From: Sutterella sp. AM11-39
GTDB lineage: Bacteria; Pseudomonadota; Gammaproteobacteria; Burkholderiales; Burkholderiaceae_F
Reading direction: 5' to 3'
Length of the DNA stretch: 64,000 bases
NCBI RefSeq assembly: GCF_003472385.1
Contig: NZ_QRLV01000004.1
Coordinates: 62,001-126,000, forward strand
Shown one piece after another: positions 1-64,000 of this stretch. Position numbers and translations under genes: made by a program. How positions within the stretch are numbered: the stretch's first letter is position 1; each line of letters begins with the position of its first letter. Below the pieces are notes generated by a model. The model was not told where the DNA came from. It did not search any database and saw nothing but the letters and a program-made list of their open reading frames with translations.

Positions 1-5
1 CATCG

Positions 6-569
6 TCAGAGACGCAGAAAGTTTTTCAGCAGTTCGTGACCGAATTCGCTGGCGATTGATTCCGGGTGAAACTGAGTCGTCTCAATCGGCAATTCCTTGT
101 GCCTGAGTCCCTGGATTTCTCCGTCTGAACTGACAGCCGTCACCTCCAAAATGTCAGGCAACGTTTCGCGTTCCACCACGAGCGAGTGATAGCGCGCAAC
201 CGTCATCGGCGACGGCAGTCCGCTGAAAAGTCCTTTTCCGTCATGTGTGATGCAATCCGTCTTGCCGTGCATGACATGTCCGGCCCGCACCACGCGCCCG
301 CCGAACACTTCTCCTACGGCCTGATGGCCAAGACATACGCCCAGAACCGGTACATACTGAGAAAAACGCACAATGGCCTCCTTCGAGATGCCTGCCTGCG
401 CCGGAGCACACGGTCCCGGTGAAATGCAGACACGGTCGGGCTTGCGTTTCAAAAGTTCCTCGACGGTTGCCTCGTCGTTTCTCACAACCTGCACTTGCTC
501 TCCGAGTTCCTGAAAGTACTGCACAAGGTTGTACGTAAAACTGTCGTAGTTGTCGATCATCAGGAGCAT
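6..569 (-). CDS. trpG: Anthranilate synthase component II (glutamine amidotransferase)
   Basis: This protein supplies ammonia from glutamine to TrpE for anthranilate synthesis, the first committed step of tryptophan biosynthesis in the cytoplasm. It is 187 residues, the usual length for a free-standing class I glutamine amidotransferase. The nucleophile elbow GVCLGHQ puts the catalytic Cys at residue 79, and the FHPES motif near the C-terminus supplies His168 and Glu170. The N-terminal [12 protein letters not shown] motif is typical of TrpG/PabA. It follows trpE by 15 bp on the same strand, so the two are probably cotranscribed. A PabA role (folate) cannot be excluded, because TrpG is often shared between both pathways. 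Confidence 0.95.
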
Positions 570-584
570 TTTGTTTCTCCTCGT

Positions 585-2087
585 TCAGATTCCGCTTTCG
601 AAACCGGACTCCGCCAGTTCCGCCGCTCTCAAAACTGCGCGTGCCTTATGTTCCGTTTCCGCATATTCCATCTCGGGGATACTGTCGGCGACAATGCCGG
701 CGGCGGCTTGAGCGTAGAGCCGTTTGTCCTTGATGACGGCCGTTCGTATGGCAATTGCGAGATCCATGTCCCCGGCAAAAGAAAGGTAGCCGACCGCACC
801 CCCATAAATACCGCGCGCCACGGGCTCAAGCTCGTCGATGATTTCCATTGCTCGGACTTTGGGCGCTCCGGTGAGTGTTCCCGCCGGAAAAGTCGCTTTC
901 AAAACATCGAAATTGTCGAGTCCGTCGAGGAGTTCCCCTTCGACATGACTGACCAAGTGCTGAACTTGCGAGTAGCGCTCAATGGCATACTTGTCTGTCA
1001 CGCGAACGGTGCCCGGTTTGGCGATACGGCCAATGTCATTGCGTGCCAGATCAATCAGCATCAGGTGCTCGGCTCGTTCTTTAGGATCATGCAGAAGGTC
1101 TTCGGCAAGTCGGCGGTCGTCCTGCACATCAACTCCTCTGGGTCGAGTTCCAGCAATGGGTCGAATCGTCGCGATCCGTCTTCCGTCACGCAACTCCTGC
1201 CGCACCAGAATTTCCGGCGAAGCTCCGACAACAAAGTGGTCTCCAAAGTTGTAGAAGTACATGTAGGGCGATGGATTGAGACTTCGCAGCGCACGGTACA
1301 GAGAAATCGGGTTTTCAGTAAAACCGCGTTCGATGCGCTGCCCGATCTGCACCTGCATGCAGTCGCCGGCCAGGATGTAGTCCTTGGCTTTTCGTACAGC
1401 CTTCAAATAGTCTTCTTTGGCAAACGGACGCTCTGTTTCGTGAACAATGCCACCGGCGGCATACGGAGCTTCCACCGGACGGGTCAACGACTGCTTGAGC
1501 CTTCGGATGCGATGAACGGCCGCTGAGTACGCCCCCGGAACTCTCGGATCGGCATTGATAACAATGTACATACGACCCTTAAAACTGTCTATCACGATGA
1601 GCTCTTCACACAACAGCAAGCAAATATCCGGTCCACCAATCCCTCCGGACTTTTTGCGTCCCAGTTTGCTTTGCTCGATCAATCGTACCGTGTCATAACC
1701 GAAGTACCCGACCAGTCCGCCCGTCAAGCGAGGCAATCCCTTCGGCAAGGCAACACGAAAACGATTGAAGAATCTGCGAACAAAATCAAGCGGGTTGGTT
1801 TCAGTGTCGCGTTCGGTTTCTTGTCCGTCAGTCAGAACCTGAGAGCAAAAGCCAGTATCCGTCAGATAACTAACGATCTTTGTACGAGCCTTTAACCCCA
1901 CAAAGCTGTATCGTGAAAAGCTTTTGCCGCCTTCCGCACTTTCCAGCAAAAAAGTGTCAGTGTCCCGGCCAGCAAGCTTCAAATAGATTGACAACGGCGT
2001 TTCCAAATCGCACAGGCATTCACTTACCAAGGCGATACGGTTATAGCCTTCACGTGCAATCGCTTCAAACTCGATTTCGGTCATCAT
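585..2087 (-). CDS. trpE: Anthranilate synthase component I
   Basis: Chorismate-binding subunit that converts chorismate and ammonia to anthranilate together with TrpG. The protein is 500 residues from the chosen start. The C-terminal half carries chorismate-binding enzyme motifs such as FPAGTLTGAPKVRAMEII and PIAGTRPRG. The reading frame stays open for another 49 codons upstream, but the ATG pair at 2082-2087 is preceded by GAGGAAATTTTCAATC, which places a ribosome binding site at normal distance, and the upstream part does not look like TrpE. It lies upstream of trpG in one operon, and the leader region (2253-2420) suggests control by attenuation. Confidence 0.95.
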   Translation of the reverse strand: MMTEIEFEAIAREGYNRIALVSECLCDLETPLSIYLKLAGRDTDTFLLESAEGGKSFSRYSFVGLKARTKIVSYLTDTGFCSQVLTDGQETERDTETNPLDFVRRFFNRFRVALPKGLPRLTGGLVGYFGYDTVRLIEQSKLGRKKSGGIGGPDICLLLCEELIVIDSFKGRMYIVINADPRVPGAYSAAVHRIRRLKQSLTRPVEAPYAAGGIVHETERPFAKEDYLKAVRKAKDYILAGDCMQVQIGQRIERGFTENPISLYRALRSLNPSPYMYFYNFGDHFVVGASPEILVRQELRDGRRIATIRPIAGTRPRGVDVQDDRRLAEDLLHDPKERAEHLMLIDLARNDIGRIAKPGTVRVTDKYAIERYSQVQHLVSHVEGELLDGLDNFDVLKATFPAGTLTGAPKVRAMEIIDELEPVARGIYGGAVGYLSFAGDMDLAIAIRTAVIKDKRLYAQAAAGIVADSIPEMEYAETEHKARAVLRAAELAESGFESGI

Positions 2088-2252
2088 GATTGAAAATTTC
2101 CTCAAGAACGGATTCCGCCCGGGCCAGACCTTGAAATAAGCACACTTTGGGCGCCTTTTGGCGCATATCCTCAACTGAGGTATCGCCAGCCGGCAGACGG
2201 AAATCACTGAAAGCAAATCGGAGAAGAAATTCAACAGCTCATAAACAAGCTA

Positions 2253-2300
2253 TTAAAACGTGCGCAGACGATGACCCCGACAATCCGCCGGAGAGCATCG
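2253..2300 (-). promoter_or_regulatory. Candidate trp attenuator hairpin
   Basis: On the minus strand, between the Trp-rich leader ORF and trpE, the bases at 2269-2300 can fold into a two-part stem: CGATG with CATCG on the outside and CTCCGGC with GTCGGGG (two G-U pairs) inside, around a GGATT loop. A short T stretch (CGTTTTAAT) follows about 9 bases later, at 2252-2260. The T tract is weaker and more distant than in a textbook terminator, so this is a candidate only. Confidence 0.4.
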
Positions 2301-2318
2301 GCTTAATGAGGAGAAGTT

Positions 2319-2420
2319 TTAGGAGCGCCAGCACCAAGCCCCCCGTGCATACCAGCCGGACGGCTTATGCACGCGGCGTACCGAACGAATGTGCGCAAAT
2401 TGTGCTGCAGACAAAATCAT
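2319..2420 (-). CDS. trpL: Candidate trp leader peptide
   Basis: A 33-codon ORF upstream of trpE whose end reads GWYARGAWCWRS and stop, giving three TGG codons in the last eleven. Clustered Trp codons ahead of a hairpin and trpE are the hallmark of transcription attenuation, where ribosome stalling at low charged tRNA-Trp changes leader RNA folding. The start is uncertain: an ATG lies at 2420 and an in-frame ATG at 2450, and neither has a clear ribosome binding site. The stop is about 230 nt from trpE, longer than in enteric trp leaders. The call rests on the Trp cluster and position, not on similarity. Confidence 0.5.
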   Translation of the reverse strand: MILSAAQFAHIRSVRRVHKPSGWYARGAWCWRS

Positions 2421-2520
2421 GGCGTCGGAACTGCCGATGGGCAAAAACATGAGAGGTAGAAAGGAACCGGTTTCGGTTGCCCTTTAGTTGTAGCGAAATC
2501 GTAAACAGGTTGCAATAAGC

Positions 2521-2565
2521 AAAAGAATGTAGAAAGCGGAAGCGAACCTGGTTCTCCGCTTCCGC
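2521..2565 (-). terminator. Rho-independent terminator after the PLP enzyme gene
   Basis: A perfect 9-bp stem GCGGAAGCG/CGCTTCCGC (2536-2544 with 2557-2565) is followed on the minus strand by a T-rich run (2521-2535). It lies about 30 bp past the stop of the gene at 2596-3738 and separates it from the trp leader. Confidence 0.7.
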
Positions 2566-2595
2566 CAATCTGATGTCAATGCACCGGGGTTGTTA

Positions 2596-3738
2596 TCACC
2601 AGTTGTTGATCTTGGGCCAGATCGTCTGCACGTTGTTGTTCTCGTCGACAACGAAATACTTGTCGAACGCGGCGGCCGTCGGACAGGCATGGTTGGGAAG
2701 AATTCTCAGGCGCGTGCCCACCGGGAACGCTTCGGGATCAATTGCTGAGCCGTCTCGGCTGCAGACGATGCCGTGCTCCTGGTTGGCCGATTTCATCCAG
2801 AGGTTTTCAATCGGCTTGCCGGCCTCGTCACACACGAGACCGTAACCCCAGTCGACCGCCTGAGCGGCCGTACCGCGGTCTCGACTCATCGCCATCCAGC
2901 CGCCGTCCGTGATGATCCAGCCTTTTTGGGGCTGATGGCCGATCACCGTCACCAAAACGGACAAAGCGATCTCTTCAACCTTGCAGACATTGAGTCCTGC
3001 CATCACCAGGTCGTGAAAGACGCCCACGCCGCTACGGTATTCCGTGACGCCTTCAGTATCCTTGACGGCCGTAAAGGTCGGAGTCGACCCCACGGAGACT
3101 ATCTCGCACGGGTAGCCCGCGTCCTTAAGCACATTGGCAGCCTCCATGATCTGATGAACTTCGTTGGCTGCGCAGGCTTCCAGTTCCTCACGATTGCGGG
3201 AAAGGTAGCTGTCGCCGGCATGCGTCAGGACCCCCTTGAAAACGGCGCCGTCGGTCAGCGCCTTGGCTACCGTCACCAACGCGGGATCATCGGGCTTGAG
3301 ACCGGAACGATGTCCGTCGCAATCGATTTCAAGCAGCACACCAATTCTGGTGTTGTGAGTGCAGCAGAATTCACTGACCGCCATCGCACTAGCGAGATTG
3401 TCGAGAATGATCTTGACGTCGGCACCGCGGCTGTTGAGAAGCGCGATGCGCGGCAACTTCTGCGGAGCGATGCCCACGGCATAAATGATGTCCGTGATGC
3501 CCTCTTCATCGAACATGTACTCGGCTTCCTTGACAGTCGAGACCGTGATGCCGCCGAACATGCCCTGAACCTGCATGGCGGCAATCGGCGCGCACTTATG
3601 CGTCTTGACGTGCGGGCGCCAGTTGACGCCGAGCTCGTGAGCGCGCCTCTGACAATAATCAACGTTTTCGAAAAGTTTGGCCTTGTCGATCAAAAGGCTC
3701 GGTGTGTCGAGTTCGCTCAACTTCAGACTGATAGACAT
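2596..3738 (-). CDS. D-serine dehydratase / D-threonine aldolase-like PLP enzyme
   Basis: 380-residue fold-type III PLP enzyme (alanine racemase-like N-terminal barrel plus D-serine dehydratase-like C-terminal domain). The N-terminal RPHVKTHK motif (residues 41-48) holds the PLP lysine, and the C-terminal PNHACPT motif gives the metal-binding His350 and Cys352 of the eukaryotic-type D-serine dehydratase/D-threonine aldolase family. The likely reaction is breakdown of a D-3-hydroxy amino acid; the exact substrate cannot be read from sequence. The frame extends upstream into CRISPR repeat DNA, but the ATG at 3738 has a strong GGAGAGGAGAC ribosome binding site, so the longer version is an artefact. 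It sits only 30 bp from the degenerate end of the CRISPR array. Confidence 0.85.
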   Translation of the reverse strand: MSISLKLSELDTPSLLIDKAKLFENVDYCQRRAHELGVNWRPHVKTHKCAPIAAMQVQGMFGGITVSTVKEAEYMFDEEGITDIIYAVGIAPQKLPRIALLNSRGADVKIILDNLASAMAVSEFCCTHNTRIGVLLEIDCDGHRSGLKPDDPALVTVAKALTDGAVFKGVLTHAGDSYLSRNREELEACAANEVHQIMEAANVLKDAGYPCEIVSVGSTPTFTAVKDTEGVTEYRSGVGVFHDLVMAGLNVCKVEEIALSVLVTVIGHQPQKGWIITDGGWMAMSRDRGTAAQAVDWGYGLVCDEAGKPIENLWMKSANQEHGIVCSRDGSAIDPEAFPVGTRLRILPNHACPTAAAFDKYFVVDENNNVQTIWPKINNW

Positions 3739-3767
3739 GTCTCCTCTCCGGACTGAATTATCTGAAA

Positions 3768-5324
3768 TCACCTCGGTGATTTTAGTGGAGAAGACGCTCG
3801 AGCAAGGAGCTTCAGCAGTCCCGGGTGGGAAACACCTCCACGGACGTGGAGAAGACCCCAGAGAACCATTCGGCGCGTCGGAAGACCTTGGAAACACCTC
3901 CACGGACGTGGAGAAGACTTCAACGAGGACGACATTTCCGTTACGCGTGCGGAAACACCTCCACGGACGTGGAGAAGACACAGTTGACATCAGTGTCTCG
4001 AGCTACGACGGAGAAACACCTCCACGGACGTGGAGAAGACGTGAATGGTATCCGACTACGCACGTGCAGTTGAGAAACACCTCCACGGACGTGGAGAAGA
4101 CCCGAACGCTCTACTGCTCATTCCGTGCATCAAGGAAACACCCGGCGATACGTCTCAGGTTTCCCGCGGTGTGAGGCTCATTCCGTGCATCAAGGAAACA
4201 CCTCCACGGACGTGGAGAAGACGACATCATTCTGTTTTCCCTTGATCTGCGGGAGGAAACACCTCCACGGACGTGGAGAAGACGACATCATTCTGTTTTC
4301 CCTTGATCTGCGGGAGGAAACACCTCCACGGACGTGGAGAAGACGACATCATTCTGTTTTCCCTTGATCTGCGGGAGGAAACACCTCCACGGACGTGGAG
4401 AAGACTACTGTGCGCCATTGCCGTTATATCCTGCGAGAGAAACACCTCCACGGACGTGGAGAAGACGATACTCGAGCGAGGAAGCCTCAGGATGCTTTAC
4501 GAAACACCTCCACGGACGTGGAGAAGACCACGTGTTGGTTGTGGCATCCAGCAGTTGGCTGGAAACACCTCCACGGACGTGGAGAAAACTCAAAGCCGTC
4601 CCCTTTTTTATTGGTGCATCCTGAGAAACACCTCCACGGACGTGGAGAAGACGGCAGTTTCTTGATGTCTGAAGCTCGGAGTTTGGAAACACCTCCACGG
4701 ACGTGGAGAAGACTTATCGCAAGCGACTGTCCGCAGCCAGTGCAAGGAAACACCTCCACGGACGTGGAGAAGACCCCAAAATGAAGTAGTTGAAGCCGTA
4801 TGCCGAGGAAACACCTCCACGGACGTGGAGAAGACTACAAACGCAGTTTTGATGGTTCACAGCTTTGGAGAAACACCTCCACGGACGTGGAGAAGACACG
4901 ATGGTCATTTGCATGTACGGCCTGGGGGAAGAAACACCTCCACGGACGTGGAGAAGACGGCGGCACCACACGGAGCCACATCTTGTCCAAGGAAACACCT
5001 CCACGGACGTGGAGAAGACCATCCTTGCGGCCGTTCAGATTCATGGTGTCTAGAAACACCTCCACGGACGTGGAGAAGACTTCGTGATGATCTGGCCCTT
5101 GTCCGTGTCACCGGAAACACCTCCACGGACGTGGAGAAGACTAGACAAAAACGGCGCTCAAGTAACGCTGGAGAGAAACACCTCCACGGACGTGGAGAAG
5201 ACGTGCGCAAGCTTTCGGGTGCTGAATCCAAGTTGGAAACACCTCCACGGACGTGGAGAAGACTTAGTGAGTGTAATGCAGCCCGAGACCTTGTCAGAAA
5301 CACCTCCACGGACGTGGAGAAGAC
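3768..5324 (-). CRISPR. Type I-E CRISPR array, about 25 repeats
   Basis: 28-bp repeats start on the plus strand at 3829, 3891, 3952, 4013, 4074, 4195, 4256, 4317, 4378, 4439, 4501, 4562, 4625, 4686, 4747, 4808, 4870, 4931, 4992, 5053, 5114, 5175, 5236 and 5297 (24 good copies). A degenerate copy lies at 4135 and a decayed terminal copy at 3768-3795. Each repeat begins GAAACACC and contains the palindrome CTCCACGGACGTGGAG. Spacers are 32-35 nt. Read on the minus strand the repeat starts GTCTTCTCCACG and ends GGTGTTTC, matching the I-E pattern and cas gene orientation. The copy at 4562 has one change (GAAAAC). Three consecutive spacers are identical (4223, 4284, 4345). No AT-rich leader exists, because cas1 abuts the array directly. 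Confidence 0.98.
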
Positions 5325-5995
5325 CCGGAATGAATGAAGCCGATGTACGGTGAAAAACCGGCAGAATGAACGATTGAATTTAAGATTCCGTACAATGCAG
5401 CGTTGCATGCCGTCAAAATTCTATTGACAGTATCACTCGCTGAAAATTGTCCGGGAATGAACCGTCTTCCTTTCCAGCGCAGGCCATATTGTTCAGCCTT
5501 TTGCCTGTACAAGTTTCTTACTCTCACTCCCTCCATGCCCATCATTTCCGGCAGCGTTCTCGCTCGGAGATCCACACCAGGAAACCGACGAGCAAACATC
5601 CGTCGGGCAACGTCGAGAGACAACACCGGATCGGCTGCCGCTTTAATCTGCCTGAGCATATTGCGGGTATCAGCCGTCGGCGTAATGCCGTTTGCGTAGT
5701 AAAGCAGACTGTCTTCACCCACCCACATTACGGCACATTTCGCCGCGGCCAATACTTTGACAGCCTCATGCGTAACGGATGTTCCCGGCCCAAGCAACAA
5801 GCACTGAAGCAAAGCTGCGGGGATCCTGACAACACCACCCTGAGCATCAATCCACTTGATGCTGCTGTCATCAACTTCAAGTCGACCGTGCTCAAGGTAG
5901 ATATAGGGATAGCGATCCTTAATTTGAGGAAGGTTATCCCTCGTAACTTTGATGAACAGCCGAGGTGAAGACCTACGAAGAGTCGTTTCAGGCAT
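5294..5995 (-). pseudogene. cas1: cas1 (type I-E), 3'-truncated by the CRISPR array
   Basis: Cas1e integrase subunit needed for spacer acquisition. About 224 residues match Cas1e, ending in PYIGFIHSG, and the next codons are the CRISPR repeat itself (SSPRPWRCF, then stop at 5294). Family Cas1e proteins are about 300 residues, so roughly 90-95 C-terminal residues are missing. The catalytic Glu (MEGVRVR) and His (GFIHSG) are present, but the metal-binding aspartates that follow in E. coli Cas1 (FVYDIAD region) are lost. The start at 5995 overlaps the cas5e end by 8 bp; in-frame ATGs at 6022 and a start at 6040 are alternatives. No cas2 follows. Likely inactive. Confidence 0.9.
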
Positions 5996-6698
5996 CGATG
6001 ATTGTGATTTGTCTGTCGGCATATTTCTTGAACGTTCCAAACTGCACCGGCACGTCCGACAGCGTCATAACCTCGCCCCTTTCCGGATGCTGTCCCTCGA
6101 GCACCGTAAAACGGCACTCAAGAGCCTTGCCATCGGCAATGTTCAAAGCCTCCCGCCTGGCCTCCTCTTCCGAAAAGAAGCATCCTCGATATACCAGATC
6201 CGTCGGCACACAGCACTTGCGCCCCAAATACAGGTCCCAATGAGGATTTTGCAGCGCAGACTCAATCGTTTTCCGCAATTCCTCCGGTACGCAGACAATG
6301 ACGGCAAATTTTGCATCCTGCAGGTAGTAGCGATACGTCAGTTTCGTACCGCTATTTTTAGGTTTGGTTCCGTCAATTTTCTTGGGAATTAGGAGTTTTT
6401 GCCATGGATCGGAATCGTCATACGCGCTTCCAACCATCTGGAAATCCACTAATTGCAGATTTTCACGAAACTTCCGAGAAGGCCCTTTCTTACCAAAGGC
6501 CAACACGGTTTGTCCATACCGCGACATCTTTTCCAGCCATTCCGACTGGGGGCCTCCTGCCCCCATTGCACAAAGAATCAGTCCCAGTACGCCGGATCTC
6601 GTCGGAAAGCCGAGCGTTTCTCTTCTGTTGAATCGCGACTCATAGCCCCATGACTGGAGAGGCGCCTCCAACCACAACAGCACATATGAATCAGCCAT
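5988..6698 (-). CDS. cas5e: Cas5e, Cascade 5'-handle subunit
   Basis: 236-residue Cas5/CasD-family RAMP protein that caps the 5' end of the crRNA in the type I-E Cascade complex. The N-terminal LLWLEAPLQSWGYESRF block and GFPTRSGVLGLI are characteristic (family pattern L.gplqsWG...r.T...Psksgv.Gll). The start overlaps the cas7e stop by 8 bp, implying translational coupling. A GCFFSEEEARREAL stretch lies in the middle. It appears intact. Confidence 0.93.
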   Translation of the reverse strand: MADSYVLLWLEAPLQSWGYESRFNRRETLGFPTRSGVLGLILCAMGAGGPQSEWLEKMSRYGQTVLAFGKKGPSRKFRENLQLVDFQMVGSAYDDSDPWQKLLIPKKIDGTKPKNSGTKLTYRYYLQDAKFAVIVCVPEELRKTIESALQNPHWDLYLGRKCCVPTDLVYRGCFFSEEEARREALNIADGKALECRFTVLEGQHPERGEVMTLSDVPVQFGTFKKYADRQITIIDA

Positions 6699-7725
6699 TG
6701 ATTTCTCCGATCGTCTTGCTCAGGGCTTCAAGCAATTCGTCAATGCCTTCATTGTCATTGCCGCCGAATTCGAATTCCATCTTCTTGCCGAACAAGGAAC
6801 CAAAAAGTTTTTCCTTCTTTTCAAGATCGCTCTTGAGCGCTTCGATACTAGGTTTGAGGAAACCGTCATTGGCTCGAACAGGCTTGTCAAACGGGAGCTG
6901 GACACGCTGCCCCGTGCGCACCAGTACTTTCGCGTAGTCCCACCCGCAAGCACCGGACATCGTGGCCTGTCGTGCTGCTGGAATAGCCAAGAAGAGAGCC
7001 TTGGTAAAGGCCTGCACGCTTTCCTGGATCTGTTCGCCCTGCAAAGATTCATACAGCTGCCCGAGATCAAGAGAAACGTAGCGATAGTACGTCGCAGAAG
7101 AAAACTCGAGATTGTCAAGGTGACCGGCTGCGGTATCGAGGTCGTCCAACGCTGTAAAGAATTCGATTTCGTTATTCACGGCGTGTGTCGAAATCGCATG
7201 AGAAAACGAAGCTGCAGCCTGAACGTTGAGCTCCGGTGCCTGAGCCACCATGCGACCGAAAAGAGCAATGTCAAGACCGTCGACAGCCAGTTTCAGAACT
7301 TTCTTTGAACGCTTCTGAATATCCTTGTCTGAAACAGCTCCCGCATCAAAGTTTTTCGACTGTGCATAAGCGGCAAATTCTTCGACTTCTGTATCAGTGA
7401 AGAAGTAGAGTGTGTCCTTCACAATGGCCTTGGCGATGACGTCACCGCAAGCCTGAGCCTGTTCATCCGTCGCGCCGAGTTCCCGACATTTGGCGGCAAT
7501 CTGTTGATTGACCAATTTGGAGCGAGTACCGATTTTCACTCCGAACTCATGGAGCATCATGCGAACCTGACGCTTCCAGCACTGAGAACTGACTCGAGCG
7601 CGCGTCACACCCCCGACCACTGCCGTCTTGGGCGAACCAACATCGTCACGATTCAGACAGGTGACGGGAAAAGACTGAAGAATGTGGAATTCAATGCGAG
7701 TATTCAAAAAAGGATTGATAGACAT
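6691..7725 (-). CDS. cas7e: Cas7e, Cascade backbone subunit
   Basis: 344-residue Cas7/Cse4/CasC protein that polymerises along the crRNA spacer in Cascade. The start MSINPFLNTRIEFHILQSFP and the following LNRDDVGSPKTAVVGGVTRARVSSQCWKR pattern are typical of Cse4. The ATG at 7725 has a clear AAGGAGATAAAC ribosome binding site; the frame extends 20 codons further upstream, but that part overlaps the end of cas6e and is rejected. It overlaps cas5e by 8 bp. Length agrees with the family (about 350). Confidence 0.95.
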   Translation of the reverse strand: MSINPFLNTRIEFHILQSFPVTCLNRDDVGSPKTAVVGGVTRARVSSQCWKRQVRMMLHEFGVKIGTRSKLVNQQIAAKCRELGATDEQAQACGDVIAKAIVKDTLYFFTDTEVEEFAAYAQSKNFDAGAVSDKDIQKRSKKVLKLAVDGLDIALFGRMVAQAPELNVQAAASFSHAISTHAVNNEIEFFTALDDLDTAAGHLDNLEFSSATYYRYVSLDLGQLYESLQGEQIQESVQAFTKALFLAIPAARQATMSGACGWDYAKVLVRTGQRVQLPFDKPVRANDGFLKPSIEALKSDLEKKEKLFGSLFGKKMEFEFGGNDNEGIDELLEALSKTIGEING

Positions 7726-7739
7726 GTTTATCTCCTTGA

Positions 7740-8351
7740 TCAATTGCCGGAAACTTGAATGGGAACAATCTGAAGCAGGCCGCAACCGAAAGCTTTGCCT
7801 CGTCCGATACCTGTTTCGAAACTTTTGATGAAAAGATCTCTTTGCGTGACCTTCATCACGCCCTTGAGCACCGCCTGCTCAAGCGTCACACGATGCTCTC
7901 CCTTGCGAAATTGTTGAACATTGACTTCTAAGACCTCGGTCTGAAGACACCTGAAACCCCACGATGCCGTGCGTGATTCAAACCACGTCCGTATGTCTTC
8001 CCTTTGCTTGATAGGAACAAGGTTGCCGTTTACCGACCTCCTGGTGGGGTTGACGACGACCTCAAACGCGTATGCATCGTGCTGCAAGAATTTGTCCGGA
8101 ATGCACCGAGTGCGCACTGTGCCGTATGCCGGCTCCAATGGTTCCCTGTTTGAGAGAAACAAAATGCGCCTGGAGACTTTGTCGCCCCCTTTGTCCGCAT
8201 AGAGAAAACCAGCCGGCTGATGCGCATTCTTTTGCTCCGGCGTGCGCTCATCGGGAAACAGGCTGTAGATCACTCGATGCACGGAATACGGATCCGTAAC
8301 CCGGAGCTCTCTAATGTCTCTCCAACTTAGTTCCAATACTCCGGCAATCAT
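7740..8351 (-). CDS. cas6e: Cas6e, crRNA-processing endoribonuclease
   Basis: 203-residue Cse3/CasE-family RNase that cuts pre-crRNA at the repeat hairpin and stays on the 3' handle. A candidate catalytic His lies in YSVHRVIYSLFP, and the C-terminal Gly-rich loop GIGRGKAFGCGLL is the family signature. The ATG at 8351 overlaps the cse2 stop (ATGA-type coupling) and has GAGAGGAGCAGTC upstream. Its place between cse2 and cas7e differs from the E. coli order, where cas6e follows cas5e. Confidence 0.93.
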   Translation of the reverse strand: MIAGVLELSWRDIRELRVTDPYSVHRVIYSLFPDERTPEQKNAHQPAGFLYADKGGDKVSRRILFLSNREPLEPAYGTVRTRCIPDKFLQHDAYAFEVVVNPTRRSVNGNLVPIKQREDIRTWFESRTASWGFRCLQTEVLEVNVQQFRKGEHRVTLEQAVLKGVMKVTQRDLFIKSFETGIGRGKAFGCGLLQIVPIQVSGN

Positions 8352-8872
8352 GACTGCTCCTCTCGCGCTTCTCGTTGGTAAAACGATGTCGCCCACTTGG
8401 CCTTGATTTTTTCGCTTCGACGTGGAAATGCGAGCAAATCATCCAGAAGCTGTGCATAGTCGATGGTTGCACTGGTTTTACCCGCTAGGAGGCGAAACAG
8501 CGGCCTTAAACAACTGCAGCACTCCTCGGTCGTAGAGCAGGCTAAAAGTCGGCGCAGGCGGCTTGCTCCCTGTCCCTCCGTCCCCGAGTAGGCAAGCGAG
8601 AGCGCGCGCGTCAAAGGCGTATCTCCGTTGCGATTTGCTTTGGCTTGAATCACGGCGGCACCAATGCAAGCAAAGGCGGTTCGCTCGATCGAGTTATCCA
8701 AGTTGACATGAAAGTCAATCAGAATGTTCCAACTCTGATGCTGCATGGCAGGATTATCTGCACGGCGCATGGCCGCGGCAGCACCTTTGTCTCTGCTGCA
8801 TCTGTCAATCACGTAGCGCACGAAAGCCTGGCCGCGAGTTTCCAAGGCGTTTTTATCAGGCATTTCACTCAT
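8348..8872 (-). CDS. cse2: Cse2 (Cas11), Cascade small subunit
   Basis: 174-residue CasB/Cse2 protein that stabilises the R-loop in Cascade as a dimer. It is mostly alpha-helical with basic patches, and the RLRRLLACSTTEECCSCLRPLFRLL stretch resembles the family pattern 'RlrrLL...d...l...l..li..L'. The start ATG overlaps the cas8e stop (ATGA, 8869-8872) and the stop overlaps the cas6e start, so it is translationally coupled on both sides. Confidence 0.88.
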   Translation of the reverse strand: MSEMPDKNALETRGQAFVRYVIDRCSRDKGAAAAMRRADNPAMQHQSWNILIDFHVNLDNSIERTAFACIGAAVIQAKANRNGDTPLTRALSLAYSGTEGQGASRLRRLLACSTTEECCSCLRPLFRLLAGKTSATIDYAQLLDDLLAFPRRSEKIKAKWATSFYQREAREEQS

Positions 8873-10344
8873 CGTTCTTTTCCTTTCTGTGATGCATTAG
8901 GTTGATTTTTGGCCCAGGCCTGCAGCTGGCGAGGGGTGAAATGAGGACACGATTCGTTATAGGTATTTCGCATCGTGGCTCGGAAAAAATATCTCACGGG
9001 TTCGGGGTCTTCACCGGGAACACATGAGTCGATAAGTTCTTGAGCGTGCAATCCGGCAATTTCCCAAAACTGGGATGCAGCTCTCCCTGCCATTGTCTTT
9101 CCTTCGGTACCCATAGCCGTGTAGTAGCCAAGAACGCACTTGTAGAGCTGTTTAGAAAGACGATCAAGCTGTTCTACTGAAGCCGAAAATGTCTCGAAAA
9201 ACTGTTCGCCAACATCTTGTGGAGAAAAATCAAAACACGACTCCACAAAATCATCGGATCCTGCCATGTACTGCTCTCCGGATTGGTAAGTCACGCTTAC
9301 GCCTCCGGACCAAAGTTCGACACTTTCAAAACAATCTCTGGCTCGGGACATTCCCAATTCCACCTGGCAGCAAACGTACCGAGACGCATCCTGAGATCCC
9401 AAAAAACTCAAGATCGATGTCAGTGACCTCCAGGGCTTCTTGTCCGGATCAGCCCAGAGAGAATTGAACTTATTTTTTTTACGTTCCACGGATTGAGTAG
9501 GATCAAAACGACCGGATTGATGGTCATCATGCGCTATACCTTCCGTGCAGTACATTCCATCGTCAGTCAAGAGACAGAATCGGCCCAACGGAACTAAACG
9601 TCCCATCAACGAATCTTTGAGTTTGCGTGCGACATCGCAATCCTCTCCCGCCGGCATCTTTTCCCAAGGAGCCGTTCCGACACCTTCGGGGAAACACGGC
9701 AACTTGCTAAGGCGTTCTTCGGAAAAAAGATTTAGCCACACTGTTGAGGCAACGGAATCGGCTAGCACATATGAGTGCAAATATCCCCTAGTGCCCAAAG
9801 AGGCACCAGCCTTACCCGATTTGCTTTTTCCTTTGTAGCCCGGAGTAAGAACTTTGGAGTTGTCTGCCTTTTTCCCTCCAATAGCAAAGCACATGAGCGT
9901 TACCAGCAACAAGGCCTTATCAGCATCGGTGGGCTCCGCTTGCAACTGAAATTGCGTAAGAACCGTTGTGTTCCCACTCGCCTTTTCCAGATTCAATGTC
10001 GCAAAGGAATAGACTTTTACAGTCAAGTCCGCAACCGCGGGAACTTGAAGAAACGGCTCGTCTCCGTACAACCAGAACTTTTCATGCCACTTTTCAAGAT
10101 AAGCAAGGCATTTCCGGCAAAAATCCTCGACAGTCGATTGCCGCCATTCTTCTTCGGTCTTCGGTGTCCATGCTGATTGGGCGATAGCGCACAGCAACTT
10201 GAAGATAGCCGTTTTCTGGATCGGGTTGCCACCGATTCTCCTTAGAGACGGATCCGAAAAGATGTCTCGGAGACTGAACAACCCCCTTTCCCGAATGGGA
10301 ATCCACTGTTCATCAATCAAATTGAACTTTTTATCGGTTGTCAT
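8869..10344 (-). CDS. cas8e: Cas8e (Cse1/CasA), Cascade large subunit
   Basis: About 491 residues. Cse1 recognises the PAM and recruits Cas3. The N-terminal FNLIDEQWIPIRERGLFSL matches the conserved start of CasA (LLid.WIPv...), followed by NPIQKTAIFKLLCAIAQ. The start is uncertain: a TTG at 10362 would add six residues, but I chose the ATG at 10344; neither has an obvious ribosome binding site. It lies 43 bp downstream of cas3 and overlaps cse2 by 4 bp. Confidence 0.93.
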   Translation of the reverse strand: MTTDKKFNLIDEQWIPIRERGLFSLRDIFSDPSLRRIGGNPIQKTAIFKLLCAIAQSAWTPKTEEEWRQSTVEDFCRKCLAYLEKWHEKFWLYGDEPFLQVPAVADLTVKVYSFATLNLEKASGNTTVLTQFQLQAEPTDADKALLLVTLMCFAIGGKKADNSKVLTPGYKGKSKSGKAGASLGTRGYLHSYVLADSVASTVWLNLFSEERLSKLPCFPEGVGTAPWEKMPAGEDCDVARKLKDSLMGRLVPLGRFCLLTDDGMYCTEGIAHDDHQSGRFDPTQSVERKKNKFNSLWADPDKKPWRSLTSILSFLGSQDASRYVCCQVELGMSRARDCFESVELWSGGVSVTYQSGEQYMAGSDDFVESCFDFSPQDVGEQFFETFSASVEQLDRLSKQLYKCVLGYYTAMGTEGKTMAGRAASQFWEIAGLHAQELIDSCVPGEDPEPVRYFFRATMRNTYNESCPHFTPRQLQAWAKNQPNASQKGKER

Positions 10345-10387
10345 AGCTTTGGTGAAGATCAAAATATAGCGATACAGGTTTAATCAT

Positions 10388-12961
10388 TCATTCGTCCGGA
10401 TTCAGGCATCGATATCCGGATTTGTCGTAGAAAACTCTTCGGTTAGGCAAGGCCGGTGTCCCGTCCATGTGATAAACGCTTCCGTCATCATCAACAAGAC
10501 CCACTCGAATACGCATACCGTCATGGGCGGCTACGAAAAGGTACGGAGCAAGCCAGGAGAGACTGCGCTGCTCATCGGCCGTCGGTGCCAGGTAGATCGG
10601 GGTACGGACACAGTTTTTCATCAATATCAACGCGGTTGATACCTTTTGCGAGTAGCTCAGCCCAGTGCCGTCGGGCAAATCCAGTTTTTTCCCGCTCAAA
10701 AACTCAATTTCCGTTTTTCCGTCACGATTCAAAATGCGACGAAGAAGCAAGACGTCGACCGTGGGCATCTGGCAGTAGCGGGTTGCCAGATTGCTCTCAT
10801 CGTTATCATCGATGGTTCCGAACGCATCCGTCAACGTGAGCTGCGCCAATTGCCGAAGCGCTCTTCTTCCTACGGTCGAGCCGGAACCTTCCTCAAGTTC
10901 GTTTAACAAATCGGAGAGAACCCCGGACTCTGGGCGTTCTCGGTATGTGTCTTCCATGATCTGCCGTATGTCCGTCGGTAGTGTTATTGATGCACGACCG
11001 GCCAGACTTTCGAGTGTTCGACACAAAACATAGGAAGCGTAGACATGCGCCGATGCTCCAAACGCTTTTTTGGGGTCCTTTTTCATCAAATTTTCATCGG
11101 GGCATATCACACAGGCCTCACAGCGGGCACCATCGGGACGCTCGGTTACGGCATGACGCCAAAGACGCCCCATTCTCTGCAGAAGCATATCGGTCGGACA
11201 CAAACGCGTAACCAAAAAATCCGCATCAATATCCAACGACTGCTCCAAAACTTGCGTCCCGACCAGAACTCTTCCGCGTTGCGCCCTGGTGGTCGATTTT
11301 TTTCCGAGGACATCTATCCATCGATGTTCGTTCACCTCGCGATCAGCCACGGTGAATCGGGAATGAATAATGCCGAGCTCGACGGTCGTCCCTGACAAAG
11401 CCTCGGACAGCCTTTCATGGAGCTTTTGCGCTTCATTGACAGTGTTTTCAATCCATAAGACTTGTTGCCCGCCTTTTGCTCGCTCGATAACCTGTTTCAG
11501 AACGATCGAATCATCAGAGGCATACGAGAGTTCCACTTTCTTGGCTGACGGCGCTTCAATCGGAATTTCAACCAACTGTCCCTTTTGGTCAACCGCAGTC
11601 AAAAGCGGGTAGGCCTCTGCGGGTGACGGTTGATCGGCAAGCATGCCCCTGCGTTGCTGCGTAAGCGTTGCTGACAGGACGATGACTGTACAGCCTAGTT
11701 CCCGGAGTTCTTTGACAAGCGCATCGACAATGGTGCCCGTGTACATGTCGTAACTGTGTACCTCGTCAAGTATCACAACCTTACCCAACAGTCCCAGAGT
11801 TCGTACGGACGAATGCTTAACCCCCATTACAGACATGAGAGCCTGATCAATCGTTCCGACTCCGAAGGGAGCGAGAATGCTTCTCTTGCGAGGCGCAAAC
11901 CAACCGCCGCCGGGAGCCGCCTCCTCGCCCATTTCCTGCATCACCAAATCGGCTTTACCGTGAACCAGCAAAGCACGTTTAGCCGCATCATCGTCTTCGA
12001 GAATCTTGTCGAGAAAAGAATTGACGCGGGTATACACAGCATTAGAGGTCGTCTGGGTAGGCAAAGCAAAATAAAGTCCTGTGGCTTGGCCTTGAGCAAG
12101 CAAGCGGTAGGCGGCATACAGCGCCGCTTCGGTTTTTCCGGCCCCCATCACCGTTTCAAGAATGTATACGCCGGGACCGGAACACTTGACTGCCAGCGCT
12201 TTCTGAGCGTCATTCGGAGTAAAGCCGAAAATATCGGCAAAGTTCAATTTCTGTTTGACGCGAGGACGATAGAAGCCTGCGGACATGACCGCCCTGCGGG
12301 CGGCGGCGGCATCGCAAACCTTGCCCTGGAGCAAGGCATCGTTAGAACCGATCCAGTCGGCCACAGTCGTGAATCCGGCCAAAACCTTGGCCTGAAGGTC
12401 ACTTTTGACAACCGGAAACTCTGCACTGAAAAAAGCTTTGAGTTTTTGCGTAAGGAGCTCGCGTTGCTCTTGCCAAGCTTTGCCTCCCAGAACATCATCA
12501 GCAGCACGAAACATCCCCGTCTTGGGACGTCTGCCGTGATGTAACCCGAGAATCAGCGGAACACGCGCGTCATGCGTCAACGCCGTCACTGTCAACAAGC
12601 TGGCACCGCTGTGCCCTCCCCATCGTTTTTCCAGAGACGGATCCGCAGTGGCCAATTCCGGAATGCTGTTCGGAAAATAATCCGAAGTAGCTCGTCGAAG
12701 TTTCTCTTGAAACGCAGGCGTCATCTTGCCGACGTCGTGTTCACTGACGAGAAAATCCAAGCCGTCGGGGAACCATTTCTTCTGTAACGCGTCGGGCCAC
12801 CATTGCCACAATTCACGGGCAACCAGACCGGAAGTCAGTGCATGTTCCAGCACGGTCTGTCCCAAGCGACAGACACCGTTGTCGTCCACGTATGTTTTGG
12901 CGAAATTTTGTTCCAGGGGCAATACCTTTGTTTGGATTTTCTTCAATTTGGGAATGCGCAT
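10388..12961 (-). CDS. cas3: Cas3, HD nuclease-helicase
   Basis: 857-residue type I effector that unwinds and degrades DNA marked by Cascade. The N-terminal HD domain has LEHALTSGLVA, VSEHDVGKMTPAF and WGGHSGAS. The SF2 helicase has Walker A MGAGKTEAALYAA, DEVH box LDEVHSYDMYTG, motif III LSATLTQ, and motifs V/VI TQVLEQSLDIDADF and QRMGRLWRH. All key residues look intact. The ATG at 12961 was chosen over an in-frame GTG at 12973; neither has a strong ribosome binding site. It is first in the cas operon, so the promoter should lie in 12962-13303. Confidence 0.95.
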   Translation of the reverse strand: MRIPKLKKIQTKVLPLEQNFAKTYVDDNGVCRLGQTVLEHALTSGLVARELWQWWPDALQKKWFPDGLDFLVSEHDVGKMTPAFQEKLRRATSDYFPNSIPELATADPSLEKRWGGHSGASLLTVTALTHDARVPLILGLHHGRRPKTGMFRAADDVLGGKAWQEQRELLTQKLKAFFSAEFPVVKSDLQAKVLAGFTTVADWIGSNDALLQGKVCDAAAARRAVMSAGFYRPRVKQKLNFADIFGFTPNDAQKALAVKCSGPGVYILETVMGAGKTEAALYAAYRLLAQGQATGLYFALPTQTTSNAVYTRVNSFLDKILEDDDAAKRALLVHGKADLVMQEMGEEAAPGGGWFAPRKRSILAPFGVGTIDQALMSVMGVKHSSVRTLGLLGKVVILDEVHSYDMYTGTIVDALVKELRELGCTVIVLSATLTQQRRGMLADQPSPAEAYPLLTAVDQKGQLVEIPIEAPSAKKVELSYASDDSIVLKQVIERAKGGQQVLWIENTVNEAQKLHERLSEALSGTTVELGIIHSRFTVADREVNEHRWIDVLGKKSTTRAQRGRVLVGTQVLEQSLDIDADFLVTRLCPTDMLLQRMGRLWRHAVTERPDGARCEACVICPDENLMKKDPKKAFGASAHVYASYVLCRTLESLAGRASITLPTDIRQIMEDTYRERPESGVLSDLLNELEEGSGSTVGRRALRQLAQLTLTDAFGTIDDNDESNLATRYCQMPTVDVLLLRRILNRDGKTEIEFLSGKKLDLPDGTGLSYSQKVSTALILMKNCVRTPIYLAPTADEQRSLSWLAPYLFVAAHDGMRIRVGLVDDDGSVYHMDGTPALPNRRVFYDKSGYRCLNPDE

Positions 12962-13303
12962 GATCTGTCTCACGAGCCGAACAGATATTCAATTCTGATC
13001 TACTCTAGCGGAAGATACGTCATTTTGCGTCGCATCCAAACATCAGACCTCAAAATGCAGGTGGCAAGGTTACTTCTCAAGCAAACCAACTTGCGAAGGC
13101 GCAAACTGAGACATACCTCCTAAGCGGCTTTGCCTGTTTGACTTGGGAAAGATCAATGTTTCCCTTTTAACTTGTACCGATTCTGCGCGACGGCGCCGAA
13201 ATGCGGTCAAAGTTTGCGACAATCGTGAAGTCTTTTGTGCTCGGCACCTCATTCGGAGGGTTTGTTTGCCGGCACGCCACATTCAACCAAAACAGAGACG
13301 TTT
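12962..13303. other. Intergenic region between cas3 and lysC
   Basis: This 342-bp stretch separates the divergent cas operon and lysC and must hold both promoters. I saw no supported gene, RNA or clear operator; the short ORFs across it have no recognisable features. Confidence 0.5.
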
Positions 13304-14566
13304 ATGGCCATTATTGTTCACAAGTACGGCGGCACCTCAATGGGTAGCGTCGAGCGCATCAAGAATGTCGCAAGGCGTGTTGCCAAGTGGCACCGCGCCG
13401 GCTATCAGATGGTGGTGGTGGTTTCTGCGATGAGCGGAGAAACCAATCGCCTCATCGCGCTTGCCAAAGAAATCATGCCCAATCCCGATCCCAGGGAGCT
13501 CGACGTCATTGCAAGTACCGGCGAACAGGTCTCCATCGGCCTGCTCGCGATGGCTCTCAAGAGCATCGGCGTCGACGCAGTGAGCTTCAACGGCTCCCAG
13601 GTTGCCGTACACACAGACAGCGCCTTTACCAAGGCCCGTATCGAGTCCATTGACAGCGAACCGGTCAAGCGTGAACTTGACGCCGGCAAAGTTGTCATCG
13701 TCGCCGGCTTTCAGGGACGAGACAGCGCAGGCAACGTCACCACCCTCGGCCGCGGCGGCTCGGACACTTCGGGCGTGGCACTTGCCGTGGCTCTTCAGGC
13801 TCAGGAATGCCTCATTTTTACCGACGTTGACGGTGTTTACACCACCGACCCGCGCATCGAACCCAAAGCCCGCAAACTTGACGTCATCAGCTTTGAAGAA
13901 ATGCTCGAGCTCGCGAGCCTCGGCTCCAAGGTGCTGCAGATCCGCAGCGTGGAGTTCGCCGGCAAATACCACGTTCCCGTGCGTGTTCTCTCGAGCCTTA
14001 CTGACCCCAATATTCCCGTTGACGTCGAAGCGTCCAGCGGTACCCTGATTTCTTTTGAGGATGATCCGAAGATGGAGAAAGCCCTTGTTTCCGGCATCGC
14101 CTGCACCCGCGATGAAGCCAAAATCACGCTCTCGCGCGTTCCCGACACCCCGGGCGTGGCCTATAAGATTCTCGGCCCCGTAGCCCAGCACAACATTGAC
14201 GTCGACATGATCGTGCAAAACGACGGTCTCGACGGCACGACCGACTTCTCCTTTACCGTTCCGCGCGGCGACGTTGACAAATGCCTGAAGGTCCTCAATG
14301 AAGAAGTCGTTCCGGTCTGCCATCCCGAAGGCATTCACACGAACGCCGACATTGCCAAAGTGAGTGTTGTGGGCATCGGCATGCGCACCCACGCAGGCGT
14401 AGCCTGCCGCATGTTCGAGTCGCTTGCTGCCGAAGGCATCAATATCGAGATGATCAGCACTTCTGAAATCAAGGTGAGCCTCGTGATTCAGGACAAGTAC
14501 ATGGAACTTGCCGTACGCGCTCTGCACAAGGCCTTCAACCTCGAAGAAGACAAAGTCAAACGCTGA
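13304..14566 (+). CDS. lysC: Aspartate kinase
   Basis: 420-residue monofunctional aspartokinase that phosphorylates aspartate, the first step to lysine, threonine, methionine and diaminopimelate. The N-terminal motif [16 protein letters not shown] and the internal [16 protein letters not shown] (ATP/aspartate site) are diagnostic. Two ACT domains follow (about 265-345 and 345-420), with [14 protein letters not shown] in the first, implying allosteric control by end products. The ATG at 13304 gives the canonical Lys-Tyr-Gly-Gly N-terminus; an upstream in-frame ATG at 13235 has no homology. A strong terminator follows at 14595. Confidence 0.96.
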
Positions 14567-14594
14567 TCAACCGGGCTGATTTGCCATGACTCAC

Positions 14595-14628
14595 AAGTCC
14601 TGCCGGCTCTCGCCGACGGGACTTTTTT
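14595..14628 (+). terminator. Rho-independent terminator after lysC
   Basis: A 13-bp stem with two mismatched or wobble positions, AAGTCCTGCCGGC against GCCGACGGGACTT, with a TCTC loop, ending in six T. It sits 29 bp past the lysC stop. Confidence 0.85.
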
Positions 14629-14684
14629 CGTTATCATTCGCGCAACCGTTCCTGCCTGTTACCTACCATTAAAAAGGTTCGCTC

Positions 14685-15374
14685 ATGCAAAACACCGTCA
14701 TTGCTCCCTCCATTCTCTCTGCCGATTTCGGACGTCTTGCCGAAGAAGTCCGAGATGTGGTTGCGGCCGGGGCCGATTGGATTCACTTTGACGTAATGGA
14801 CAATCACTACGTCCCGAACCTCACCGTTGGTCCGCTTGTGTGCGAAGCAATCCGCCCGCACACGCAAGCCGTCATTGACGTGCACCTGATGATTGAGCCC
14901 GTCGATAGCCTGGTGCCTGCGTTTGCCAAGGCCGGTGCCGACATCATCACCTTCCACTGCGAAGCAAGTCGTCACATTGACCGCACTCTGCAGCTGATTC
15001 ACAACGAAGGCTGCAAGGCCGGTCTCGTTTTCAATCCGGCCACCCCGCTCGAATACCTCGACTACGTCATCGACAAGGTCGACATGGTGCTCCTGATGAG
15101 CGTCAACCCAGGCTTCGGCGGCCAGAGTTTCATTGCCTCGGCCTACGACAAGATTCGCGCCATGCGCGCTAAGCTCGACGCTTACGAAGCCCGTACGGGC
15201 CGCAGCATCCGCCTGGAGGTCGACGGAGGCATCAAGACGAACAACATTGCTGAAGTCGCCAAGGCCGGTGCTGATACCTTCGTGGCCGGCTCCGCCGTGT
15301 TCGGCATGAAGTCCCCCGAGGGGTACAAAGAAGTGATTTCCGCCATGAAGGCGGCTGTGGCCTCCGTTCGGTAA
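14685..15374 (+). CDS. rpe: Ribulose-phosphate 3-epimerase
   Basis: 229-residue TIM-barrel enzyme interconverting ribulose-5-phosphate and xylulose-5-phosphate in the pentose phosphate pathway. Clear motifs are [51 protein letters not shown] and [11 protein letters not shown]. The metal-binding His and Asp residues are present. The start ATG has AAAAAGGTTCGCTC upstream. It stands alone between two terminators. Confidence 0.97.
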
Positions 15375-15402
15375 GCCATCCGACTAATTTTCTCATAGCA
15401 AA

Positions 15403-15438
15403 GCCGCGCTTCTGAATAGTCAGGAGCGCGGCCTTTTT
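15403..15438 (+). terminator. Rho-independent terminator after rpe
   Basis: Stem GCCGCGCTTCTGA / TCAGGAGCGCGGC (one G-U) with a short ATAG loop followed by five T. It serves rpe, and may also protect against transcription from the opposite side. Confidence 0.85.
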
Positions 15439-15489
15439 GCCGGAAGGAATTGACCAGAGGATTATTTTCAACCTTTGATCGTTCCTACT

Positions 15490-15903
15490 TTAGAACGTGT
15501 AGCGACCACCGAAATTAACACGCCACTTCTGATCAATGTCACCGCCGAAGCCAGTGCCGACATCAAGGAACGTGTTGAAGGAGTCCGTCACACTGTAGGA
15601 GAAGCCCAAAGAGACTTCAGCCCAGTTGTCGTCGAGTTCATCGCTGATCTTGAACAGATGGTTCATAGAGCCGTCGAAAGCAGTGTATTCGGCGTCAACA
15701 TAACCCAGGAAGTCGTGATTGTAGGAGGCCTTCAGGTAGGCTGCACCGCGGTTTTCATTGAACTTGATGCCACCCATGATGCCGACGCGAGCCACCAAGC
15801 TTTCGATCGTCTCGAAATCAACGCTGCGAACGTTGGTGGAGTAGTCCGAAGCACGCAGCCAGCTGTAGGACAACTGAACTGCATATGTGCAACACAAAAA
15901 CAT
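15490..15903 (-). pseudogene. Autotransporter beta-barrel C-terminal remnant
   Basis: About 130 residues resembling the last strands of an autotransporter (type V) outer membrane barrel: VARVGIMGGIKF, RGAAYLKASYNHDFLG, WAEVSLGFSYSVTDSF, and the C-terminal WRVNFGGRYTF ending in the Phe typical of barrel insertion signals. Full autotransporters have a signal peptide, a passenger and a barrel of about 280 residues; here only the last part remains, and no signal sequence or passenger lies upstream, where the dyad array and the ATPase gene begin. The ATG at its start is accidental. Decayed or cut by a rearrangement. Confidence 0.7.
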
Positions 15904-15997
15904 CGACTGCGGTCGATAATTTCTCCTTTTTATACATTTTTATCGATTACAATCGATGCCAGCAGAAGTTACCTACAAATTGTCGATCGTAATCGAT
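15902..15997. repeat. Three 16-bp dyads at exact 40-bp spacing
   Basis: ATCGACTGCGGTCGAT (15902-15917), ATCGATTACAATCGAT (15942-15957) and GTCGATCGTAATCGAT (15982-15997) are related palindromes whose centres are 40 bp apart. They lie 70-165 bp upstream of the ATPase gene at 16068. The regular phase (about four helical turns) suggests cooperative binding sites for a regulator; the protein is unknown. Confidence 0.6.
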
Positions 15998-16067
15998 GTT
16001 CTTCAGGGGCTTATGATTCGACTTTGAGCTCACAAATTCGAGCTCGGAAACACCCGGAGTGATAGTT

Positions 16068-17291
16068 ATGACGCTTGTTGACAGACCTCAGCTGCTTGAT
16101 CGCTTCCGTCCTTATTACGAAGACGGTCTAATCAAGGTCGTGACCGGTCTGCGACGCAGCGGCAAGTCATCTCTGATGCATCTGTTGGCAAAGGACATTG
16201 AGAATCGCCTCGACCGACCATCGGAAGACTTCTTATTTCTGAACTTCGAAGACTTTGGGTTGAGAAACTTGACCCACCCCGAAGCTCTTCACGACTTTTT
16301 GCTCGATCGTATCTCAAAAGCTCGTAAACGCTTGACGGTCTTCCTCGACGAGATTCAAAACGTGGAAAGTTGGGAAACGGTAGTCAACTCAATCCGCTTC
16401 CGAGACTGCTGCGACATCTACGTCACAGGTTCCAACTCTCAGCTGCTTTCGGGCGAATTGGCCACTCACCTCGCCGGAAGAGCCATCCAAGTGGAGGTTT
16501 ATCCGTTTTCATACGCTGAATTCAGAGTAGCTCGAAAGAGACTTTTTGAAGACAACATCACCGACGCCCAAATATGGCAAGAGTACCTGACCTGGGGTGG
16601 CATGCCCGGAATCGTGCGGTACCCGGATTTATCGGTAGCTGCGACTTACTTGCGTGATGTCTATCGCTCAATTCTGCTCAAAGACATCACAGACCGACAC
16701 AACATCCGGCAAACGGCACTCCTTGAGATGACGTATGCCTATCTGCTTGAGCAGGTAGGACACAGAATTTCTCCAGACAGCATCGAGAAGTTTTTAAAGT
16801 CTGAGCGCTTGCGGTTGTCGCGCGACACTTTGCTTGACTACCTTCGTGCCGGCAGAGAGGCATTTATGCACCTGCGTGTCGACGGCGTGGACTGCATCGG
16901 CAAAAACATTCTTAGATTGCGACCTAAAATCTATTGCGCCGATCATGGTTTCCGTGAGGCTTTCTTCAGCGGATCCAACAACCGCAATATTGAGCAAGTT
17001 CTCGAGAACATCGTCGCCACAGAGCTAACCAGACGCGGCTGGAGCTTGCGCTTTGGATCGGTGTCGGACAAAAAAGTCGACTTCGTCGCTGACAAAAACG
17101 GCCGGAGAATGTACGTCCAGGTCTGCTATCTACTTGCGTCCGATCAAACCCTGGAACGCGAATTTTCTCCGCTTCAGGCTATCCGAGACAACTGGCCAAA
17201 ACTCATACTTTCTCTTGACGAAGTCAATCGATCAACGCTAGGTATCGAACACCGTAATCTTCAACAGTGGCTTCTTCAGCCAGACGTGTGA
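16068..17291 (+). CDS. AAA ATPase with DUF4143-type C-terminal domain
   Basis: 407-residue ATP-binding protein of the widespread AAA_14/DUF4143 family, whose cellular role is not established. Walker A is GLRRSGKSSLMH (near residue 29), Walker B is VFLDEIQNVESW, and the sensor region reads YVTGSNSQLLSGELATHLAGRA, all typical. The second half carries a winged-helix part (SPDSIEKFLKSERLRLSRDTLLDYL) and a nuclease-like end, with GSVSDKKVDFVADKNGRRMYVQVCY resembling the D-ExK fold seen in this family. The ATG at 16068 has CGGAG eight bases upstream; a GTG three codons earlier overlaps that site and was rejected. Behind it are the three phased dyads, so it is likely regulated separately. Confidence 0.85.
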   Translation: MTLVDRPQLLDRFRPYYEDGLIKVVTGLRRSGKSSLMHLLAKDIENRLDRPSEDFLFLNFEDFGLRNLTHPEALHDFLLDRISKARKRLTVFLDEIQNVESWETVVNSIRFRDCCDIYVTGSNSQLLSGELATHLAGRAIQVEVYPFSYAEFRVARKRLFEDNITDAQIWQEYLTWGGMPGIVRYPDLSVAATYLRDVYRSILLKDITDRHNIRQTALLEMTYAYLLEQVGHRISPDSIEKFLKSERLRLSRDTLLDYLRAGREAFMHLRVDGVDCIGKNILRLRPKIYCADHGFREAFFSGSNNRNIEQVLENIVATELTRRGWSLRFGSVSDKKVDFVADKNGRRMYVQVCYLLASDQTLEREFSPLQAIRDNWPKLILSLDEVNRSTLGIEHRNLQQWLLQPDV

Positions 17292-17900
17292 TCTTTGTCA
17301 ATAGACACCTTCACCATAGAGGAAACTCAAGCTATCGAAGTGAAATGCGCAACGCCTTCCGGTTGCAGGCAATGAGGCAGTACACAGCCGTTCCTACTGC
17401 CCCACTGGTTTTGGAAACCTATCAAAGATAGCAACTCAAACAGATTAAGAAGTCCATTCGGTGACAATAGGCATCCAACGCCTCACACCGAACAGCCCCC
17501 AATCTCTATCCGGCAAAAATATCAAATTTTCTTTTGCCGTATAGTTAATTTTCATCTAAAGCTCCCGTCGCTTGAGCAGAATTTCAGTACATCACTGATT
17601 TACTGTGATCTTAGCGGTTCGCTTTATGACGATCATTTGAATCTTTTATTAGCCAGCTAATATTTTTTTGCAATTTTTTCCTTCGCACGAGCGCACTTGC
17701 GCGAAAAATGCCGAAAAAAGCATCAGAAGTCAACTCCTGAAACCTTTGACATAAATCAAAACTACGTAGCACCTACGTGGGCGAAAAATTGCAACCGTGA
17801 CAAAGAGGACGGCCAGACACCGTCCCGACAAAACGTCGTTCGCAAGCGTCGGTACCACACCGACAATTGCCTGAGACACAGAGAAACAGGAGAAGAACTG
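17292..17900. other. 609-bp intergenic region, AT-rich
   Basis: No gene is supported here. The part nearest the aconitase contains an FNR-like box (17746-17759). An in-frame extension of the aconitase frame to 17697 exists but lacks protein-like features and a ribosome binding site. Confidence 0.5.
17746..17759. promoter_or_regulatory. FNR/ANR-like box upstream of the Tat-aconitase
   Basis: TTGACATAAATCAA differs by one base from the FNR consensus TTGAT-N4-ATCAA. It is centred about 150 bp before the ATG. It suggests oxygen-responsive control, with the promoter unmapped. Confidence 0.45.
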
Positions 17901-20276
17901 ATGTCTGAACTGCAAATTTCCCGCCGTAAGCTGCTCAAGGCAAGCGCTGCCGGCGCAATGGCTGCTTCCACGATTTCGGCTCCGAGCCTCTTGATGGCTA
18001 AGGAAGCCTCGTCTGCCGCACAGGATACGTCCAAGATCCGCGACTTCGACATGATCAAGGCTTTCTACGCCAACTATCCCAAGAAGCTCTCCGCCGTGCG
18101 CGCCAAGCTCGGTCGTCCGCTGACACTCACCGAAAAGCTGCTTTTCGTACACCTCTACCATCCGGAAAGCCTCACCGAATTCAAGCGCGGCCAGGACTAC
18201 ATCGAACTTCGTCCGGACCGTGCCGGCACGCACGACATCGGCGGTCCGATGGCCATTCTGCAGTTCCTCACCTCCGGCAAAGAACGCATTGCTCTGCCCG
18301 CTGCTCTCGTTGCCGACCACCTCGTGACGGCTCAGACGGGCGTACGCAAGGATCTTCAGATCGCCGACCGCGACAATGTTGAAACCTACAGCTTCCTGCG
18401 TGACGTTTCCCGCCGCTACGGCTTTGACTTCTGGCCGGCCGGTACGGGCATCTGCCATCAGGTTTTCCTTGAAAACTACGACTTCCCGGGCGCCATGATG
18501 CTCGTGACCGACAGCCACACCCCGACTGCAGGCGGCATGGGCATGCTCGCCATCGGCGTGGGCGGCGCCGACCTCGTCGACGCATTGATGGGCATGGAAT
18601 GGGAACTGAAGATGCCCAAGATCATCGGCGTGAAGCTCACCGGCAAGTTGAGCGGCTGGGTCAGCGCCAAGGACGTGATCCTGAAGCTCTCGGGCATTCT
18701 GTCGACCAAGGGCGGCACGAACTCCATCATCGAATTCTTCGGCGACGGCTGCCAGCAGCTGTCCTGCACCGGCAAGGGTACGATCTGCAACATGGGTGCC
18801 GAAGTGGGCGCCACTACCTCCGTCTTCCCGTTCGACGATTCGATGGTTCGTTATCTGAACGCCACGGGCCGCGCCGCCGTTGCCGACATGGCCAAGGCCG
18901 TCGCTGCCGATCTGCGCGCCGATAAGGAAGTCATGGCCGATCCCGCCAAGTACTACGACCGCATCATCGAAATCAACCTTTCCGAACTCGAACCGCACAT
19001 CAACGGTCCGTACTCTCCCGATGCTGCCATGCCGCTCAATCAGGTGGCCGATCGTGTCAAGGAAAAGGGTTATCCGCAGCTGCTTGAAGTCGCTCTGATC
19101 GGCTCCTGCACGAACTCTTCCTACGAAGACTTCACGCGCGCCGCCTCCATCGCCAAGCAGGCGCTCGACAACGGCATCAAGGTAAAGACCCCCGTCATGA
19201 TCGTTCCGGGCTCGATGCGCATTTACAAGACGCTCGAACGCGACGGCATTCTTGACGTGTTTGAAAAGCTCAACGCCACCGTGCTTGCCACCGCCTGCGG
19301 TCCCTGCATCGGTCAGTGGAAGCGTACGATCGGTGATCCGACCAAAAAGAACTCGATCATCGAATCGTTCAACCGCAACTTCAAGGGTCGTAACGACGGC
19401 AGCGCTCAGACGCACGCCTTCCTCGCTTCGCCTGAAATCGTCATGGCCATGGCCATCAACGGCGATCTGACGTTCAATCCCATGAAGGGTTCCTACACGA
19501 CCGCCAAGGGTACGACGATCAAACTCAAGGCTCCGACCGGTACCGAGTTGCCCGTGAAGGGCTTCGTGACGGACCTCACCGATTGCATCCGTCCGGACTT
19601 TGCCAAGATTGAAATCAAGGTAAGCCCCAACGCTCAGCGTATCAAGCTTCTCGAACCGTTCCCCGCATGGGACGGCAAGGACTTCGTGGGTCTGCCCATT
19701 CTCATTAAGGCCAAGGGCAAGTGCACGACCGACCACATCTCTCCGGGGGGCAAGTGGCTTGCTTACCGCGGCAACCTCGATCGTATTTCGGACAACCTGC
19801 TTGAACGCGCCGTCAACGGCTTCACCGACGCCGCCGGCAAGACGCTCAACTATGAGACCGGAACGTACGACACGCCCGCTAAGGTCGCCCGCTACTACAA
19901 GAATCACAAGATTGATTCGGTCATTATCGGTGACGACAACTACGGCGAAGGTTCGAGCCGCGAACATGCCGCTATGGAACCGCGTTATCTGGGCGTTCGC
20001 GTTGTGCTCACCAAGAGCTTGGCTCGCATCCACGAGTCCAACCTCAAGAAGCAGGGCGTGCTCGCTCTGACGTTCGTCAACCCGGCCGATTACGACAAGA
20101 TCAAGGAAAAGGATCGCGTCTCGGTCCTCGGTCTTGACAAGCTCGCTCCGGGCCAGAACGTCACCATCGAACTCACGCACGCCGACGGCAAGAAGGAACG
20201 CTTCGAAGCCAAGCACAGCTACAACGCCAAGCAACTGGCTTGGTTCAAGGCTGGCTCCGCTTTGAACGCTCTCTGA
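17901..20276 (+). CDS. Aconitate hydratase (mitochondrial type) with Tat signal peptide
   Basis: 791 residues. After a twin-arginine leader (SRRKLLKASAAGAMAAS, residues 7-23) comes a complete aconitase of the mitochondrial subfamily, which isomerises citrate and isocitrate. The cluster-binding cysteines appear in GSCTNSSYEDF and ATACGPCIGQW; the substrate-binding DSHTPTAGGMG, ADHLVTAQ, TTDHISPGG and GEGSSREHAAMEPRYLG motifs are conserved. Near the N-terminus the usual TAQM reads GGPM, so the mitochondrial Gln72 equivalent is absent. The ATG at 17901 follows AGGAGAAGAACTG. Tat export of a folded [4Fe-4S] enzyme to the periplasm is plausible but unusual, since aconitase is normally cytoplasmic. 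Flanked by an FNR-like box and a terminator hairpin. Confidence 0.92.
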   Translation: MSELQISRRKLLKASAAGAMAASTISAPSLLMAKEASSAAQDTSKIRDFDMIKAFYANYPKKLSAVRAKLGRPLTLTEKLLFVHLYHPESLTEFKRGQDYIELRPDRAGTHDIGGPMAILQFLTSGKERIALPAALVADHLVTAQTGVRKDLQIADRDNVETYSFLRDVSRRYGFDFWPAGTGICHQVFLENYDFPGAMMLVTDSHTPTAGGMGMLAIGVGGADLVDALMGMEWELKMPKIIGVKLTGKLSGWVSAKDVILKLSGILSTKGGTNSIIEFFGDGCQQLSCTGKGTICNMGAEVGATTSVFPFDDSMVRYLNATGRAAVADMAKAVAADLRADKEVMADPAKYYDRIIEINLSELEPHINGPYSPDAAMPLNQVADRVKEKGYPQLLEVALIGSCTNSSYEDFTRAASIAKQALDNGIKVKTPVMIVPGSMRIYKTLERDGILDVFEKLNATVLATACGPCIGQWKRTIGDPTKKNSIIESFNRNFKGRNDGSAQTHAFLASPEIVMAMAINGDLTFNPMKGSYTTAKGTTIKLKAPTGTELPVKGFVTDLTDCIRPDFAKIEIKVSPNAQRIKLLEPFPAWDGKDFVGLPILIKAKGKCTTDHISPGGKWLAYRGNLDRISDNLLERAVNGFTDAAGKTLNYETGTYDTPAKVARYYKNHKIDSVIIGDDNYGEGSSREHAAMEPRYLGVRVVLTKSLARIHESNLKKQGVLALTFVNPADYDKIKEKDRVSVLGLDKLAPGQNVTIELTHADGKKERFEAKHSYNAKQLAWFKAGSALNAL

Positions 20277-20287
20277 TAGTGCGTTAC

Positions 20288-20326
20288 GAAGGAAAGGCGC
20301 CACGCTCTCTCAGGTGCCTTTCCTTC
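20288..20326 (+). terminator. Hairpin terminator after the aconitase
   Basis: A 14-bp stem (GAAGGAAAGGCGCC / GGTGCCTTTCCTTC, one wobble) 12 bp after the stop. The T tract is poor, so it may act mainly as an RNA-stabilising 3' end. Confidence 0.6.
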
Positions 20327-20573
20327 ATGGATCTCCAACACTTCCTTCTTTTAGCGCATGCGATTCGTAGTGATCGTGTGCGCATTTTTTTAGGTTGTCC
20401 TTGCCTGAAATTGGTTGACAGTTTCTAGCGGAATGACTGAATAAGCAGTCAAGTTTTTGATGTTTGCCTAGGACTGTTTACTCTTTTTTGACTTGTCGCT
20501 CATTCTTTACAGCACTCATCCCGTGACACTCACTAAAATGGCTCTTTTCCTCTTTTGCAAAGGAAGCCAAGCC

Positions 20574-21167
20574 ATGACCGAATTCAAAGTCTGTGTTTTC
20601 TGCGGCTCCCGCTCCGGAAACAATCCTGCCTACACCGACGCAGCTCACGCCGTGGCTCAGGAATTGGCATCTCGCGGCATGCAGCTTGTCTTCGGTGGCG
20701 GCGGCACGGGACTCATGGGAGAAACCGCACGCACGGCGCTAGATCTGGGCGTTTCCGTCACCGGCATCATCCCGACCTTTCTCATCAATCAGGAAACGCC
20801 GGTTGAAGATCTCTCGGAACTGTTGGTCGTAGCCGATATGCACGAGCGCAAAGCCAAAATGGCGGAGCTCTCCGACATGTTCGTCGTGCTTCCTGGCGGC
20901 ATCGGTACGATGGAAGAAGCCTGCGAGATGATCACAGGCAACTGGATCGGTCTTTACAACAAACCTGTGGGCTTTTTGAACGTCAACGGCTTTTTCGATT
21001 CCTTCTTTGCCTTTCTCAAAGACGCCGTCGACGCGGGCTTCATGCCTGTCCCATGTTACGAGCGCGCCATTGTAGACAATACGGCCGCAGGATTGCTTGA
21101 CAAACTCGTCTCAGCGCGTTGCGCCCCCGAACTGCCCTGCAATGCGGACTGTTTTGGCCACAAGTAA
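20574..21167 (+). CDS. LOG-family nucleotide 5'-monophosphate phosphoribohydrolase
   Basis: 197-residue Rossmann-like protein of the TIGR00730/LOG family, which splits N6-modified (cytokinin-type) or ordinary nucleoside 5'-monophosphates into base and ribose 5-phosphate. The signature PGGIGTMEEACEM and the N-terminal VCVFCGSRSGNNPAY and FGGGGTGLMGE are present. The ATG at 20574 follows AAAGGAAGCCAAGCC; an earlier in-frame start at 20493 was rejected. It is not obviously linked to its neighbours. Confidence 0.92.
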   Translation: MTEFKVCVFCGSRSGNNPAYTDAAHAVAQELASRGMQLVFGGGGTGLMGETARTALDLGVSVTGIIPTFLINQETPVEDLSELLVVADMHERKAKMAELSDMFVVLPGGIGTMEEACEMITGNWIGLYNKPVGFLNVNGFFDSFFAFLKDAVDAGFMPVPCYERAIVDNTAAGLLDKLVSARCAPELPCNADCFGHK

Positions 21168-21272
21168 CGCAAAATCTATGGCTTCGGTTCGGGACAAAGC
21201 GCATTGCGCGCCTTAAAATCCAAGCGCGTGAGTAAACCCGCACTTTTTGAGTCAAACCTTGTTCGAAAATCA

Positions 21273-24200
21273 ATGAGTAACCTACCCACTTTGGCCGCAG
21301 GTCCCGTGCAGCTGCCGGGCACCATCAATCGGGACACGATTGTCTTTATTGATGCCGAAGTGTCTCCCGAAACCGGGAAAATCGTTGATTTGGGAGCCTG
21401 CCGCCCCGACGGTCGCTTTTTTCACTCCAGCAACGTCGCGGCCTTCAAAGAATTCTGCAAGGGTGCCGAATATGTGTGCGGCCACAACATCGTGGCCTTC
21501 GACATGCAGTATCTGCGCCCCGTTTTGGGCGACGGACCGCAGCCTGTCGATACCCTGCCGCTTTCGGCGCTTCTTTTTCCGCGCAAGCGCTTTCACAAGC
21601 TTCTCAAGGACGAAAAGCTGCTCACCGACGAACTCAACAATCCCCTGTCGGACGCCCGCAAAGCGATGTCTCTTTTCGAAGAGGAAGTGGCGGCCTTCAA
21701 TGAGTTGCCCGGCGTACTGCAGCGACTTTTCTGCGCGATGCTCAAAAACCGACCGGAGTTTGCGGGCTTTTTCCGATGCCTTAACGTTCAGACGCCAACC
21801 TTTGCCGATCCTGCGGGCGTGATCAAGCGCCTGATGGCCGACAGGTTGTGCATTCACGCCGATCTCGACGGTCTGGCCAAGCGCCGACCGGCTGAACTTG
21901 CCTACGCGCTTGCATTCATTCGCGCGGCAGAACCCGCCGATGTCATTCCGCCCTGGGTCAACACCAATTACCCGGCCACGCAGGCGGTGCTCGAGGCGCT
22001 GCGATTTACGCCCTGCAGCAAGGGCTGTCCGTATTGCAAGGAAAGGCTCGACGTCAAGACGGGGCTTTCTCGCTTTTTCGGCTTTGATTCATTCAGAACC
22101 TACAACGACGAACCCCTGCAGGAAATGGCCGCGCGTGCTGCGGTGGGCGGCGAGTCGTTGCTTGCGGTCTTTCCCACGGGCGGCGGCAAATCCATCACTT
22201 TTCAACTGCCCGCTTTGATGCAGGGCGAGCTCACCCGTGCGCTTACGGTTGTCATTTCGCCTCTGCAGTCTCTGATGAAGGATCAGGTAGAAAACCTCGT
22301 CTCCAAGGGTATCAGCCGCGCGGTCACGATTAACGGACTTTTGAGCCCGATCGAGCGCTCGCGCGCTCTTGAAGCCGTCATCAGCGGCGAAGCAACGCTT
22401 TTGTACATCGCCCCTGAGTCACTGCGTTCCCGCTCCATTCTTGCCGCACTGCAGCAACGCCGCGTGACACGCTTTGTAATCGATGAAGCGCACTGCTTCT
22501 CGGTCTGGGGGCACGATTTCCGCGTCGACTATCTTTTCATCGCGGACTTCATCAAAAAGCTGGAAGATTTTTACGGTGCAAACAGCAAAATTGCCGTTTC
22601 CTGCTTTACCGCCACGGCCAAACAGAAAGTTATTCAGGACATCTGCGACTACTTCAAGCAAAGACTCGGACTGGAATTGCGCATCCTTGCGACGTCTGCC
22701 GAACGCAAGAACTTGAGCTACCGCGTCATTCACGTTGAAAACGACGCGGATCGCTACGCGCGTCTGCGAGAACTCCTCGAGGCCGCCGAGGGTCCGGCTA
22801 TTGTCTACGTTGCCACCGTGCGGGAAACCAAGGAACTTGCCGCGGCTCTCACCGCCGACGGTCTGGAAGCCGTCGCGTTTGCCGGACGCATGGATGCTGC
22901 CGAAAAAAGCGCCAATCAGGATGCGTTCATCGCGGGCCAGGTCAAGACGATCGTCGCCACTAACGCCTTCGGCATGGGCGTCGACAAAAAGGACGTGCGC
23001 CTGGTGGTGCACTACAACATATCCTCATCGCTTGAAAACTACGTTCAGGAATCGGGCCGCGCAGGTCGGGACGAGTCGCTGCAGGCTCAGTGCTGCATTC
23101 TCTTTAACGAGGAAGACCTCAACACGCACTTTGCGCTGCTGCGGCAGTCCAAGCTGACGCTTGCCGACATTCAGCTCATTTGGAACGCCATAAAGTCGGT
23201 AAAAAGCAGGCGCTTCTCGATTTCGCCGCTCGAACTCGCGCGTAAAGCCGGCCTCGAGTACGACGAACTGCAGCTTGACACCAAAGTTAAGAACGCGATC
23301 GCCGCCTTGGAAATCGCCGGTTACGTGCGCCGCTCCATGAACGCGCCGCGCGTCTACGCCACAAGCGTTGCCGTTAAAAGCACGATCGAGGCCCGAGAAC
23401 GCATCGAGGCAAGTCCTCTCTTTGCAACCGAAGCCGAACGCAACGAAGCCGTGCGCATCGTCGCTTCGCTCATTTCTGCGCGCAGCGGCTATAAAACCAA
23501 GGGCGAACCGGCCGAGACACGCACCGATTGGCTGGCCGACCGTCTGGGCATCGCCCTGCCTCAAGTCGTCGCCGTCATCGGGAAACTGCGGCAAGCGGGC
23601 GTTCTGCACGACGACAACGATATGTCGGCCACGGTGAGCCGACGCCAGCTCAAATCGGCCTCCGCTGTCTTAGGAACCTATCAGAATCTCGAATCGCTGC
23701 TCATCCGGCGGCTCTCCGACGGCGGCCGCGCCGACTTCAATCTCAAGGAACTCAATAACGAAGCCTTGGCAGGCGGCTCGGCAAGCGATGTCAAGAAGAT
23801 CACGACCCTTTTGATGTACCTGAAAGCGGCTGGGTTGCTTGATGAAATGCGCCGCACGCGAGGCTCTCAGAATGTATCGCTCGTGACCAAACGTTCGACG
23901 CAGGAACTTGAAGCCGCCGCGCAGATGCGGGCCGACTTGTGCGCCTTTATCGTGGAGTCGCTCAAAGCGATGGCCCAAAACGGCGCACGTGCCGGGTCTT
24001 CCGACTACGTTGCGCTCTCCTTTTCGGCCGTGCAACTGCTGCGAGACTACCGACAGCAGAGCTGGCTCACCGAGACGCCTGTCACGCTGCGCGACGTCGA
24101 AAACGCGCTTTTGTTCCTGCACCGCACCGGTGTCCTCTCGCTTGAAGGCGGCTTCATGGTTTCGTATCAGGGCATGACGCTTGAACGCGTCGAGCTCGAC

Positions 24201-26165
24201 AACAAGCGCCGCTACCGAAAGCAGGACTACGCGCAGTTTTCGGAACACTACCGCCAGAAAGTTCAGCAGGTACACATCGTCGGTCGCTACGCCAACCTGA
24301 TGCTTGCCGACTACGAAGCGGCTCTGCAATACGTGCGCGACTACTTCGAACTCGACTATCAGGAATTCCTGAGCAAGTATTTTGCAGGAACCGCCGCCGA
24401 TGAACTCAATTTGGGCCTGACTCCGGCTCTGCGCAACCGCATCTTCGGCCAGCTCTCCGAAAAGCAGCGCGCGATCATCGATGAGCAAGCTCAGTTCGTG
24501 GTGGTGGCCGCAGGTCCCGGCAGCGGTAAGACGCGCGTCCTCGTGCATAAGCTCGCGAGCCTTCTCGTGCGCGAAGACGTTCGCAGCGAACAGCTCCTGA
24601 TGCTCACCTTCTCGCGGGCGGCCGCCACGGAATTTAAGCGCCGCCTGATTGAGCTCGTAGGCAAAGCGGCCTACTTCGTCGACATCAAGACCTTCCACTC
24701 CTATGCTTTTGACGTGCTCGGGCGTTACGGTTCGCTGCAGGAAGCCGACGGCATTGTCCGCAAAGCGGCCAAAGAGATCGCCTCGGGCAACGCCGAGCCC
24801 TCGCGCATTGGCAAGACGGTGCTTGTAATCGACGAAGCGCAGGATATGGACGCCTCCGAAGCCGAATTGGTCGAGGCGCTCATTGAACACAACGAAACCC
24901 TGCGCGTGATCGCCGTGGGCGACGACGACCAAAACATCTACGCCTTCCGCGGCGCCGACGGACGTTTTATGCAGGATCTGCTTGCCAAACGCGACGCCGT
25001 GCGCCACGAAATGACGGAAAACTACCGCAGCACGCCCGCTGTGGTCGACTTCAGCAACGCGTTCGTGAGCAAAATCAAGGCGCGTTTAAAGACACACGCT
25101 CTGACGGCGGTACGAAACGACACGGGATCGGTGCGTCTCGTGAGTCACACGTTCGAACACTTCGAAGAAGCACTCGTCAAGGGCATCATTGCGGATCTTT
25201 CCTGCGGCAAACTTTCGGGCAGCTGCGCGGTACTCACCAACACCAACGAAGAGGCCTTCACGCTGTGCGCCATGCTGAAGAAAACGGGAGTTGCCGTTTC
25301 GCTCATCCAGTCGCAAAAGAGCGTGAGCCTTGCCAATCTTGCCGAAGTGCGTGCGCTGCTCAAATACATGACGGCGCAGATGCACGGCCAAAAGCGCGCC
25401 TCCGTGCGTCTTTTTGCCGACGCCGCGCAGTGGCTCAGAGCCAATTACGGCGCAAGCATCTGGATCGACAACGTCCTGCGCCTCATCGAGTCCTTCACAG
25501 CCATCTTGCCCGCCGAAGGTTTTTTCTACCTTGCCGACTTTGAGGAATTCCTGCGCGAATCGGTACTTGAGGACACGTTCGAGCGCACGGCTTCGAGCAT
25601 CGTTGTTTCCACCATACACAAAGCCAAGGGGCGCGAGTTCGATCACGTCTACATTCTCTACGCTTCGCGCTCCTTTGAAGACGACGACGCCCGGCGCAAG
25701 CTCTATGTGGGCATGACCCGCGCGCGCTTTGACCTTACCATTCACTACCGCGGAGCGCTCCTCAATCAGACGCTTCCCGATGCCGTTCATCCGTCGATTG
25801 ACAAAACCGCATACAACGCGCCCGACGAACTCACGCTTACGCTTACTCACGAAGACGTGTGGCTCGACTACTTCGAAGACAAGAAGCGATTGATTCTGTC
25901 GATGCGCTCGGGTTTTCCTCTCACCCCCATCGAAGAGGGCCTCACGATCCGCACATCGACCGACGTCGTGCGCCTTGTCGTTTACTCCCGCGCTTTCCAA
26001 GCTCGCCTAGCGCAGCTCAAAAAGAGCGGCTTTACGGTGCAGTCCGCCGAAATCGGCTTTATCGTCGCCTGGCGCAAAACCCCGGAAGATCCGGAACTTG
26101 CCGTTGTCCTGCCGACCCTACACCTCAAACGCGGCAACAGTGCCCAATCTGAATTGATTTTTTGA
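21273..26165 (+). CDS. DnaQ-like exonuclease / RecQ helicase / UvrD-like helicase fusion
   Basis: A single 1630-residue frame with three parts. Residues about 20-135 are a DnaQ-like 3'-5' exonuclease fold (FIDAEV with D27 and E29, HNIVAFD with D77, SDAR with D127), but the usual His before the last Asp reads Asn. A Cys-rich CSKGCPYC stretch follows near 250. Residues about 280-650 are an SF2 RecQ core: Walker A PTGGGKS (K306), DEAH 404-407, QESGRAGRDE. A winged-helix and unknown linker follow. Residues about 1065-1510 are an SF1 UvrD/PcrA helicase: AGPGSGKTR (K1086), DEAQD (1187), GDDDQNIYAFRGAD, ENYRSTP, TIHKAKGREFDHV and YVGMTRAR. Probably DNA repair or recombination. The ATG at 21273 lacks a clear ribosome binding site; GTG 21228 and TTG 21204 are alternatives. 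Confidence 0.9.
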   Translation: MSNLPTLAAGPVQLPGTINRDTIVFIDAEVSPETGKIVDLGACRPDGRFFHSSNVAAFKEFCKGAEYVCGHNIVAFDMQYLRPVLGDGPQPVDTLPLSALLFPRKRFHKLLKDEKLLTDELNNPLSDARKAMSLFEEEVAAFNELPGVLQRLFCAMLKNRPEFAGFFRCLNVQTPTFADPAGVIKRLMADRLCIHADLDGLAKRRPAELAYALAFIRAAEPADVIPPWVNTNYPATQAVLEALRFTPCSKGCPYCKERLDVKTGLSRFFGFDSFRTYNDEPLQEMAARAAVGGESLLAVFPTGGGKSITFQLPALMQGELTRALTVVISPLQSLMKDQVENLVSKGISRAVTINGLLSPIERSRALEAVISGEATLLYIAPESLRSRSILAALQQRRVTRFVIDEAHCFSVWGHDFRVDYLFIADFIKKLEDFYGANSKIAVSCFTATAKQKVIQDICDYFKQRLGLELRILATSAERKNLSYRVIHVENDADRYARLRELLEAAEGPAIVYVATVRETKELAAALTADGLEAVAFAGRMDAAEKSANQDAFIAGQVKTIVATNAFGMGVDKKDVRLVVHYNISSSLENYVQESGRAGRDESLQAQCCILFNEEDLNTHFALLRQSKLTLADIQLIWNAIKSVKSRRFSISPLELARKAGLEYDELQLDTKVKNAIAALEIAGYVRRSMNAPRVYATSVAVKSTIEARERIEASPLFATEAERNEAVRIVASLISARSGYKTKGEPAETRTDWLADRLGIALPQVVAVIGKLRQAGVLHDDNDMSATVSRRQLKSASAVLGTYQNLESLLIRRLSDGGRADFNLKELNNEALAGGSASDVKKITTLLMYLKAAGLLDEMRRTRGSQNVSLVTKRSTQELEAAAQMRADLCAFIVESLKAMAQNGARAGSSDYVALSFSAVQLLRDYRQQSWLTETPVTLRDVENALLFLHRTGVLSLEGGFMVSYQGMTLERVELDNKRRYRKQDYAQFSEHYRQKVQQVHIVGRYANLMLADYEAALQYVRDYFELDYQEFLSKYFAGTAADELNLGLTPALRNRIFGQLSEKQRAIIDEQAQFVVVAAGPGSGKTRVLVHKLASLLVREDVRSEQLLMLTFSRAAATEFKRRLIELVGKAAYFVDIKTFHSYAFDVLGRYGSLQEADGIVRKAAKEIASGNAEPSRIGKTVLVIDEAQDMDASEAELVEALIEHNETLRVIAVGDDDQNIYAFRGADGRFMQDLLAKRDAVRHEMTENYRSTPAVVDFSNAFVSKIKARLKTHALTAVRNDTGSVRLVSHTFEHFEEALVKGIIADLSCGKLSGSCAVLTNTNEEAFTLCAMLKKTGVAVSLIQSQKSVSLANLAEVRALLKYMTAQMHGQKRASVRLFADAAQWLRANYGASIWIDNVLRLIESFTAILPAEGFFYLADFEEFLRESVLEDTFERTASSIVVSTIHKAKGREFDHVYILYASRSFEDDDARRKLYVGMTRARFDLTIHYRGALLNQTLPDAVHPSIDKTAYNAPDELTLTLTHEDVWLDYFEDKKRLILSMRSGFPLTPIEEGLTIRTSTDVVRLVVYSRAFQARLAQLKKSGFTVQSAEIGFIVAWRKTPEDPELAVVLPTLHLKRGNSAQSELIF

Positions 26166-26349
26166 CTTCCCCGGCTCAAGTTGCTCGTCTGCGGCTGTAA
26201 ACTGAATCTCGGTTCGTACTGATTTCGCTCACAATTTCGCACTTTGAGAGTAAATCTTTACGCTGACTTACTTTTTCGCGGAATAAGATAATTGCCAGGA
26301 ACAAAAGTCTTTTTCAGCGATCTTTTCCAAGTCTTCCCAGGAGACGAAC

Positions 26350-26841
26350 ATGACAAACACCACTCTTTCCCGTCGCCGTCTCGTTCAGGGCGCTGCTGCG
26401 GCTCTCGCACTCGGTGCCGTTCCGGGCATTGCGCTTGCCAATGCCGACAGTCTCCTCGCCGACATTCTGATCGGTGTGGGCGACGCCATGAAGCGTGACT
26501 ACATCCGTGAGCACTACGGTCAAGGTCGTTGGGACGGCCGATACTGGCACTATGAAGGCCGCCGTTACACGCCGACCCAATATCGAGATTTCTGGCTGTC
26601 TCGCTATGAGCCGCCCGCTCCGCGCCCGCAACCTCGTCCGGCACCGGGCCCAAACCGTAATCCCCCGCCCTGCGGCAACAGTCCCTGCGGCCCCGGCAAT
26701 CCTCCCGGCCGCGGTCCCGGTGGTCCGGGCAACGGCGGAAGAGGCCCCGGCAACCAGGGTCGAGGCCCGGGTCCCGGCGGTAACGGCCCCAGCAGAGGTC
26801 CGGGTAATGATCGCGGCCCCGGTGGCCCCGGACCTCGTTAA
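26350..26841 (+). CDS. Tat-exported Gly/Pro-rich small protein, copy 1
   Basis: 163 residues, function unknown. A twin-arginine signal (LSRRRLVQGAAAALALGAVPG) leads to a compact region (SLLADILIGVGDAMKRDYIREHYG, then GRWDGRYWHYEGRRYTPTQYRDFWLSRY), followed by a Gly/Pro/Arg-rich tail of about 70 residues with CGNSPCG. The ribosome binding site CCCAGGAGACGAAC is strong. It is the paralog of the next gene, with the central block nearly conserved. Aromatic/Asp-rich WDG and YTP..YRD..LSRY blocks may bind metal, sugar or a surface ligand, but this is a guess. Confidence 0.8.
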   Translation: MTNTTLSRRRLVQGAAAALALGAVPGIALANADSLLADILIGVGDAMKRDYIREHYGQGRWDGRYWHYEGRRYTPTQYRDFWLSRYEPPAPRPQPRPAPGPNRNPPPCGNSPCGPGNPPGRGPGGPGNGGRGPGNQGRGPGPGGNGPSRGPGNDRGPGGPGPR

Positions 26842-26880
26842 ACCGCCAATTTGATTGAACCGTTTGAGAGAACCGAAAAA

Positions 26881-27297
26881 ATGACCACACTGACTCGACG
26901 CCACATACTGCAGACATCCGTTGCCGCTTTGGCGCTTACGAGTGTACCGTGTCTTGCATTTGCCCACTCGCATTCCGATCAACTGCTTGCCGATATCCTG
27001 ATCGGCGTCGGAGACGCCCTGCAGCGAGAGTGGATTCGAGACAATTACGGTCACGGCCACTGGGACGGTCACTACTGGAATTACGGAGGACACCGGTACA
27101 CGCCGTTGGAATACCGCGACTATTGGCTGTCGCGCTACCAACCGCCGGCTCCGCCGCCTCGTCCGGCCGCTCCTCCGCCTCCTCCGCCACGCCGGCCCGC
27201 ACCGCCGCCGCATCATCCGGGACCCGGACCGCACCACGGCGGACGTCCCGGCGGTTGGGGATCGGGAGGCCCCGGTCCGGGCCCGGGTCCTAGATAA
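26881..27297 (+). CDS. Tat-exported Pro/His/Gly-rich small protein, copy 2
   Basis: 138 residues; paralog of the preceding gene, 39 bp downstream and likely cotranscribed. Signal TRRHILQTSVAALALTSVPC has the twin-arginine start. The central block repeats LLADILIGVGDALQREWIRDNYG and HWDGHYWNYGGHRYTPLEYRDYWLSRY, with more His than copy 1. The tail is proline- and histidine-rich, ending GGPGPGPGPR. The ATG at 26881 follows GAGAGAACCGAAAAA; an upstream ATG at 26851 overlaps nothing recognisable. The tail divergence from copy 1 with conserved core suggests duplication then drift. Confidence 0.8.
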   Translation: MTTLTRRHILQTSVAALALTSVPCLAFAHSHSDQLLADILIGVGDALQREWIRDNYGHGHWDGHYWNYGGHRYTPLEYRDYWLSRYQPPAPPPRPAAPPPPPPRRPAPPPHHPGPGPHHGGRPGGWGSGGPGPGPGPR

Positions 27298-27428
27298 ACG
27301 GCGTTTCGCAGGTTCCTATGAGCATGGTTGAGATAGATGCCGTTTATCAAAAAGCGCCAAATCTACCGCACACGCTTTTTGACATTTGTTCGCTCTGAGC
27401 ACCCACAGATTTCTCCGTGAGGTCAGTC

Positions 27429-27468
27429 AGGCGCCCAACGGTTCTCTCGATTCCAACGGCGCCTTTTT
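27429..27468 (+). terminator. Terminator after the Tat-protein pair
   Basis: AGGCGCC (27429-27435) pairs with GGCGCCT (27458-27464), with a long loop and five T. It lies about 130 bp after the second gene. Confidence 0.6.
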
Positions 27469-27479
27469 CTTTTCAGCAC

Positions 27480-27671
27480 TCCACTTTCGTCCTCGGTGAG
27501 GTCTGTCGACTCGACCCTTCGGGCTTTTCGCGACTAGACCGTCTCCGGCTTCGCCGCCCCTGTCTTCTTCCTCTTCTCCGGGCTCCCTGTGGGCGCCTCA
27601 GCGGTTTTTAAATTTCTCTTCGCTCTCCTTTGGTTAAGCTTGTTGTTCGTTCTCTGTCGGTTTCTTTGGTT
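27480..27671 (-). ncRNA. Probable omega RNA (reRNA) downstream of tnpB
   Basis: The 190 bp after the tnpB stop are GC-rich and strongly foldable on the minus strand: GGTCTAGTCG pairs with CGACAGACC around an inner CCC/GGG hairpin (27500-27540), and next to it GGCGAAGCCGG forms another stem-loop. This position and structure are those of the guide RNA that TnpB uses. The 3' end and guide cannot be fixed without the exact transposon end. Confidence 0.5.
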
Positions 27672-29312
27672 TTACGCCGCTTTCTTGAGCCTCTTTTTGT
27701 TCGAGGCTTCCTTGATCGGCTCTTCCTGCCTTGATTTGCACCACGCTTCGTATCGGCCCCGTTCCAATTTCCTGACCGCTTCCTTACTCATGTAGCGCCT
27801 GTACTCCGGATCGTTGACCCTGAGAAGCAGATTCAGCGCTCCGTTTTGATCGGCCTGCGCCTTATGGCCGCAGTGCTTGCACTCAAACCGATCACCCTGT
27901 CGATTTTCTCCGGCTGTGTAGCCGCACTCCGGGCAATGCTGTGACGAATAGGCCGCCGGCACAAACACCACCTGTACGCCCGCCTTGGCCGACTTAAAGA
28001 GAAACCGATCTCTGATCGTGCCTCTGACCCATTTGCTCAACAGGTTGCGCACCTCTCGGCTGTATTTGCCCTCAAACGTAAAGCGATGCGACAGATCTTC
28101 CAAGGCATAGACCTGCGCCGGGCTTTGCCTGAGGATGTCGTTTAGCGCCTTGTTGACGGTGTTTTGGATTTCCGTACGGATGCGCTGCAATTCCTTTGTG
28201 AATTTCTTTGAACCCAAATTACAGCGCAGCATACGGCGTCGCTTGGCCTTACCCGTTTTCTGTGTCCGAGCCATAAGCTTATTTCTCTCCTTGAGCTTGG
28301 CATCGAGATATCGGGCATAGCCCGTGAGCTTTTCACCCAAACATGTACCGAAACGATTTCCCGCATCGTCCGTTGCCACTTCCGTAAAACCAAGATCAAG
28401 CGCACGGCAATAAAGCTTTCCACGGGAAGCTTTCGGTGAATCAATCGGACGGATATCCGATTTGCTCATGGATTTCTGAACGTGCAACGCCATGGTCCCG
28501 TCCGGGTGCTTGACGAGCTTGAGCGTGCTCGAGACCGGTATGCTTCCTTTGACGTAGAGCGTCAAGCGCACCCCGGGCGTAAGCGACATCAAATCCAGTC
28601 GTACCTGCTCTCCGACAACGACAGCTTTGTAGCACGAGCAGTCAAACCAAACGCTCGCGTCCCTGCCGTGTTTCGGTCTTTTGCCTTGCTCGTCGTGAAT
28701 CGTGCGCACCATCGCTTTGCACAATCCCTTGCGGCTGGCGACGGACTCCTTCTCAGTGTCCGTCACGACTGAGGGACATTTGCCGTCAAGCATTGTGAAG
28801 AAGTCTTCGGAAAGAGAGCCGAGAAGAAAATGCACGTAGCGCTGCTCGAGCTTATTGAGACGGGCAAACCAAGCCTTTCTCCGAATTCGGCTCAAAGCGT
28901 TGGCTTGCACAAGACGCCAGTAGTTGGAAACGGTGGCCGCTGCAGTTTGAAGCGCCATCTTCCAATGACGCGCTTGCAGACCGTAGGAAGAACGGTACTT
29001 CTCCATCACCAAGGCGTCTCTGAGCTTGCGCCAGCGGTTGCCGATGCAAAAGGCTCGGTGATCGCGTGTGAAAAGAAGATCAATGAAGTGCTGGCGTTCT
29101 TTGCCGAAGGCTCTCAGAAGCGCTTCGAGCTGCTCCCGGTTCTTTTCGACCGAGATTTCGTCCAAACAACGGACCATGGTGCGGTAAGCGGGAAGCTCGG
29201 CGGCGTTGCCAAGCTCCTTGATTCGCTTTGCGTCGACAAAATGTGGATCGGCCAGTTCGGTCTGCTGCATGGTCGGCTTCTTCCGGTACTGCTGAGAAGG
29301 AACGCCGATCAT
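27672..29312 (-). CDS. tnpB: TnpB, RNA-guided nuclease of IS607 element
   Basis: 546-residue TnpB of the IS607/IS1341 group, an RNA-guided DNA nuclease that helps the transposon persist after excision. The RuvC-type catalytic residues appear intact: D306 (ALDLGF), E405 (YALEDL), D488 (ADQNGALNLL). A zinc ribbon is at C460, C463, C478 and C481. Basic C-terminal end KKRLKKAA. The length exceeds the common 370-420 residues because of an extended N-terminal half (about 170 residues before the beta-domain), so a variant TnpB lineage is likely. Not broken. Confidence 0.9.
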   Translation of the reverse strand: MIGVPSQQYRKKPTMQQTELADPHFVDAKRIKELGNAAELPAYRTMVRCLDEISVEKNREQLEALLRAFGKERQHFIDLLFTRDHRAFCIGNRWRKLRDALVMEKYRSSYGLQARHWKMALQTAAATVSNYWRLVQANALSRIRRKAWFARLNKLEQRYVHFLLGSLSEDFFTMLDGKCPSVVTDTEKESVASRKGLCKAMVRTIHDEQGKRPKHGRDASVWFDCSCYKAVVVGEQVRLDLMSLTPGVRLTLYVKGSIPVSSTLKLVKHPDGTMALHVQKSMSKSDIRPIDSPKASRGKLYCRALDLGFTEVATDDAGNRFGTCLGEKLTGYARYLDAKLKERNKLMARTQKTGKAKRRRMLRCNLGSKKFTKELQRIRTEIQNTVNKALNDILRQSPAQVYALEDLSHRFTFEGKYSREVRNLLSKWVRGTIRDRFLFKSAKAGVQVVFVPAAYSSQHCPECGYTAGENRQGDRFECKHCGHKAQADQNGALNLLLRVNDPEYRRYMSKEAVRKLERGRYEAWCKSRQEEPIKEASNKKRLKKAA

Positions 29313-29315
29313 AGC

Positions 29316-29879
29316 TCAAAGACTTTGTGTTTTGTTCTTGTGACTGCGTTTTACGTATAGACGGGCACAGAAAACAGTCAACAGCGTCACGATATCCTTG
29401 GCCAATTCTTCCTCGAAGGTTTTGGGAGATGCTTCCTCCAAAACTCGCATATCCGTCCCGGTTTTGCGGCACATCAATCGAATCAGGGCGGTTCCGAAAC
29501 GCAGCTGCCGATCTTCGTATACAACAGAAAGAGTGTGAACGTGACCTTTCAGGATGCGGTTGAGAAGTGCCCTGAGACCGGGCTTGTTGCAGTTAAGACC
29601 GGATCCGATGTCGGTGATGACTTCCGAGCAACCGGCCTGCTTGAGTCGTTCTGCCTGCCGAATCAGGTCTTCTTTTTGATCGTGGGAAGAGACGCGGGCA
29701 TAACCAAGATGCTTGTGTTCGACACCGCTTGCCACCGGATTCAATTGCAGATCGAATCGACGGTGACCGCCAAACGTGCGGCAGGCTACGGCAAGAAGGC
29801 TTTTCTCAGCCCAACGGCGAATAGTGCTGTGCGACACACCGTAATGTTTGGCAACGATCCCGATGGAGTACAGCGTCAT
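29316..29879 (-). CDS. tnpA: IS607-type serine recombinase TnpA
   Basis: 187 residues. An N-terminal MerR-like helix-turn-helix (IGIVAKHYGVSHSTIRRWAEK) is followed by a serine-recombinase catalytic domain whose nucleophile Ser64 lies in GYARVSSHDQK. Later motifs SDIGSG-like (TDIGSGLNCNKPGLRALL) and YEDRQLRFGTALIR fit IS607 TnpA. It catalyses excision and integration of the element and overlaps nothing, ending 3 bp before tnpB starts. Intact. Confidence 0.92.
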   Translation of the reverse strand: MTLYSIGIVAKHYGVSHSTIRRWAEKSLLAVACRTFGGHRRFDLQLNPVASGVEHKHLGYARVSSHDQKEDLIRQAERLKQAGCSEVITDIGSGLNCNKPGLRALLNRILKGHVHTLSVVYEDRQLRFGTALIRLMCRKTGTDMRVLEEASPKTFEEELAKDIVTLLTVFCARLYVKRSHKNKTQSL

Positions 29880-29982
29880 GATGGCCTTCGCTGTCTTTGA
29901 GCGAGCTCGTCTCTTCTTTTTCCAAGTTTAACGTTGCTATGGAACCCGTTATGGGAGATTGGGTAGATTTTTCGTTAACTAG

Positions 29983-30462
29983 CCAAACCCTCTTGTCTCC
30001 TCCGAACGCTTTGCATCCGACCGTTTCGAGTCGGATGCTCGGCGTGCGTTCCTGTGTTTTCCCTACGGCAGCTTTTCGATTGAACCGACGGCTACTCCAC
30101 AAACTTGGACATATGCAAGAAACTCGGCCTCAAAAGATCCGTTTGATTGCGGTCTCATTTTTGATTGCGGTCGAACTCGCCTCTGCCTGGATCCTTTCTG
30201 GGGTACCTATTGCGACAAGGAAATCAAGGTGGACGACACAGCCCAACGCATTGACTTCGCGTTGCCGCCCGAGGCTTCACTTCGCAAAATAAGCGGAGAA
30301 ATGCTAAATCAGCCCGGATTTGCCAATTTCCTCTTCGATTTGGGAAGCTGTTTCCTCAACTGCAATGATCTGACCAAAACAATCAGCATCAGGGCCTCCG
30401 CCGAAAGCAAAAAAGGGCAGAACGCTCAAGAACTTTTGGCAAGTTCGTGCTACTGCGACTGA
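29983..30462 (+). other. Unidentified open frame, possible gene remnant
   Basis: An open frame from after a stop at 29980 to a stop at 30460-30462, about 159 codons, lies between the IS607 tnpA and the ATPase gene. It lacks a convincing start. Its translation includes DPFDCGLIFDCGRTRLCL and AQRIDFALPPEASLRKISGE, faintly reminiscent of the STN domain of secretins and TonB receptors, but I do not claim identity. It may be a remnant of a gene disrupted by the IS. Confidence 0.25.
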
Positions 30463-30544
30463 CCAAACAGCTTCACAAGCAAACGCACCAAATAGCGTAG
30501 CGTTTCCGGACATGACCGTGGTCAAATATAAAAAACTTCCGTTA

Positions 30545-30577
30545 TAATAACCATAGTTATCATAATAGTGGTTATTA
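30545..30577. promoter_or_regulatory. Operator-like inverted repeat before ATPase gene
   Basis: TAATAACCA (30545-30553) and TGGTTATTA (30569-30577) form a perfect 9-bp inverted repeat with a 15-bp spacer, centred about 30 bp before the ATG at 30593, within the expected promoter. It could bind a dimeric repressor, perhaps the product of an unlinked gene. Confidence 0.5.
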
Positions 30578-30592
30578 GATATTAGGAAACCC

Positions 30593-31939
30593 ATGCATTT
30601 CATCGGTAGAAAACAAGAACTCGAAGCATTGGAGACTGCTTTTAGAGGAGCGGCTCATGGTCCATCTCGAATGACCGTTGTAACCGGCAGAAGACGTGTC
30701 GGGAAGACAACGCTGATACGCGAGAGCCTCAAGAACAAACCATCGGTGACGTGGTTCATGACTGCCGCTACGGAGAAGGATTTGGTTGCCAGACTGACAC
30801 AGGCAACCGTTGCGGCGCTGGGCCCGATCGTCCCTGAAGGTTTGACCTCGTTTGCAGGACTTTTTGAGGTTCTGATGCTTCATGCTCGACATCACCATTT
30901 TTCGCTGGTGATGGACGAGTTTCAGAATCTCGCCAAGGTTAACGCCGGTTTGTTTGCTCGCATTCAAGACATCTGGGACAGCAATAAGGATCAGACACAC
31001 ATGCACCTGATCCTGAGCGGCTCGTCATATTCCATGATGAAGAAAATCTTTGAAGACGATCGAGAGCCTCTTTTCGGGCGTGCAACGACAAAGATTCATC
31101 TGCGACCTTTTGCTGCCGATGAGCTGATCTCTCTTGTTGAACAAGCACCGGTCAGGGTTACCAACGATGACTTGCTGGCGCTCTACTGCATTACCGGCGG
31201 CGTTGCCTTATATGTGGCGGATTTTGTCGACAACGGCATTTATCATAAGGAACAAATGTTCGAATGGACGGTGCGTCCGGGATCGTTGTTTTTATCCGAA
31301 GGCTACGACCTTTTGCGTTTGGAAGTGGGCGCAGGTCAATCGACGTATATTTCCATACTTCGAGCTCTGGCTCACGGGCAGACTCAAGCGCCTCGGATTG
31401 CAGATCTCATCGGCGTAGGGCCTCTGAATTCTTACCTAGAACGACTTGAACTGTACGGGTTCATTGAAAAAATGAGGCCCATCTTGGCCAAGCCCAACAC
31501 TCGTTCAGTTCGATGGCAAATTTGCGACCCGTTTCTTCGGTTTTGGTTCCGATACATTGAAGGCAACCAAGGCTTGATCGATAACGGCATGTCTTCGGTT
31601 TTGGAACACGACATCGCAGAATCCTACGAAACGTTCAGCGGGCCGATGCTTGAACAGTTTTTCCGTCAAAAATTGATGCGCACCAGAAAGTACACGGCTG
31701 TCGGTTCCTGGTGGAAACAGGAAAGAGGCGCGCAAGGAAATCAGAACGCAGTCGACATCATTGCGGTTGGGCGCGACAGAAAATCAGCCTTTGTTGCCGA
31801 AGTGAAACGTCAAAAGAAATCCTTCCGAGAAGGTGTCTTTTTGGACAAAGTCGAAAATCTGAAAAAGAGCGTGCTTGCCGGCTACAAAATTCAGACTGCT
31901 TGCCTGACGTTGGATGACCTTCGAAGTCCCATCCCGTAG
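30593..31939 (+). CDS. AAA ATPase with DUF234-like C-terminal domain
   Basis: 448-residue ATP-binding protein of the archaeal-ATPase/DUF234 type. Walker A is TGRRRVGKTTLIRE, Walker B is LVMDEFQNLA, sensor LILSGSSYSMMK, then a winged-helix block (RALAHGQTQAPRIADLIGVGPLNSYLERLELYGFIEK). The C-terminal DUF234 part (RFWFRYIEGN) ends in a nuclease-like ...VDIIAVGRDRKSAFVAEVKRQKK stretch with D and ExK residues as in PD-(D/E)xK folds. Role unknown; such proteins are often mobile. ATG with TTAGGAAACCC upstream. Paralogous in type, not closely in sequence, to the gene at 16068. Confidence 0.85.
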   Translation: MHFIGRKQELEALETAFRGAAHGPSRMTVVTGRRRVGKTTLIRESLKNKPSVTWFMTAATEKDLVARLTQATVAALGPIVPEGLTSFAGLFEVLMLHARHHHFSLVMDEFQNLAKVNAGLFARIQDIWDSNKDQTHMHLILSGSSYSMMKKIFEDDREPLFGRATTKIHLRPFAADELISLVEQAPVRVTNDDLLALYCITGGVALYVADFVDNGIYHKEQMFEWTVRPGSLFLSEGYDLLRLEVGAGQSTYISILRALAHGQTQAPRIADLIGVGPLNSYLERLELYGFIEKMRPILAKPNTRSVRWQICDPFLRFWFRYIEGNQGLIDNGMSSVLEHDIAESYETFSGPMLEQFFRQKLMRTRKYTAVGSWWKQERGAQGNQNAVDIIAVGRDRKSAFVAEVKRQKKSFREGVFLDKVENLKKSVLAGYKIQTACLTLDDLRSPIP

Positions 31940-32104
31940 GTTGCGCAAAACCGATGCACCCCGCGGCCACACATGTCAAAGCCAGCCGACCGAACGAACC
32001 AATATCGTCGGTCTTGCGCTTGCTGGCGGCATTTGTGCGGTGAAACAGCGGCACGACTTTTTCCTTGCTGGTTTGCGGTGCGTAAATGTGATTGAGGAAT
32101 TCTT

Positions 32105-32143
32105 GCAAAAAATCCGTGCCGGGTGGTGAACCGCAGCACGGAT
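32105..32143 (-). terminator. Terminator after iadA
   Basis: ATCCGTGC and GCACGGAT (32112-32119 with 32136-32143) form an 8-bp stem followed on the minus strand by six T. It lies 23 bp past the iadA stop. Confidence 0.85.
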
Positions 32144-32165
32144 CTTCCTATCGCTTAAAGAGCAA

Positions 32166-33311
32166 TTACTCTTCGAATGTGCCCTTCACGATGATTTCAC
32201 CGTCCTTCATCATCTGGCGGCCCTTGGCAAAGACATGAACCAGATTCATGTTTTCGTCAAAGAGGTTAAGGTCAGCGCAGTTGCCGGCCTTCACCACGCC
32301 CTTGCCGGGCAGCTGCAGAGCCTTGGCGACGTTGCTCGTGATCACGGAAAGAGCCGTGGTCATCGGCACACCAAGTTCACCGATCAGGCGCTTGACTTCC
32401 TTGAGGTTGCAGGCAACGCCGCCCACTCCCAAGCCGATCATTTCGCCCTTATCGTTGAAGCGCGGCACGGAACCGTGTCCGTCGGAACTCATCGTGATGT
32501 GGTCGGCTGCCACTCCGGCTTCCAGTACAGACTTCACGCCGTGAGCAGGCGTGCCGACCGCGCAGGAGCCGCCCGTGGTGATGTCGACGTAGCCGCCGGC
32601 AAGACCGAATTCGATGGCGCCCTTGAAGACATCGGGGTGACGCGCGCAGTGCGTCGGACGGATGTGCTGAATCGGCATGCCGCGCTTGACGCACTCAAGC
32701 AACATATCGAAGGGACCGACGATGTTGCCGAGATGGATGTGCAGCACACCGAGCTTGCCCGCCACCATAGCGCCCACGCGGATCTGCGTGAGAAGACGCA
32801 TCACTTCTTCCTGCGTGGGGAAGCTCGAGCGATGGTCGCCCATGGCGATCTTGACGCCCAACACTTCCGGAACGAAATACAGGTCGTCACGCACGCAGCT
32901 CGTGAGCGTCGTCGGAGGATAAGCATAGTTGCTTGTGTACATCCAGGCCGAAACGCCTTCGGCCTGAAGGGCTCGAACCTTGCCGAGCAGATTGGGCATG
33001 GAGCGGCTCGAACCGTCGGTACCCGACACGCCCACCACGCTGGTGGTGCCGCAGGCGATCAGCTCGGACAAAACCAATTCCGGCGTACGCGTCTTGGGGC
33101 CGCCTTCACCGCCGCCGCCCGTCACGTGGATGTGCTGATCGATAAAGCCCGGCGTAAGAATCAAACCCTTGGCGTCGATCGTTTCGAGTTCGGGCAGTGT
33201 TGCCGTCAGGTCCTTGCCGACGGCAACAACCTGTTTGCCGACGGTCAGAACGTCGCAAATGCCGAGGTCTTCAGGCGCATAAACGTGCGCACCTTTGATA
33301 AGCAATGCCAT
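32166..33311 (-). CDS. iadA: Beta-aspartyl (isoaspartyl) dipeptidase
   Basis: 381-residue amidohydrolase that hydrolyses beta-aspartyl dipeptides, which arise from damaged proteins, releasing aspartate. Motifs are TPGFIDQHIHVTGGGGEGG (metal-binding His pair), GDHRSSFP, VLHIHLGN, HCARHP and MSSDGHGSVP (metal-binding Asp), as in IadA. The length fits (about 390). It begins 19 bp after dcuC on the same strand, so the operon probably couples dipeptide breakdown with dicarboxylate transport for anaerobic aspartate/fumarate use. Confidence 0.93.
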   Translation of the reverse strand: MALLIKGAHVYAPEDLGICDVLTVGKQVVAVGKDLTATLPELETIDAKGLILTPGFIDQHIHVTGGGGEGGPKTRTPELVLSELIACGTTSVVGVSGTDGSSRSMPNLLGKVRALQAEGVSAWMYTSNYAYPPTTLTSCVRDDLYFVPEVLGVKIAMGDHRSSFPTQEEVMRLLTQIRVGAMVAGKLGVLHIHLGNIVGPFDMLLECVKRGMPIQHIRPTHCARHPDVFKGAIEFGLAGGYVDITTGGSCAVGTPAHGVKSVLEAGVAADHITMSSDGHGSVPRFNDKGEMIGLGVGGVACNLKEVKRLIGELGVPMTTALSVITSNVAKALQLPGKGVVKAGNCADLNLFDENMNLVHVFAKGRQMMKDGEIIVKGTFEE

Positions 33312-33330
33312 TTGTTTCTCTCCTAGCGTA

Positions 33331-34707
33331 TTAGAGGAAGATTTGAGCAGCGATGACGTTGACGATCATACCCAGGACCATCACAGGAATCGTGCGACGG
33401 ATGAGTTCAATGGGCGTCAAGCCTGCAATACCGGACACAGCGATGATGACGCCGGAAATCGGGCTCATCGGACGAGCCAGACTGGCGGCAAGCTGCACGG
33501 GCACAACCAGAGCCATCGTGTTGTAGCCGACGCTTGCAGCGGCTTCGGGAAGCAGCGGCGAGAAGGCAAAGAAGGCGGAGTTGCCCGAGCCCGTCACGAT
33601 CGTGGCGATGGCCATGATGCCCATCATCACGAAGAGCATGAGGTACAGACCGACGTCCTGCTGGGCGGCAGCCATCTGAATCATCGTGGAGATGCCGCCG
33701 ATCTTGGTGAGACCGAAAGCGAAAAGTTCAGCACAGATGATGAGCGAAACGGTCGAAGTAAAGACCTTGCCCATGCCTTCAAAGAAGGCCTGGAAGCTCT
33801 TGCAAACGTCCTTGAAGGCACGGCGAGTGACGAGATCGACCAGGAAGGCGATCAGAATCGAAACCACAATGGCTGTCACCAGACCGAGTTTGATGCCGTT
33901 GTAGACCATCGGCGAGAAGATGATCAGCAGGAACAAGGGCAGAATCGGCAGAATGGCGTAGTGAGCGGGACCGGCGTCGGCAAAGGCATCCTTGGTTTCG
34001 CCGGCAACGGTGCTCGTGTCATCCTTGATGCCCTTGGCAGCCTCACGGCGGTCAAACCAACGTTGCACCAAAGCGTGCCCCACCGCCACAGCAATAATGA
34101 TGCAGATGGCAACCGGGATCTGGCCGGTCACAAAGTACGTCACAACGTCGGTATTGACAAGGTCGGCAGCGCGCATGGCGTTGGACGAACTCGGGCCCAA
34201 GTCCAAGCAGCAGGTCGAACCGATCACGGCGGCGGCAGCGGCGCGGCGAACACCCAACTGAACGAGCAGCGGATAGACCGAAGCCATCAGCAACAGACCG
34301 AGACCGACGGCGGAATTAATGAAAAGCGCCATGCACTGGCCCACAACATAGGTCAGACCAAGCAGCACGTACGGCGAATGAATGGCCGAAAGCGGACGCA
34401 CGCAAAGCTTCACGAGAGCCGTAGAGGCGCCGATCTTGTTCATGTAGAACGAGAACCCGCCGATGGCCATGATGTTGAGGCCCAAACCGCCGATGCGGCT
34501 CTTGGTGAGATCGGTGAAGGCCTGAGCAAGGTCAAAGCCGAGGAAGTTGGTGGCGGTCTTGGCAGAAACCGGCGGGTTGCCCATGAAGGCACCGATCAAC
34601 AGCAAGACGAGAGCCAACACCAAAAGAATGACAGGCGGATAGTAGTTTTTGATAACGAAGTACGCGAGCAGTACGACTGCCAGCAGCGTAACGACGACGC
34701 CAAACAT
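33331..34707 (-). CDS. dcuC: DcuC-family anaerobic C4-dicarboxylate transporter
   Basis: 458-residue inner-membrane carrier with about 12 predicted helices (for example LLAVVLLAYFVI at the N-terminus, VILLVLALVLLLIGAFMG). The family exchanges or takes up fumarate, aspartate or succinate, especially under anaerobic growth. Motifs AIGGFSFYMNKIGAS, STCCLDLGPSSSNAMRAAD and VTGSGNSAFFAFSPLLPE are DcuC-typical. It is followed 19 bp later by iadA. Substrate is inferred from the family and the neighbour. Confidence 0.88.
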   Translation of the reverse strand: MFGVVVTLLAVVLLAYFVIKNYYPPVILLVLALVLLLIGAFMGNPPVSAKTATNFLGFDLAQAFTDLTKSRIGGLGLNIMAIGGFSFYMNKIGASTALVKLCVRPLSAIHSPYVLLGLTYVVGQCMALFINSAVGLGLLLMASVYPLLVQLGVRRAAAAAVIGSTCCLDLGPSSSNAMRAADLVNTDVVTYFVTGQIPVAICIIIAVAVGHALVQRWFDRREAAKGIKDDTSTVAGETKDAFADAGPAHYAILPILPLFLLIIFSPMVYNGIKLGLVTAIVVSILIAFLVDLVTRRAFKDVCKSFQAFFEGMGKVFTSTVSLIICAELFAFGLTKIGGISTMIQMAAAQQDVGLYLMLFVMMGIMAIATIVTGSGNSAFFAFSPLLPEAAASVGYNTMALVVPVQLAASLARPMSPISGVIIAVSGIAGLTPIELIRRTIPVMVLGMIVNVIAAQIFL

Positions 34708-35049
34708 AGCACTTCTCCTTTTTGTGGTTAGATGTTGCGTTTGACTCCTGGGGCAACGGTCTGTGCCGTCTTCACGAAAGTCAGTCTAAGAATTTTAGTA
34801 GTGCCTTGCCTGCTTTAGCAGGGGCGAAATTCGCCACCCCACCCCGTCAGCGGGCTTTTCCCTGTAAAGACGGCATCAATTTTTGACGTAACCCAAGGCA
34901 GCGCAATTTTCGTTTTGTAGCCCTGTCGGCGCAAGCAGCAAGCAAGCGGTGCCGCAATATTTGTGTGTTTTCTTTTCCTGCGGGCTCGCAACGTGTCGGC
35001 CGCCTCTAAAATGCGTGGGACTTATCCTCTTTAATCCGAAGGAAACCGC
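34708..35049. other. Intergenic region between dcuC and the hypothetical gene
   Basis: 342 bp with the divergent promoters of dcuC and the gene at 35050. Short hairpins such as CCTGC-TTTA-GCAGG occur (about 34809-34822), but I saw no gene. Confidence 0.4.
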
Positions 35050-35430
35050 ATGTCTTCTGCGCTTGCTTACCCCCTGCGTCTGCCCGGCTGGAAACTGGCC
35101 GTACACCTCGGCCTGTCGATCAAAACCGAAGTATTGGTGGCGTTTGACAAAGATGCGCAGAAGTTTGCGGCCCGCTGCTACGACTTCGATCGGAAAAAAC
35201 CGATTTGTGCCGAGGGACCGGACGTGCCATCCCTACAAACCGCACTGGATGAACAATTTCATGCTGCGCTCAAAAAAGCGTTTCCCAAGGAGCCCCTGAT
35301 GCAGCCGCACTTGCTGGTGACGCTCTCTCTCATGCCGAAGTTGCCCGATGCGACGGCTTCGCGCACAGAAGAAGTTCCGATGTTACCGCGCTGCTGCTCG
35401 GCCCGAGCTGTTATGAGAAACGAAGACTGA
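35050..35430 (+). CDS. Hypothetical protein
   Basis: 126 residues, no family recognised. The start is supported by GAAGGAAACCGC. The sequence is basic to neutral with no signal peptide or membrane segment (MSSALAYPLRLPGWKL at the start), and an all-beta/alpha mix with two Cys at the C-terminus (PRCCSAR). It may be specific to a narrow lineage. Confidence 0.5.
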   Translation: MSSALAYPLRLPGWKLAVHLGLSIKTEVLVAFDKDAQKFAARCYDFDRKKPICAEGPDVPSLQTALDEQFHAALKKAFPKEPLMQPHLLVTLSLMPKLPDATASRTEEVPMLPRCCSARAVMRNED

Positions 35431-35624
35431 CCGGCGCTTCAACCGAGACGGAGTTCTTTCTCTGCCCAAACGCGTTAGCAGTTTTGCCGCAATGTTGTAC
35501 ATGAATTTTCGTGCCGCTTAGCAATTTTCACCGGCATTGGTATGATGCGCCAAATTACAACATCCGCTGTCACTAAAAGGCGGCTCATTCATTTCGGTTC
35601 TGTTTCCCGAAATCGGTGCTTATC

Positions 35625-36272
35625 ATGCTGGACTCCGTCAGCTTCAAGTATTTTCTCGGCGCACTTATTTCGCTGGTCGTCATCACCAATCCGCTTTCCA
35701 AAATTCCGCTCTTTATGAGTCTTGCGGCGGGCATGACGCATGAACAACGCAAGCAACAGGCCAATCTTGCCGCTATCTACTCGTTCGCGGTGATGTTCGT
35801 GAGCCTCATCGGCGGCAATCTGATCCTTTCCTTTTTCGGCATCAGTTTCGGCGCCATGCGCGTTGCGGGCGGCTTTGTGATCGCAATCATCGGCACACAA
35901 ATGCTGTTCGGAGGCCAAGGTCCGAACAATGCCCCGGCGGTTCAGCGCGGTAAGGAGGACTATTCATTCTTCCCGCTGGCAATGCCCGGCATCGCCGGAC
36001 CGGGCACCATCGCCGTCGTCATCGGCTACTCCACAAAAATTGCGGAAGCTCCCGAATTTGCCTCCATGGCAGAAACTTTCCTGCTCACCACGTTGGCCAT
36101 TCTGGTCACGAGCATCATCGCCTGGGTCACGCTGCGCTCAAGCGAATTCTGTGCAACCCGTATGGGTCCCTCGGGCATGGCTGTCTTTAGCAAACTCATC
36201 GGCTTTTTCTTGATCTGCATCGGCGTACAGTTCATGGGGTCCGGCGCCAGAGCGTTCATTGCCGGCGGCTAG
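35625..36272 (+). CDS. MarC-family integral membrane protein
   Basis: 215-residue UPF0056/MarC protein with six predicted transmembrane helices; its role is unclear despite the 'multiple antibiotic resistance' name. Typical motifs are FLGALISLVVITNPLSKIPLF (N-terminus), GGFVIAIIGTQMLFG and PLAMPGIAGPGTIAVVIGYS. I chose the ATG at 35625 rather than a GTG three codons earlier (35616). Stands alone. Confidence 0.87.
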   Translation: MLDSVSFKYFLGALISLVVITNPLSKIPLFMSLAAGMTHEQRKQQANLAAIYSFAVMFVSLIGGNLILSFFGISFGAMRVAGGFVIAIIGTQMLFGGQGPNNAPAVQRGKEDYSFFPLAMPGIAGPGTIAVVIGYSTKIAEAPEFASMAETFLLTTLAILVTSIIAWVTLRSSEFCATRMGPSGMAVFSKLIGFFLICIGVQFMGSGARAFIAGG

Positions 36273-36340
36273 TAAGCTTCCTTCTTTCGGTGCTCAAGAA
36301 AAACATTGCATCGTCTGGCAGAAAGTTCTGCCCAGCCGGA

Positions 36341-36388
36341 AAAAACTCCGAGCCGCCTTGATCGGTACTGATCGTGCGACTCGGAGTC
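36341..36388 (-). terminator. Terminator after the DUF362 gene
   Basis: ACTCCGAGCCGC (36346-36357) and GCGACTCGGAGT (36377-36388) pair over 12 bp with one mismatch, followed on the minus strand by a T run at 36341-36345. It ends 24 bp past the gene stop and lies between convergent genes. Confidence 0.85.
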
Positions 36389-36412
36389 CAAAATCAGAGG
36401 TTCTAACGCGGT

Positions 36413-37447
36413 TTAGGCCTTGTCCAGATCCACGATCTCGTAGTTTTCGCTTCCCAGCCCGATTTCACGCATGGCCGAGAGCTGGCGCAAACCATGACGC
36501 GTTTCGATGCGTTCACGCAGCGGCGCGCTCGCCTCTCCCAGATCGTAGACGGCATCCACGGAGGCCTGTTCCACCGCGAGCAGATCCAGCGAAGCAAATA
36601 TCCCAATGTCAGGCACTCGAGGCGGTTCGGCTGACGTTCCTGCGCAGTCACAATCCACGCTCATGCGGCGCAGAACATTGACGTAACAGACGTGTCCCTT
36701 GAAGTGGTCGGTGATGCCTTTGGTGGCATCAACCATGTTTTCCATGAATTCACGGCCGGTAATGCCCCACTGCTGACCGGTAGCTCCGGCGTGCAACTGT
36801 TTCTTACCGGTGTGTGCATCGGCGCAACCGATGGAAATGTTCTTGTTCGAGCCACCGAAGCCACCCATCGTGTGTCCCTTGAAGTGCGTAAGCGTCAGGA
36901 GACTGTCATACTTCAGCAAACCCTTGCCCACACTGATTTCCTTGATGTGCTTGGCGCCTTTGACCGGAATCATCGCGGTGCCGTCGGCATCCATGATGTC
37001 CACGGGCGCAAACGTCCAGCCGTTGACCTTGAGCGTGTCAAGGTGCTTGGCCGTCGTATCGCGATCCCCCGGATAATAAGTGTTGGTCTCGACGATCGTG
37101 GCGTTCTTGATTTCGTTTGCAAGAAGCTCTTTAACCCACTCGCGCGGCAGAATGTTGGGGCCTCCCTTTTCGCCTGTGTGCAGCTTCACAGCCACCTTGC
37201 CGGTGAGAACGGTAGAAACCTTGGCAACGATCTTGCGCAAGCCGTCAGCTGACAAATCACGAGTGAAATAGACCACCGACTTCGGCCCCGTGCGCTTGGC
37301 AAGCGGAACGTTCACAACGCTGCCATCGTCAACCTTGGCAACCGCACGTACCGCCTTGCCGGTCTTTTCCGGTGCGGCCGAAGCAATCGGCAATCCGGCT
37401 GCGACTCCTGCGGCCATCGCGCCGCCGATCAATACTCTGCGCTTCAT
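36413..37447 (-). CDS. DUF362 protein with twin-arginine-like export signal
   Basis: 344-residue DUF362 family protein. The N-terminus KRRVLIGGAMAAGVAAG looks like a Tat-type or Sec signal. The DUF362 core is seen in SVVYFTRDLSADGLRKIVAK, NILPREWVKELL, LLTLTHFKGHTMGGFGGSNKNISIGCA and GKGITDHFKGHVCYVN. Cysteines (CVNVL.. region, DCDCAGT) could hold an iron-sulfur cluster as proposed for the family. Reaction unknown. Confidence 0.8.
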   Translation of the reverse strand: MKRRVLIGGAMAAGVAAGLPIASAAPEKTGKAVRAVAKVDDGSVVNVPLAKRTGPKSVVYFTRDLSADGLRKIVAKVSTVLTGKVAVKLHTGEKGGPNILPREWVKELLANEIKNATIVETNTYYPGDRDTTAKHLDTLKVNGWTFAPVDIMDADGTAMIPVKGAKHIKEISVGKGLLKYDSLLTLTHFKGHTMGGFGGSNKNISIGCADAHTGKKQLHAGATGQQWGITGREFMENMVDATKGITDHFKGHVCYVNVLRRMSVDCDCAGTSAEPPRVPDIGIFASLDLLAVEQASVDAVYDLGEASAPLRERIETRHGLRQLSAMREIGLGSENYEIVDLDKA

Positions 37448-37730
37448 TTTTTTCCTCCAGTCGACAAAATGCCGCTGAAGTTATTTTCGGCTGTTTCGCA
37501 TCAATCGGAATGCAGAAAAATCTCAATAGCTTGCGCATTTAGATCAAGCATCAATGCAAGGTTTGCAAAGCCAATCGCAAGCTTGCCGACATTAATTGCC
37601 CGATCAATTTCAACTTTTTTGACTTCGATCGGATACGGTAACGAAAAAGTCGTAGTCCGATACCCGGTGTTTGTTGTTAGTCTTTGCGCGCTTGTTGTGA
37701 ATGCAAAAAAACACAAGGGAGTCACGACAC

Positions 37731-38507
37731 ATGAAAAAGACCATCGCGGCCGTTGTCTGCGCCGCTGCCGCCGCCCTCTCGGTTCAGGCTCACGCCGAAG
37801 ATGCCAAGGTGCTTCGCATGGCCTGCGAGAGCACTTACGCGCCGTTTGTCTTCTTTGACAGCGAAACGGGCAAACTCAAAGGCTTTGAAATCGACCTGCT
37901 CGAGTACGTGGCAAAAGAAATGGGCCGCAAGCTTGAAGTGACCAACATGGGCTTTGACGCCATCATTCCGTCGATGCTCACGGGCATCACCGATGTCGGC
38001 GCCTCTGCTTTCACGATCACTCCGGAACGGGCCAAGCGCGTTTTGTTCTCCAAGCCCTACTACATCTCCGGCCTGTCGATTCTCGTGCGCGCCGAAGACA
38101 AGGATAAGATCAAGAGCGTCAAGGACATTGAAAACTGCACGATCTGTGCTCAGATCGGCACGTCGGGGTCCATGCGAGCCGCCAAAGTCCCGGGCGCGAA
38201 GGTTCGCAACTTCAACACGATCAACGACGCTTATCTCGAGCTCGGCAACAAGGGCTGCAAAGCCGTTATCACCGATCGCCCCGTGACGGCTTACTTCCTT
38301 GCCGCTCGCCCTGAGACCGCCAAGACTTACTATCACCTGCCGACGGTTCTCAACAGCGAATCCTTCGGTTTCCCCGTGAGCAAGAATAAGCCTGAGTTGA
38401 TGAAGGCCATTGACGCGGCCATCGACAAGGCGCGTACCAGCGGCGAATTCACCAAGATGTACGTAAAGTGGTTCGGCGAAGAACCGCCCAAGGAACTGCT
38501 GAAATAA
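37731..38507 (+). CDS. Periplasmic amino-acid-type ABC binding protein (orphan)
   Basis: 258 residues with a Sec signal (MKKTIAAVVCAAAAALSVQAHA) and a type 2 periplasmic binding fold: RMACESTYAPFVFFDSETGKLKGFEIDLL, DAIIPSMLTGITDVGASAFTITPERAKRVLFSKPYY and the C-terminal TKMYVKWFGEEPP. This family binds polar amino acids or related ligands for uptake. No permease or ATPase gene lies beside it, so it may serve a distant transporter. AAGGGAG is 11 bp upstream of the ATG. Confidence 0.88.
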   Translation: MKKTIAAVVCAAAAALSVQAHAEDAKVLRMACESTYAPFVFFDSETGKLKGFEIDLLEYVAKEMGRKLEVTNMGFDAIIPSMLTGITDVGASAFTITPERAKRVLFSKPYYISGLSILVRAEDKDKIKSVKDIENCTICAQIGTSGSMRAAKVPGAKVRNFNTINDAYLELGNKGCKAVITDRPVTAYFLAARPETAKTYYHLPTVLNSESFGFPVSKNKPELMKAIDAAIDKARTSGEFTKMYVKWFGEEPPKELLK

Positions 38508-38625
38508 ATCGGTAACAATCTTCAGACTGTCGAATTTCCGTTCCCGCGGCCGACACCGACCCGTTCGAACAAAAGCCGGCATTCCGCTCGGACTGCCGGC
38601 ATTTTGATATGTGGAATCCGTTTGA

Positions 38626-39621
38626 TCACTCCACAGCGCTGCGCACACCCGCGCGAGCGCAGTACGGTGCGTCCTCGCCTCTCGCAGGTTCCGTCATGAA
38701 CTGCGTGTTCCATGCTCGGAAGTGCTCGCAGAGCATGTCAATGAAGGTTTGCGCGGCTCGGCTCAGATAACGATCCTTCATCCAGGCAACGACGACACGG
38801 TTCATCGGCATCACGTGCTGAATCGACAGAAACTGAACGGTCGTCTCCGGCATACGACGCGCGATCACATCGGGCACGACACCGAAACCGAGTCCCTGCC
38901 GTACAAGTTCCATCACGGTAGTGATCGATTCGGTCTCAAGCAGAATGTCCGGTTCAAGCCCGTGTTTGTGACAGACGTCCAGAAAAAGGTCGTGAAACTT
39001 GATGCCGCGATCAAGCAAAATGAAACGCTCGTCAGCTGCAGCTTCAAAATCAAAGACCGGGCGATCGCAAAAGGTGTGACCTGTCGAAAGCCGGCTGGCG
39101 TCGACCTGCGGCGGCACGGCAACGACGACCTGTTCATCAGCAACGGTGCGGTAGAGCATTTTCTCGGAAAGACATGACTCAAGCGTCACCGAAAAGTCAA
39201 AGTCTCCGCGCTCGAGCCGATCCGAACAGGCACCCGGAGGCACCTCGCACAGATGTACGCGAACGGCGGGATACCGAGACACAAACTCTCTGAGCGTTTC
39301 GGGCAGCATTGTCACCGATCGACAGGCATTTGCACCGATCGTAATGCTACCGCCCTCAAGACGATTCAAATCCTCAAAATAACGCCTTCTGTTTTCCCGC
39401 AGGGCCTCGATTTGAGCTTCAACTTCAATCCACTTGACGCCTTCTGACGTGAGTTTCAATGGTTTTGCAGCCCGATCAACCAGTTTGACTCCGCACTGTT
39501 TTTCCAATCGAGCGATCAAAATCGAAAGTCCCGGCTGCGTCATGCCCAGTCGCTGAGCCGCTGCCGAAAACGCTCCCTCCTCGCTTAAGACCCGCACGCA
39601 TTCATAATCAGACAATCTCAT
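38626..39621 (-). CDS. LysR-family transcriptional regulator
   Basis: 331 residues. The N-terminal helix-turn-helix (YECVRVLSEEGAFSAAAQRLGMTQPGLSILIARLEKQCGVKL) is typical, followed by a LysR substrate-binding domain starting about residue 90 (ITIGANACRSVTML). It is divergent from dba-dsbI with a 115-bp AT-rich shared region, so it probably regulates them or itself; the ligand is unknown. Confidence 0.92.
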   Translation of the reverse strand: MRLSDYECVRVLSEEGAFSAAAQRLGMTQPGLSILIARLEKQCGVKLVDRAAKPLKLTSEGVKWIEVEAQIEALRENRRRYFEDLNRLEGGSITIGANACRSVTMLPETLREFVSRYPAVRVHLCEVPPGACSDRLERGDFDFSVTLESCLSEKMLYRTVADEQVVVAVPPQVDASRLSTGHTFCDRPVFDFEAAADERFILLDRGIKFHDLFLDVCHKHGLEPDILLETESITTVMELVRQGLGFGVVPDVIARRMPETTVQFLSIQHVMPMNRVVVAWMKDRYLSRAAQTFIDMLCEHFRAWNTQFMTEPARGEDAPYCARAGVRSAVE

Positions 39622-39736
39622 AAAAAATCATTATGGAAAATAAATAATTCTTATTTGCTAATTATATATAACCTCTGTACCATCCGCCGCCAGAAAATTA
39701 AAAAAACTTTTCAATCAACGAGATCGGAGTGTTCTT

Positions 39737-39904
39737 ATGGAATTTTTGATGTTGACAGCCCTGTCGGCCTGTGTCGGCTTGGCCTGGCTTAAACCCGAGA
39801 AAGAAAACCTGGCTTTTTCCTGTTTTCTTCTCGGCCTTGGCATTTGCGTCGTGATGTTTCTCATTGCCTCTACGGGCTTTTTTGTGCCTCAGGGTGCGAT
39901 CTAA
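39737..39904 (+). CDS. dba: Dba-like small membrane protein
   Basis: 55 residues, two hydrophobic segments (FLMLTALSACVGLAW; FSCFLLGLGICVVMFLIAS). It starts 13 bp upstream of the DsbI-like gene and its TAAGGAGAG stop overlaps the next ribosome binding site, so the two are coupled. In Campylobacter jejuni a small Dba protein precedes DsbI in the same way; by size and position this is the likely counterpart. Sequence similarity itself was not checked. Confidence 0.55.
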   Translation: MEFLMLTALSACVGLAWLKPEKENLAFSCFLLGLGICVVMFLIASTGFFVPQGAI

Positions 39905-39916
39905 GGAGAGAGTGCG

Positions 39917-41485
39917 ATGCTGAAGAAATTTTTCGAAAGCGAAAAGAACTTCAATCTGCTCATTGCCACTGAAGTTCTGCTGATTCTGGCCATTCCCGTG
40001 GGCATCGCCAACGTGGTGCTCGGCTATATCATCGGCGAAAGTCCCTGCACCCTGTGCTGGTTTGAACGTACCGGCATGATTCTGATCGGCGTACTCGGCG
40101 TCATGGTCCTTCGCTACGGCCTGAGAATGCGTTATCTCGCCGCCATGGCCTTTAGTTCGTTCTTCGGGCTTTACATGACCCTGCGCCACACAAGCATGCT
40201 GCTGCATCAGGATCAAGGACAGGGCTTCGGCGACGCCATGTTCGGTGCCCACACATACTCCTGGGGCGTCTTTGTGTATTGGGTGTCCGTGCTCGCGCTT
40301 GTCGTCATCCTGTTGTTCGTTCGTCCGAACAATCCCGTGAGTCAGGATCTCGCGGGCACCCGCAAGGTGATCAAGCCACTTTCCAAGTACTCGAAGTTTG
40401 TAGTAGTCATGAGCTTTGCCGTGTGCTGCTCGAACGCCTTCCAGGCCTTCCTTGAAAACGGCGTTCCTCCGTTTGCCGGCAAAGGCAGCCCGATTCGCTT
40501 TACGCTCGACATCACCAAGGCAAGCGAAGACTGGACGATGAGCTTGTGGAAACGTGCAGTTTCCTCGTGGTCTCTTCGCGGTCCGCGTGACATTGATACG
40601 CCCTACGTTGTCGGCGTCAATGAAAAGCGCACGTTCAACACGGATCCAAAAGCGGCTCCCCTGCCCACTTCCGGCAATCTGAAGCTGATCGGCAAGACGG
40701 AACTGCCGTTTGCTCCCGAAGGTGTCTTCGGTCTAGGTACCGTCACGGGTGTGAGCTTCAACGAAAAACTCAATAAGTTTGCCTTCGTGACGAACAATGC
40801 CGGCATCTACTACACCGACAGCGCCATCAAGAACGTAACTGATCACGCCATTCTCGATCGACCTAACGGCAACGACATCCGCGTGACGGTCGACGCCGAC
40901 TTCTGGGGTAACAATCTCGTGGCCATGGCGCAGAACAAGACGTTATGGGGGACAAAGCTCGTTGACCCCGAAAAGGTTGATCCCTGGTGGCAGTGGCGCG
41001 TTTTCCGCGAAGCATCTCCGGCTTTTGCCGACGTCTGGAAGACGGCGCGTCCACGCTTTAATACCTCGCGCGCCCGTCTGAGCTACACCACCAACGTCAC
41101 ATTCGACGCACTCAATCAGGCTCACATCCTGACCGTACCGGACAACAAGCAGAAGCACTCGATTCTGGCGACGTTTGACATGAGCGACCGCAAGGTTCTG
41201 TCCGAGCGCAACCTTAAGGCGCACGCATCGTTCGGCAAGATCGGCAAGCCGCTCGACTACTACGCCGTGGGTCTTGAAGCCGTGGGTAACAAGCTTCTGG
41301 CTGTCTCCGCGCAGTACAACACGTTGCTGGTGATTGATCCCGAGCGCGCCGTGATTGAAAAGACGTTCGCTCTGCCCGAAATGGTCAAGCCGCACTCGCT
41401 TACCGTCGCCAACGGTGAACTCTTCATCCTCGGCCTTGAAGGCAACAAGAACGTGATCTACCGCGTCGAAATGCCGTCTCTCTAA
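39917..41485 (+). CDS. dsbI: DsbI-like disulfide-generating membrane protein
   Basis: 522 residues. The N-terminal part (about 1-185) is DsbB-like with about five membrane helices and the catalytic CTLC (residues 44-47) in the first periplasmic loop. The second periplasmic loop (HTSMLLHQDQGQGFGDAMFG) lacks the second Cys pair seen in E. coli DsbB; another Cys pair (VCCSN) occurs near residue 170. The rest is a large periplasmic beta-rich domain (about 230-520), as in Campylobacter DsbI. It likely passes electrons from a DsbA-type partner to quinone. Preceded by dba, with no astA beside it. Confidence 0.82.
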   Translation: MLKKFFESEKNFNLLIATEVLLILAIPVGIANVVLGYIIGESPCTLCWFERTGMILIGVLGVMVLRYGLRMRYLAAMAFSSFFGLYMTLRHTSMLLHQDQGQGFGDAMFGAHTYSWGVFVYWVSVLALVVILLFVRPNNPVSQDLAGTRKVIKPLSKYSKFVVVMSFAVCCSNAFQAFLENGVPPFAGKGSPIRFTLDITKASEDWTMSLWKRAVSSWSLRGPRDIDTPYVVGVNEKRTFNTDPKAAPLPTSGNLKLIGKTELPFAPEGVFGLGTVTGVSFNEKLNKFAFVTNNAGIYYTDSAIKNVTDHAILDRPNGNDIRVTVDADFWGNNLVAMAQNKTLWGTKLVDPEKVDPWWQWRVFREASPAFADVWKTARPRFNTSRARLSYTTNVTFDALNQAHILTVPDNKQKHSILATFDMSDRKVLSERNLKAHASFGKIGKPLDYYAVGLEAVGNKLLAVSAQYNTLLVIDPERAVIEKTFALPEMVKPHSLTVANGELFILGLEGNKNVIYRVEMPSL

Positions 41486-41535
41486 GACCAAAGCAAACCA
41501 ACCGCAAACCGGCACCGTCGATTTGCGTGACTGCA

Positions 41536-41580
41536 GCCTTCCTCGAAAAACCCGATTCAGGGTGCATCGGGGAAGGCTTT
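41536..41580. terminator. Bidirectional terminator between dsbI and aldo/keto reductase
   Basis: GCCTTCC (41536-41542) pairs with GGAAGGC (41571-41577), and T-rich runs lie on both sides, so it can serve either convergent gene. Confidence 0.65.
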
Positions 41581-41603
41581 ATTCGTTAGTCTGTTTGTGT
41601 TTT

Positions 41604-42467
41604 CTACTGACGCTCCGGGTTGAACTTTGCGTCGTACTCCAACAGGAACTTCGCCAGCGCTGGATCGTTGAAATCGGCAAACATGGGCTTTCCTCCGTCA
41701 AGCGCCCGAATGGCGTCAAGATCTTCGGCGGAAAGTTCAAAGTCATCAATCGAGAAGTTCTCTACGAGACGTTCGCGGTGCACCGACTTCGGAATCGCGA
41801 TGACGTCCTCGGCCATCAAAAAGCGCAGTGCCGTCTGAGCTGCCGTCTTGCCGTACCTTGCACCGATTGCCGTTAACGTAGGATGCGTAAAGATGCCGTT
41901 TCTGCCTTCGGCAAGCGGCGCCCAGGCCATCAGACGCGTGCCGTAAGGAGCCATCAGCTCGCGCATGCGCTTTTGCTGAGAAAACACGTGGGTTTCGAGC
42001 TGCAAAACGGCGGGTTTGACTTCCATATTTTCGACGAGGTCCACAAAGCGTGCGTCGACAAAATTGCTCAGTCCGATCGCCCTGACTTTGCCAGCCTCCA
42101 ACGCTTTTTGCATCGCCCGATATGTACCGTAGTAGTCGCCGAAAGCCTGGTGGATCAGCAAAAGATCGATGTACTCGGTCTCAAGCTTTCTGAGCGACTC
42201 GTCGATGCTTTTTGCCGCACGCTCGTCGCCGGCGTTGGAAATCCACACTTTCGTGACAAGAAACAGATCTTCGCGCGCAATGCCGCTCGTGCGCCAGGCG
42301 CGACCGACGGCAGCTTCGTTGTAGTAAGCCTGCGCTGTATCAATCATGCGGTAGCCGACATCAAGCGCGCTTCGAACGGCCGCCTCACAATCCTGCGGAG
42401 CAATCTGAAAAACCCCGAAACCTTGCAGCGGCATTTCAACGCCGTTATTGAGCGTAATCGTTTTCAT
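41604..42467 (-). CDS. Aldo/keto reductase (2,5-diketo-gluconate reductase type), copy 1
   Basis: 287-residue NADPH-dependent reductase. The catalytic tetrad is seen in DTAQAYYNE (Asp, Tyr), VTKVW (Lys) and LLLIHQ (His). The N-terminus NNGVEMPLQGFGVFQI and the cofactor loop IAIPKSVHRERLVEN are typical. Substrate unknown. It lies 15 bp from its paralog at 42483, so both belong to one operon, controlled perhaps by the divergent AraC regulator. Confidence 0.9.
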   Translation of the reverse strand: MKTITLNNGVEMPLQGFGVFQIAPQDCEAAVRSALDVGYRMIDTAQAYYNEAAVGRAWRTSGIAREDLFLVTKVWISNAGDERAAKSIDESLRKLETEYIDLLLIHQAFGDYYGTYRAMQKALEAGKVRAIGLSNFVDARFVDLVENMEVKPAVLQLETHVFSQQKRMRELMAPYGTRLMAWAPLAEGRNGIFTHPTLTAIGARYGKTAAQTALRFLMAEDVIAIPKSVHRERLVENFSIDDFELSAEDLDAIRALDGGKPMFADFNDPALAKFLLEYDAKFNPERQ

Positions 42468-42482
42468 GTTGCTGCCTCCTTT

Positions 42483-43331
42483 TTAATCGTGAATCTTGTA
42501 GGTGCCGATCGCACGCACGGTTGCGAGATCCATGTCGTCGTAAATGGGGCTTTTCTTTTCGTCCAAAGCAGAGATGGCCGCCATTTCGGCATCAGACAAA
42601 CGGAAATCAAAAATGTTGAAGTTCTCGCGGATGCGATCAGCGCGAATGCTCTTCGGGATCACAACGACACCTCGTTGATTGAGCCAGCGCAAAATGACAG
42701 CCGCGACGCTCTTGCAGTGAGAAGCAGCAATCTCAGTGAGCACCGAATTGGTGAAAATCCCTTTCTGGCCTTCGGCAAAAGGAGCCCAGGCTTCGTGCAC
42801 AATGCCTTCGGCCTTCAGAAAAGCGTTGGCGTCCTTTTGCTGTTGGAAAGGATGCGTTTCGATCTGATTGACCGCGGGCTTGATTTCGTTGTGCAGGAAC
42901 AGATCCTGCAGTCGTTCGTTGGAAAAGCTCGTCACGCCGATCGCACGAATGCGGCCTTCCTTGTGCAAGCGCTCAAGAGCACGCCAGGCGGCGTAGTAAT
43001 TGCCGTAAGGCTTGTGCAGGAGATAGAGGTCAATGTAGTCAAGACCGAGTTCGGATAAGGAGCGATCAAAAGCGCGCAGCGCGTCGTCATATTCGTAGTC
43101 CTGCACCCACAGCTTGCTTGTGACGAAAACGGATTCGCGCGGCAGTCCGCTTTCGCGAATCGCCTCACCCACTTCGCGCTCGTTGAAGTAACTGGCCGCC
43201 GTATCAATCATGCGATAGCCGACTTCCAGTGCTTCAAGAACAGCCGCCTTCGTTTCATTTTTGTCGATCTGATAGACTCCGAAACCAACGGGCGGCATCA
43301 TGACGCCGTTATTCAGACGAACTTCTCTCAT
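42483..43331 (-). CDS. Aldo/keto reductase (2,5-diketo-gluconate reductase type), copy 2
   Basis: 282-residue AKR. Conserved residues appear in DTAASYFNE, VTSKLW and LYLLHKPYGNYY. The cofactor loop reads VVIPKSIRADRIREN. About 145 bp separate its start from the AraC gene on the opposite strand. It probably reduces a carbonyl substrate together with copy 1. Confidence 0.9.
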   Translation of the reverse strand: MREVRLNNGVMMPPVGFGVYQIDKNETKAAVLEALEVGYRMIDTAASYFNEREVGEAIRESGLPRESVFVTSKLWVQDYEYDDALRAFDRSLSELGLDYIDLYLLHKPYGNYYAAWRALERLHKEGRIRAIGVTSFSNERLQDLFLHNEIKPAVNQIETHPFQQQKDANAFLKAEGIVHEAWAPFAEGQKGIFTNSVLTEIAASHCKSVAAVILRWLNQRGVVVIPKSIRADRIRENFNIFDFRLSDAEMAAISALDEKKSPIYDDMDLATVRAIGTYKIHD

Positions 43332-43472
43332 ACTTAAATTTCCTTTGTTTTTCAGATTTCTATGCGATTAACACCGCACTTCTTCGTCAGAAATCCTAGG
43401 AATTTTCGTCTTTAGGCGAAAGAGCCAAATAAGGGAGAAAATGTCACTTTTCGTGGTTTTCGGAGATCACCC

Positions 43473-44324
43473 TTGTCGAATGCAAACACCATCGAAACGC
43501 CAACAAACCGGAACAACGCCGCGTTGCGTTTTTACAGCGATCTGTCGGAATTGCTGCACGACATCGGTTCATCTCGCATCATGCATATCGTGCTCACGCA
43601 AGGAAACTTAAGTTTTCTACATCAGGCCACGCGCTACAACGCGGCTCCGGGCGACTACATCATTCTGCCCAATGCAGCGCTTGCTCAGGACTTTGCAGCC
43701 TCAAGCGACTTCAAGGCGCTGCTCTTTTCACTGTCTCCTTCCATCGGCAACCGACTGGCGCTGCGCTCCAACTACGGCATCATCGGTCACTTGTCGCTGC
43801 TGCAAAATCCGGTGATGCGTCTGGCCGAAGCAGATTTCATGCGCTGCCGAACCGACATCGAAAGACTGCACGAGCGGTGGCTTGCAACCGGACACTACTT
43901 TCACGAGGAAATGGTCGGACATCTGCTTGCTGCACACATTCTTGATCTCTACGACATCCACGCACGCAATTGCCTGCCGGAAGACTTCCCGACGCGCGCC
44001 GCAGAACTCTTGCGCCGCTTCACCGAAGAATTGGCCAGCGGCAGTTATCGCCGTTACCGAAATCTGGATTGGTACGCCGAAAAGCTATGCGTCACGCCGC
44101 ACTACCTCTCGGAAATCTGTCGGCGAGCAAGCGGACGCAGCGCGGGCTACTTCATCGACCTCTTTACGCTACAGGAGATTGCGAAACTGCTCGCCGACAA
44201 ACGACTCTCTGTTGCCCAGATTGCCGAAGAGCTTTCGTTTTCTTCGGCGTCTTACTTTACGAGATACGTCAAGAAACACTTCGGCATGTCGCCCAAGGCC
44301 TTTCGCAATGCCGGATCCAACTAA
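43473..44324 (+). CDS. AraC-family transcriptional regulator
   Basis: 283 residues. The C-terminal AraC DNA-binding domain has two helix-turn-helices (VTPHYLSEICRRASGRSAGYFID, then LSVAQIAEELSFSSASYFTRYVKKHFGMSPKAFR). The N-terminal part is a cupin-like ligand domain. A TTG start at 43473 with GGAG five bases further upstream is preferred. It is divergent from the two aldo/keto reductases and is the best candidate for their control. Confidence 0.87.
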   Translation: MSNANTIETPTNRNNAALRFYSDLSELLHDIGSSRIMHIVLTQGNLSFLHQATRYNAAPGDYIILPNAALAQDFAASSDFKALLFSLSPSIGNRLALRSNYGIIGHLSLLQNPVMRLAEADFMRCRTDIERLHERWLATGHYFHEEMVGHLLAAHILDLYDIHARNCLPEDFPTRAAELLRRFTEELASGSYRRYRNLDWYAEKLCVTPHYLSEICRRASGRSAGYFIDLFTLQEIAKLLADKRLSVAQIAEELSFSSASYFTRYVKKHFGMSPKAFRNAGSN

Positions 44325-44768
44325 ATCGTTTCGCTTCAGCGGCAGCTGTCCTCACCTCCTGATAGGACAGGAATACGGCCGTTTAGCGAAAAAATAACCG
44401 CCTATTTGTAATCTTTTATATTTGATCGCGCACGCAGAAAAATTCTCCGCGCGTGACCTTTTTTGGTTGCCGAATTCGCTTACGACCACGTCGACTGCTG
44501 CTCGCTCATTCGGAATATGTTCCGCATTCTTTCCGTCTCCGCGATTTTTGCGGATTTGATTCCTCATTTCAAAATCATTTCCGCGTAGTTTTGCAAATCA
44601 TATATAGTCCTTAAAGAAGACAAAATTCTGTCTTTATCCAACTCAAACCGAAGGACAGGTCAGTCTTTCGAGGCAACATAAAAATTCCGTCAAAGGCAGA
44701 AATTAGCAAAAAGTGTGCACGAACGCGCCTTTTTGAATAGACCTCGCTTTCTATGCTTTCCACCATGA
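44325..44768. other. AT-rich intergenic region
   Basis: 444 bp with no gene that I can support. It precedes a decayed hydrolase end and may contain debris of its lost 5' part. Confidence 0.4.
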
Positions 44769-45155
44769 AACAACCTGTTTCCCAAAGGCGAAGCCCCGTC
44801 TCCAATCAAGAACGCCGGCTTTTTCGGGGACATGAAAGCCGAAGAAGTGCCGATGGATGCTTTCCTGAAGCTCACGCACTTTCCCATCGTGATCTTCTAC
44901 GGCGACTACATTCCGAAAACTCCGACCAGGCATCCACACAACGACTACTGGCGCGCGGCTTCTGAAATGGCCGATCGCTTTGCCGCAGCAGTTAACCGTC
45001 ACGGCGGCGATACGAAAGTGATTCGTCTTCCTGACGTCGGCATTTACGGTAACTCGCACTTTCCGTTTGCTGAAAGAAACAATCAGGAAGTTGCCCAAGC
45101 ATTGAAAAATTGGCTTTCCGAGAAGAAATTGGACGGGTGCCGCCAGACGATGTGA
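44769..45155 (+). pseudogene. Alpha/beta hydrolase C-terminal remnant
   Basis: An open frame begins right after a stop at 44766-44768 and reads NNLFPKGEAPSPIKNAG, then DMKAEEVPM, FPIVIFYGDYIP, HGGDTKVIRLPDVGIYGNSHF and ALKNWLSEKK. The HF near the end is the catalytic-His region of a hydrolase. The nucleophile elbow and N-terminal two thirds are missing, so this is a fragment, not a functional enzyme. Confidence 0.65.
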
Positions 45156-45191
45156 TTGATTGCCAAACTCTGCTTTGTTCTGCATCTCCTA

Positions 45192-45227
45192 TCAAAAACG
45201 CCCGGAACTCACGAGTCCCAGGCGTTT
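45192..45227 (-). terminator. Terminator after the aldehyde dehydrogenase
   Basis: AAACGCCTGG and CCGGGCGTTT pair on the minus strand with a GACTCGTGAGTT loop and TTTTT after it, about 40 bp past the stop. Confidence 0.75.
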
Positions 45228-45264
45228 GAGTCAGCACAGACTAGCTGAGGTTAGGAGATGGAAA

Positions 45265-46740
45265 TCAGAAGAAGCCTCTCTTTGCTTCCGAAAGAGAAAT
45301 GTAGATGTTCTTGTGCTGGCTGTAGTGCTCAAGCATCATCTTATGCGTTTCGCGACCGATGCCGGACTTCTTGTAGCCGCCAAACGGCGTGTGAGCCGGC
45401 AATTCATTGTAAGTGTTGACCCACATACGTCCGGTACGAACGCCTCGCGCCACACGCAGGGCACGATTGATATCGCGCGTCCACACGGCGCCGCCGAGAC
45501 CATATTCAGAGTCGTTGGCCATGGCAACAACCTCTTCTTCCGTACGGAACTTGATCACCACGGCGACCGGCCCGAAGATTTCATTCTGCGCGACCGCCAT
45601 ATCGTTGGTGACGTTACCGAGAAGCGTCGGCTGCATGAAGGCACCGTCTTCAAAACCGGGCACCTTGGCAGCTTCGCCGCCCACCAGAACCGTTGCTCCT
45701 TCCTTCTTGGCCGTTTCAACCCAGCCGAGAATCTTTTCGAGCTGACGCTTGTTGATCTGAGAGCCCATCTGGGTCTGCATGTCCATCGGATCGCCCACCT
45801 TGACGGCCTTAAAGGCTTCGACAAGCTTAGCGACGAATTCGTCATAGATGCCTTCCTGCACGAAGATGCGGGAACCGGCGCAGCACACCTGACCTTGGTT
45901 AAAGAGAATGCCGATCTGGGCACCTTCGATAGCCTTGTCAATCTGGCAGTCGTCAAAATAGATATTGGCCGACTTGCCGCCGAGTTCGAGCGTTGCCGGA
46001 ATCAGACGGTTGGCCGCAGCCTTGGCAACGTCGTAGCCCACCTCAGTAGAGCCCGTAAAGGCAAGCTTGTCAAAGCCCGGGTGATCGAGCATGGCCTGAC
46101 CTGTCGAAGCGCCGCGCCCGGTGATGATGTTGACGACGCCTGCCGGAAGCACGTCATTGAGAATTTCACCCAGCACGAGAAGCGAGAGCGGCGTCGTGGA
46201 CGAGGACTTGATCACCACCGTGTTGCCTGCGGCCAATGCCGGAGCAATCTTCCAGGCTCCCATCAGCAACGGGAAGTTCCACGGAATAATCTGGCCGACC
46301 ACGCCGATCGGTTCACGCAGAACCATGGAGAGCGAATTTTCATCGATCATGACGGCTTCGCCCTCGTCTGCGCGCAAGCAGCCCGCGAAATAGCGGAAAT
46401 GATCCGAAGACAGCGGAACATCGACGAGTGTCGTTTCGCGAATCGGCTTGCCGTTATCCTGGGTCTCGACGGCAGCCAGCTCCTTGGCGCGTTCGTCGAT
46501 CTTGTCGGCAATCTTGAGCAAAAGCGCCGCACGTTCTGCCGGCGACTTCGCCGCCCATGCGGGAAACGCCTTTCGAGCGGCCTGAACGGCGCGATCAACA
46601 TCGGCCGGAGAGGCGTTAGCACAGACAGCGAGCTGTTCGCCGCTTGCCGGGTTGGTCGTCACAAAGGTTTCTCCGTTTTCGGCGTCCACCCACTGTCCGT
46701 CAATCAGCAAGCCGTAGCGATCCTTAATAAACTGAGCCAT
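45265..46740 (-). CDS. NAD(P)-dependent aldehyde dehydrogenase
   Basis: 491 residues, oxidising an aldehyde to the acid. The catalytic Cys lies in QGQVCCAGSR and the general-base Glu in LELGGKSANIYFDD. The cofactor motif is FTGSTEVGYDVAKAA, and PWNFPLLMGAWKIAPALAAGN is family-typical. It resembles AldB/acetaldehyde dehydrogenase-type enzymes. The ATG at 46740 has AAAAGGAAATTTGCA upstream; a start nine codons earlier was rejected. Confidence 0.93.
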   Translation of the reverse strand: MAQFIKDRYGLLIDGQWVDAENGETFVTTNPASGEQLAVCANASPADVDRAVQAARKAFPAWAAKSPAERAALLLKIADKIDERAKELAAVETQDNGKPIRETTLVDVPLSSDHFRYFAGCLRADEGEAVMIDENSLSMVLREPIGVVGQIIPWNFPLLMGAWKIAPALAAGNTVVIKSSSTTPLSLLVLGEILNDVLPAGVVNIITGRGASTGQAMLDHPGFDKLAFTGSTEVGYDVAKAAANRLIPATLELGGKSANIYFDDCQIDKAIEGAQIGILFNQGQVCCAGSRIFVQEGIYDEFVAKLVEAFKAVKVGDPMDMQTQMGSQINKRQLEKILGWVETAKKEGATVLVGGEAAKVPGFEDGAFMQPTLLGNVTNDMAVAQNEIFGPVAVVIKFRTEEEVVAMANDSEYGLGGAVWTRDINRALRVARGVRTGRMWVNTYNELPAHTPFGGYKKSGIGRETHKMMLEHYSQHKNIYISLSEAKRGFF

Positions 46741-47143
46741 TGCAAATTTCCTTTTCTCTAATTTCAACGTTGCGGTAACTGGTTTCCGGCCTCGTCAGAG
46801 TCCTGAAGCCTTCCGCGCTGAGATTTATCGTAAATCCAGCGCGAACGGCGATTCAATACGTCGAAGGTCGGTGTCCTCCTCCGACGATCGGCCTAAGAAA
46901 TCTCTCTCAAAAGACCCTCAGTCAGTCTGTTCGGCTCAGTCTGTCATCGCGTTACGAGAAAAAGAAACGTTGGCATGAGTACGCCCGATTGCCCGAACGA
47001 CGCCAATTCTCAGCAATTGCTTGGTTACTTGCGTAAGACAAATTGAGCAAATGACGTATTGACTCTCCTTTCGGCCGATCGGAAAATCCATTAGCCGCGC
47101 TTGCATACGCGTACATAGATAAATTCAATCGGGAGATAAAAAA
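46741..47143. other. Intergenic region between divergent genes
   Basis: 403 bp between the aldehyde dehydrogenase and the rhodanese gene, on opposite strands. No gene or clear RNA structure was recognised. Confidence 0.4.
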
Positions 47144-47569
47144 ATGAATTTGATGCGAATCGGCCTTACCGCCATGATGACCGCCGTTCTTTCCATGGGC
47201 ATCGCCTGCGCTCAGGAACCGGTGGATCCGCAGCCTGCCAAGCCGCTCACCTACGTGCATCCGTCCTACCATAAGGTGACGCCGGATGTGGCCAAGAAAA
47301 TGATGGAAGAAGGAGTGGTGTTGATTGACGTTCGCGAACCCGATGAATTCGCCGAAGGCCACGTCAAGGGTGCCGTCAACGTGCCGATGTCGGTTCTCAA
47401 GCCCGGCATGAAGCTCAAAGCCGTTCCCAACTTTGAAGACAAGGTGCTGGTGCAGTGCAAGTCAGGCGTTCGTGCTGAAAACGCCTCGAAGATTCTGATT
47501 GAAACGGGCTACAAGAACGTTTACAACGCCTACGGCACGTCTCAGTGGAAATACGGTCTCGTGAAGTAA
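47144..47569 (+). CDS. Periplasmic rhodanese-like sulfurtransferase
   Basis: 141 residues with a Sec signal (MNLMRIGLTAMMTAVLSMGI) and one rhodanese domain: VLIDVREPDEFAEGHVKGAVNVP with active-site loop VQCKSGVRAE (Cys105). The ribosome binding site GGGAGATAAAAAA is good. A monodomain exported rhodanese may handle thiosulfate or sulfane sulfur in the periplasm; the substrate is unknown. Confidence 0.9.
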   Translation: MNLMRIGLTAMMTAVLSMGIACAQEPVDPQPAKPLTYVHPSYHKVTPDVAKKMMEEGVVLIDVREPDEFAEGHVKGAVNVPMSVLKPGMKLKAVPNFEDKVLVQCKSGVRAENASKILIETGYKNVYNAYGTSQWKYGLVK

Positions 47570-47604
47570 TCGCCTCACAACTCGCGATTCTCAAGACCTG
47601 CGAT

Positions 47605-47646
47605 CGGTCGGCAAACGCCAAAATGCGGCTTGCCGGCCGATTTTGT
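47605..47646 (+). terminator. Terminator after the rhodanese gene
   Basis: CGGTCGGCAA (47605-47614) pairs with TTGCCGGCCG (47630-47639) with one G-U, followed by ATTTTG. Confidence 0.75.
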
Positions 47647-47661
47647 TTGTGGAAACGCAAG

Positions 47662-48249
47662 TTACGGCTTGGTCGTCGTGTGCGAGAACCTGACGTTGGC
47701 AATCATGTTCCGGTTGCGTTTCGACGTGCCGGTTTTGTGCACCGTCACGGGAACCTGACCGGCATTGCCGTTGCCCCACCGGACCTTAGCCGAATACAGC
47801 ACGCGCGTGCCCCAGTAAAGCGTACCTTCGAGAAAAACCGTGTACGAGCCAGCAGGAACAGGCTTGCCTTGGTTGTCCTTTCCGTCCCAGGTGTAATGCA
47901 GAGAGCCGTTTGACGGCGTTGCACCGCTTACCGCATCAACCTGAGCGGATGTCATTTGGGCGGGATTGAAACGCGCCACCCAAGTCGGCACGGCATCCGG
48001 CCGCTCGGAAAACCCACGCGTTGCGGTAAAGCGCGTCACGAAAATCGTGCGTACCGGCTTGCCGGCCGCGTCTTCCACCCAGATCGCATATTGACTTGAG
48101 GCAATGCCGCCGCGCTGATAATCAAAGGTGATGTCAAGGCGCTCCGGAACCTTACTCGTTTGCTGCGATTGATCGTCCGCAAACGTATTTCCACTTGCAT
48201 GAAATGAGGAGACTACGAAAAGAACAGCTGCCAATCGCAGTTTTTTCAT
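47662..48249 (-). CDS. DUF2271 exported protein
   Basis: 195 residues. A signal peptide (MKKLRLAAVLFVVSSFHASGNTFA) leads to a DUF2271 domain: SSQYAIWVEDAAGKPVRTIFVTRF and SLHYTWDGKDNQGKPVPAGSYTVFLEG. DUF2271 proteins are exported beta-rich proteins of unknown role, often beside flavin/electron-transfer genes. ATG with GAAGGAGACAAC upstream; a longer frame to 48378 was rejected. Confidence 0.85.
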   Translation of the reverse strand: MKKLRLAAVLFVVSSFHASGNTFADDQSQQTSKVPERLDITFDYQRGGIASSQYAIWVEDAAGKPVRTIFVTRFTATRGFSERPDAVPTWVARFNPAQMTSAQVDAVSGATPSNGSLHYTWDGKDNQGKPVPAGSYTVFLEGTLYWGTRVLYSAKVRWGNGNAGQVPVTVHKTGTSKRNRNMIANVRFSHTTTKP

Positions 48250-48289
48250 GGTTGTCTCCTTCATCCGAAACGGGATGCCTCCGACGGTG

Positions 48290-48796
48290 TTATCCGAAAA
48301 GTTTGTCGTAGGCGATTTTGTCCGAGCCGCGAAGTTCCACGAATCCGCAACGCACATAACCTTCTTTTTCAAAGACATGCTGCATGCGCGTGTTGTCGGG
48401 GCTCGTGTCGGCGCGCAGATACGTTACGCCTTTTCCTTGACAAATTCGTTCACATTCACGCAAAAGCACCCCGCCCAAGCCTTGTCCGCGGTAATCGGGA
48501 CTGATGGCCATACGGTGCAGGACTCCGCTCGGCTCCTTGGAACGCCATTGTCCTTTGATGGCGTCGTAGGCGGGTTCTCCACCGAAATCAATGCAGATGT
48601 AGCCGGCGATGCGACCCGCCTCATCCTTTAACGCATAGCCTTTTCCGGTTTCAATATCGTCGGCAACGTGTTCTCGCTGCGGATAGTCATCCGTCCACTG
48701 TACAAAGCCTTGTTTGCGCTGAAATGCACGGCCCTGATCAATCAGGGCGTAACAGACGTCAACCTCAGACAATTGAGCCGGAAACAAAGCAAACAT
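48290..48796 (-). CDS. GNAT N-acetyltransferase
   Basis: 168-residue acyl-CoA transferase. The CoA-binding signature is RMAISPDYRGQGLGGVLLRE, and the C-terminal part has DTSPDNTRMQHVFEKEGYVRCG. The start at 48796 has TTGGAGTTCGTTC before it; the earlier frame start at 48892 is not supported. Substrate unknown. Confidence 0.9.
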   Translation of the reverse strand: MFALFPAQLSEVDVCYALIDQGRAFQRKQGFVQWTDDYPQREHVADDIETGKGYALKDEAGRIAGYICIDFGGEPAYDAIKGQWRSKEPSGVLHRMAISPDYRGQGLGGVLLRECERICQGKGVTYLRADTSPDNTRMQHVFEKEGYVRCGFVELRGSDKIAYDKLFG

Positions 48797-48896
48797 GAAC
48801 GAACTCCAATCTCGGATACACACACGGGATTCGAGGGCGCCTTTTCGCCCCCGAAAGGCCTGCATTGTATGTAACTTTCGAAACGCCGACAATGAC

Positions 48897-49682
48897 CTAC
48901 GGCGCCACGCGCTGTAGGATTTCAGCCGCCGCAGCGTGCACCTGCGGAAGGTTCAAAAGCGTGTGCGGAGCCTGCGGCAACAGAAGAATCGAAGCGTTGG
49001 GATTATTTTGAAGCACTTCGCGGGCATACCCGAACGCCGCATCGTTGTCCAGATACGAGTTGGCCTGACTGAAGTACTTGTCGGCAAGGCTCATGACGTT
49101 GAGAACCGGGAGGTCGTCAGGCAATACCGAACGAGGATCTTCAACGTGGTAATTCGACTCACACGACCACGAGAAAATGAGCTTGGCCTTTTCGCGGATC
49201 GCCAAAGCGCGGGAATCAAAGCGAGCGGCAGCCACACCCCCTTCGCTTGTGCCCGCGACGGCATAGGTGCCGCCAAACCAAGGTTCGGCAAAAAGCTTTT
49301 TTGCGCAATAAAGAAGTTCTTCGCTGCGCATCGCGTGCACCGCTTCGTAGTCGCTTCGGGCAACGGGAGAGACATAAGTGATGCGATCCTTCGTCTGCAT
49401 CGAATCGGGCACCACCACGGCCCAGCCGGTTTCCTGCGCAATGAAGCGCGCGAATTCCCGAATCGCCGTCGTGATGCCGGAGCTGCCATGCGCAAACATC
49501 AAAGTCGGATAGCGGTCGCTGAAGCATTCTTTGCAGGCTGCCGCAGGCGTCGTTTCAATCACGTGCTCGGGATCCTGCTCATGAGGCAACACCAAAAGCG
49601 CGTTATCCCACACCGCCTGCAGCGTCGCTTCATTGTGCTCGCGAACGCTTCCTTCGACCTTTCCGGTCAATTCGATAGCCAT
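48897..49682 (-). CDS. Alpha/beta hydrolase
   Basis: 261 residues, dienelactone hydrolase-like. The nucleophile elbow is AGTSEGGVAAA, preceded by FAHGSSGITTA (oxyanion hole), with a late Asp/His pair probable in PQAPHTLLNLPQ. No signal peptide, so cytoplasmic. Substrate not identifiable. 52 bp separate it from the carrier gene at 49735 on the same strand. Confidence 0.8.
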   Translation of the reverse strand: MAIELTGKVEGSVREHNEATLQAVWDNALLVLPHEQDPEHVIETTPAAACKECFSDRYPTLMFAHGSSGITTAIREFARFIAQETGWAVVVPDSMQTKDRITYVSPVARSDYEAVHAMRSEELLYCAKKLFAEPWFGGTYAVAGTSEGGVAAARFDSRALAIREKAKLIFSWSCESNYHVEDPRSVLPDDLPVLNVMSLADKYFSQANSYLDNDAAFGYAREVLQNNPNASILLLPQAPHTLLNLPQVHAAAAEILQRVAP

Positions 49683-49734
49683 ATCTCACCGCCTATGAAA
49701 AAAAGGCCGACCGACGCGGTCGACCCGAAGCAAA

Positions 49735-51114
49735 TTAGAACATTACGGAAACTGTGATGAGCATCGTGACGTAGCCGACCAAGCACGGAATGGCCGTGCG
49801 CTTGACCATTGTCAGAGGATTGACTTTGGCAAAGCCCGCCACGATGATGACGACGCCTGCCACCGGCGAAATCGCGCGCAGCATTTCGCTTGCAGTGTGC
49901 ATCATCAGCATGATCGAAATGCCGTCGCTGTTGAGATGCGCAGCCACGTCAGGAATGATGTGAGCAAGACTCGTGAAAGCAGCAACGCCCGAACCCGTAA
50001 GCACCGTCACCACGCCGATCACGGCCGACAGGAACACGCCCGTGCCGGTTTCGCCCAAACCGATGTGCTTGGCGCCTTCGATGAGCATATTGACGATGCC
50101 GATGTTCTGAAGACCCGTTGCAAAGAAAGCCGCCACAAAGATAAGACCCACAGTACTCGTAAGAATGCTGCCCATGCCCTTAAACATCGCAAAGCTCAGG
50201 TCAAACGACTTCTTGGCGTCGCGACGAACGATCAAATCCACGAAGAAGGAAAGCACCCAGGCAATGAACATTGCCGTGGCCACATTGAGGGTGATGCTCT
50301 GATACACCATCTTGTTGAAGATGAGCAGCAGCACGATCGGGATGATCGGAAGCACCGCATAAATCGCGGGAACGTTTTCAAGCACCTTGCGCTTTTCTTC
50401 AAGTTCCTGCAGGTCAGCTGTTTCTCCCTTGATGTTGTCGTGCTTGTCAAACCAATACTGAACCACCACGTGAGCGACAGCCATCGCAAGAATCGTGGGA
50501 ACGGCCATCGGCAATTGGTACTGCACCAAATACTGAATGGGATCGAGATGAACGAGTTCGGCAGCCATCACGGCCACACCTGAAGCCGGCGCATAACCGA
50601 TGGCAAGTACGCTTGCAACAACCGCAGCTGCCGCCAGGCTTGAACAACCCACGCGAATAATGAGCGGATAAACCGTCACGACCATCAGCATCGCAAGACC
50701 CGCGGCCGATGTGATGATGAGTCCCAAGCAGTGGCCGAAGATGAAAACCGCGGCCAAAATCAGGTACGGGTTCTTAATAAGGGACAAAGGCTTGGCGCAA
50801 ACCGTCACGAAGCGATCCGATGCGCCGATAGCCTTCATGTATTCGGCAAAGCCGCCCGAAACAAGGATGATGAAACCGACGCCGGCAATCTGCGTACGTG
50901 AAATGGCGCGCAGCAGTTCCATGAAATCGAAACCGACAAACCCCGTAGCTGCTGCATTTTTGGGAAGGAAAGACGTCAGACCTCCGGCGACCGCCAGAAT
51001 GTTGAGCGCCAAGCCGCCCAACAGAAGCACCATGTTGACCTGATACTTCTTGACAACGGCCCACCCCGTCAAGAACAGAATGACAATGCCGATCCATGGA
51101 AGGATGCTTTGCAT
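49735..51114 (-). CDS. DcuC-family dicarboxylate transporter, second copy
   Basis: 459-residue polytopic carrier with about 12 helices and the family motifs FIILVSGGFAEYMKAIGASD and VLTGSGVAAFTSLAHIIPDVA. It is related to but clearly distinct from the carrier at 33331. Substrate unknown; perhaps succinate, fumarate or aspartate. The alpha/beta hydrolase gene lies just downstream. Confidence 0.85.
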   Translation of the reverse strand: MQSILPWIGIVILFLTGWAVVKKYQVNMVLLLGGLALNILAVAGGLTSFLPKNAAATGFVGFDFMELLRAISRTQIAGVGFIILVSGGFAEYMKAIGASDRFVTVCAKPLSLIKNPYLILAAVFIFGHCLGLIITSAAGLAMLMVVTVYPLIIRVGCSSLAAAAVVASVLAIGYAPASGVAVMAAELVHLDPIQYLVQYQLPMAVPTILAMAVAHVVVQYWFDKHDNIKGETADLQELEEKRKVLENVPAIYAVLPIIPIVLLLIFNKMVYQSITLNVATAMFIAWVLSFFVDLIVRRDAKKSFDLSFAMFKGMGSILTSTVGLIFVAAFFATGLQNIGIVNMLIEGAKHIGLGETGTGVFLSAVIGVVTVLTGSGVAAFTSLAHIIPDVAAHLNSDGISIMLMMHTASEMLRAISPVAGVVIIVAGFAKVNPLTMVKRTAIPCLVGYVTMLITVSVMF

Positions 51115-51319
51115 GACCGATCTCCTGTTAGGTTTTGTTGTTGTCGGAGAAGTCTAACAAACCGCGGCTGAGGCGTTGAATACGGGCGCTTGCAAGGCGT
51201 TGCGGTTTCTTGCTCGATATGGTCTTCAGATGGTCGTCAACTCCCATCTTTCGACGTATCAACAACGTCCGAAAATACGCCTAAACGCATTTTGCAACCC
51301 TGTGTGTTGCATTTTATCC

Positions 51320-51522
51320 AAGGGTTTACCCCCCTCCCTGAGCTATTGACTTTCACAATTTTCTTGTAAGGGAATTCTTTTCGGTGCCATGATCGTCTTC
51401 GTCCTGCAAGGACTCCGCCGGATTGAGTGCGTCTTCGCAAGGGTCCGTCACTCATGTTCCGTCCGGCGGTTTTTGCAAAAACTCAACTCTTGCAAGTCTA
51501 GAAAAAGACTAGGAGATAAATC
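51320..51522 (+). promoter_or_regulatory. Structured 5' leader of porin 1
   Basis: The porin 1 leader contains a conserved AGGGTTTACCCC box (about 51321; inner GGGT-TT-ACCC dyad), then a hairpin: CCGCCGGA (51415-51422) with TCCGGCGG (51462-51469), an inner TGAGTG/CACTCA stem, followed by five T (51470-51474). It looks like a Rho-independent terminator upstream of the ATG at 51523. A second small stem AGTCT/AGACT lies next to the start. The porin 2 leader shares this design. Confidence 0.7.
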
Positions 51523-52698
51523 ATGAAAAAGACTTTGGCTGCTGTTGCAGTTCTCGGCGCTTTCGCCGGTTCCGCTCTTGCTGCTGATGTTCAGCTGTAC
51601 GGTATTGTTGACCTTGGCTTGAACTACTCCCATGTGGATATGGACAGCAACACCGTTAAGGATATCGACAGCTTCACGATGGATTCCGGTACTGCTTCCG
51701 GTTCTCGTTTCGGCTTCAAAGGTACAGAAGACTTGGGTAATGGCCTGACGGTTGGTTTCATTCTTGAAAATGGCTTCGATGCTGACACCGGCAATGATGG
51801 CACGATGTTCAACCGTGAATCAAGCCTTTTCCTTGAAGGTGGCTTCGGTAAGGTTGCCTTCGGACGCATCGGCGCCCTCAACAATGGCCAGTCCTCCTGG
51901 GCATTGGTTGGCCGTCTGTCTCCGTTCGGCACCTCTTTTGGTGACTACACCGCTCAGGCTTCCAACATCTTCTCGCTGGCTGGTCAGTTCGACAATATGA
52001 TCGCATACCAGACTCCGGACTTCGCTGGCTTCAAGGTCTATGCCCAGTACTCCATGGGCAACACGAATGGCCACGACGATGCTGTAGAAAACGAAGCTTC
52101 GGCTGATCGCTACTATGCCATCGGTTTGACCTACGACAATGGTCCTGTTTCCGCCTACTTCGCCGTCGACTCCTTGAACTACGCCAGCAATGACGGCACC
52201 AAGTTCTGGGGTTACGAGCAGGACGATAGCTTGACCGTGACCTTGGGCGGTAGCTGGGACTTCGAAGTTGCTAAGGTCTACCTTGGCGCTCAGTACTTCG
52301 ACACCGTCATGCCCAGCACCTTGGGCGGTATCGCCGGCAATGTCGGTTCTCCCTACAAGGATCAGTACGGAACGGATCTCCTGAAGGACGCTTCAATTAC
52401 CGGTTTTGGCGTAGGCCTCGGTGTTGATGCCCCGGTTGCTGGCGGCAAGATCATGGCTGCCGCCGGTTATGTTGACGCTGAGCAGTCCGACGTGAACGAA
52501 GACATGGGCAACAAATACGACTTCTCTCGCTGGGTTGTGTCCGTCGGATACGACTATCCGTTCAGCAAGCGCACGGACGTTTATGCCGTTGCTTCTTACA
52601 TGTGCGATGACATCGAAGGCAAGTCCGAAAATCTTAAAGACATGGAATGGAATCCCAGCGCATACAGCGTTATCGTTGGTCTGCGCCACAAGTTCTAA
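51523..52698 (+). CDS. Porin, Burkholderia type (porin 1)
   Basis: 391 residues. A signal peptide (MKKTLAAVAVLGAFAGSALA) is followed by ADVQLYGIVDLGLNYSHV and repeated aromatic-girdled strands such as SRFGFKGTEDLGNGLTVGFILENGF and the end YSVIVGLRHKF, with terminal Phe. It forms a trimeric outer-membrane channel. The region NRESSLFLEGGFGKVAFGRIG is the conserved loop 3 area. AGGAGATAAATC precedes the ATG. Porin 2 is a paralog 317 bp downstream. Confidence 0.95.
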   Translation: MKKTLAAVAVLGAFAGSALAADVQLYGIVDLGLNYSHVDMDSNTVKDIDSFTMDSGTASGSRFGFKGTEDLGNGLTVGFILENGFDADTGNDGTMFNRESSLFLEGGFGKVAFGRIGALNNGQSSWALVGRLSPFGTSFGDYTAQASNIFSLAGQFDNMIAYQTPDFAGFKVYAQYSMGNTNGHDDAVENEASADRYYAIGLTYDNGPVSAYFAVDSLNYASNDGTKFWGYEQDDSLTVTLGGSWDFEVAKVYLGAQYFDTVMPSTLGGIAGNVGSPYKDQYGTDLLKDASITGFGVGLGVDAPVAGGKIMAAAGYVDAEQSDVNEDMGNKYDFSRWVVSVGYDYPFSKRTDVYAVASYMCDDIEGKSENLKDMEWNPSAYSVIVGLRHKF

Positions 52699-52732
52699 TC
52701 TGATCTTTTCTTGAGATTCACTGATTAGACTA

Positions 52733-52764
52733 AGCCCGCTTCGGATATTCCGGGGCGGGTTTTT
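52733..52764 (+). terminator. Terminator after porin 1
   Basis: CCCGC and GCGGG pair in the AAGCCCGC...GGGCGGG stem, followed by five T. The preceding sequence TCTGATC..TTCTTGAGATTCACTGATTAG recurs after porin 2. Confidence 0.75.
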
Positions 52765-52809
52765 CATTGACGATTTCTCTCTGTCAATTCTTTGTGTTGT
52801 AAATTTTCC

Positions 52810-53015
52810 TAGGGTTTACCCCCCACCGAAGCCATTTTCTTTCACTCTTTTCTTGTCTCTCAAAAGTCTCTAGTGACATGATCGTCTCCGTCCTGCAAGG
52901 ACTCCGCCGGATTTGAGCTATGTCTTTGCAAGAGTCCATAGCTCATGTTCCAGTCCGGCGGTTTTTGCAAAAACTTTATCTCATGCAGAGGTCTGCATGA
53001 GTAGGAGATTTAAAA
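52810..53015 (+). promoter_or_regulatory. Structured 5' leader of porin 2
   Basis: Same layout as the porin 1 leader: AGGGTTTACCCC box (about 52811), CCGCCGGA (52904-52911) with TCCGGCGG (52954-52961) and five T (52962-52966). The inner stem is GAGCTATG/CATAGCTC, which differs from porin 1 but keeps pairing. A second stem CATGCAGA/TCTGCATG lies near the ATG at 53016. Confidence 0.7.
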
Positions 53016-54224
53016 ATGAAAAAGACTTTGGCTGCTGTTGCAGTTCTCGGCGCTTTTGCCGGTTCCGCTCTCGCTGCTGACGTTCAGCTCTACGGTATCA
53101 TCGATACGGGTGTCGGCTACAACCACATTGATGCCGACGGCCTCGGTGAAGACTCTGACTCCTTCGAAATGAAGTCCGGTCAGGCCTCCGGTTCCCGTTG
53201 GGGCATCAAGGGCACGGAAGACCTCGGCAATGGCCTGAAGGTTGGCTTCATCCTTGAAAACGGCATCACCACCGACGATGGCGTTGACAGTGGCGTCATG
53301 TTCAACCGTGAATCGAGCCTCTTCCTGGAAGGCGGTTTCGGTAAGGTTGCTTTCGGTCGCATCGGCTCCATCAACAACGGTCAGTCCTCGTGGGCTACGG
53401 TCGGCATGATCAACGCTTTCGGTACCTCTGATTGGGGTGGATACTCCGCCCAGGTTGGCAACATCATGGCAACTGCTGGTCAGTGGGACAACATGATCGC
53501 CTACCAGACCCCCAGCTTTGCAGGGTTCAAAGTTTATGCCCAGTACGCCATGGGCAATCAGGTCACCGAAAAGAATGACGAAACTAAAGAGGATGTAACC
53601 TACGGTGACGAAAACGAATCCTCAAGTGATCGCTACTACGCCATTGGTGCCACGTACAACAATGGCCCGTTTGCCGCTTACTTGGCTGTTGACTCGATCA
53701 ACTATAGCTCTGTTCACTATGACGGACAGCCCTATGATCAGGACGACAGCCTGACCGTCACATTGGGCGGTAGCTACGACTTCGAAGTCGTCAAGGTCTA
53801 CCTCGGTGCCCAGTACTTCGACGAAGTTAAGGCTAAGGGCTTTGGTGGCGTCATCAATAACATCGAATTCGCTAATGGTAAAAACGCCATTGGCGCTAAC
53901 GATAAAGTCAAGGGCTATGCCGTTAGTCTGACCGGTGATGCTCCTCTCTGGGGCGGCAAGGCCATGTTCGGTGTTGCATACATGGATGCCGAATCTGCAG
54001 ATAGCTTCGAAGAAAACCACTACGGTGAAACGTTTGATTTCAAGCGCTATGTCGTGAGCGTGGGTTACGATTATCCGTTCAGCAAGCGTACTGACGTCTA
54101 TGCTGTAGCTTCCTATATGCAGGACAAGGTCGAAACCTCGACCAACCCGCAGCTGGTCGATCCTGAAGTTGATGCCGATCCCTCTGCCTACACCTTCTAC
54201 GTTGGTCTGCGTCACCGCTTCTAA
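53016..54224 (+). CDS. Porin, Burkholderia type (porin 2)
   Basis: 402 residues, close paralog of porin 1 with the same signal peptide and loop 3 (NRESSLFLEGGFGKVAFGRIG). Differences lie mainly in surface loops (for example NQVTEKNDETKEDVTYGD), as expected for immune or phage-driven diversification. It ends YVGLRHRF. Tandem with porin 1, and each has its own leader and terminator. Confidence 0.95.
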   Translation: MKKTLAAVAVLGAFAGSALAADVQLYGIIDTGVGYNHIDADGLGEDSDSFEMKSGQASGSRWGIKGTEDLGNGLKVGFILENGITTDDGVDSGVMFNRESSLFLEGGFGKVAFGRIGSINNGQSSWATVGMINAFGTSDWGGYSAQVGNIMATAGQWDNMIAYQTPSFAGFKVYAQYAMGNQVTEKNDETKEDVTYGDENESSSDRYYAIGATYNNGPFAAYLAVDSINYSSVHYDGQPYDQDDSLTVTLGGSYDFEVVKVYLGAQYFDEVKAKGFGGVINNIEFANGKNAIGANDKVKGYAVSLTGDAPLWGGKAMFGVAYMDAESADSFEENHYGETFDFKRYVVSVGYDYPFSKRTDVYAVASYMQDKVETSTNPQLVDPEVDADPSAYTFYVGLRHRF

Positions 54225-54258
54225 TCTGATCTCTTCTTGAGATTCACTGATTAGCGAT

Positions 54259-54291
54259 CCGCCTCGGTTTCGGCCGAGGCGGTTTCTTTTT
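54259..54291 (+). terminator. Terminator after porin 2
   Basis: CCGCCTCGG (54259-54267) pairs with CCGAGGCGG (54274-54282), loop TTTCGG, followed by TTTCTTTTT. Confidence 0.85.
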
Positions 54292-54445
54292 GTTCAGCGT
54301 CAAGCTTTCCAAGCTTAATTGCTTAGACTCTCCGCTTTTTTCTGAAACCTTTTGCCCGATAATCTCCCATGCGGCCTCAGACCGCGCTGACACGATTCCG
54401 TCAAGAGAATCGACAGACAAGAAACAAAAAATCAGGGAGACTTTC

Positions 54446-55939
54446 ATGAGCGACATCAACAGCTCACCCGCGCTCAAACGCAGCTTCGGCATGCGCGAAG
54501 CCGTCACTATTACAGCCGGTTCCGTCATTGGCGTGGGGCTTTTCACCGTCGGCTCCAATATCGTGGGTTTGATGGGCCCGTCAGTCATTTTTGCCACCAT
54601 CGTGGCACTTCTAATCAGCGTTTATCCTGCGCTTCTTTATGCCGAGATGGGCGCAGCTCTGCCATATGCCGGCGGTACCTACCAGTTCGCTTCCGTCGGA
54701 ATCGGACGCGCAGCCGGTGTTCTTGCCGGTTGGAACTTCATCATCTCGTTGGTTGCAGTCACCGGCGGTGAGGCACTGGCTTTCAGCTATTACTTCAAGA
54801 CGCTCTTTTCCGCTTTCGGCGTGACGCTCCCCTTCTCCGACGTAGCCATTGCCGTCGTAGTAACAGCCGGCTTCATCATCGCCAACGTCTGCGGCGTCAA
54901 AATAGCGGGGCGTTTGCAAAACGGCTTCATGTTCTTCTTCTGGGGCGTTGCGGTGATCTGGTTTCTCACCATGATCCCAAACATCAATCTCCCCTCTTTC
55001 GTTCAGGCTCCATCGTTCCTGCCCAAGGAAGGGCAGATGAGTTTTGCGGCAAGCGTCTGCATGATTTGGTGGTGCTTTGCCGGATTTGAAGCCTGTGTCG
55101 CCATGGGCGAAGAAATTAAATATCCCCGCATCAATATTCCGCGTGCGCTTTTTCTGGCGCCTTTCGTCGTGTTTGCGGTCAACGCGCTCTTTCAGTGGTT
55201 CCTGATCGCCATTACGCCGGCTGAAAGCCTGGCGGCTCTCGCCACCGCTCAGGCCCCCTACGCCGATGCGATGAAGGCTGCCGGGATTCTGGGCCTGCCC
55301 CTGGCGCTGTTGGCTGCGGGCGTTGCCTTCGGCGGCGACTTCTCCACCATGAACGCTGCCATCGCCACTATCCCCCGCTATCTCTTTACAATGGCGCGCG
55401 ACGGTGTAATGCCGAGCGTCTTTGCCAAGACCTGTCGCTTTCAGACTCCGCATGTAGCCATCATCACGCTGGGCGTTCTCACAATGGCATTGATTGCCAC
55501 CGATTCGCTCATCTACATTGCCTCGTTGTCGCTCTTTGCCGACCTGCTCTATTACGTCATCGGCATCCTGGCTGCCTGGGCTCTGCGCCGTCGTCGCCCG
55601 AATCTGCAGCGTCCCTACAAAGCGCCGCTTGTAACCATAGGCGCTCCCGTCTCCGCGCTCATTTACCTGTACATGATGACCCAGCTGGATACGAACGCCT
55701 TCATCACGGGCGTCATTTGGTGCGTGTTGGGACTGGCGATCTACTTTTACTGCAGCCGACACAATGCCAAGGCAGAAAACGCCACTCCGACGCTTGAACA
55801 AACCGGTGCGCTTGATATGCCGCAGGACTCCGTGGAAATTGCCGCAATGGATCGCGAGTACCTTGTCTGGAAGGTGATCGTCGCCGCTGCCTGCATTCTG
55901 GCGCTGCTACTCTACGCTTTGCCGTATCTCTGTGCCTGA
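54446..55939 (+). CDS. APC-family amino acid permease
   Basis: 497-residue membrane carrier with about 12 predicted helices. The N-terminal MREAVTITAGSVIGVGLFTVGSN is the APC signature, with later YPALLYAEMGAALPYAGGTYQFA and FAGFEACVAMGEEIKYPRINIPRAL. Proteins of this type import amino acids or peptides-derived products; the substrate is unknown. CAGGGAGACTTTC precedes the chosen ATG; the frame open from 54290 is not coding. Confidence 0.9.
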   Translation: MSDINSSPALKRSFGMREAVTITAGSVIGVGLFTVGSNIVGLMGPSVIFATIVALLISVYPALLYAEMGAALPYAGGTYQFASVGIGRAAGVLAGWNFIISLVAVTGGEALAFSYYFKTLFSAFGVTLPFSDVAIAVVVTAGFIIANVCGVKIAGRLQNGFMFFFWGVAVIWFLTMIPNINLPSFVQAPSFLPKEGQMSFAASVCMIWWCFAGFEACVAMGEEIKYPRINIPRALFLAPFVVFAVNALFQWFLIAITPAESLAALATAQAPYADAMKAAGILGLPLALLAAGVAFGGDFSTMNAAIATIPRYLFTMARDGVMPSVFAKTCRFQTPHVAIITLGVLTMALIATDSLIYIASLSLFADLLYYVIGILAAWALRRRRPNLQRPYKAPLVTIGAPVSALIYLYMMTQLDTNAFITGVIWCVLGLAIYFYCSRHNAKAENATPTLEQTGALDMPQDSVEIAAMDREYLVWKVIVAAACILALLLYALPYLCA

Positions 55940-56098
55940 TCAGACTTTTGCAGGAAGTCGAAAGCCCGCGTTTGTCGGCTTTCGTGCGTTATGCTGTACA
56001 GCAAACGATTTCCAAAACAATTCAGCCGCCCGAATCAACCCCCGGACGGCTGAACTTTTTCCTTTGATTTCAGGTGATTATGCTGAAAAATCCCGCAA

Positions 56099-56581
56099 TC
56101 AGGGAATCAGCGGCTCCATGTTGGAACCGGCTTGGACGAGCGCGTCGATTCGTTCCTGACTGATATCGCCGTAATCAATGGCGGCAACACCCGCGAGCGC
56201 CTTGATATATTCGTCGTAAGCGGCCAAAAGCTTGGCGTTTTCAGGTTGGATCGTCTGACGAATTTCGGGAGCCTTTTGCAGGTACTTGTTGAGCTCGGCG
56301 TGAAGTTTTCTGATGTCATCAAGGCTCGCCTTCATGATCTCGTCGCCGCGGGGGCCTTCCTTGTAGAGTTCTCCAATGCTAAAGAGATTCTGGAAGGCCA
56401 CAGCCAGACGAGCGCTCAAGAGATTGATCGAACTTCTGTACTGCTTCAGTTTGCCGTAGGGGTCGTTGGGATCGATATGATACGTGCCGACAAGCTTGTC
56501 TGCTTTTTGCGAGGAGGCACAACCGGCCAAAACAGCCGCACCCAAAGAAGACACCAACAACAAAAGACGACGACGATTCAT
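56099..56581 (-). CDS. Small exported lipoprotein, unknown function
   Basis: 160 residues from the ATG at 56581. An Arg-rich start and hydrophobic segment end in the lipobox LAGC, followed by a helical domain rich in Leu, Ala and Lys (about 45-160). It has no recognised family. It lies downstream of moaA, on the same strand but 127 bp away, so it may be separately transcribed. A GTG at 56587 is an alternative start. Confidence 0.75.
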   Translation of the reverse strand: MNRRRLLLLVSSLGAAVLAGCASSQKADKLVGTYHIDPNDPYGKLKQYRSSINLLSARLAVAFQNLFSIGELYKEGPRGDEIMKASLDDIRKLHAELNKYLQKAPEIRQTIQPENAKLLAAYDEYIKALAGVAAIDYGDISQERIDALVQAGSNMEPLIP

Positions 56582-56708
56582 AAACACCCTTTCACAACAA
56601 ACATTGCGTCGGCACTAAATCTCGTCCGGACGCTTCGCAGATGATAGCAACACCAAAGCTCGGTGGATTCGGATAAAACGTTGATTGCTACGTTTCCCGC
56701 AGACTCTT

Positions 56709-57827
56709 TCAGCCTCCGATGAACTGCATCTCTATTCTGCTGCGGCTGCGTTTTTGCGTTTCCGACAGACGAATTTCTGAGTAGTGGTCGTCTCTCGCAC
56801 TCCAAATACGCGCAATCGCGTCGGCAATTTCATCATCCGTCGCGCCGCCGCGTAGCAGCGTCCTGAGGTCGTAACCACGATCGGCAAAGAGGCACAGCAC
56901 GAGGCTGCCTTCGATCGAAAGGCGCACGCGGGAGCAGTCCCTGCAGAAAGCCTGCGTCACAGAACTGATAAAACCGATCTCTCCTGCCCCGTCTTTGTAG
57001 CGCCATCGGGTTGCCGTCTCCCCCGTGTAATTGGGGTCGATCGGTTCAATCGGCCAGACGGCATTGATGCGTTCGACCAATTCGGCCGACGGCACGACAT
57101 CATCCATGCGCCAGCCGTTGGCTGTGCCCGCATCCATGTATTCGATGAAGCGCACGATCACGCCCGTGTGGCGGAAGCGCTCCAGAATCGGAATGATTTC
57201 GCCTTCGTTCATGCCGCGTTTGACGACAGTGTTGATCTTTACAGGAATGCCGAGCGCCTGCGCCGCTTCGATGGATTCGATCACCTTGGCGGCCGGGAAG
57301 CCCACGTCGTTAATCGACTGGAAAAGATCTTCATTCAAGGCGTCCAAAGACACCGTGACGCGATCGAGCCCTGCAGCCTTCAGGTCGGCCGCCATGCGCT
57401 TTAAGAGCGTACCGTTGGTCGTCATCGCAATATCCGGGCTCTTGCCGCTCGTGGTGCGCATCGATTTCAGATCGGCGATCAGATTGCAAACATGCTTGCG
57501 AAGCAGCGGTTCACCGCCGGTGAGACGAATCTTTTGTACACCAAAGCGCAGGAAAATGCCGACCAGACGCTTAATTTCCTCAAACGAAAGCAACTCCGTG
57601 TGCGCGAGGAACTGATGCTTGGAGTCGAACTTCTCCTTGGGCATGCAGTAGCGGCAACGGAAATTGCAGTGATCGGTAAGCGAAATGCGCAGGTCTCGCA
57701 AGGGGCGACCGCGCTCGTCAATCAAATGACCGTTTTCAAACCGAATGCGCCCCGTGATCGGCACAGGAAGGCGCATGGGGGAACTTGCCTGTGACTCGTC
57801 GGCAATCGGAATTGTTTTGGAACTCAT
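56709..57827 (-). CDS. moaA: GTP 3',8-cyclase MoaA
   Basis: 372-residue radical SAM enzyme for the first step of molybdenum cofactor synthesis. The SAM cluster motif is CNFRCRYC (Cys54, 58, 61), and the C-terminal cluster lies in CRDCSRVRLSIEGSLVLC. Other motifs are RLTGGEPLLRK and AMTTNGTLL. It overlaps lpxB by 4 bp, so it is likely cotranscribed at the end of the lpx operon. Confidence 0.95.
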   Translation of the reverse strand: MSSKTIPIADESQASSPMRLPVPITGRIRFENGHLIDERGRPLRDLRISLTDHCNFRCRYCMPKEKFDSKHQFLAHTELLSFEEIKRLVGIFLRFGVQKIRLTGGEPLLRKHVCNLIADLKSMRTTSGKSPDIAMTTNGTLLKRMAADLKAAGLDRVTVSLDALNEDLFQSINDVGFPAAKVIESIEAAQALGIPVKINTVVKRGMNEGEIIPILERFRHTGVIVRFIEYMDAGTANGWRMDDVVPSAELVERINAVWPIEPIDPNYTGETATRWRYKDGAGEIGFISSVTQAFCRDCSRVRLSIEGSLVLCLFADRGYDLRTLLRGGATDDEIADAIARIWSARDDHYSEIRLSETQKRSRSRIEMQFIGG

Positions 57828-59026
57828 CGGCGGGCTGCTCCTGCAGTCTGCATGATGGCTTCAGCTGCCAAATCCGCAGTGGGACGCAAAAGCGACTCGT
57901 GCATACCCGTGAAAATATCCTCAAGCGTCTTGCGGCGGCTGTCCTTGAGCTGATCAATGAGGCTGCATGCCATCGCGTCGGCCGTGCAGTAGTAGTGAAG
58001 AAATTCCGGCACGATGGCGCGGCCTGCCAGGATGTTCGGAAGACTCACGTACGGAATCAGCCCCTTATCCTTCATGATCAATGCGGACAATGCGGGCATA
58101 GCGTAACCCACCACCATCGGCTTCTTATAAAGCGCCGCTTCCAGAGCAGCCGTGCCGGAAGCCACAAGCACGGCGTCAGCCGATTCCAATACGGCATGCG
58201 ACTGACCGGTCACCACTGTCAGACGTTCGCTCAGTCGGCGGTTGCGCGTAGCAACCGATGCAATCCATTCTCGCGCCTGGGCGTCAATGGCGGGCACTAC
58301 GAAATGCCCCGCCCCGATACGTTCGATCACGCGCTCGCAAGCTTCAAAAAACACCGGACCGCAACCGAAGATTTCATCCTTGCGCGAACCAGGGAGAACG
58401 GCAAAGACCGGTTCACCGTTGGTTTCGATCCCGAGCTTGCGGCGTGCGCCTTCGGTGTCCGGCACCATCGGAATCACGCCCGCAAGCGGATGACCGATAT
58501 AAGTCGCCGGCACGTTTTCGCGCTTATAGATTTCCTCTTCAAACGGAAACACCAAAAGCATGTGATCAACCGCTGCACGGATCTTATGAATTCGCTCGGG
58601 ACGCCAGGCCCAGATTGAGGGCGAAACAAAGTGAACCGTACGAATGCCGGCTGCCTTGAGTTTTGCTTCTACGCCGAGATTGAAATCCGGTGCGTCAACG
58701 CCCACGAAAACGCGCGGACGAATATCCGAGACGCGCTTGAGCATGGCGCGGCGCAACATCAGAATACCCGGAAGCTTCTTGAGTACCTCAACGTAACCGC
58801 GCACCGACAGGCGGTTTGCCGGATACCAGCCTTCAAGGCCTGCAGCGAGCATTTTTTCGCCGCCCACGCCGAACTGAGGCGCACCGTCCATGCGCTTGGC
58901 AACTTCAGGGAGCACAAGACTCGCGAGAAAATCTCCGCTGGCTTCGCCGGCAAGCCACGCGGCACCGTCGGCATAGGTCAACGGCTGGGCCTTTTCGGCG
59001 CTGAAATCGGCGTCCTGCTCAGTCAT
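57824..59026 (-). CDS. lpxB: Lipid-A-disaccharide synthase
   Basis: 400-residue glycosyltransferase joining UDP-2,3-diacylglucosamine and lipid X in lipid A synthesis at the inner membrane. Motifs are LAGEASGDFLASLV, FVGVDAPDFNLGVE, VSPSIWAWRPERIHKI, PFEEEIYKR, LPGSRKDEI and SGTAALEAALYKKPMVV. The terminator at 59058-59096 separates it from lpxA, so it may have partly independent expression. Confidence 0.96.
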   Translation of the reverse strand: MTEQDADFSAEKAQPLTYADGAAWLAGEASGDFLASLVLPEVAKRMDGAPQFGVGGEKMLAAGLEGWYPANRLSVRGYVEVLKKLPGILMLRRAMLKRVSDIRPRVFVGVDAPDFNLGVEAKLKAAGIRTVHFVSPSIWAWRPERIHKIRAAVDHMLLVFPFEEEIYKRENVPATYIGHPLAGVIPMVPDTEGARRKLGIETNGEPVFAVLPGSRKDEIFGCGPVFFEACERVIERIGAGHFVVPAIDAQAREWIASVATRNRRLSERLTVVTGQSHAVLESADAVLVASGTAALEAALYKKPMVVGYAMPALSALIMKDKGLIPYVSLPNILAGRAIVPEFLHYYCTADAMACSLIDQLKDSRRKTLEDIFTGMHESLLRPTADLAAEAIMQTAGAARR

Positions 59027-59057
59027 ACAAACCTCGGGGTATCAGTGAACTACAGAA

Positions 59058-59096
59058 GAAAAAGCCCGCAGGAAACGACCTTCCCAACGGGCTTTT
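59058..59096 (-). terminator. Terminator between lpxA and lpxB
   Basis: AAAAAGCCCG and CGGGCTTTT arms (59059-59068, 59088-59096) form a stem with T runs on both sides; on the minus strand it follows lpxA directly. It may reduce read-through to lpxB-moaA. Confidence 0.75.
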
Positions 59097-59112
59097 CGGT
59101 CTTAAATCTGAA

Positions 59113-59907
59113 TTACGGACGAACGATGCCGCGCGTGTTGTTGGCAACGAAGTCGCGCATCGCGGCAAGAATCGGACGAACTTCTTCGGGAGCGTCGGCA
59201 ATCAGCGTATCCATCTGTTCAACGGCCTGCGCCACCGTGAGGCCTTCCATGTAAAGAGCCTTATACAGAGCCTTGATGCGGCCGATCGTATCGCTCGAAT
59301 AGCCGGCGCGGCGCAGCCCCACAAGATTGAGCCCGAAGCTCTTGGCGGGATTGCCCGCGCAGATCACGTACGGCGGCAAATCGTGCGAAAGACCGGAGAC
59401 ACCCCCCGTCATGGAGCGCGTGCCGATGTGAACAAACTGGTGCACACCGGTCTGGCCGCCGATCACGGCAAAGTCGTCGACATGCACGTGTCCTGCCAGG
59501 GCCACGTTGTTGGCGATGATCAGATCGTTGCCGAGAACACAGTCATGCGCCACGTGAACGTTGGCCATCAGCAGATTGCGGCTGCCGACGCGCGTAATGC
59601 TCTGATCCTGAATCGTGCCGGTCGAAATCGTGCAGTTTTCGCGAACAATGTTGTCGTCGCCGATCTCGAGATAGGTTTCTTCGCCCTTGTACTTCTTGTC
59701 CTGCGGTTCGCAACCGACGGCGGCACCTTGGAAGAATCGATTGTTGCGACCGATCGTGGTCAGGCCTTTGACAACCACGTGACTTTCGAGAACGGTACCG
59801 GCGCCGATGCGAACGTGCGGCCCCACCATGCAAAACGGACCGACCTCAACATCATCGTCAAGTTCGGCTCGAATATCGATAATGCTGGAATGATGGATTT
59901 TGGCCAT
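59113..59907 (-). CDS. lpxA: UDP-N-acetylglucosamine acyltransferase
   Basis: 264-residue left-handed beta-helix acyltransferase, the first step of lipid A synthesis. The hexapeptide-type repeats run from about residue 15 to 185 (VEVGPFCMVGPHVRIGAGTVL; GCEPQDKKYKGEET). The catalytic His is in NVHVAHDCVLGND, and DVHVDDFAVIGGQTGVHQFVHIG is conserved. Standard length and order. Confidence 0.97.
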   Translation of the reverse strand: MAKIHHSSIIDIRAELDDDVEVGPFCMVGPHVRIGAGTVLESHVVVKGLTTIGRNNRFFQGAAVGCEPQDKKYKGEETYLEIGDDNIVRENCTISTGTIQDQSITRVGSRNLLMANVHVAHDCVLGNDLIIANNVALAGHVHVDDFAVIGGQTGVHQFVHIGTRSMTGGVSGLSHDLPPYVICAGNPAKSFGLNLVGLRRAGYSSDTIGRIKALYKALYMEGLTVAQAVEQMDTLIADAPEEVRPILAAMRDFVANNTRGIVRP

Positions 59908-60127
59908 GACTATCCTTTCGCAGGGCCTCTTGAGCCCATTACTGGCAGCAATAAAAAAGTGTCTCCTCGTGTTTGGGAGATCGCTCGGGGGATGTTTTCC
60001 CCCGCCGTATGTTATCGGGCCCGTGAAAATTCTTCACGCGCCTGCGCGAATAATAGCGCACACGGGAATTATCCCATGTGCGCCTTCGAAATGAGTCCGA
60101 AAAAAATTCGCGCCGAAACCGATGCAA

Positions 60128-60583
60128 TTACTCAGCCTTACGGCGAGCGCACATCAGTTTGGCCTCGCAGGCCACATGGCCGTCAACAAGTGCGCGGGCC
60201 TCGTACCAACCGATACCGGCACGAGCCTTAACGAACTTGCACTCAAAAATAAGCTGGTCGCCGGGCTGAACAACGCGCTTGAAACGAGCCTCGTCAATGC
60301 CGGCAAAGAAAAACAGAGCCTTTTCCCGGCGCTCTTCTTCCGTCAGACGAGCGATGCCGAGCACGGCACAGGCCTGAGCCATTGCTTCGATGATGAGCAC
60401 TCCGGGCATCACGGGGTATTCGGGAAAATGCCCGGTGAACTGCGGTTCGTTTGCCGTCACGTTCTTGAGAACCTTGCACGTTGTGTGATCATCGCTGATC
60501 TCCAGCACTCGGTCAATCAGAAGAAATGGAAAACGGTGCGGCAAAATCCGCATGATGTCATGAATGGTTTTCGTGTCAGCCAT
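60128..60583 (-). CDS. fabZ: 3-hydroxyacyl-ACP dehydratase
   Basis: 151-residue hot-dog fold enzyme that dehydrates beta-hydroxyacyl-ACP in fatty acid synthesis. [15 protein letters not shown] and [21 protein letters not shown] carry the catalytic His and Glu. Between lpxD and lpxA, as usual. Confidence 0.97.
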
Positions 60584-60724
60584 TGGGGTTATCTCATCTG
60601 CCTTCTTCGGGCAGTCCTGGAAAGTTCAATGTGGTCGAATTATCGACAAGCCGAATCGGAGTCTACGCCCGCAGACGGCGGGCGCAAGACGAAAAAATAT
60701 TAACACCGAGCTTTAAAGAGCGCT

Positions 60725-61798
60725 TCAACCTTTCGGCTGAAGAGCGGCAAGACGCGTTTCAAGTTCCTTGATCTGCTTGCGCATCTTGGGCAAATTCATC
60801 ACGAGCACGGCAGCACGTTCGAATTCACGGTGGCCCATGGCCGGGAAGAAGCCAGACATGGCCTTTTCGCCCTTGTGCCAACTCATGAGAGAGGTAGCCG
60901 GGCCAACGCTTACGCCATCGGGAATTTCGATGTGACCGTTGATGTTGGCCGCACCACCGATGATGCAGTGGCTGCCGATGTGCGTAGAGCCCGCAACGCC
61001 CGTGCAGGCGGCCATCACGGAGCATTCACCCACCTTGCAGTTGTGTCCTAGCTGGATCTGGTTGTCGAGCTTGCTGCCCTTACGAACCAGCGTGTTTTCA
61101 AGCGCGCCGCGGTCAATGGTCGTATTGGCGCCGATTTCGACATCGTCTTCGATTGTCACGCCGCCGATCTGCGGAATCTTGACCCAGTGGCCATCGAGCG
61201 GAGCAAAGCCAAAGCCGTCGGCACCGATCACGCATCCCGAGTGCAGAATGACGCGATTGCCGATGCGGCAGCCGTGATAAACGGTCGCGTTGGCGTAGAT
61301 GATCGTGTTGTCACCCACAACCGTGCCTTCACCGATGTAGGCGCCCGGATAAACGCGCGTGTTTTCACCGATCACAGCGCCTGCGGCCACCGTAGCCCCG
61401 GCTTCGATCACGGCGCTGGACGCAACCTTGGCGGTCGGATCGACATGAGCGCCCTCGCGAATGCCGCCTGCGGGCATCGGACGACGGGTCATGATCTGCA
61501 GCGCGTAGGCAAACCAGGCATAGGGATTTTTGGTGATGACAACGGGACGTCGGGGTCCCTCTTCACCATACATGACCTCGCTGTCGGCCTGAGAAATCAC
61601 CAGAACCCCCGCCTGCGAAGCTTTGGCTTCATCGCGGTACTTGGACTGAGCCAGGAAGGCAACGGTGTCGGCCGCCGCATGATTGAGCGGCGCAAACGTG
61701 CGCACGGTCACATTTTCAGCTCCGCACAGCGGCGTACTCGTCAGTCGTCCTTCGGAGAGCGTTTCAATTTCACGGATCAGTGCATCGATTCGGAACAT
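60725..61798 (-). CDS. lpxD: UDP-3-O-acylglucosamine N-acyltransferase
   Basis: 357-residue beta-helix acyltransferase of lipid A synthesis. An N-terminal domain (MFRIDALIREIETLSEG) leads to hexapeptide repeats; the catalytic His lies in IQLGHNCKVGE and the end has GPATSLMSWHKGEKAMSGFFP. The ATG at 61798 has CAGGAAATGACGCT upstream; a start at 61837 was rejected. Confidence 0.97.
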   Translation of the reverse strand: MFRIDALIREIETLSEGRLTSTPLCGAENVTVRTFAPLNHAAADTVAFLAQSKYRDEAKASQAGVLVISQADSEVMYGEEGPRRPVVITKNPYAWFAYALQIMTRRPMPAGGIREGAHVDPTAKVASSAVIEAGATVAAGAVIGENTRVYPGAYIGEGTVVGDNTIIYANATVYHGCRIGNRVILHSGCVIGADGFGFAPLDGHWVKIPQIGGVTIEDDVEIGANTTIDRGALENTLVRKGSKLDNQIQLGHNCKVGECSVMAACTGVAGSTHIGSHCIIGGAANINGHIEIPDGVSVGPATSLMSWHKGEKAMSGFFPAMGHREFERAAVLVMNLPKMRKQIKELETRLAALQPKG

Positions 61799-61856
61799 AG
61801 CGTCATTTCCTGAGGCGCCGAAATCCTTGCGCGGCAAGGATCGGCAAAATTCATCT

Positions 61857-61894
61857 GCAAAAAACCGCGCTTCGACCGGGAAAAGTCGGCGCGG
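61857..61894 (-). terminator. Terminator between skp and lpxD
   Basis: GCGCGG and CCGCGC arms (61865-61870 with 61889-61894) form a stem followed on the minus strand by a T run (61857-61864). It lies downstream of skp and may partly uncouple it from lpxD. Confidence 0.65.
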
Positions 61895-61986
61895 CTTTCT
61901 CTTCGCCTGCCCGCAGGACGACCGACGGCACTCGAAAAAACGTATTCGTGCAGCTGTCGATCATTCCCGTCAAGCGCAAGTAGAAA

Positions 61987-62496
61987 TTACTTGGCAGGCT
62001 TGTTGAGTTCCTTGATCACCTGTTCGGTGATGTCCACCTTCGGGCTCACCCAGATGGCGTCCTGAATGATCAGGTCGTACTTCTGCTTCTTGGCGATGTC
62101 CTGAATGATGCGGTTGGCACGCTGAAGGATGATTTGGCTTTCTTCGTTGGCACGCTGGTTGCGTTCTTCAACGAGAGCGCGCTGACGGCGAGCGATGTCG
62201 CGTTCGGTTTCAGCAAGCGACTGACGCTGCTTCAAACGTTCGCTGTCGGTCATCACGGGAGCGTCCTTTTCAAACTTCTGAGCACGAGTGCGGAAGTCGC
62301 GAATGTCGCGGTTGAGTTCGTCTTCGCGCTTCTTGAAGTAGGTCTTGAGCTTTTCCTGAGCAGCAACAGCCGGAGCGGATTCGGCAAGAATGCGAGCCGG
62401 AGAAACCAGGCCGATCTTGAAGTCAGCAGCGACAGCAGAGGCCGAACCGCACATCACAGCAGCAACGGCAGCAGCCGTCAGAATCTTCTTAAACAT
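61987..62496 (-). CDS. skp: Periplasmic chaperone OmpH/Skp
   Basis: 169 residues with a Sec signal (MFKKILTAAAVAAVMCGSASAVAA). The rest is charged, helical coiled-coil (KLKTYFKKREDELNRDIRDFRTR; RQSLAETERDIARRQRALVEERNQR), as in Skp, which holds unfolded outer-membrane proteins. Its place right after bamA fits. Confidence 0.94.
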   Translation of the reverse strand: MFKKILTAAAVAAVMCGSASAVAADFKIGLVSPARILAESAPAVAAQEKLKTYFKKREDELNRDIRDFRTRAQKFEKDAPVMTDSERLKQRQSLAETERDIARRQRALVEERNQRANEESQIILQRANRIIQDIAKKQKYDLIIQDAIWVSPKVDITEQVIKELNKPAK

Positions 62497-62680
62497 CTGT
62501 TAGCTTCCTTTCGAGTCTGAAAGTCTTTTCGGAAAACGTCCTGCTCGCATCTTAGGAGCTTTTACGTCGTTTTGCCGATGAAAAGAGTTACACGGCGTAT
62601 CCGCCGAATTCCGGAGTCGACCGAATGCCGGTCAAACCATGCATTCGGCCAAACGATTTTTTAATTTTATACCTCGGCGC

Positions 62681-64000
62681 TTAGAAGCCCGTACCGATCT
62701 GGAACTGGAAGCGCTGAACTTCGTCACTATCCTTCTTGTTGAGCGGGAAGGCCAGAGAGAACTTCAACGGGCCCAAGGGCGAAATCCAAGCCACACCGAA
62801 ACCGACGGAGTAGCGTAGTTCGCTGAAGTCCATGTCCTGGCGAGCGTATGAGTGCTCACCAACACGCTCGTAGCCCCAGACCGTACCGGCATCAAAGAAG
62901 AAAAGACCGCGAAGCGTACGATCAGCGCCAGGCAGAGGCGTCAGCAATTCGGCCGAGAAGATCAACTGACGGTCACCGCCGAGACGGTCATCGTTGCTAT
63001 CGCGCGGACCGATGGACGACGTTTCAAAGCCGCGCACCGAACCGATACCGCCGGCGTAGAAGTTCTTGAAGAACGGGAACATCTTGTCGCCGTATGTGTC
63101 ACCGTAGCCAACCTGGAAGTTCATGCCGAGCGTCCAAGCCTTGGAGAGCGGGAAGTATTGCGTCAGCTGATAGGTGGCACGGTAGTATCGCTGATCCCAG
63201 ACAGGCAGAGCAAATTCAGCAGACAAGCGCTGATAACGGCCGCGGGTCGGTGCCAGCACATTGTCTCGCGAATCACGAGACCAACCCAGGGTCAAAAGCG
63301 CGGCCTTCGGCTTGTCGCCATATTCATCAACATAGCTCCAATAACGTTCCGGCGAATTGTTGTCACTATCACTGGCATGCTCACGACTGCCGCGAAGGTC
63401 AACTTGCGTTTGTTCCAATCGAGCACCCAGGAAAACTCGATCCAATTCCGTCACCGGGATACCAAAACTCATACCGGCACCGATCGTTTCGTAAGCCACG
63501 TTCGAAACGTCGAGCTCGTCCAGGTCTACGCGGCGGTCGTACAAGTCAATGTGGCGGCTGATGCCTTCCGGCGTGATATACGGTTCGCCCAAGCTCACGG
63601 CGTATGTACGCATACTCTTGGACGTGTTGACTTCAACACTGAAGGACTTGCCCGAACCGAACACGTTATCCTGCGCGAAGCCTGCCGACAAGATCACACC
63701 GTCGGACGTGGAGTAACCGGCACCGAGCGAGATGGAACCCGTCGGACGTTCCTTCACGTTGATTTCGAGGTCAACCTGGTCACGCGTGCCTTCCACAGGC
63801 TTGGGTTCGGCAGTCACCGAATCAAAGTAACCCAAGCGGTCGATACGATCGCGTGAGACCTTCACCTTTTCACTGTCAAACCAGGCGGATTCGTACTGGC
63901 GCACTTCACGACGGATCACGTCGTCGCGAGTACGGGTGTTGCCGGTGATATTGACGTGGCGAACATAGGCGCGGCGCCCCGGGTCAACCGTGAGCACGAT
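62681..64000 (-). CDS. bamA: Outer membrane assembly factor BamA (5' end outside window)
   Basis: The C-terminal about 438 residues: the last POTRA domain (RRAYVRHVNITGNTRTRDDVIRREV) and the 16-strand barrel (PTGSISLGAGYSTSDGVIL, GIGSVRGFETSSIGPRD with the VRGF loop, ending QFQIGTGF). BamA inserts beta-barrel proteins into the outer membrane. The start and remaining POTRA domains are beyond the window. Confidence 0.95.
   Translation of the reverse strand: MVLTVDPGRRAYVRHVNITGNTRTRDDVIRREVRQYESAWFDSEKVKVSRDRIDRLGYFDSVTAEPKPVEGTRDQVDLEINVKERPTGSISLGAGYSTSDGVILSAGFAQDNVFGSGKSFSVEVNTSKSMRTYAVSLGEPYITPEGISRHIDLYDRRVDLDELDVSNVAYETIGAGMSFGIPVTELDRVFLGARLEQTQVDLRGSREHASDSDNNSPERYWSYVDEYGDKPKAALLTLGWSRDSRDNVLAPTRGRYQRLSAEFALPVWDQRYYRATYQLTQYFPLSKAWTLGMNFQVGYGDTYGDKMFPFFKNFYAGGIGSVRGFETSSIGPRDSNDDRLGGDRQLIFSAELLTPLPGADRTLRGLFFFDAGTVWGYERVGEHSYARQDMDFSELRYSVGFGVAWISPLGPLKFSLAFPLNKKDSDEVQRFQFQIGTGF

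Follow-up and report, generated by a model that had tools for sequence, protein, structure and literature searches.

A type I-E CRISPR-Cas locus in which cas1 runs into the first base of the array: possible self-deletion of adaptation modules in a Sutterellaceae clade

CRISPR-Cas loci devoid of adaptation genes are known and may borrow Cas1-Cas2 in trans (extract of PMC8092290). The loss of cas genes is also linked to autoimmunity. Indeed, self-targeting is toxic and is escaped via deletions of the target, of the array or of the cas genes (extracts of PMC3630108 and PMC6990116), and the targeting of the own cas genes followed by their deletion is discussed for type I-F systems, in E. coli and Salmonella (extract of PMC3630108). 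Concerning the acquisition of spacers, hotspots of self-protospacers lie upstream of the CRISPR-1 array of E. coli, and the non-PAM end of the incoming DNA joins the leader-repeat junction (extract of PMC10011333). A search of open-licence papers by title and start of abstract returned none about a cas1-array fusion.

The window (the whole stretch of DNA analysed, 64,000 nucleotides) carries on its minus strand a Duodenibacillus-like type I-E CRISPR-Cas locus (Sutterellaceae). The genes are ordered cas3, cse1, cse2, cas6e, cas7e, cas5e and cas1 stub, followed by the CRISPR array. The interference genes are:

5988..6698, minus strand: cas5e (casD), TIGR01868, 173.7 bits
6691..7785, minus strand: cas7e (casC), TIGR01869, 318.3 bits
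7740..8396, minus strand: cas6e (casE), true start probably internal, TIGR01907, 149.9 bits
8348..8872, minus strand: cse2 (casB), TIGR02548, 73.3 bits
8869..10362, minus strand: cse1/cas8e (casA), TIGR02547, 207 bits
10388..12973, minus strand: cas3, HD and helicase domains, TIGR01587, 200.3 bits, and Pfam Cas3_HD, 74.2 bits

Cas3 and every Cascade gene are full length and exceed the TIGR subunit cut-offs, in agreement with the original prediction, which regarded them as intact. Scores fall below the cut-off for the whole-protein model PRK09694 of Cas3 (332 of 569 bits), for PRK09693 of Cse1 (19 of 576 bits) and for the HD model TIGR01596 of Cas3 (41.5 of 43.45); Cas3 exceeds the cut-off of Pfam Cas3_HD (74 vs 23). 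The locus thus possesses cas3 together with cse1, cse2, cas7e, cas5e and cas6e, and the 28/29-nt hairpin repeats and ~32-nt spacers that are expected for type I-E. It lacks a complete cas1e and cas2e, no cas2 being found between cas1 and the array, as had been predicted, and it lacks a leader at the first repeat, which is adjoined by cas1 codons.

Elsewhere in the window, a 546-aa protein (27672-29312, minus strand), located ~15 kb from the CRISPR locus, carries a Cas12f1-like TNB domain (Pfam PF07282, TnpB-type). A 1653-aa ORF (21204-26165, plus strand) combines one half of DEAD/Helicase_C type with another of UvrD type and is a possible helicase fusion.

The boundary between cas1 and the array comprises the following features (P numbers designate protein clusters, P0001 being the closest intact Cas1):

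5325..5995, minus strand: cas1e stub, residues 1-224 (start as in P0001), ending after GFIHSG, TIGR03638
5324..5325, minus strand: joint between cas1 and repeat base 1, zero bases in between, read from the sequence
5297..5324, minus strand: first repeat GTCTTCTCCACGTCCGTGGAGGTGTTTC, 28 nt, hairpin of -9.6 kcal/mol, z -2.9
5294..6040, minus strand: fusion ORF, 248 aa, TTG start at 6040, C-terminal SSPRPWRCF from the first repeat

The Cas1e frame had been described as reading to GFIHSG and then continuing in frame into the first repeat (5324-5297), and ORF 6040-5294 reads so. The window cas1 ends at base 5325 and the first repeat begins at 5324; the SSPRPWRCF that follows GFIHSG is the translation of this repeat, and the fusion ORF stops nine residues past the joint. 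The stub is 97% identical to the intact P0001 (291 aa), and TIGR03638 covers it over profile positions 2-208 of 269 (258 bits; cut-off 215.6). Compared with P0001, 67 C-terminal residues are missing and not the ~90-95 initially proposed, a number that fits the 305-aa Cas1 of E. coli. According to a computed alignment, the counterparts of E. coli E141 and H208 are retained and those of D218 and D221 are lost, all of which we take to be catalytic residues of the E. coli Cas1. The leader-end motif ..TTGCT of most relatives is absent at the joint, and no insertion sequence is found there.

The deletion in the window locus is very probably real and heritable and, given this, the absence of adaptation in cis is nearly certain. 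A single deletion would have taken the last 67 cas1 codons, all of cas2 and the leader. Judging from the sequence, an interference-only locus is the favoured prediction, with Cas3, Cascade and the 24-repeat array remaining. The original prediction had seen in it a locus frozen for memory use: the loss of adaptation and the intact interference are supported, and the frozen memory itself is plausible because the D218/D221 counterparts, cas2 and the leader-end motif are gone. Promoter-like sites occur at chance level (6 found vs 5.4 expected); transcription of the array would depend on the cas operon upstream.

The comparison with relatives that had been proposed did reveal a full cas1-cas2-leader. 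In the closest relatives compared, the uncultured Duodenibacillus MAGs L001 and L002 (Cas1 identity of 74 and 72%, respectively), the place of the window's joint is occupied by the remainder of cas1, by cas2 and by a short leader, and the homologous base is separated from the first repeat by 535 nt (L001) and 539 nt (L002); the intact Cas1 with 97% identity is that of P0001. From the cas2 stop to the first repeat, L001 has only 31 nt and L002 39 nt. The leader, predicted to be AT-rich and missing, is indeed gone from the window, but these close relatives possess no long AT-rich leader. The cas1-cas2-short leader-array layout is also found in the family loci L046, L047 and L050. Among 11 family array starts, ..TTGCT directly precedes the repeat in seven (L001, L002, L047, L049, L051, L052 and L053); this leader end is lacking in three (L046, L050 and L061, an orphan array) and ambiguous in L045. 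In the window's clade, M(L/P)NLA followed by the repeat begins 8 of 117 listed array ORFs; such starts fit a TTGCT leader end, indicating that intact leaders exist in this clade.

A second locus order is found in the family, the array being located between cas5 and cas1 with the leader facing cas5 and the other end next to cas1 (L048 and L049, which are two contigs of the genome G055; L051 of G054, L052 of G060 and L053 of G061).

The array itself comprises:

3829..5324, minus strand: CRISPR array with 24 intact repeats, read from the sequence
4223..4405, minus strand: one repeat-spacer unit in three tandem copies (units 16-18)
4102..4194, minus strand: defective double unit (unit 19), two spacers with 18 nt in common and a mangled repeat between them
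3768..3795, minus strand: degenerate terminal repeat at the leader-distal end, read from the sequence

The 24 28-nt repeats are near-identical (23 exact, one with 1 mismatch), with C or T at the 29th position in 21 of the 22 window units counted. As the degenerate copy lies at the far end, the cas1 side is the leader side. Sequences from other strains (P0200, P0205 and P0228) carry subsets of window spacers 1-15 in a thinned order, with other spacers interposed; in P0200, the repeat of window spacer 1 is preceded by ..ATGTAYC (codon reading) and not by the leader-end motif. This sharing in thinned orders, the tandem copies and the mangled unit fit an array that changes by recombination only; internal spacer loss or duplication also happens in active arrays and is thus not specific to frozen ones.

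The main result here, unnoticed in the original prediction, is the pattern of joint positions. A protein database was searched with the fused ORF (best 120 of 3427 matches) and with the Cas1 N-terminus (best 120 of 1038). Among the matches listed, at least eight clusters show at least 94% identity in the Cas1 N-terminus. P0001 (310 members) is the intact Cas1. P0002, P0005 and P0238 (1, 3 and 4 members, respectively) are cas1 frames that continue into a repeat translation. P0003, P0004, P0012 and P0019 (29, 30, 1 and 11 members, respectively) are frameshifted or end early otherwise, some of these early ends perhaps resulting from sequencing errors or contig ends. With the joint marked by a slash, the fused proteins read ..GFIQ/SSPRPWRCF in P0002 (2 contigs, the longest of 119 kb), ..ALYG S/LLHVRGGVS in P0005 (1 contig of 37 kb) and ..TLPE/VFSTSVEVF in P0238 (its 4 members being found on 3 contigs).

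The joint is GG/GTCTTC in the window at the DNA level and, by codon reading, CA/GTCTTC in P0002, A/GTCTTC in P0005 and GAA/GTCTTC in P0238 (if Glu is encoded by GAA). The cas1 breakpoints correspond to window bases 5331 in P0002, 5386 in P0005 and 5546 in P0238, that of the window being 5325. Repeat base 1 is the joint in all four cases (at the DNA level in the window and via the codon reading of proteins in the three others). No microhomology is visible at the four joints; for P0002, P0005 and P0238, the reading without any shared base assumes a leader end in T and cas1 codons identical to those of the window. If ends were uniform in 61-nt units, the chance of three non-selected base-1 joints would be ~(1/61)^3 = 4e-6, a value based on a small number of protein-level joints. 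Base-1 joins recur in the clade, at four different cas1 breakpoints, which hints that the adaptation machinery causes its own deletion.

One further protein search (best 120 of 167 matches, mostly array ORFs) returned P0002 as its only fusion. The window's own protein, absent among the matches listed, may belong to the P0001 cluster, which may thus conceal further fusions. P0239 and P0251 were rejected as fusions, their tails not being repeat-like; the tail of P0253 presumably resembles adapter sequence.

In other genomes, Cas1e matches above the TIGR03638 cut-off are found in 34 of 399 genomes of Burkholderiales, 11 of 67 of the family and 30 of 369 of the class, these samples overlapping in part, and every one of these matches extends at least to profile position 266. 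With its 258 bits, the window stub would itself exceed this cut-off, unlike a stub such as that of P0238. Under this threshold, the match of G298 stops at profile position 262, two genomes (G512 and G263) carry a cut cas1e that is not joined to repeat-like sequence, and many other weak split Cas1 matches resemble other Cas1 subtypes. Neither cut gene was retained as a fusion: the cas1e of G512 is cut after WVGEDSL, 124 nt from the contig end, and enters a non-repeat sequence that we take to resemble a transposase; that of G263 encodes ~60 Cas1e residues, and no 16-mer occurs more than two times within the surrounding 4.5 kb. In E. coli, at least 80% of cas1-cas2-leader is conserved in 1207 of the 1215 genomes that have a K-12-like match; among the matches listed, H61, one of the other eight, retains 138 bases on the array side.

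Cas7e is found in 12 of 67 family genomes, among which G057 is devoid of any Cas1e match. Like the window, its locus (L045) has type I-E Cascade genes, no cas1-cas2 and a short array right after cas5. Unlike the window, it has 4 repeats with mutually similar spacers, TTGCT stands before the first copy, inside the end of cas5, and there is no base-1 fusion; as this first copy departs from the repeat at bases 1-3, L045 was rejected as a further base-1 case. From 14018 to ~14245, its 61-nt units (including the spacers) resemble one another at 77-82% and look like duplicated copies of one unit.

Isolated arrays and repeats were also observed. The genome G046, which has no Cas7e or Cas1e match, carries an orphan array (L061, 14740-16913) of 36 repeats (with up to 8 mismatches allowed) whose repeat is that of G045. 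This array is adjoined by an ORF (13407-14675) that presumably belongs to a transposase-like family. A lone repeat-like sequence lies in the same genome ~17 kb from the orphan array (L063, 8051-8085). Another, in a genome that also lacks a Cas7e match (L086 of G047:C12, ~101-130), differs from the repeat of G044 at 1 position out of 30; both could be solitary repeat units. In G512, a lone repeat-like hairpin between cas5 and the cut cas1 (L096, ~4828-4850) is perhaps what remains of an array once located there.

A broader reading, to which we give a probability of about 0.5, is that adaptation modules delete themselves, either via a spacer derived from their own cas1 or via a broken cas1 end joined to a repeat, and that this happened at least four times in the clade. 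The acquisition of a cas1-derived spacer followed by cas1/spacer recombination is the route that we tentatively put forward, with a likelihood a little short of even. Cas1-Cas2 would acquire a spacer from the nearby cas1 gene, and the 32-33-bp spacer copy and cas1 would then recombine as direct repeats. All that lies between the cas1 breakpoint and the end of the self-spacer would be deleted, leaving a cas1 that would run scarless into base 1 of the next repeat, which is the arrangement observed. The upstream repeat of the self-spacer would be removed too and autoimmunity would be cured; such a deletion would eliminate the self-targeting crRNA while sparing the remainder. A random deletion would not predict base-1 precision, and self-spacer recombination is favoured. 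The fact that the repeat at window spacer 1 does not follow a leader end in P0200 mildly favours recombination at a repeat that is not leader-proximal.

The PAM was derived by matching the spacers of family arrays to other family genomes, 12 target stretches being compared. It would be AAY, since AAT or AAC lies directly 5' of the protospacer in 6 of 6 matches with at most 5 mismatches; the match of window spacer 6 has 5 mismatches and an AAC PAM. Four weaker matches (6-8 mismatches) reading GAT, GAT, AAA and CAC were left out, and L086, L090, L091 and L094 contain no spacer match. A pyrimidine (C or T) occupies the 29th repeat position in 251 of 258 units, as expected if this base is PAM-derived, as in E. 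coli (extract of PMC10011333). A cas1-derived spacer predicts AAY 33-35 nt upstream of the joint or, for a flipped insertion, R/TT at the joint. In P0005, AAT is found at the predicted positions (-35..-33); if P0002 uses the codons of the window, it has A/TT, which fits a flipped insertion. The GGT of the window and the CTG of P0238 do not fit the PAM in direct orientation, the A/AT of P0238 does not fit the flipped PAM, and the flipped site of the window is deleted. The direct and flipped patterns occur at 3.4 and 3.8% of window cas1 positions, respectively; the chance of at least two fits out of four is ~3%, the flipped test having been added after data inspection. This mixed PAM evidence leans toward self-spacer recombination.

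No cas1-derived spacer was found among the 258 spacers of 11 arrays compared with the loci. The comparison of 1243 translated clade spacer segments with the window gave 80 six-residue matches, of which 3 lie in cas genes, as single six-residue matches, and none in cas1. The phages collection gave no match for the window array and one 24-nt match for L050; viral_contigs gave none for the repeat and none for 25-27-nt stretches of window spacers 1, 4 and 6.

A G045 spacer (L050) matches its own chromosome (L062, ~7992-8023) with 2 mismatches and an AAT PAM, and this is an apparent self-target. In L092 (G001:C41), window spacer 6 and an L053 spacer match opposite strands (101-132 and 155-186), both with an AAC PAM; this stretch is perhaps a shared phage gene.

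The other route included in the broader reading is a direct integrase event, in which Cas1-Cas2 would join a broken 3' end of cas1 to the leader-repeat junction (half-site integration), the product being resolved by replication or repair into a deletion of the intervening segment. Repeat base 1 is the site of the attack by the non-PAM end (extract of PMC10011333), and such an event explains the base-1 precision, the lack of microhomology and the variable cas1 ends without any PAM. However, it requires the loss of the intervening fragment and the resolution of a branched intermediate, and the other sequence that precedes the repeat of window spacer 1 in P0200 suggests that the window joint is possibly not at the leader-proximal repeat. 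We regard it as unlikely, although it is the strongest competitor of self-spacer recombination.

An assembly artefact appears somewhat less likely again. The original prediction had raised the possibility of an assembly or recombination product, and this doubt is weakened, not removed, by the three other base-1 joints at different cas1 positions: a random chimera is unlikely, as it would not give this pattern. A more specific artefact would arise if some cells carried a cas1-derived spacer and a short-k-mer assembly collapsed the 32-bp identity and jumped to the repeat. This predicts identical base-1 joints with variable breakpoints, and all the joints are known from assemblies, but it needs a k below ~32 at the end of the assembly as well as the dominance of self-spacer cells, and the fusions lie on separate contigs (2 for P0002, 1 for P0005 and 3 for P0238, the longest of 119 kb). 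Such a collapse would mimic the joint, yet a cas1-derived spacer would have to be present in the population here too.

The least probable of these explanations is that ordinary deletions arose by slippage, end joining or transposition and were favoured by selection owing to the cost of adaptation. The cas1 of the clade seems to be broken otherwise too (P0003, P0004, P0012 and P0019), cut cas1e genes of other kinds are found elsewhere (G512 and G263), and the GTCCTCT located in the cas1 of L001 and L002 by the window site resembles the start of the repeat. However, all four array-joined alleles fall on repeat base 1, no joint base is shared in P0002, P0005 and P0238, and the window joint is free of insertion sequences. 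Microhomology slip was rejected as the main route, since a slip on GTCCTCT would retain two further cas1 bases that are absent from the window. Loss mediated by an insertion sequence was rejected for want of such an element at the joint, the orphan array of G046 by its transposase-like ORF representing a different loss, and an RNA-mediated origin was dismissed because Cas6e cuts inside the repeat, so that base 1 would not be the terminus of a crRNA copy.

If true, the self-deletion of adaptation modules would amount to a built-in mechanism, linked to autoimmunity, that removes adaptation but spares interference, and adaptive loci would become fixed-memory loci in a gut clade. This bears on why and how so many CRISPR loci lose adaptation. 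Recurrent base-1 joints would be a readable scar of self-directed adaptation, countable in assemblies, and this scar would distinguish a loss due to neglect from one due to autoimmunity. The clade also offers a natural set of strains with and without adaptation that have spacers in common.

Compared with the canonical type I-E loci of Sutterellaceae (L001 and L002), the window has the same gene order (cas3-cse1-cse2-cas6e-cas7e-cas5e-cas1), repeat type and orientation, but these loci run on into a full cas1, cas2 and a leader of 31-39 nt that the window lacks. Like the loci that borrow Cas1-Cas2 in trans, it associates interference genes with an array without cas1-cas2; however, those loci, as described in the extract of PMC8092290, keep the array leader, whereas the window has lost the leader-end motif and retains a cas1 stub that points to a secondary loss. 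The type I-F case (extract of PMC3630108) resembles our reading of the window in that a spacer against the own cas genes would be the cause of cas loss. It differs in that the cas set is lost and the spacers stay, whereas in the window only the adaptation half has disappeared, with an exact joint.
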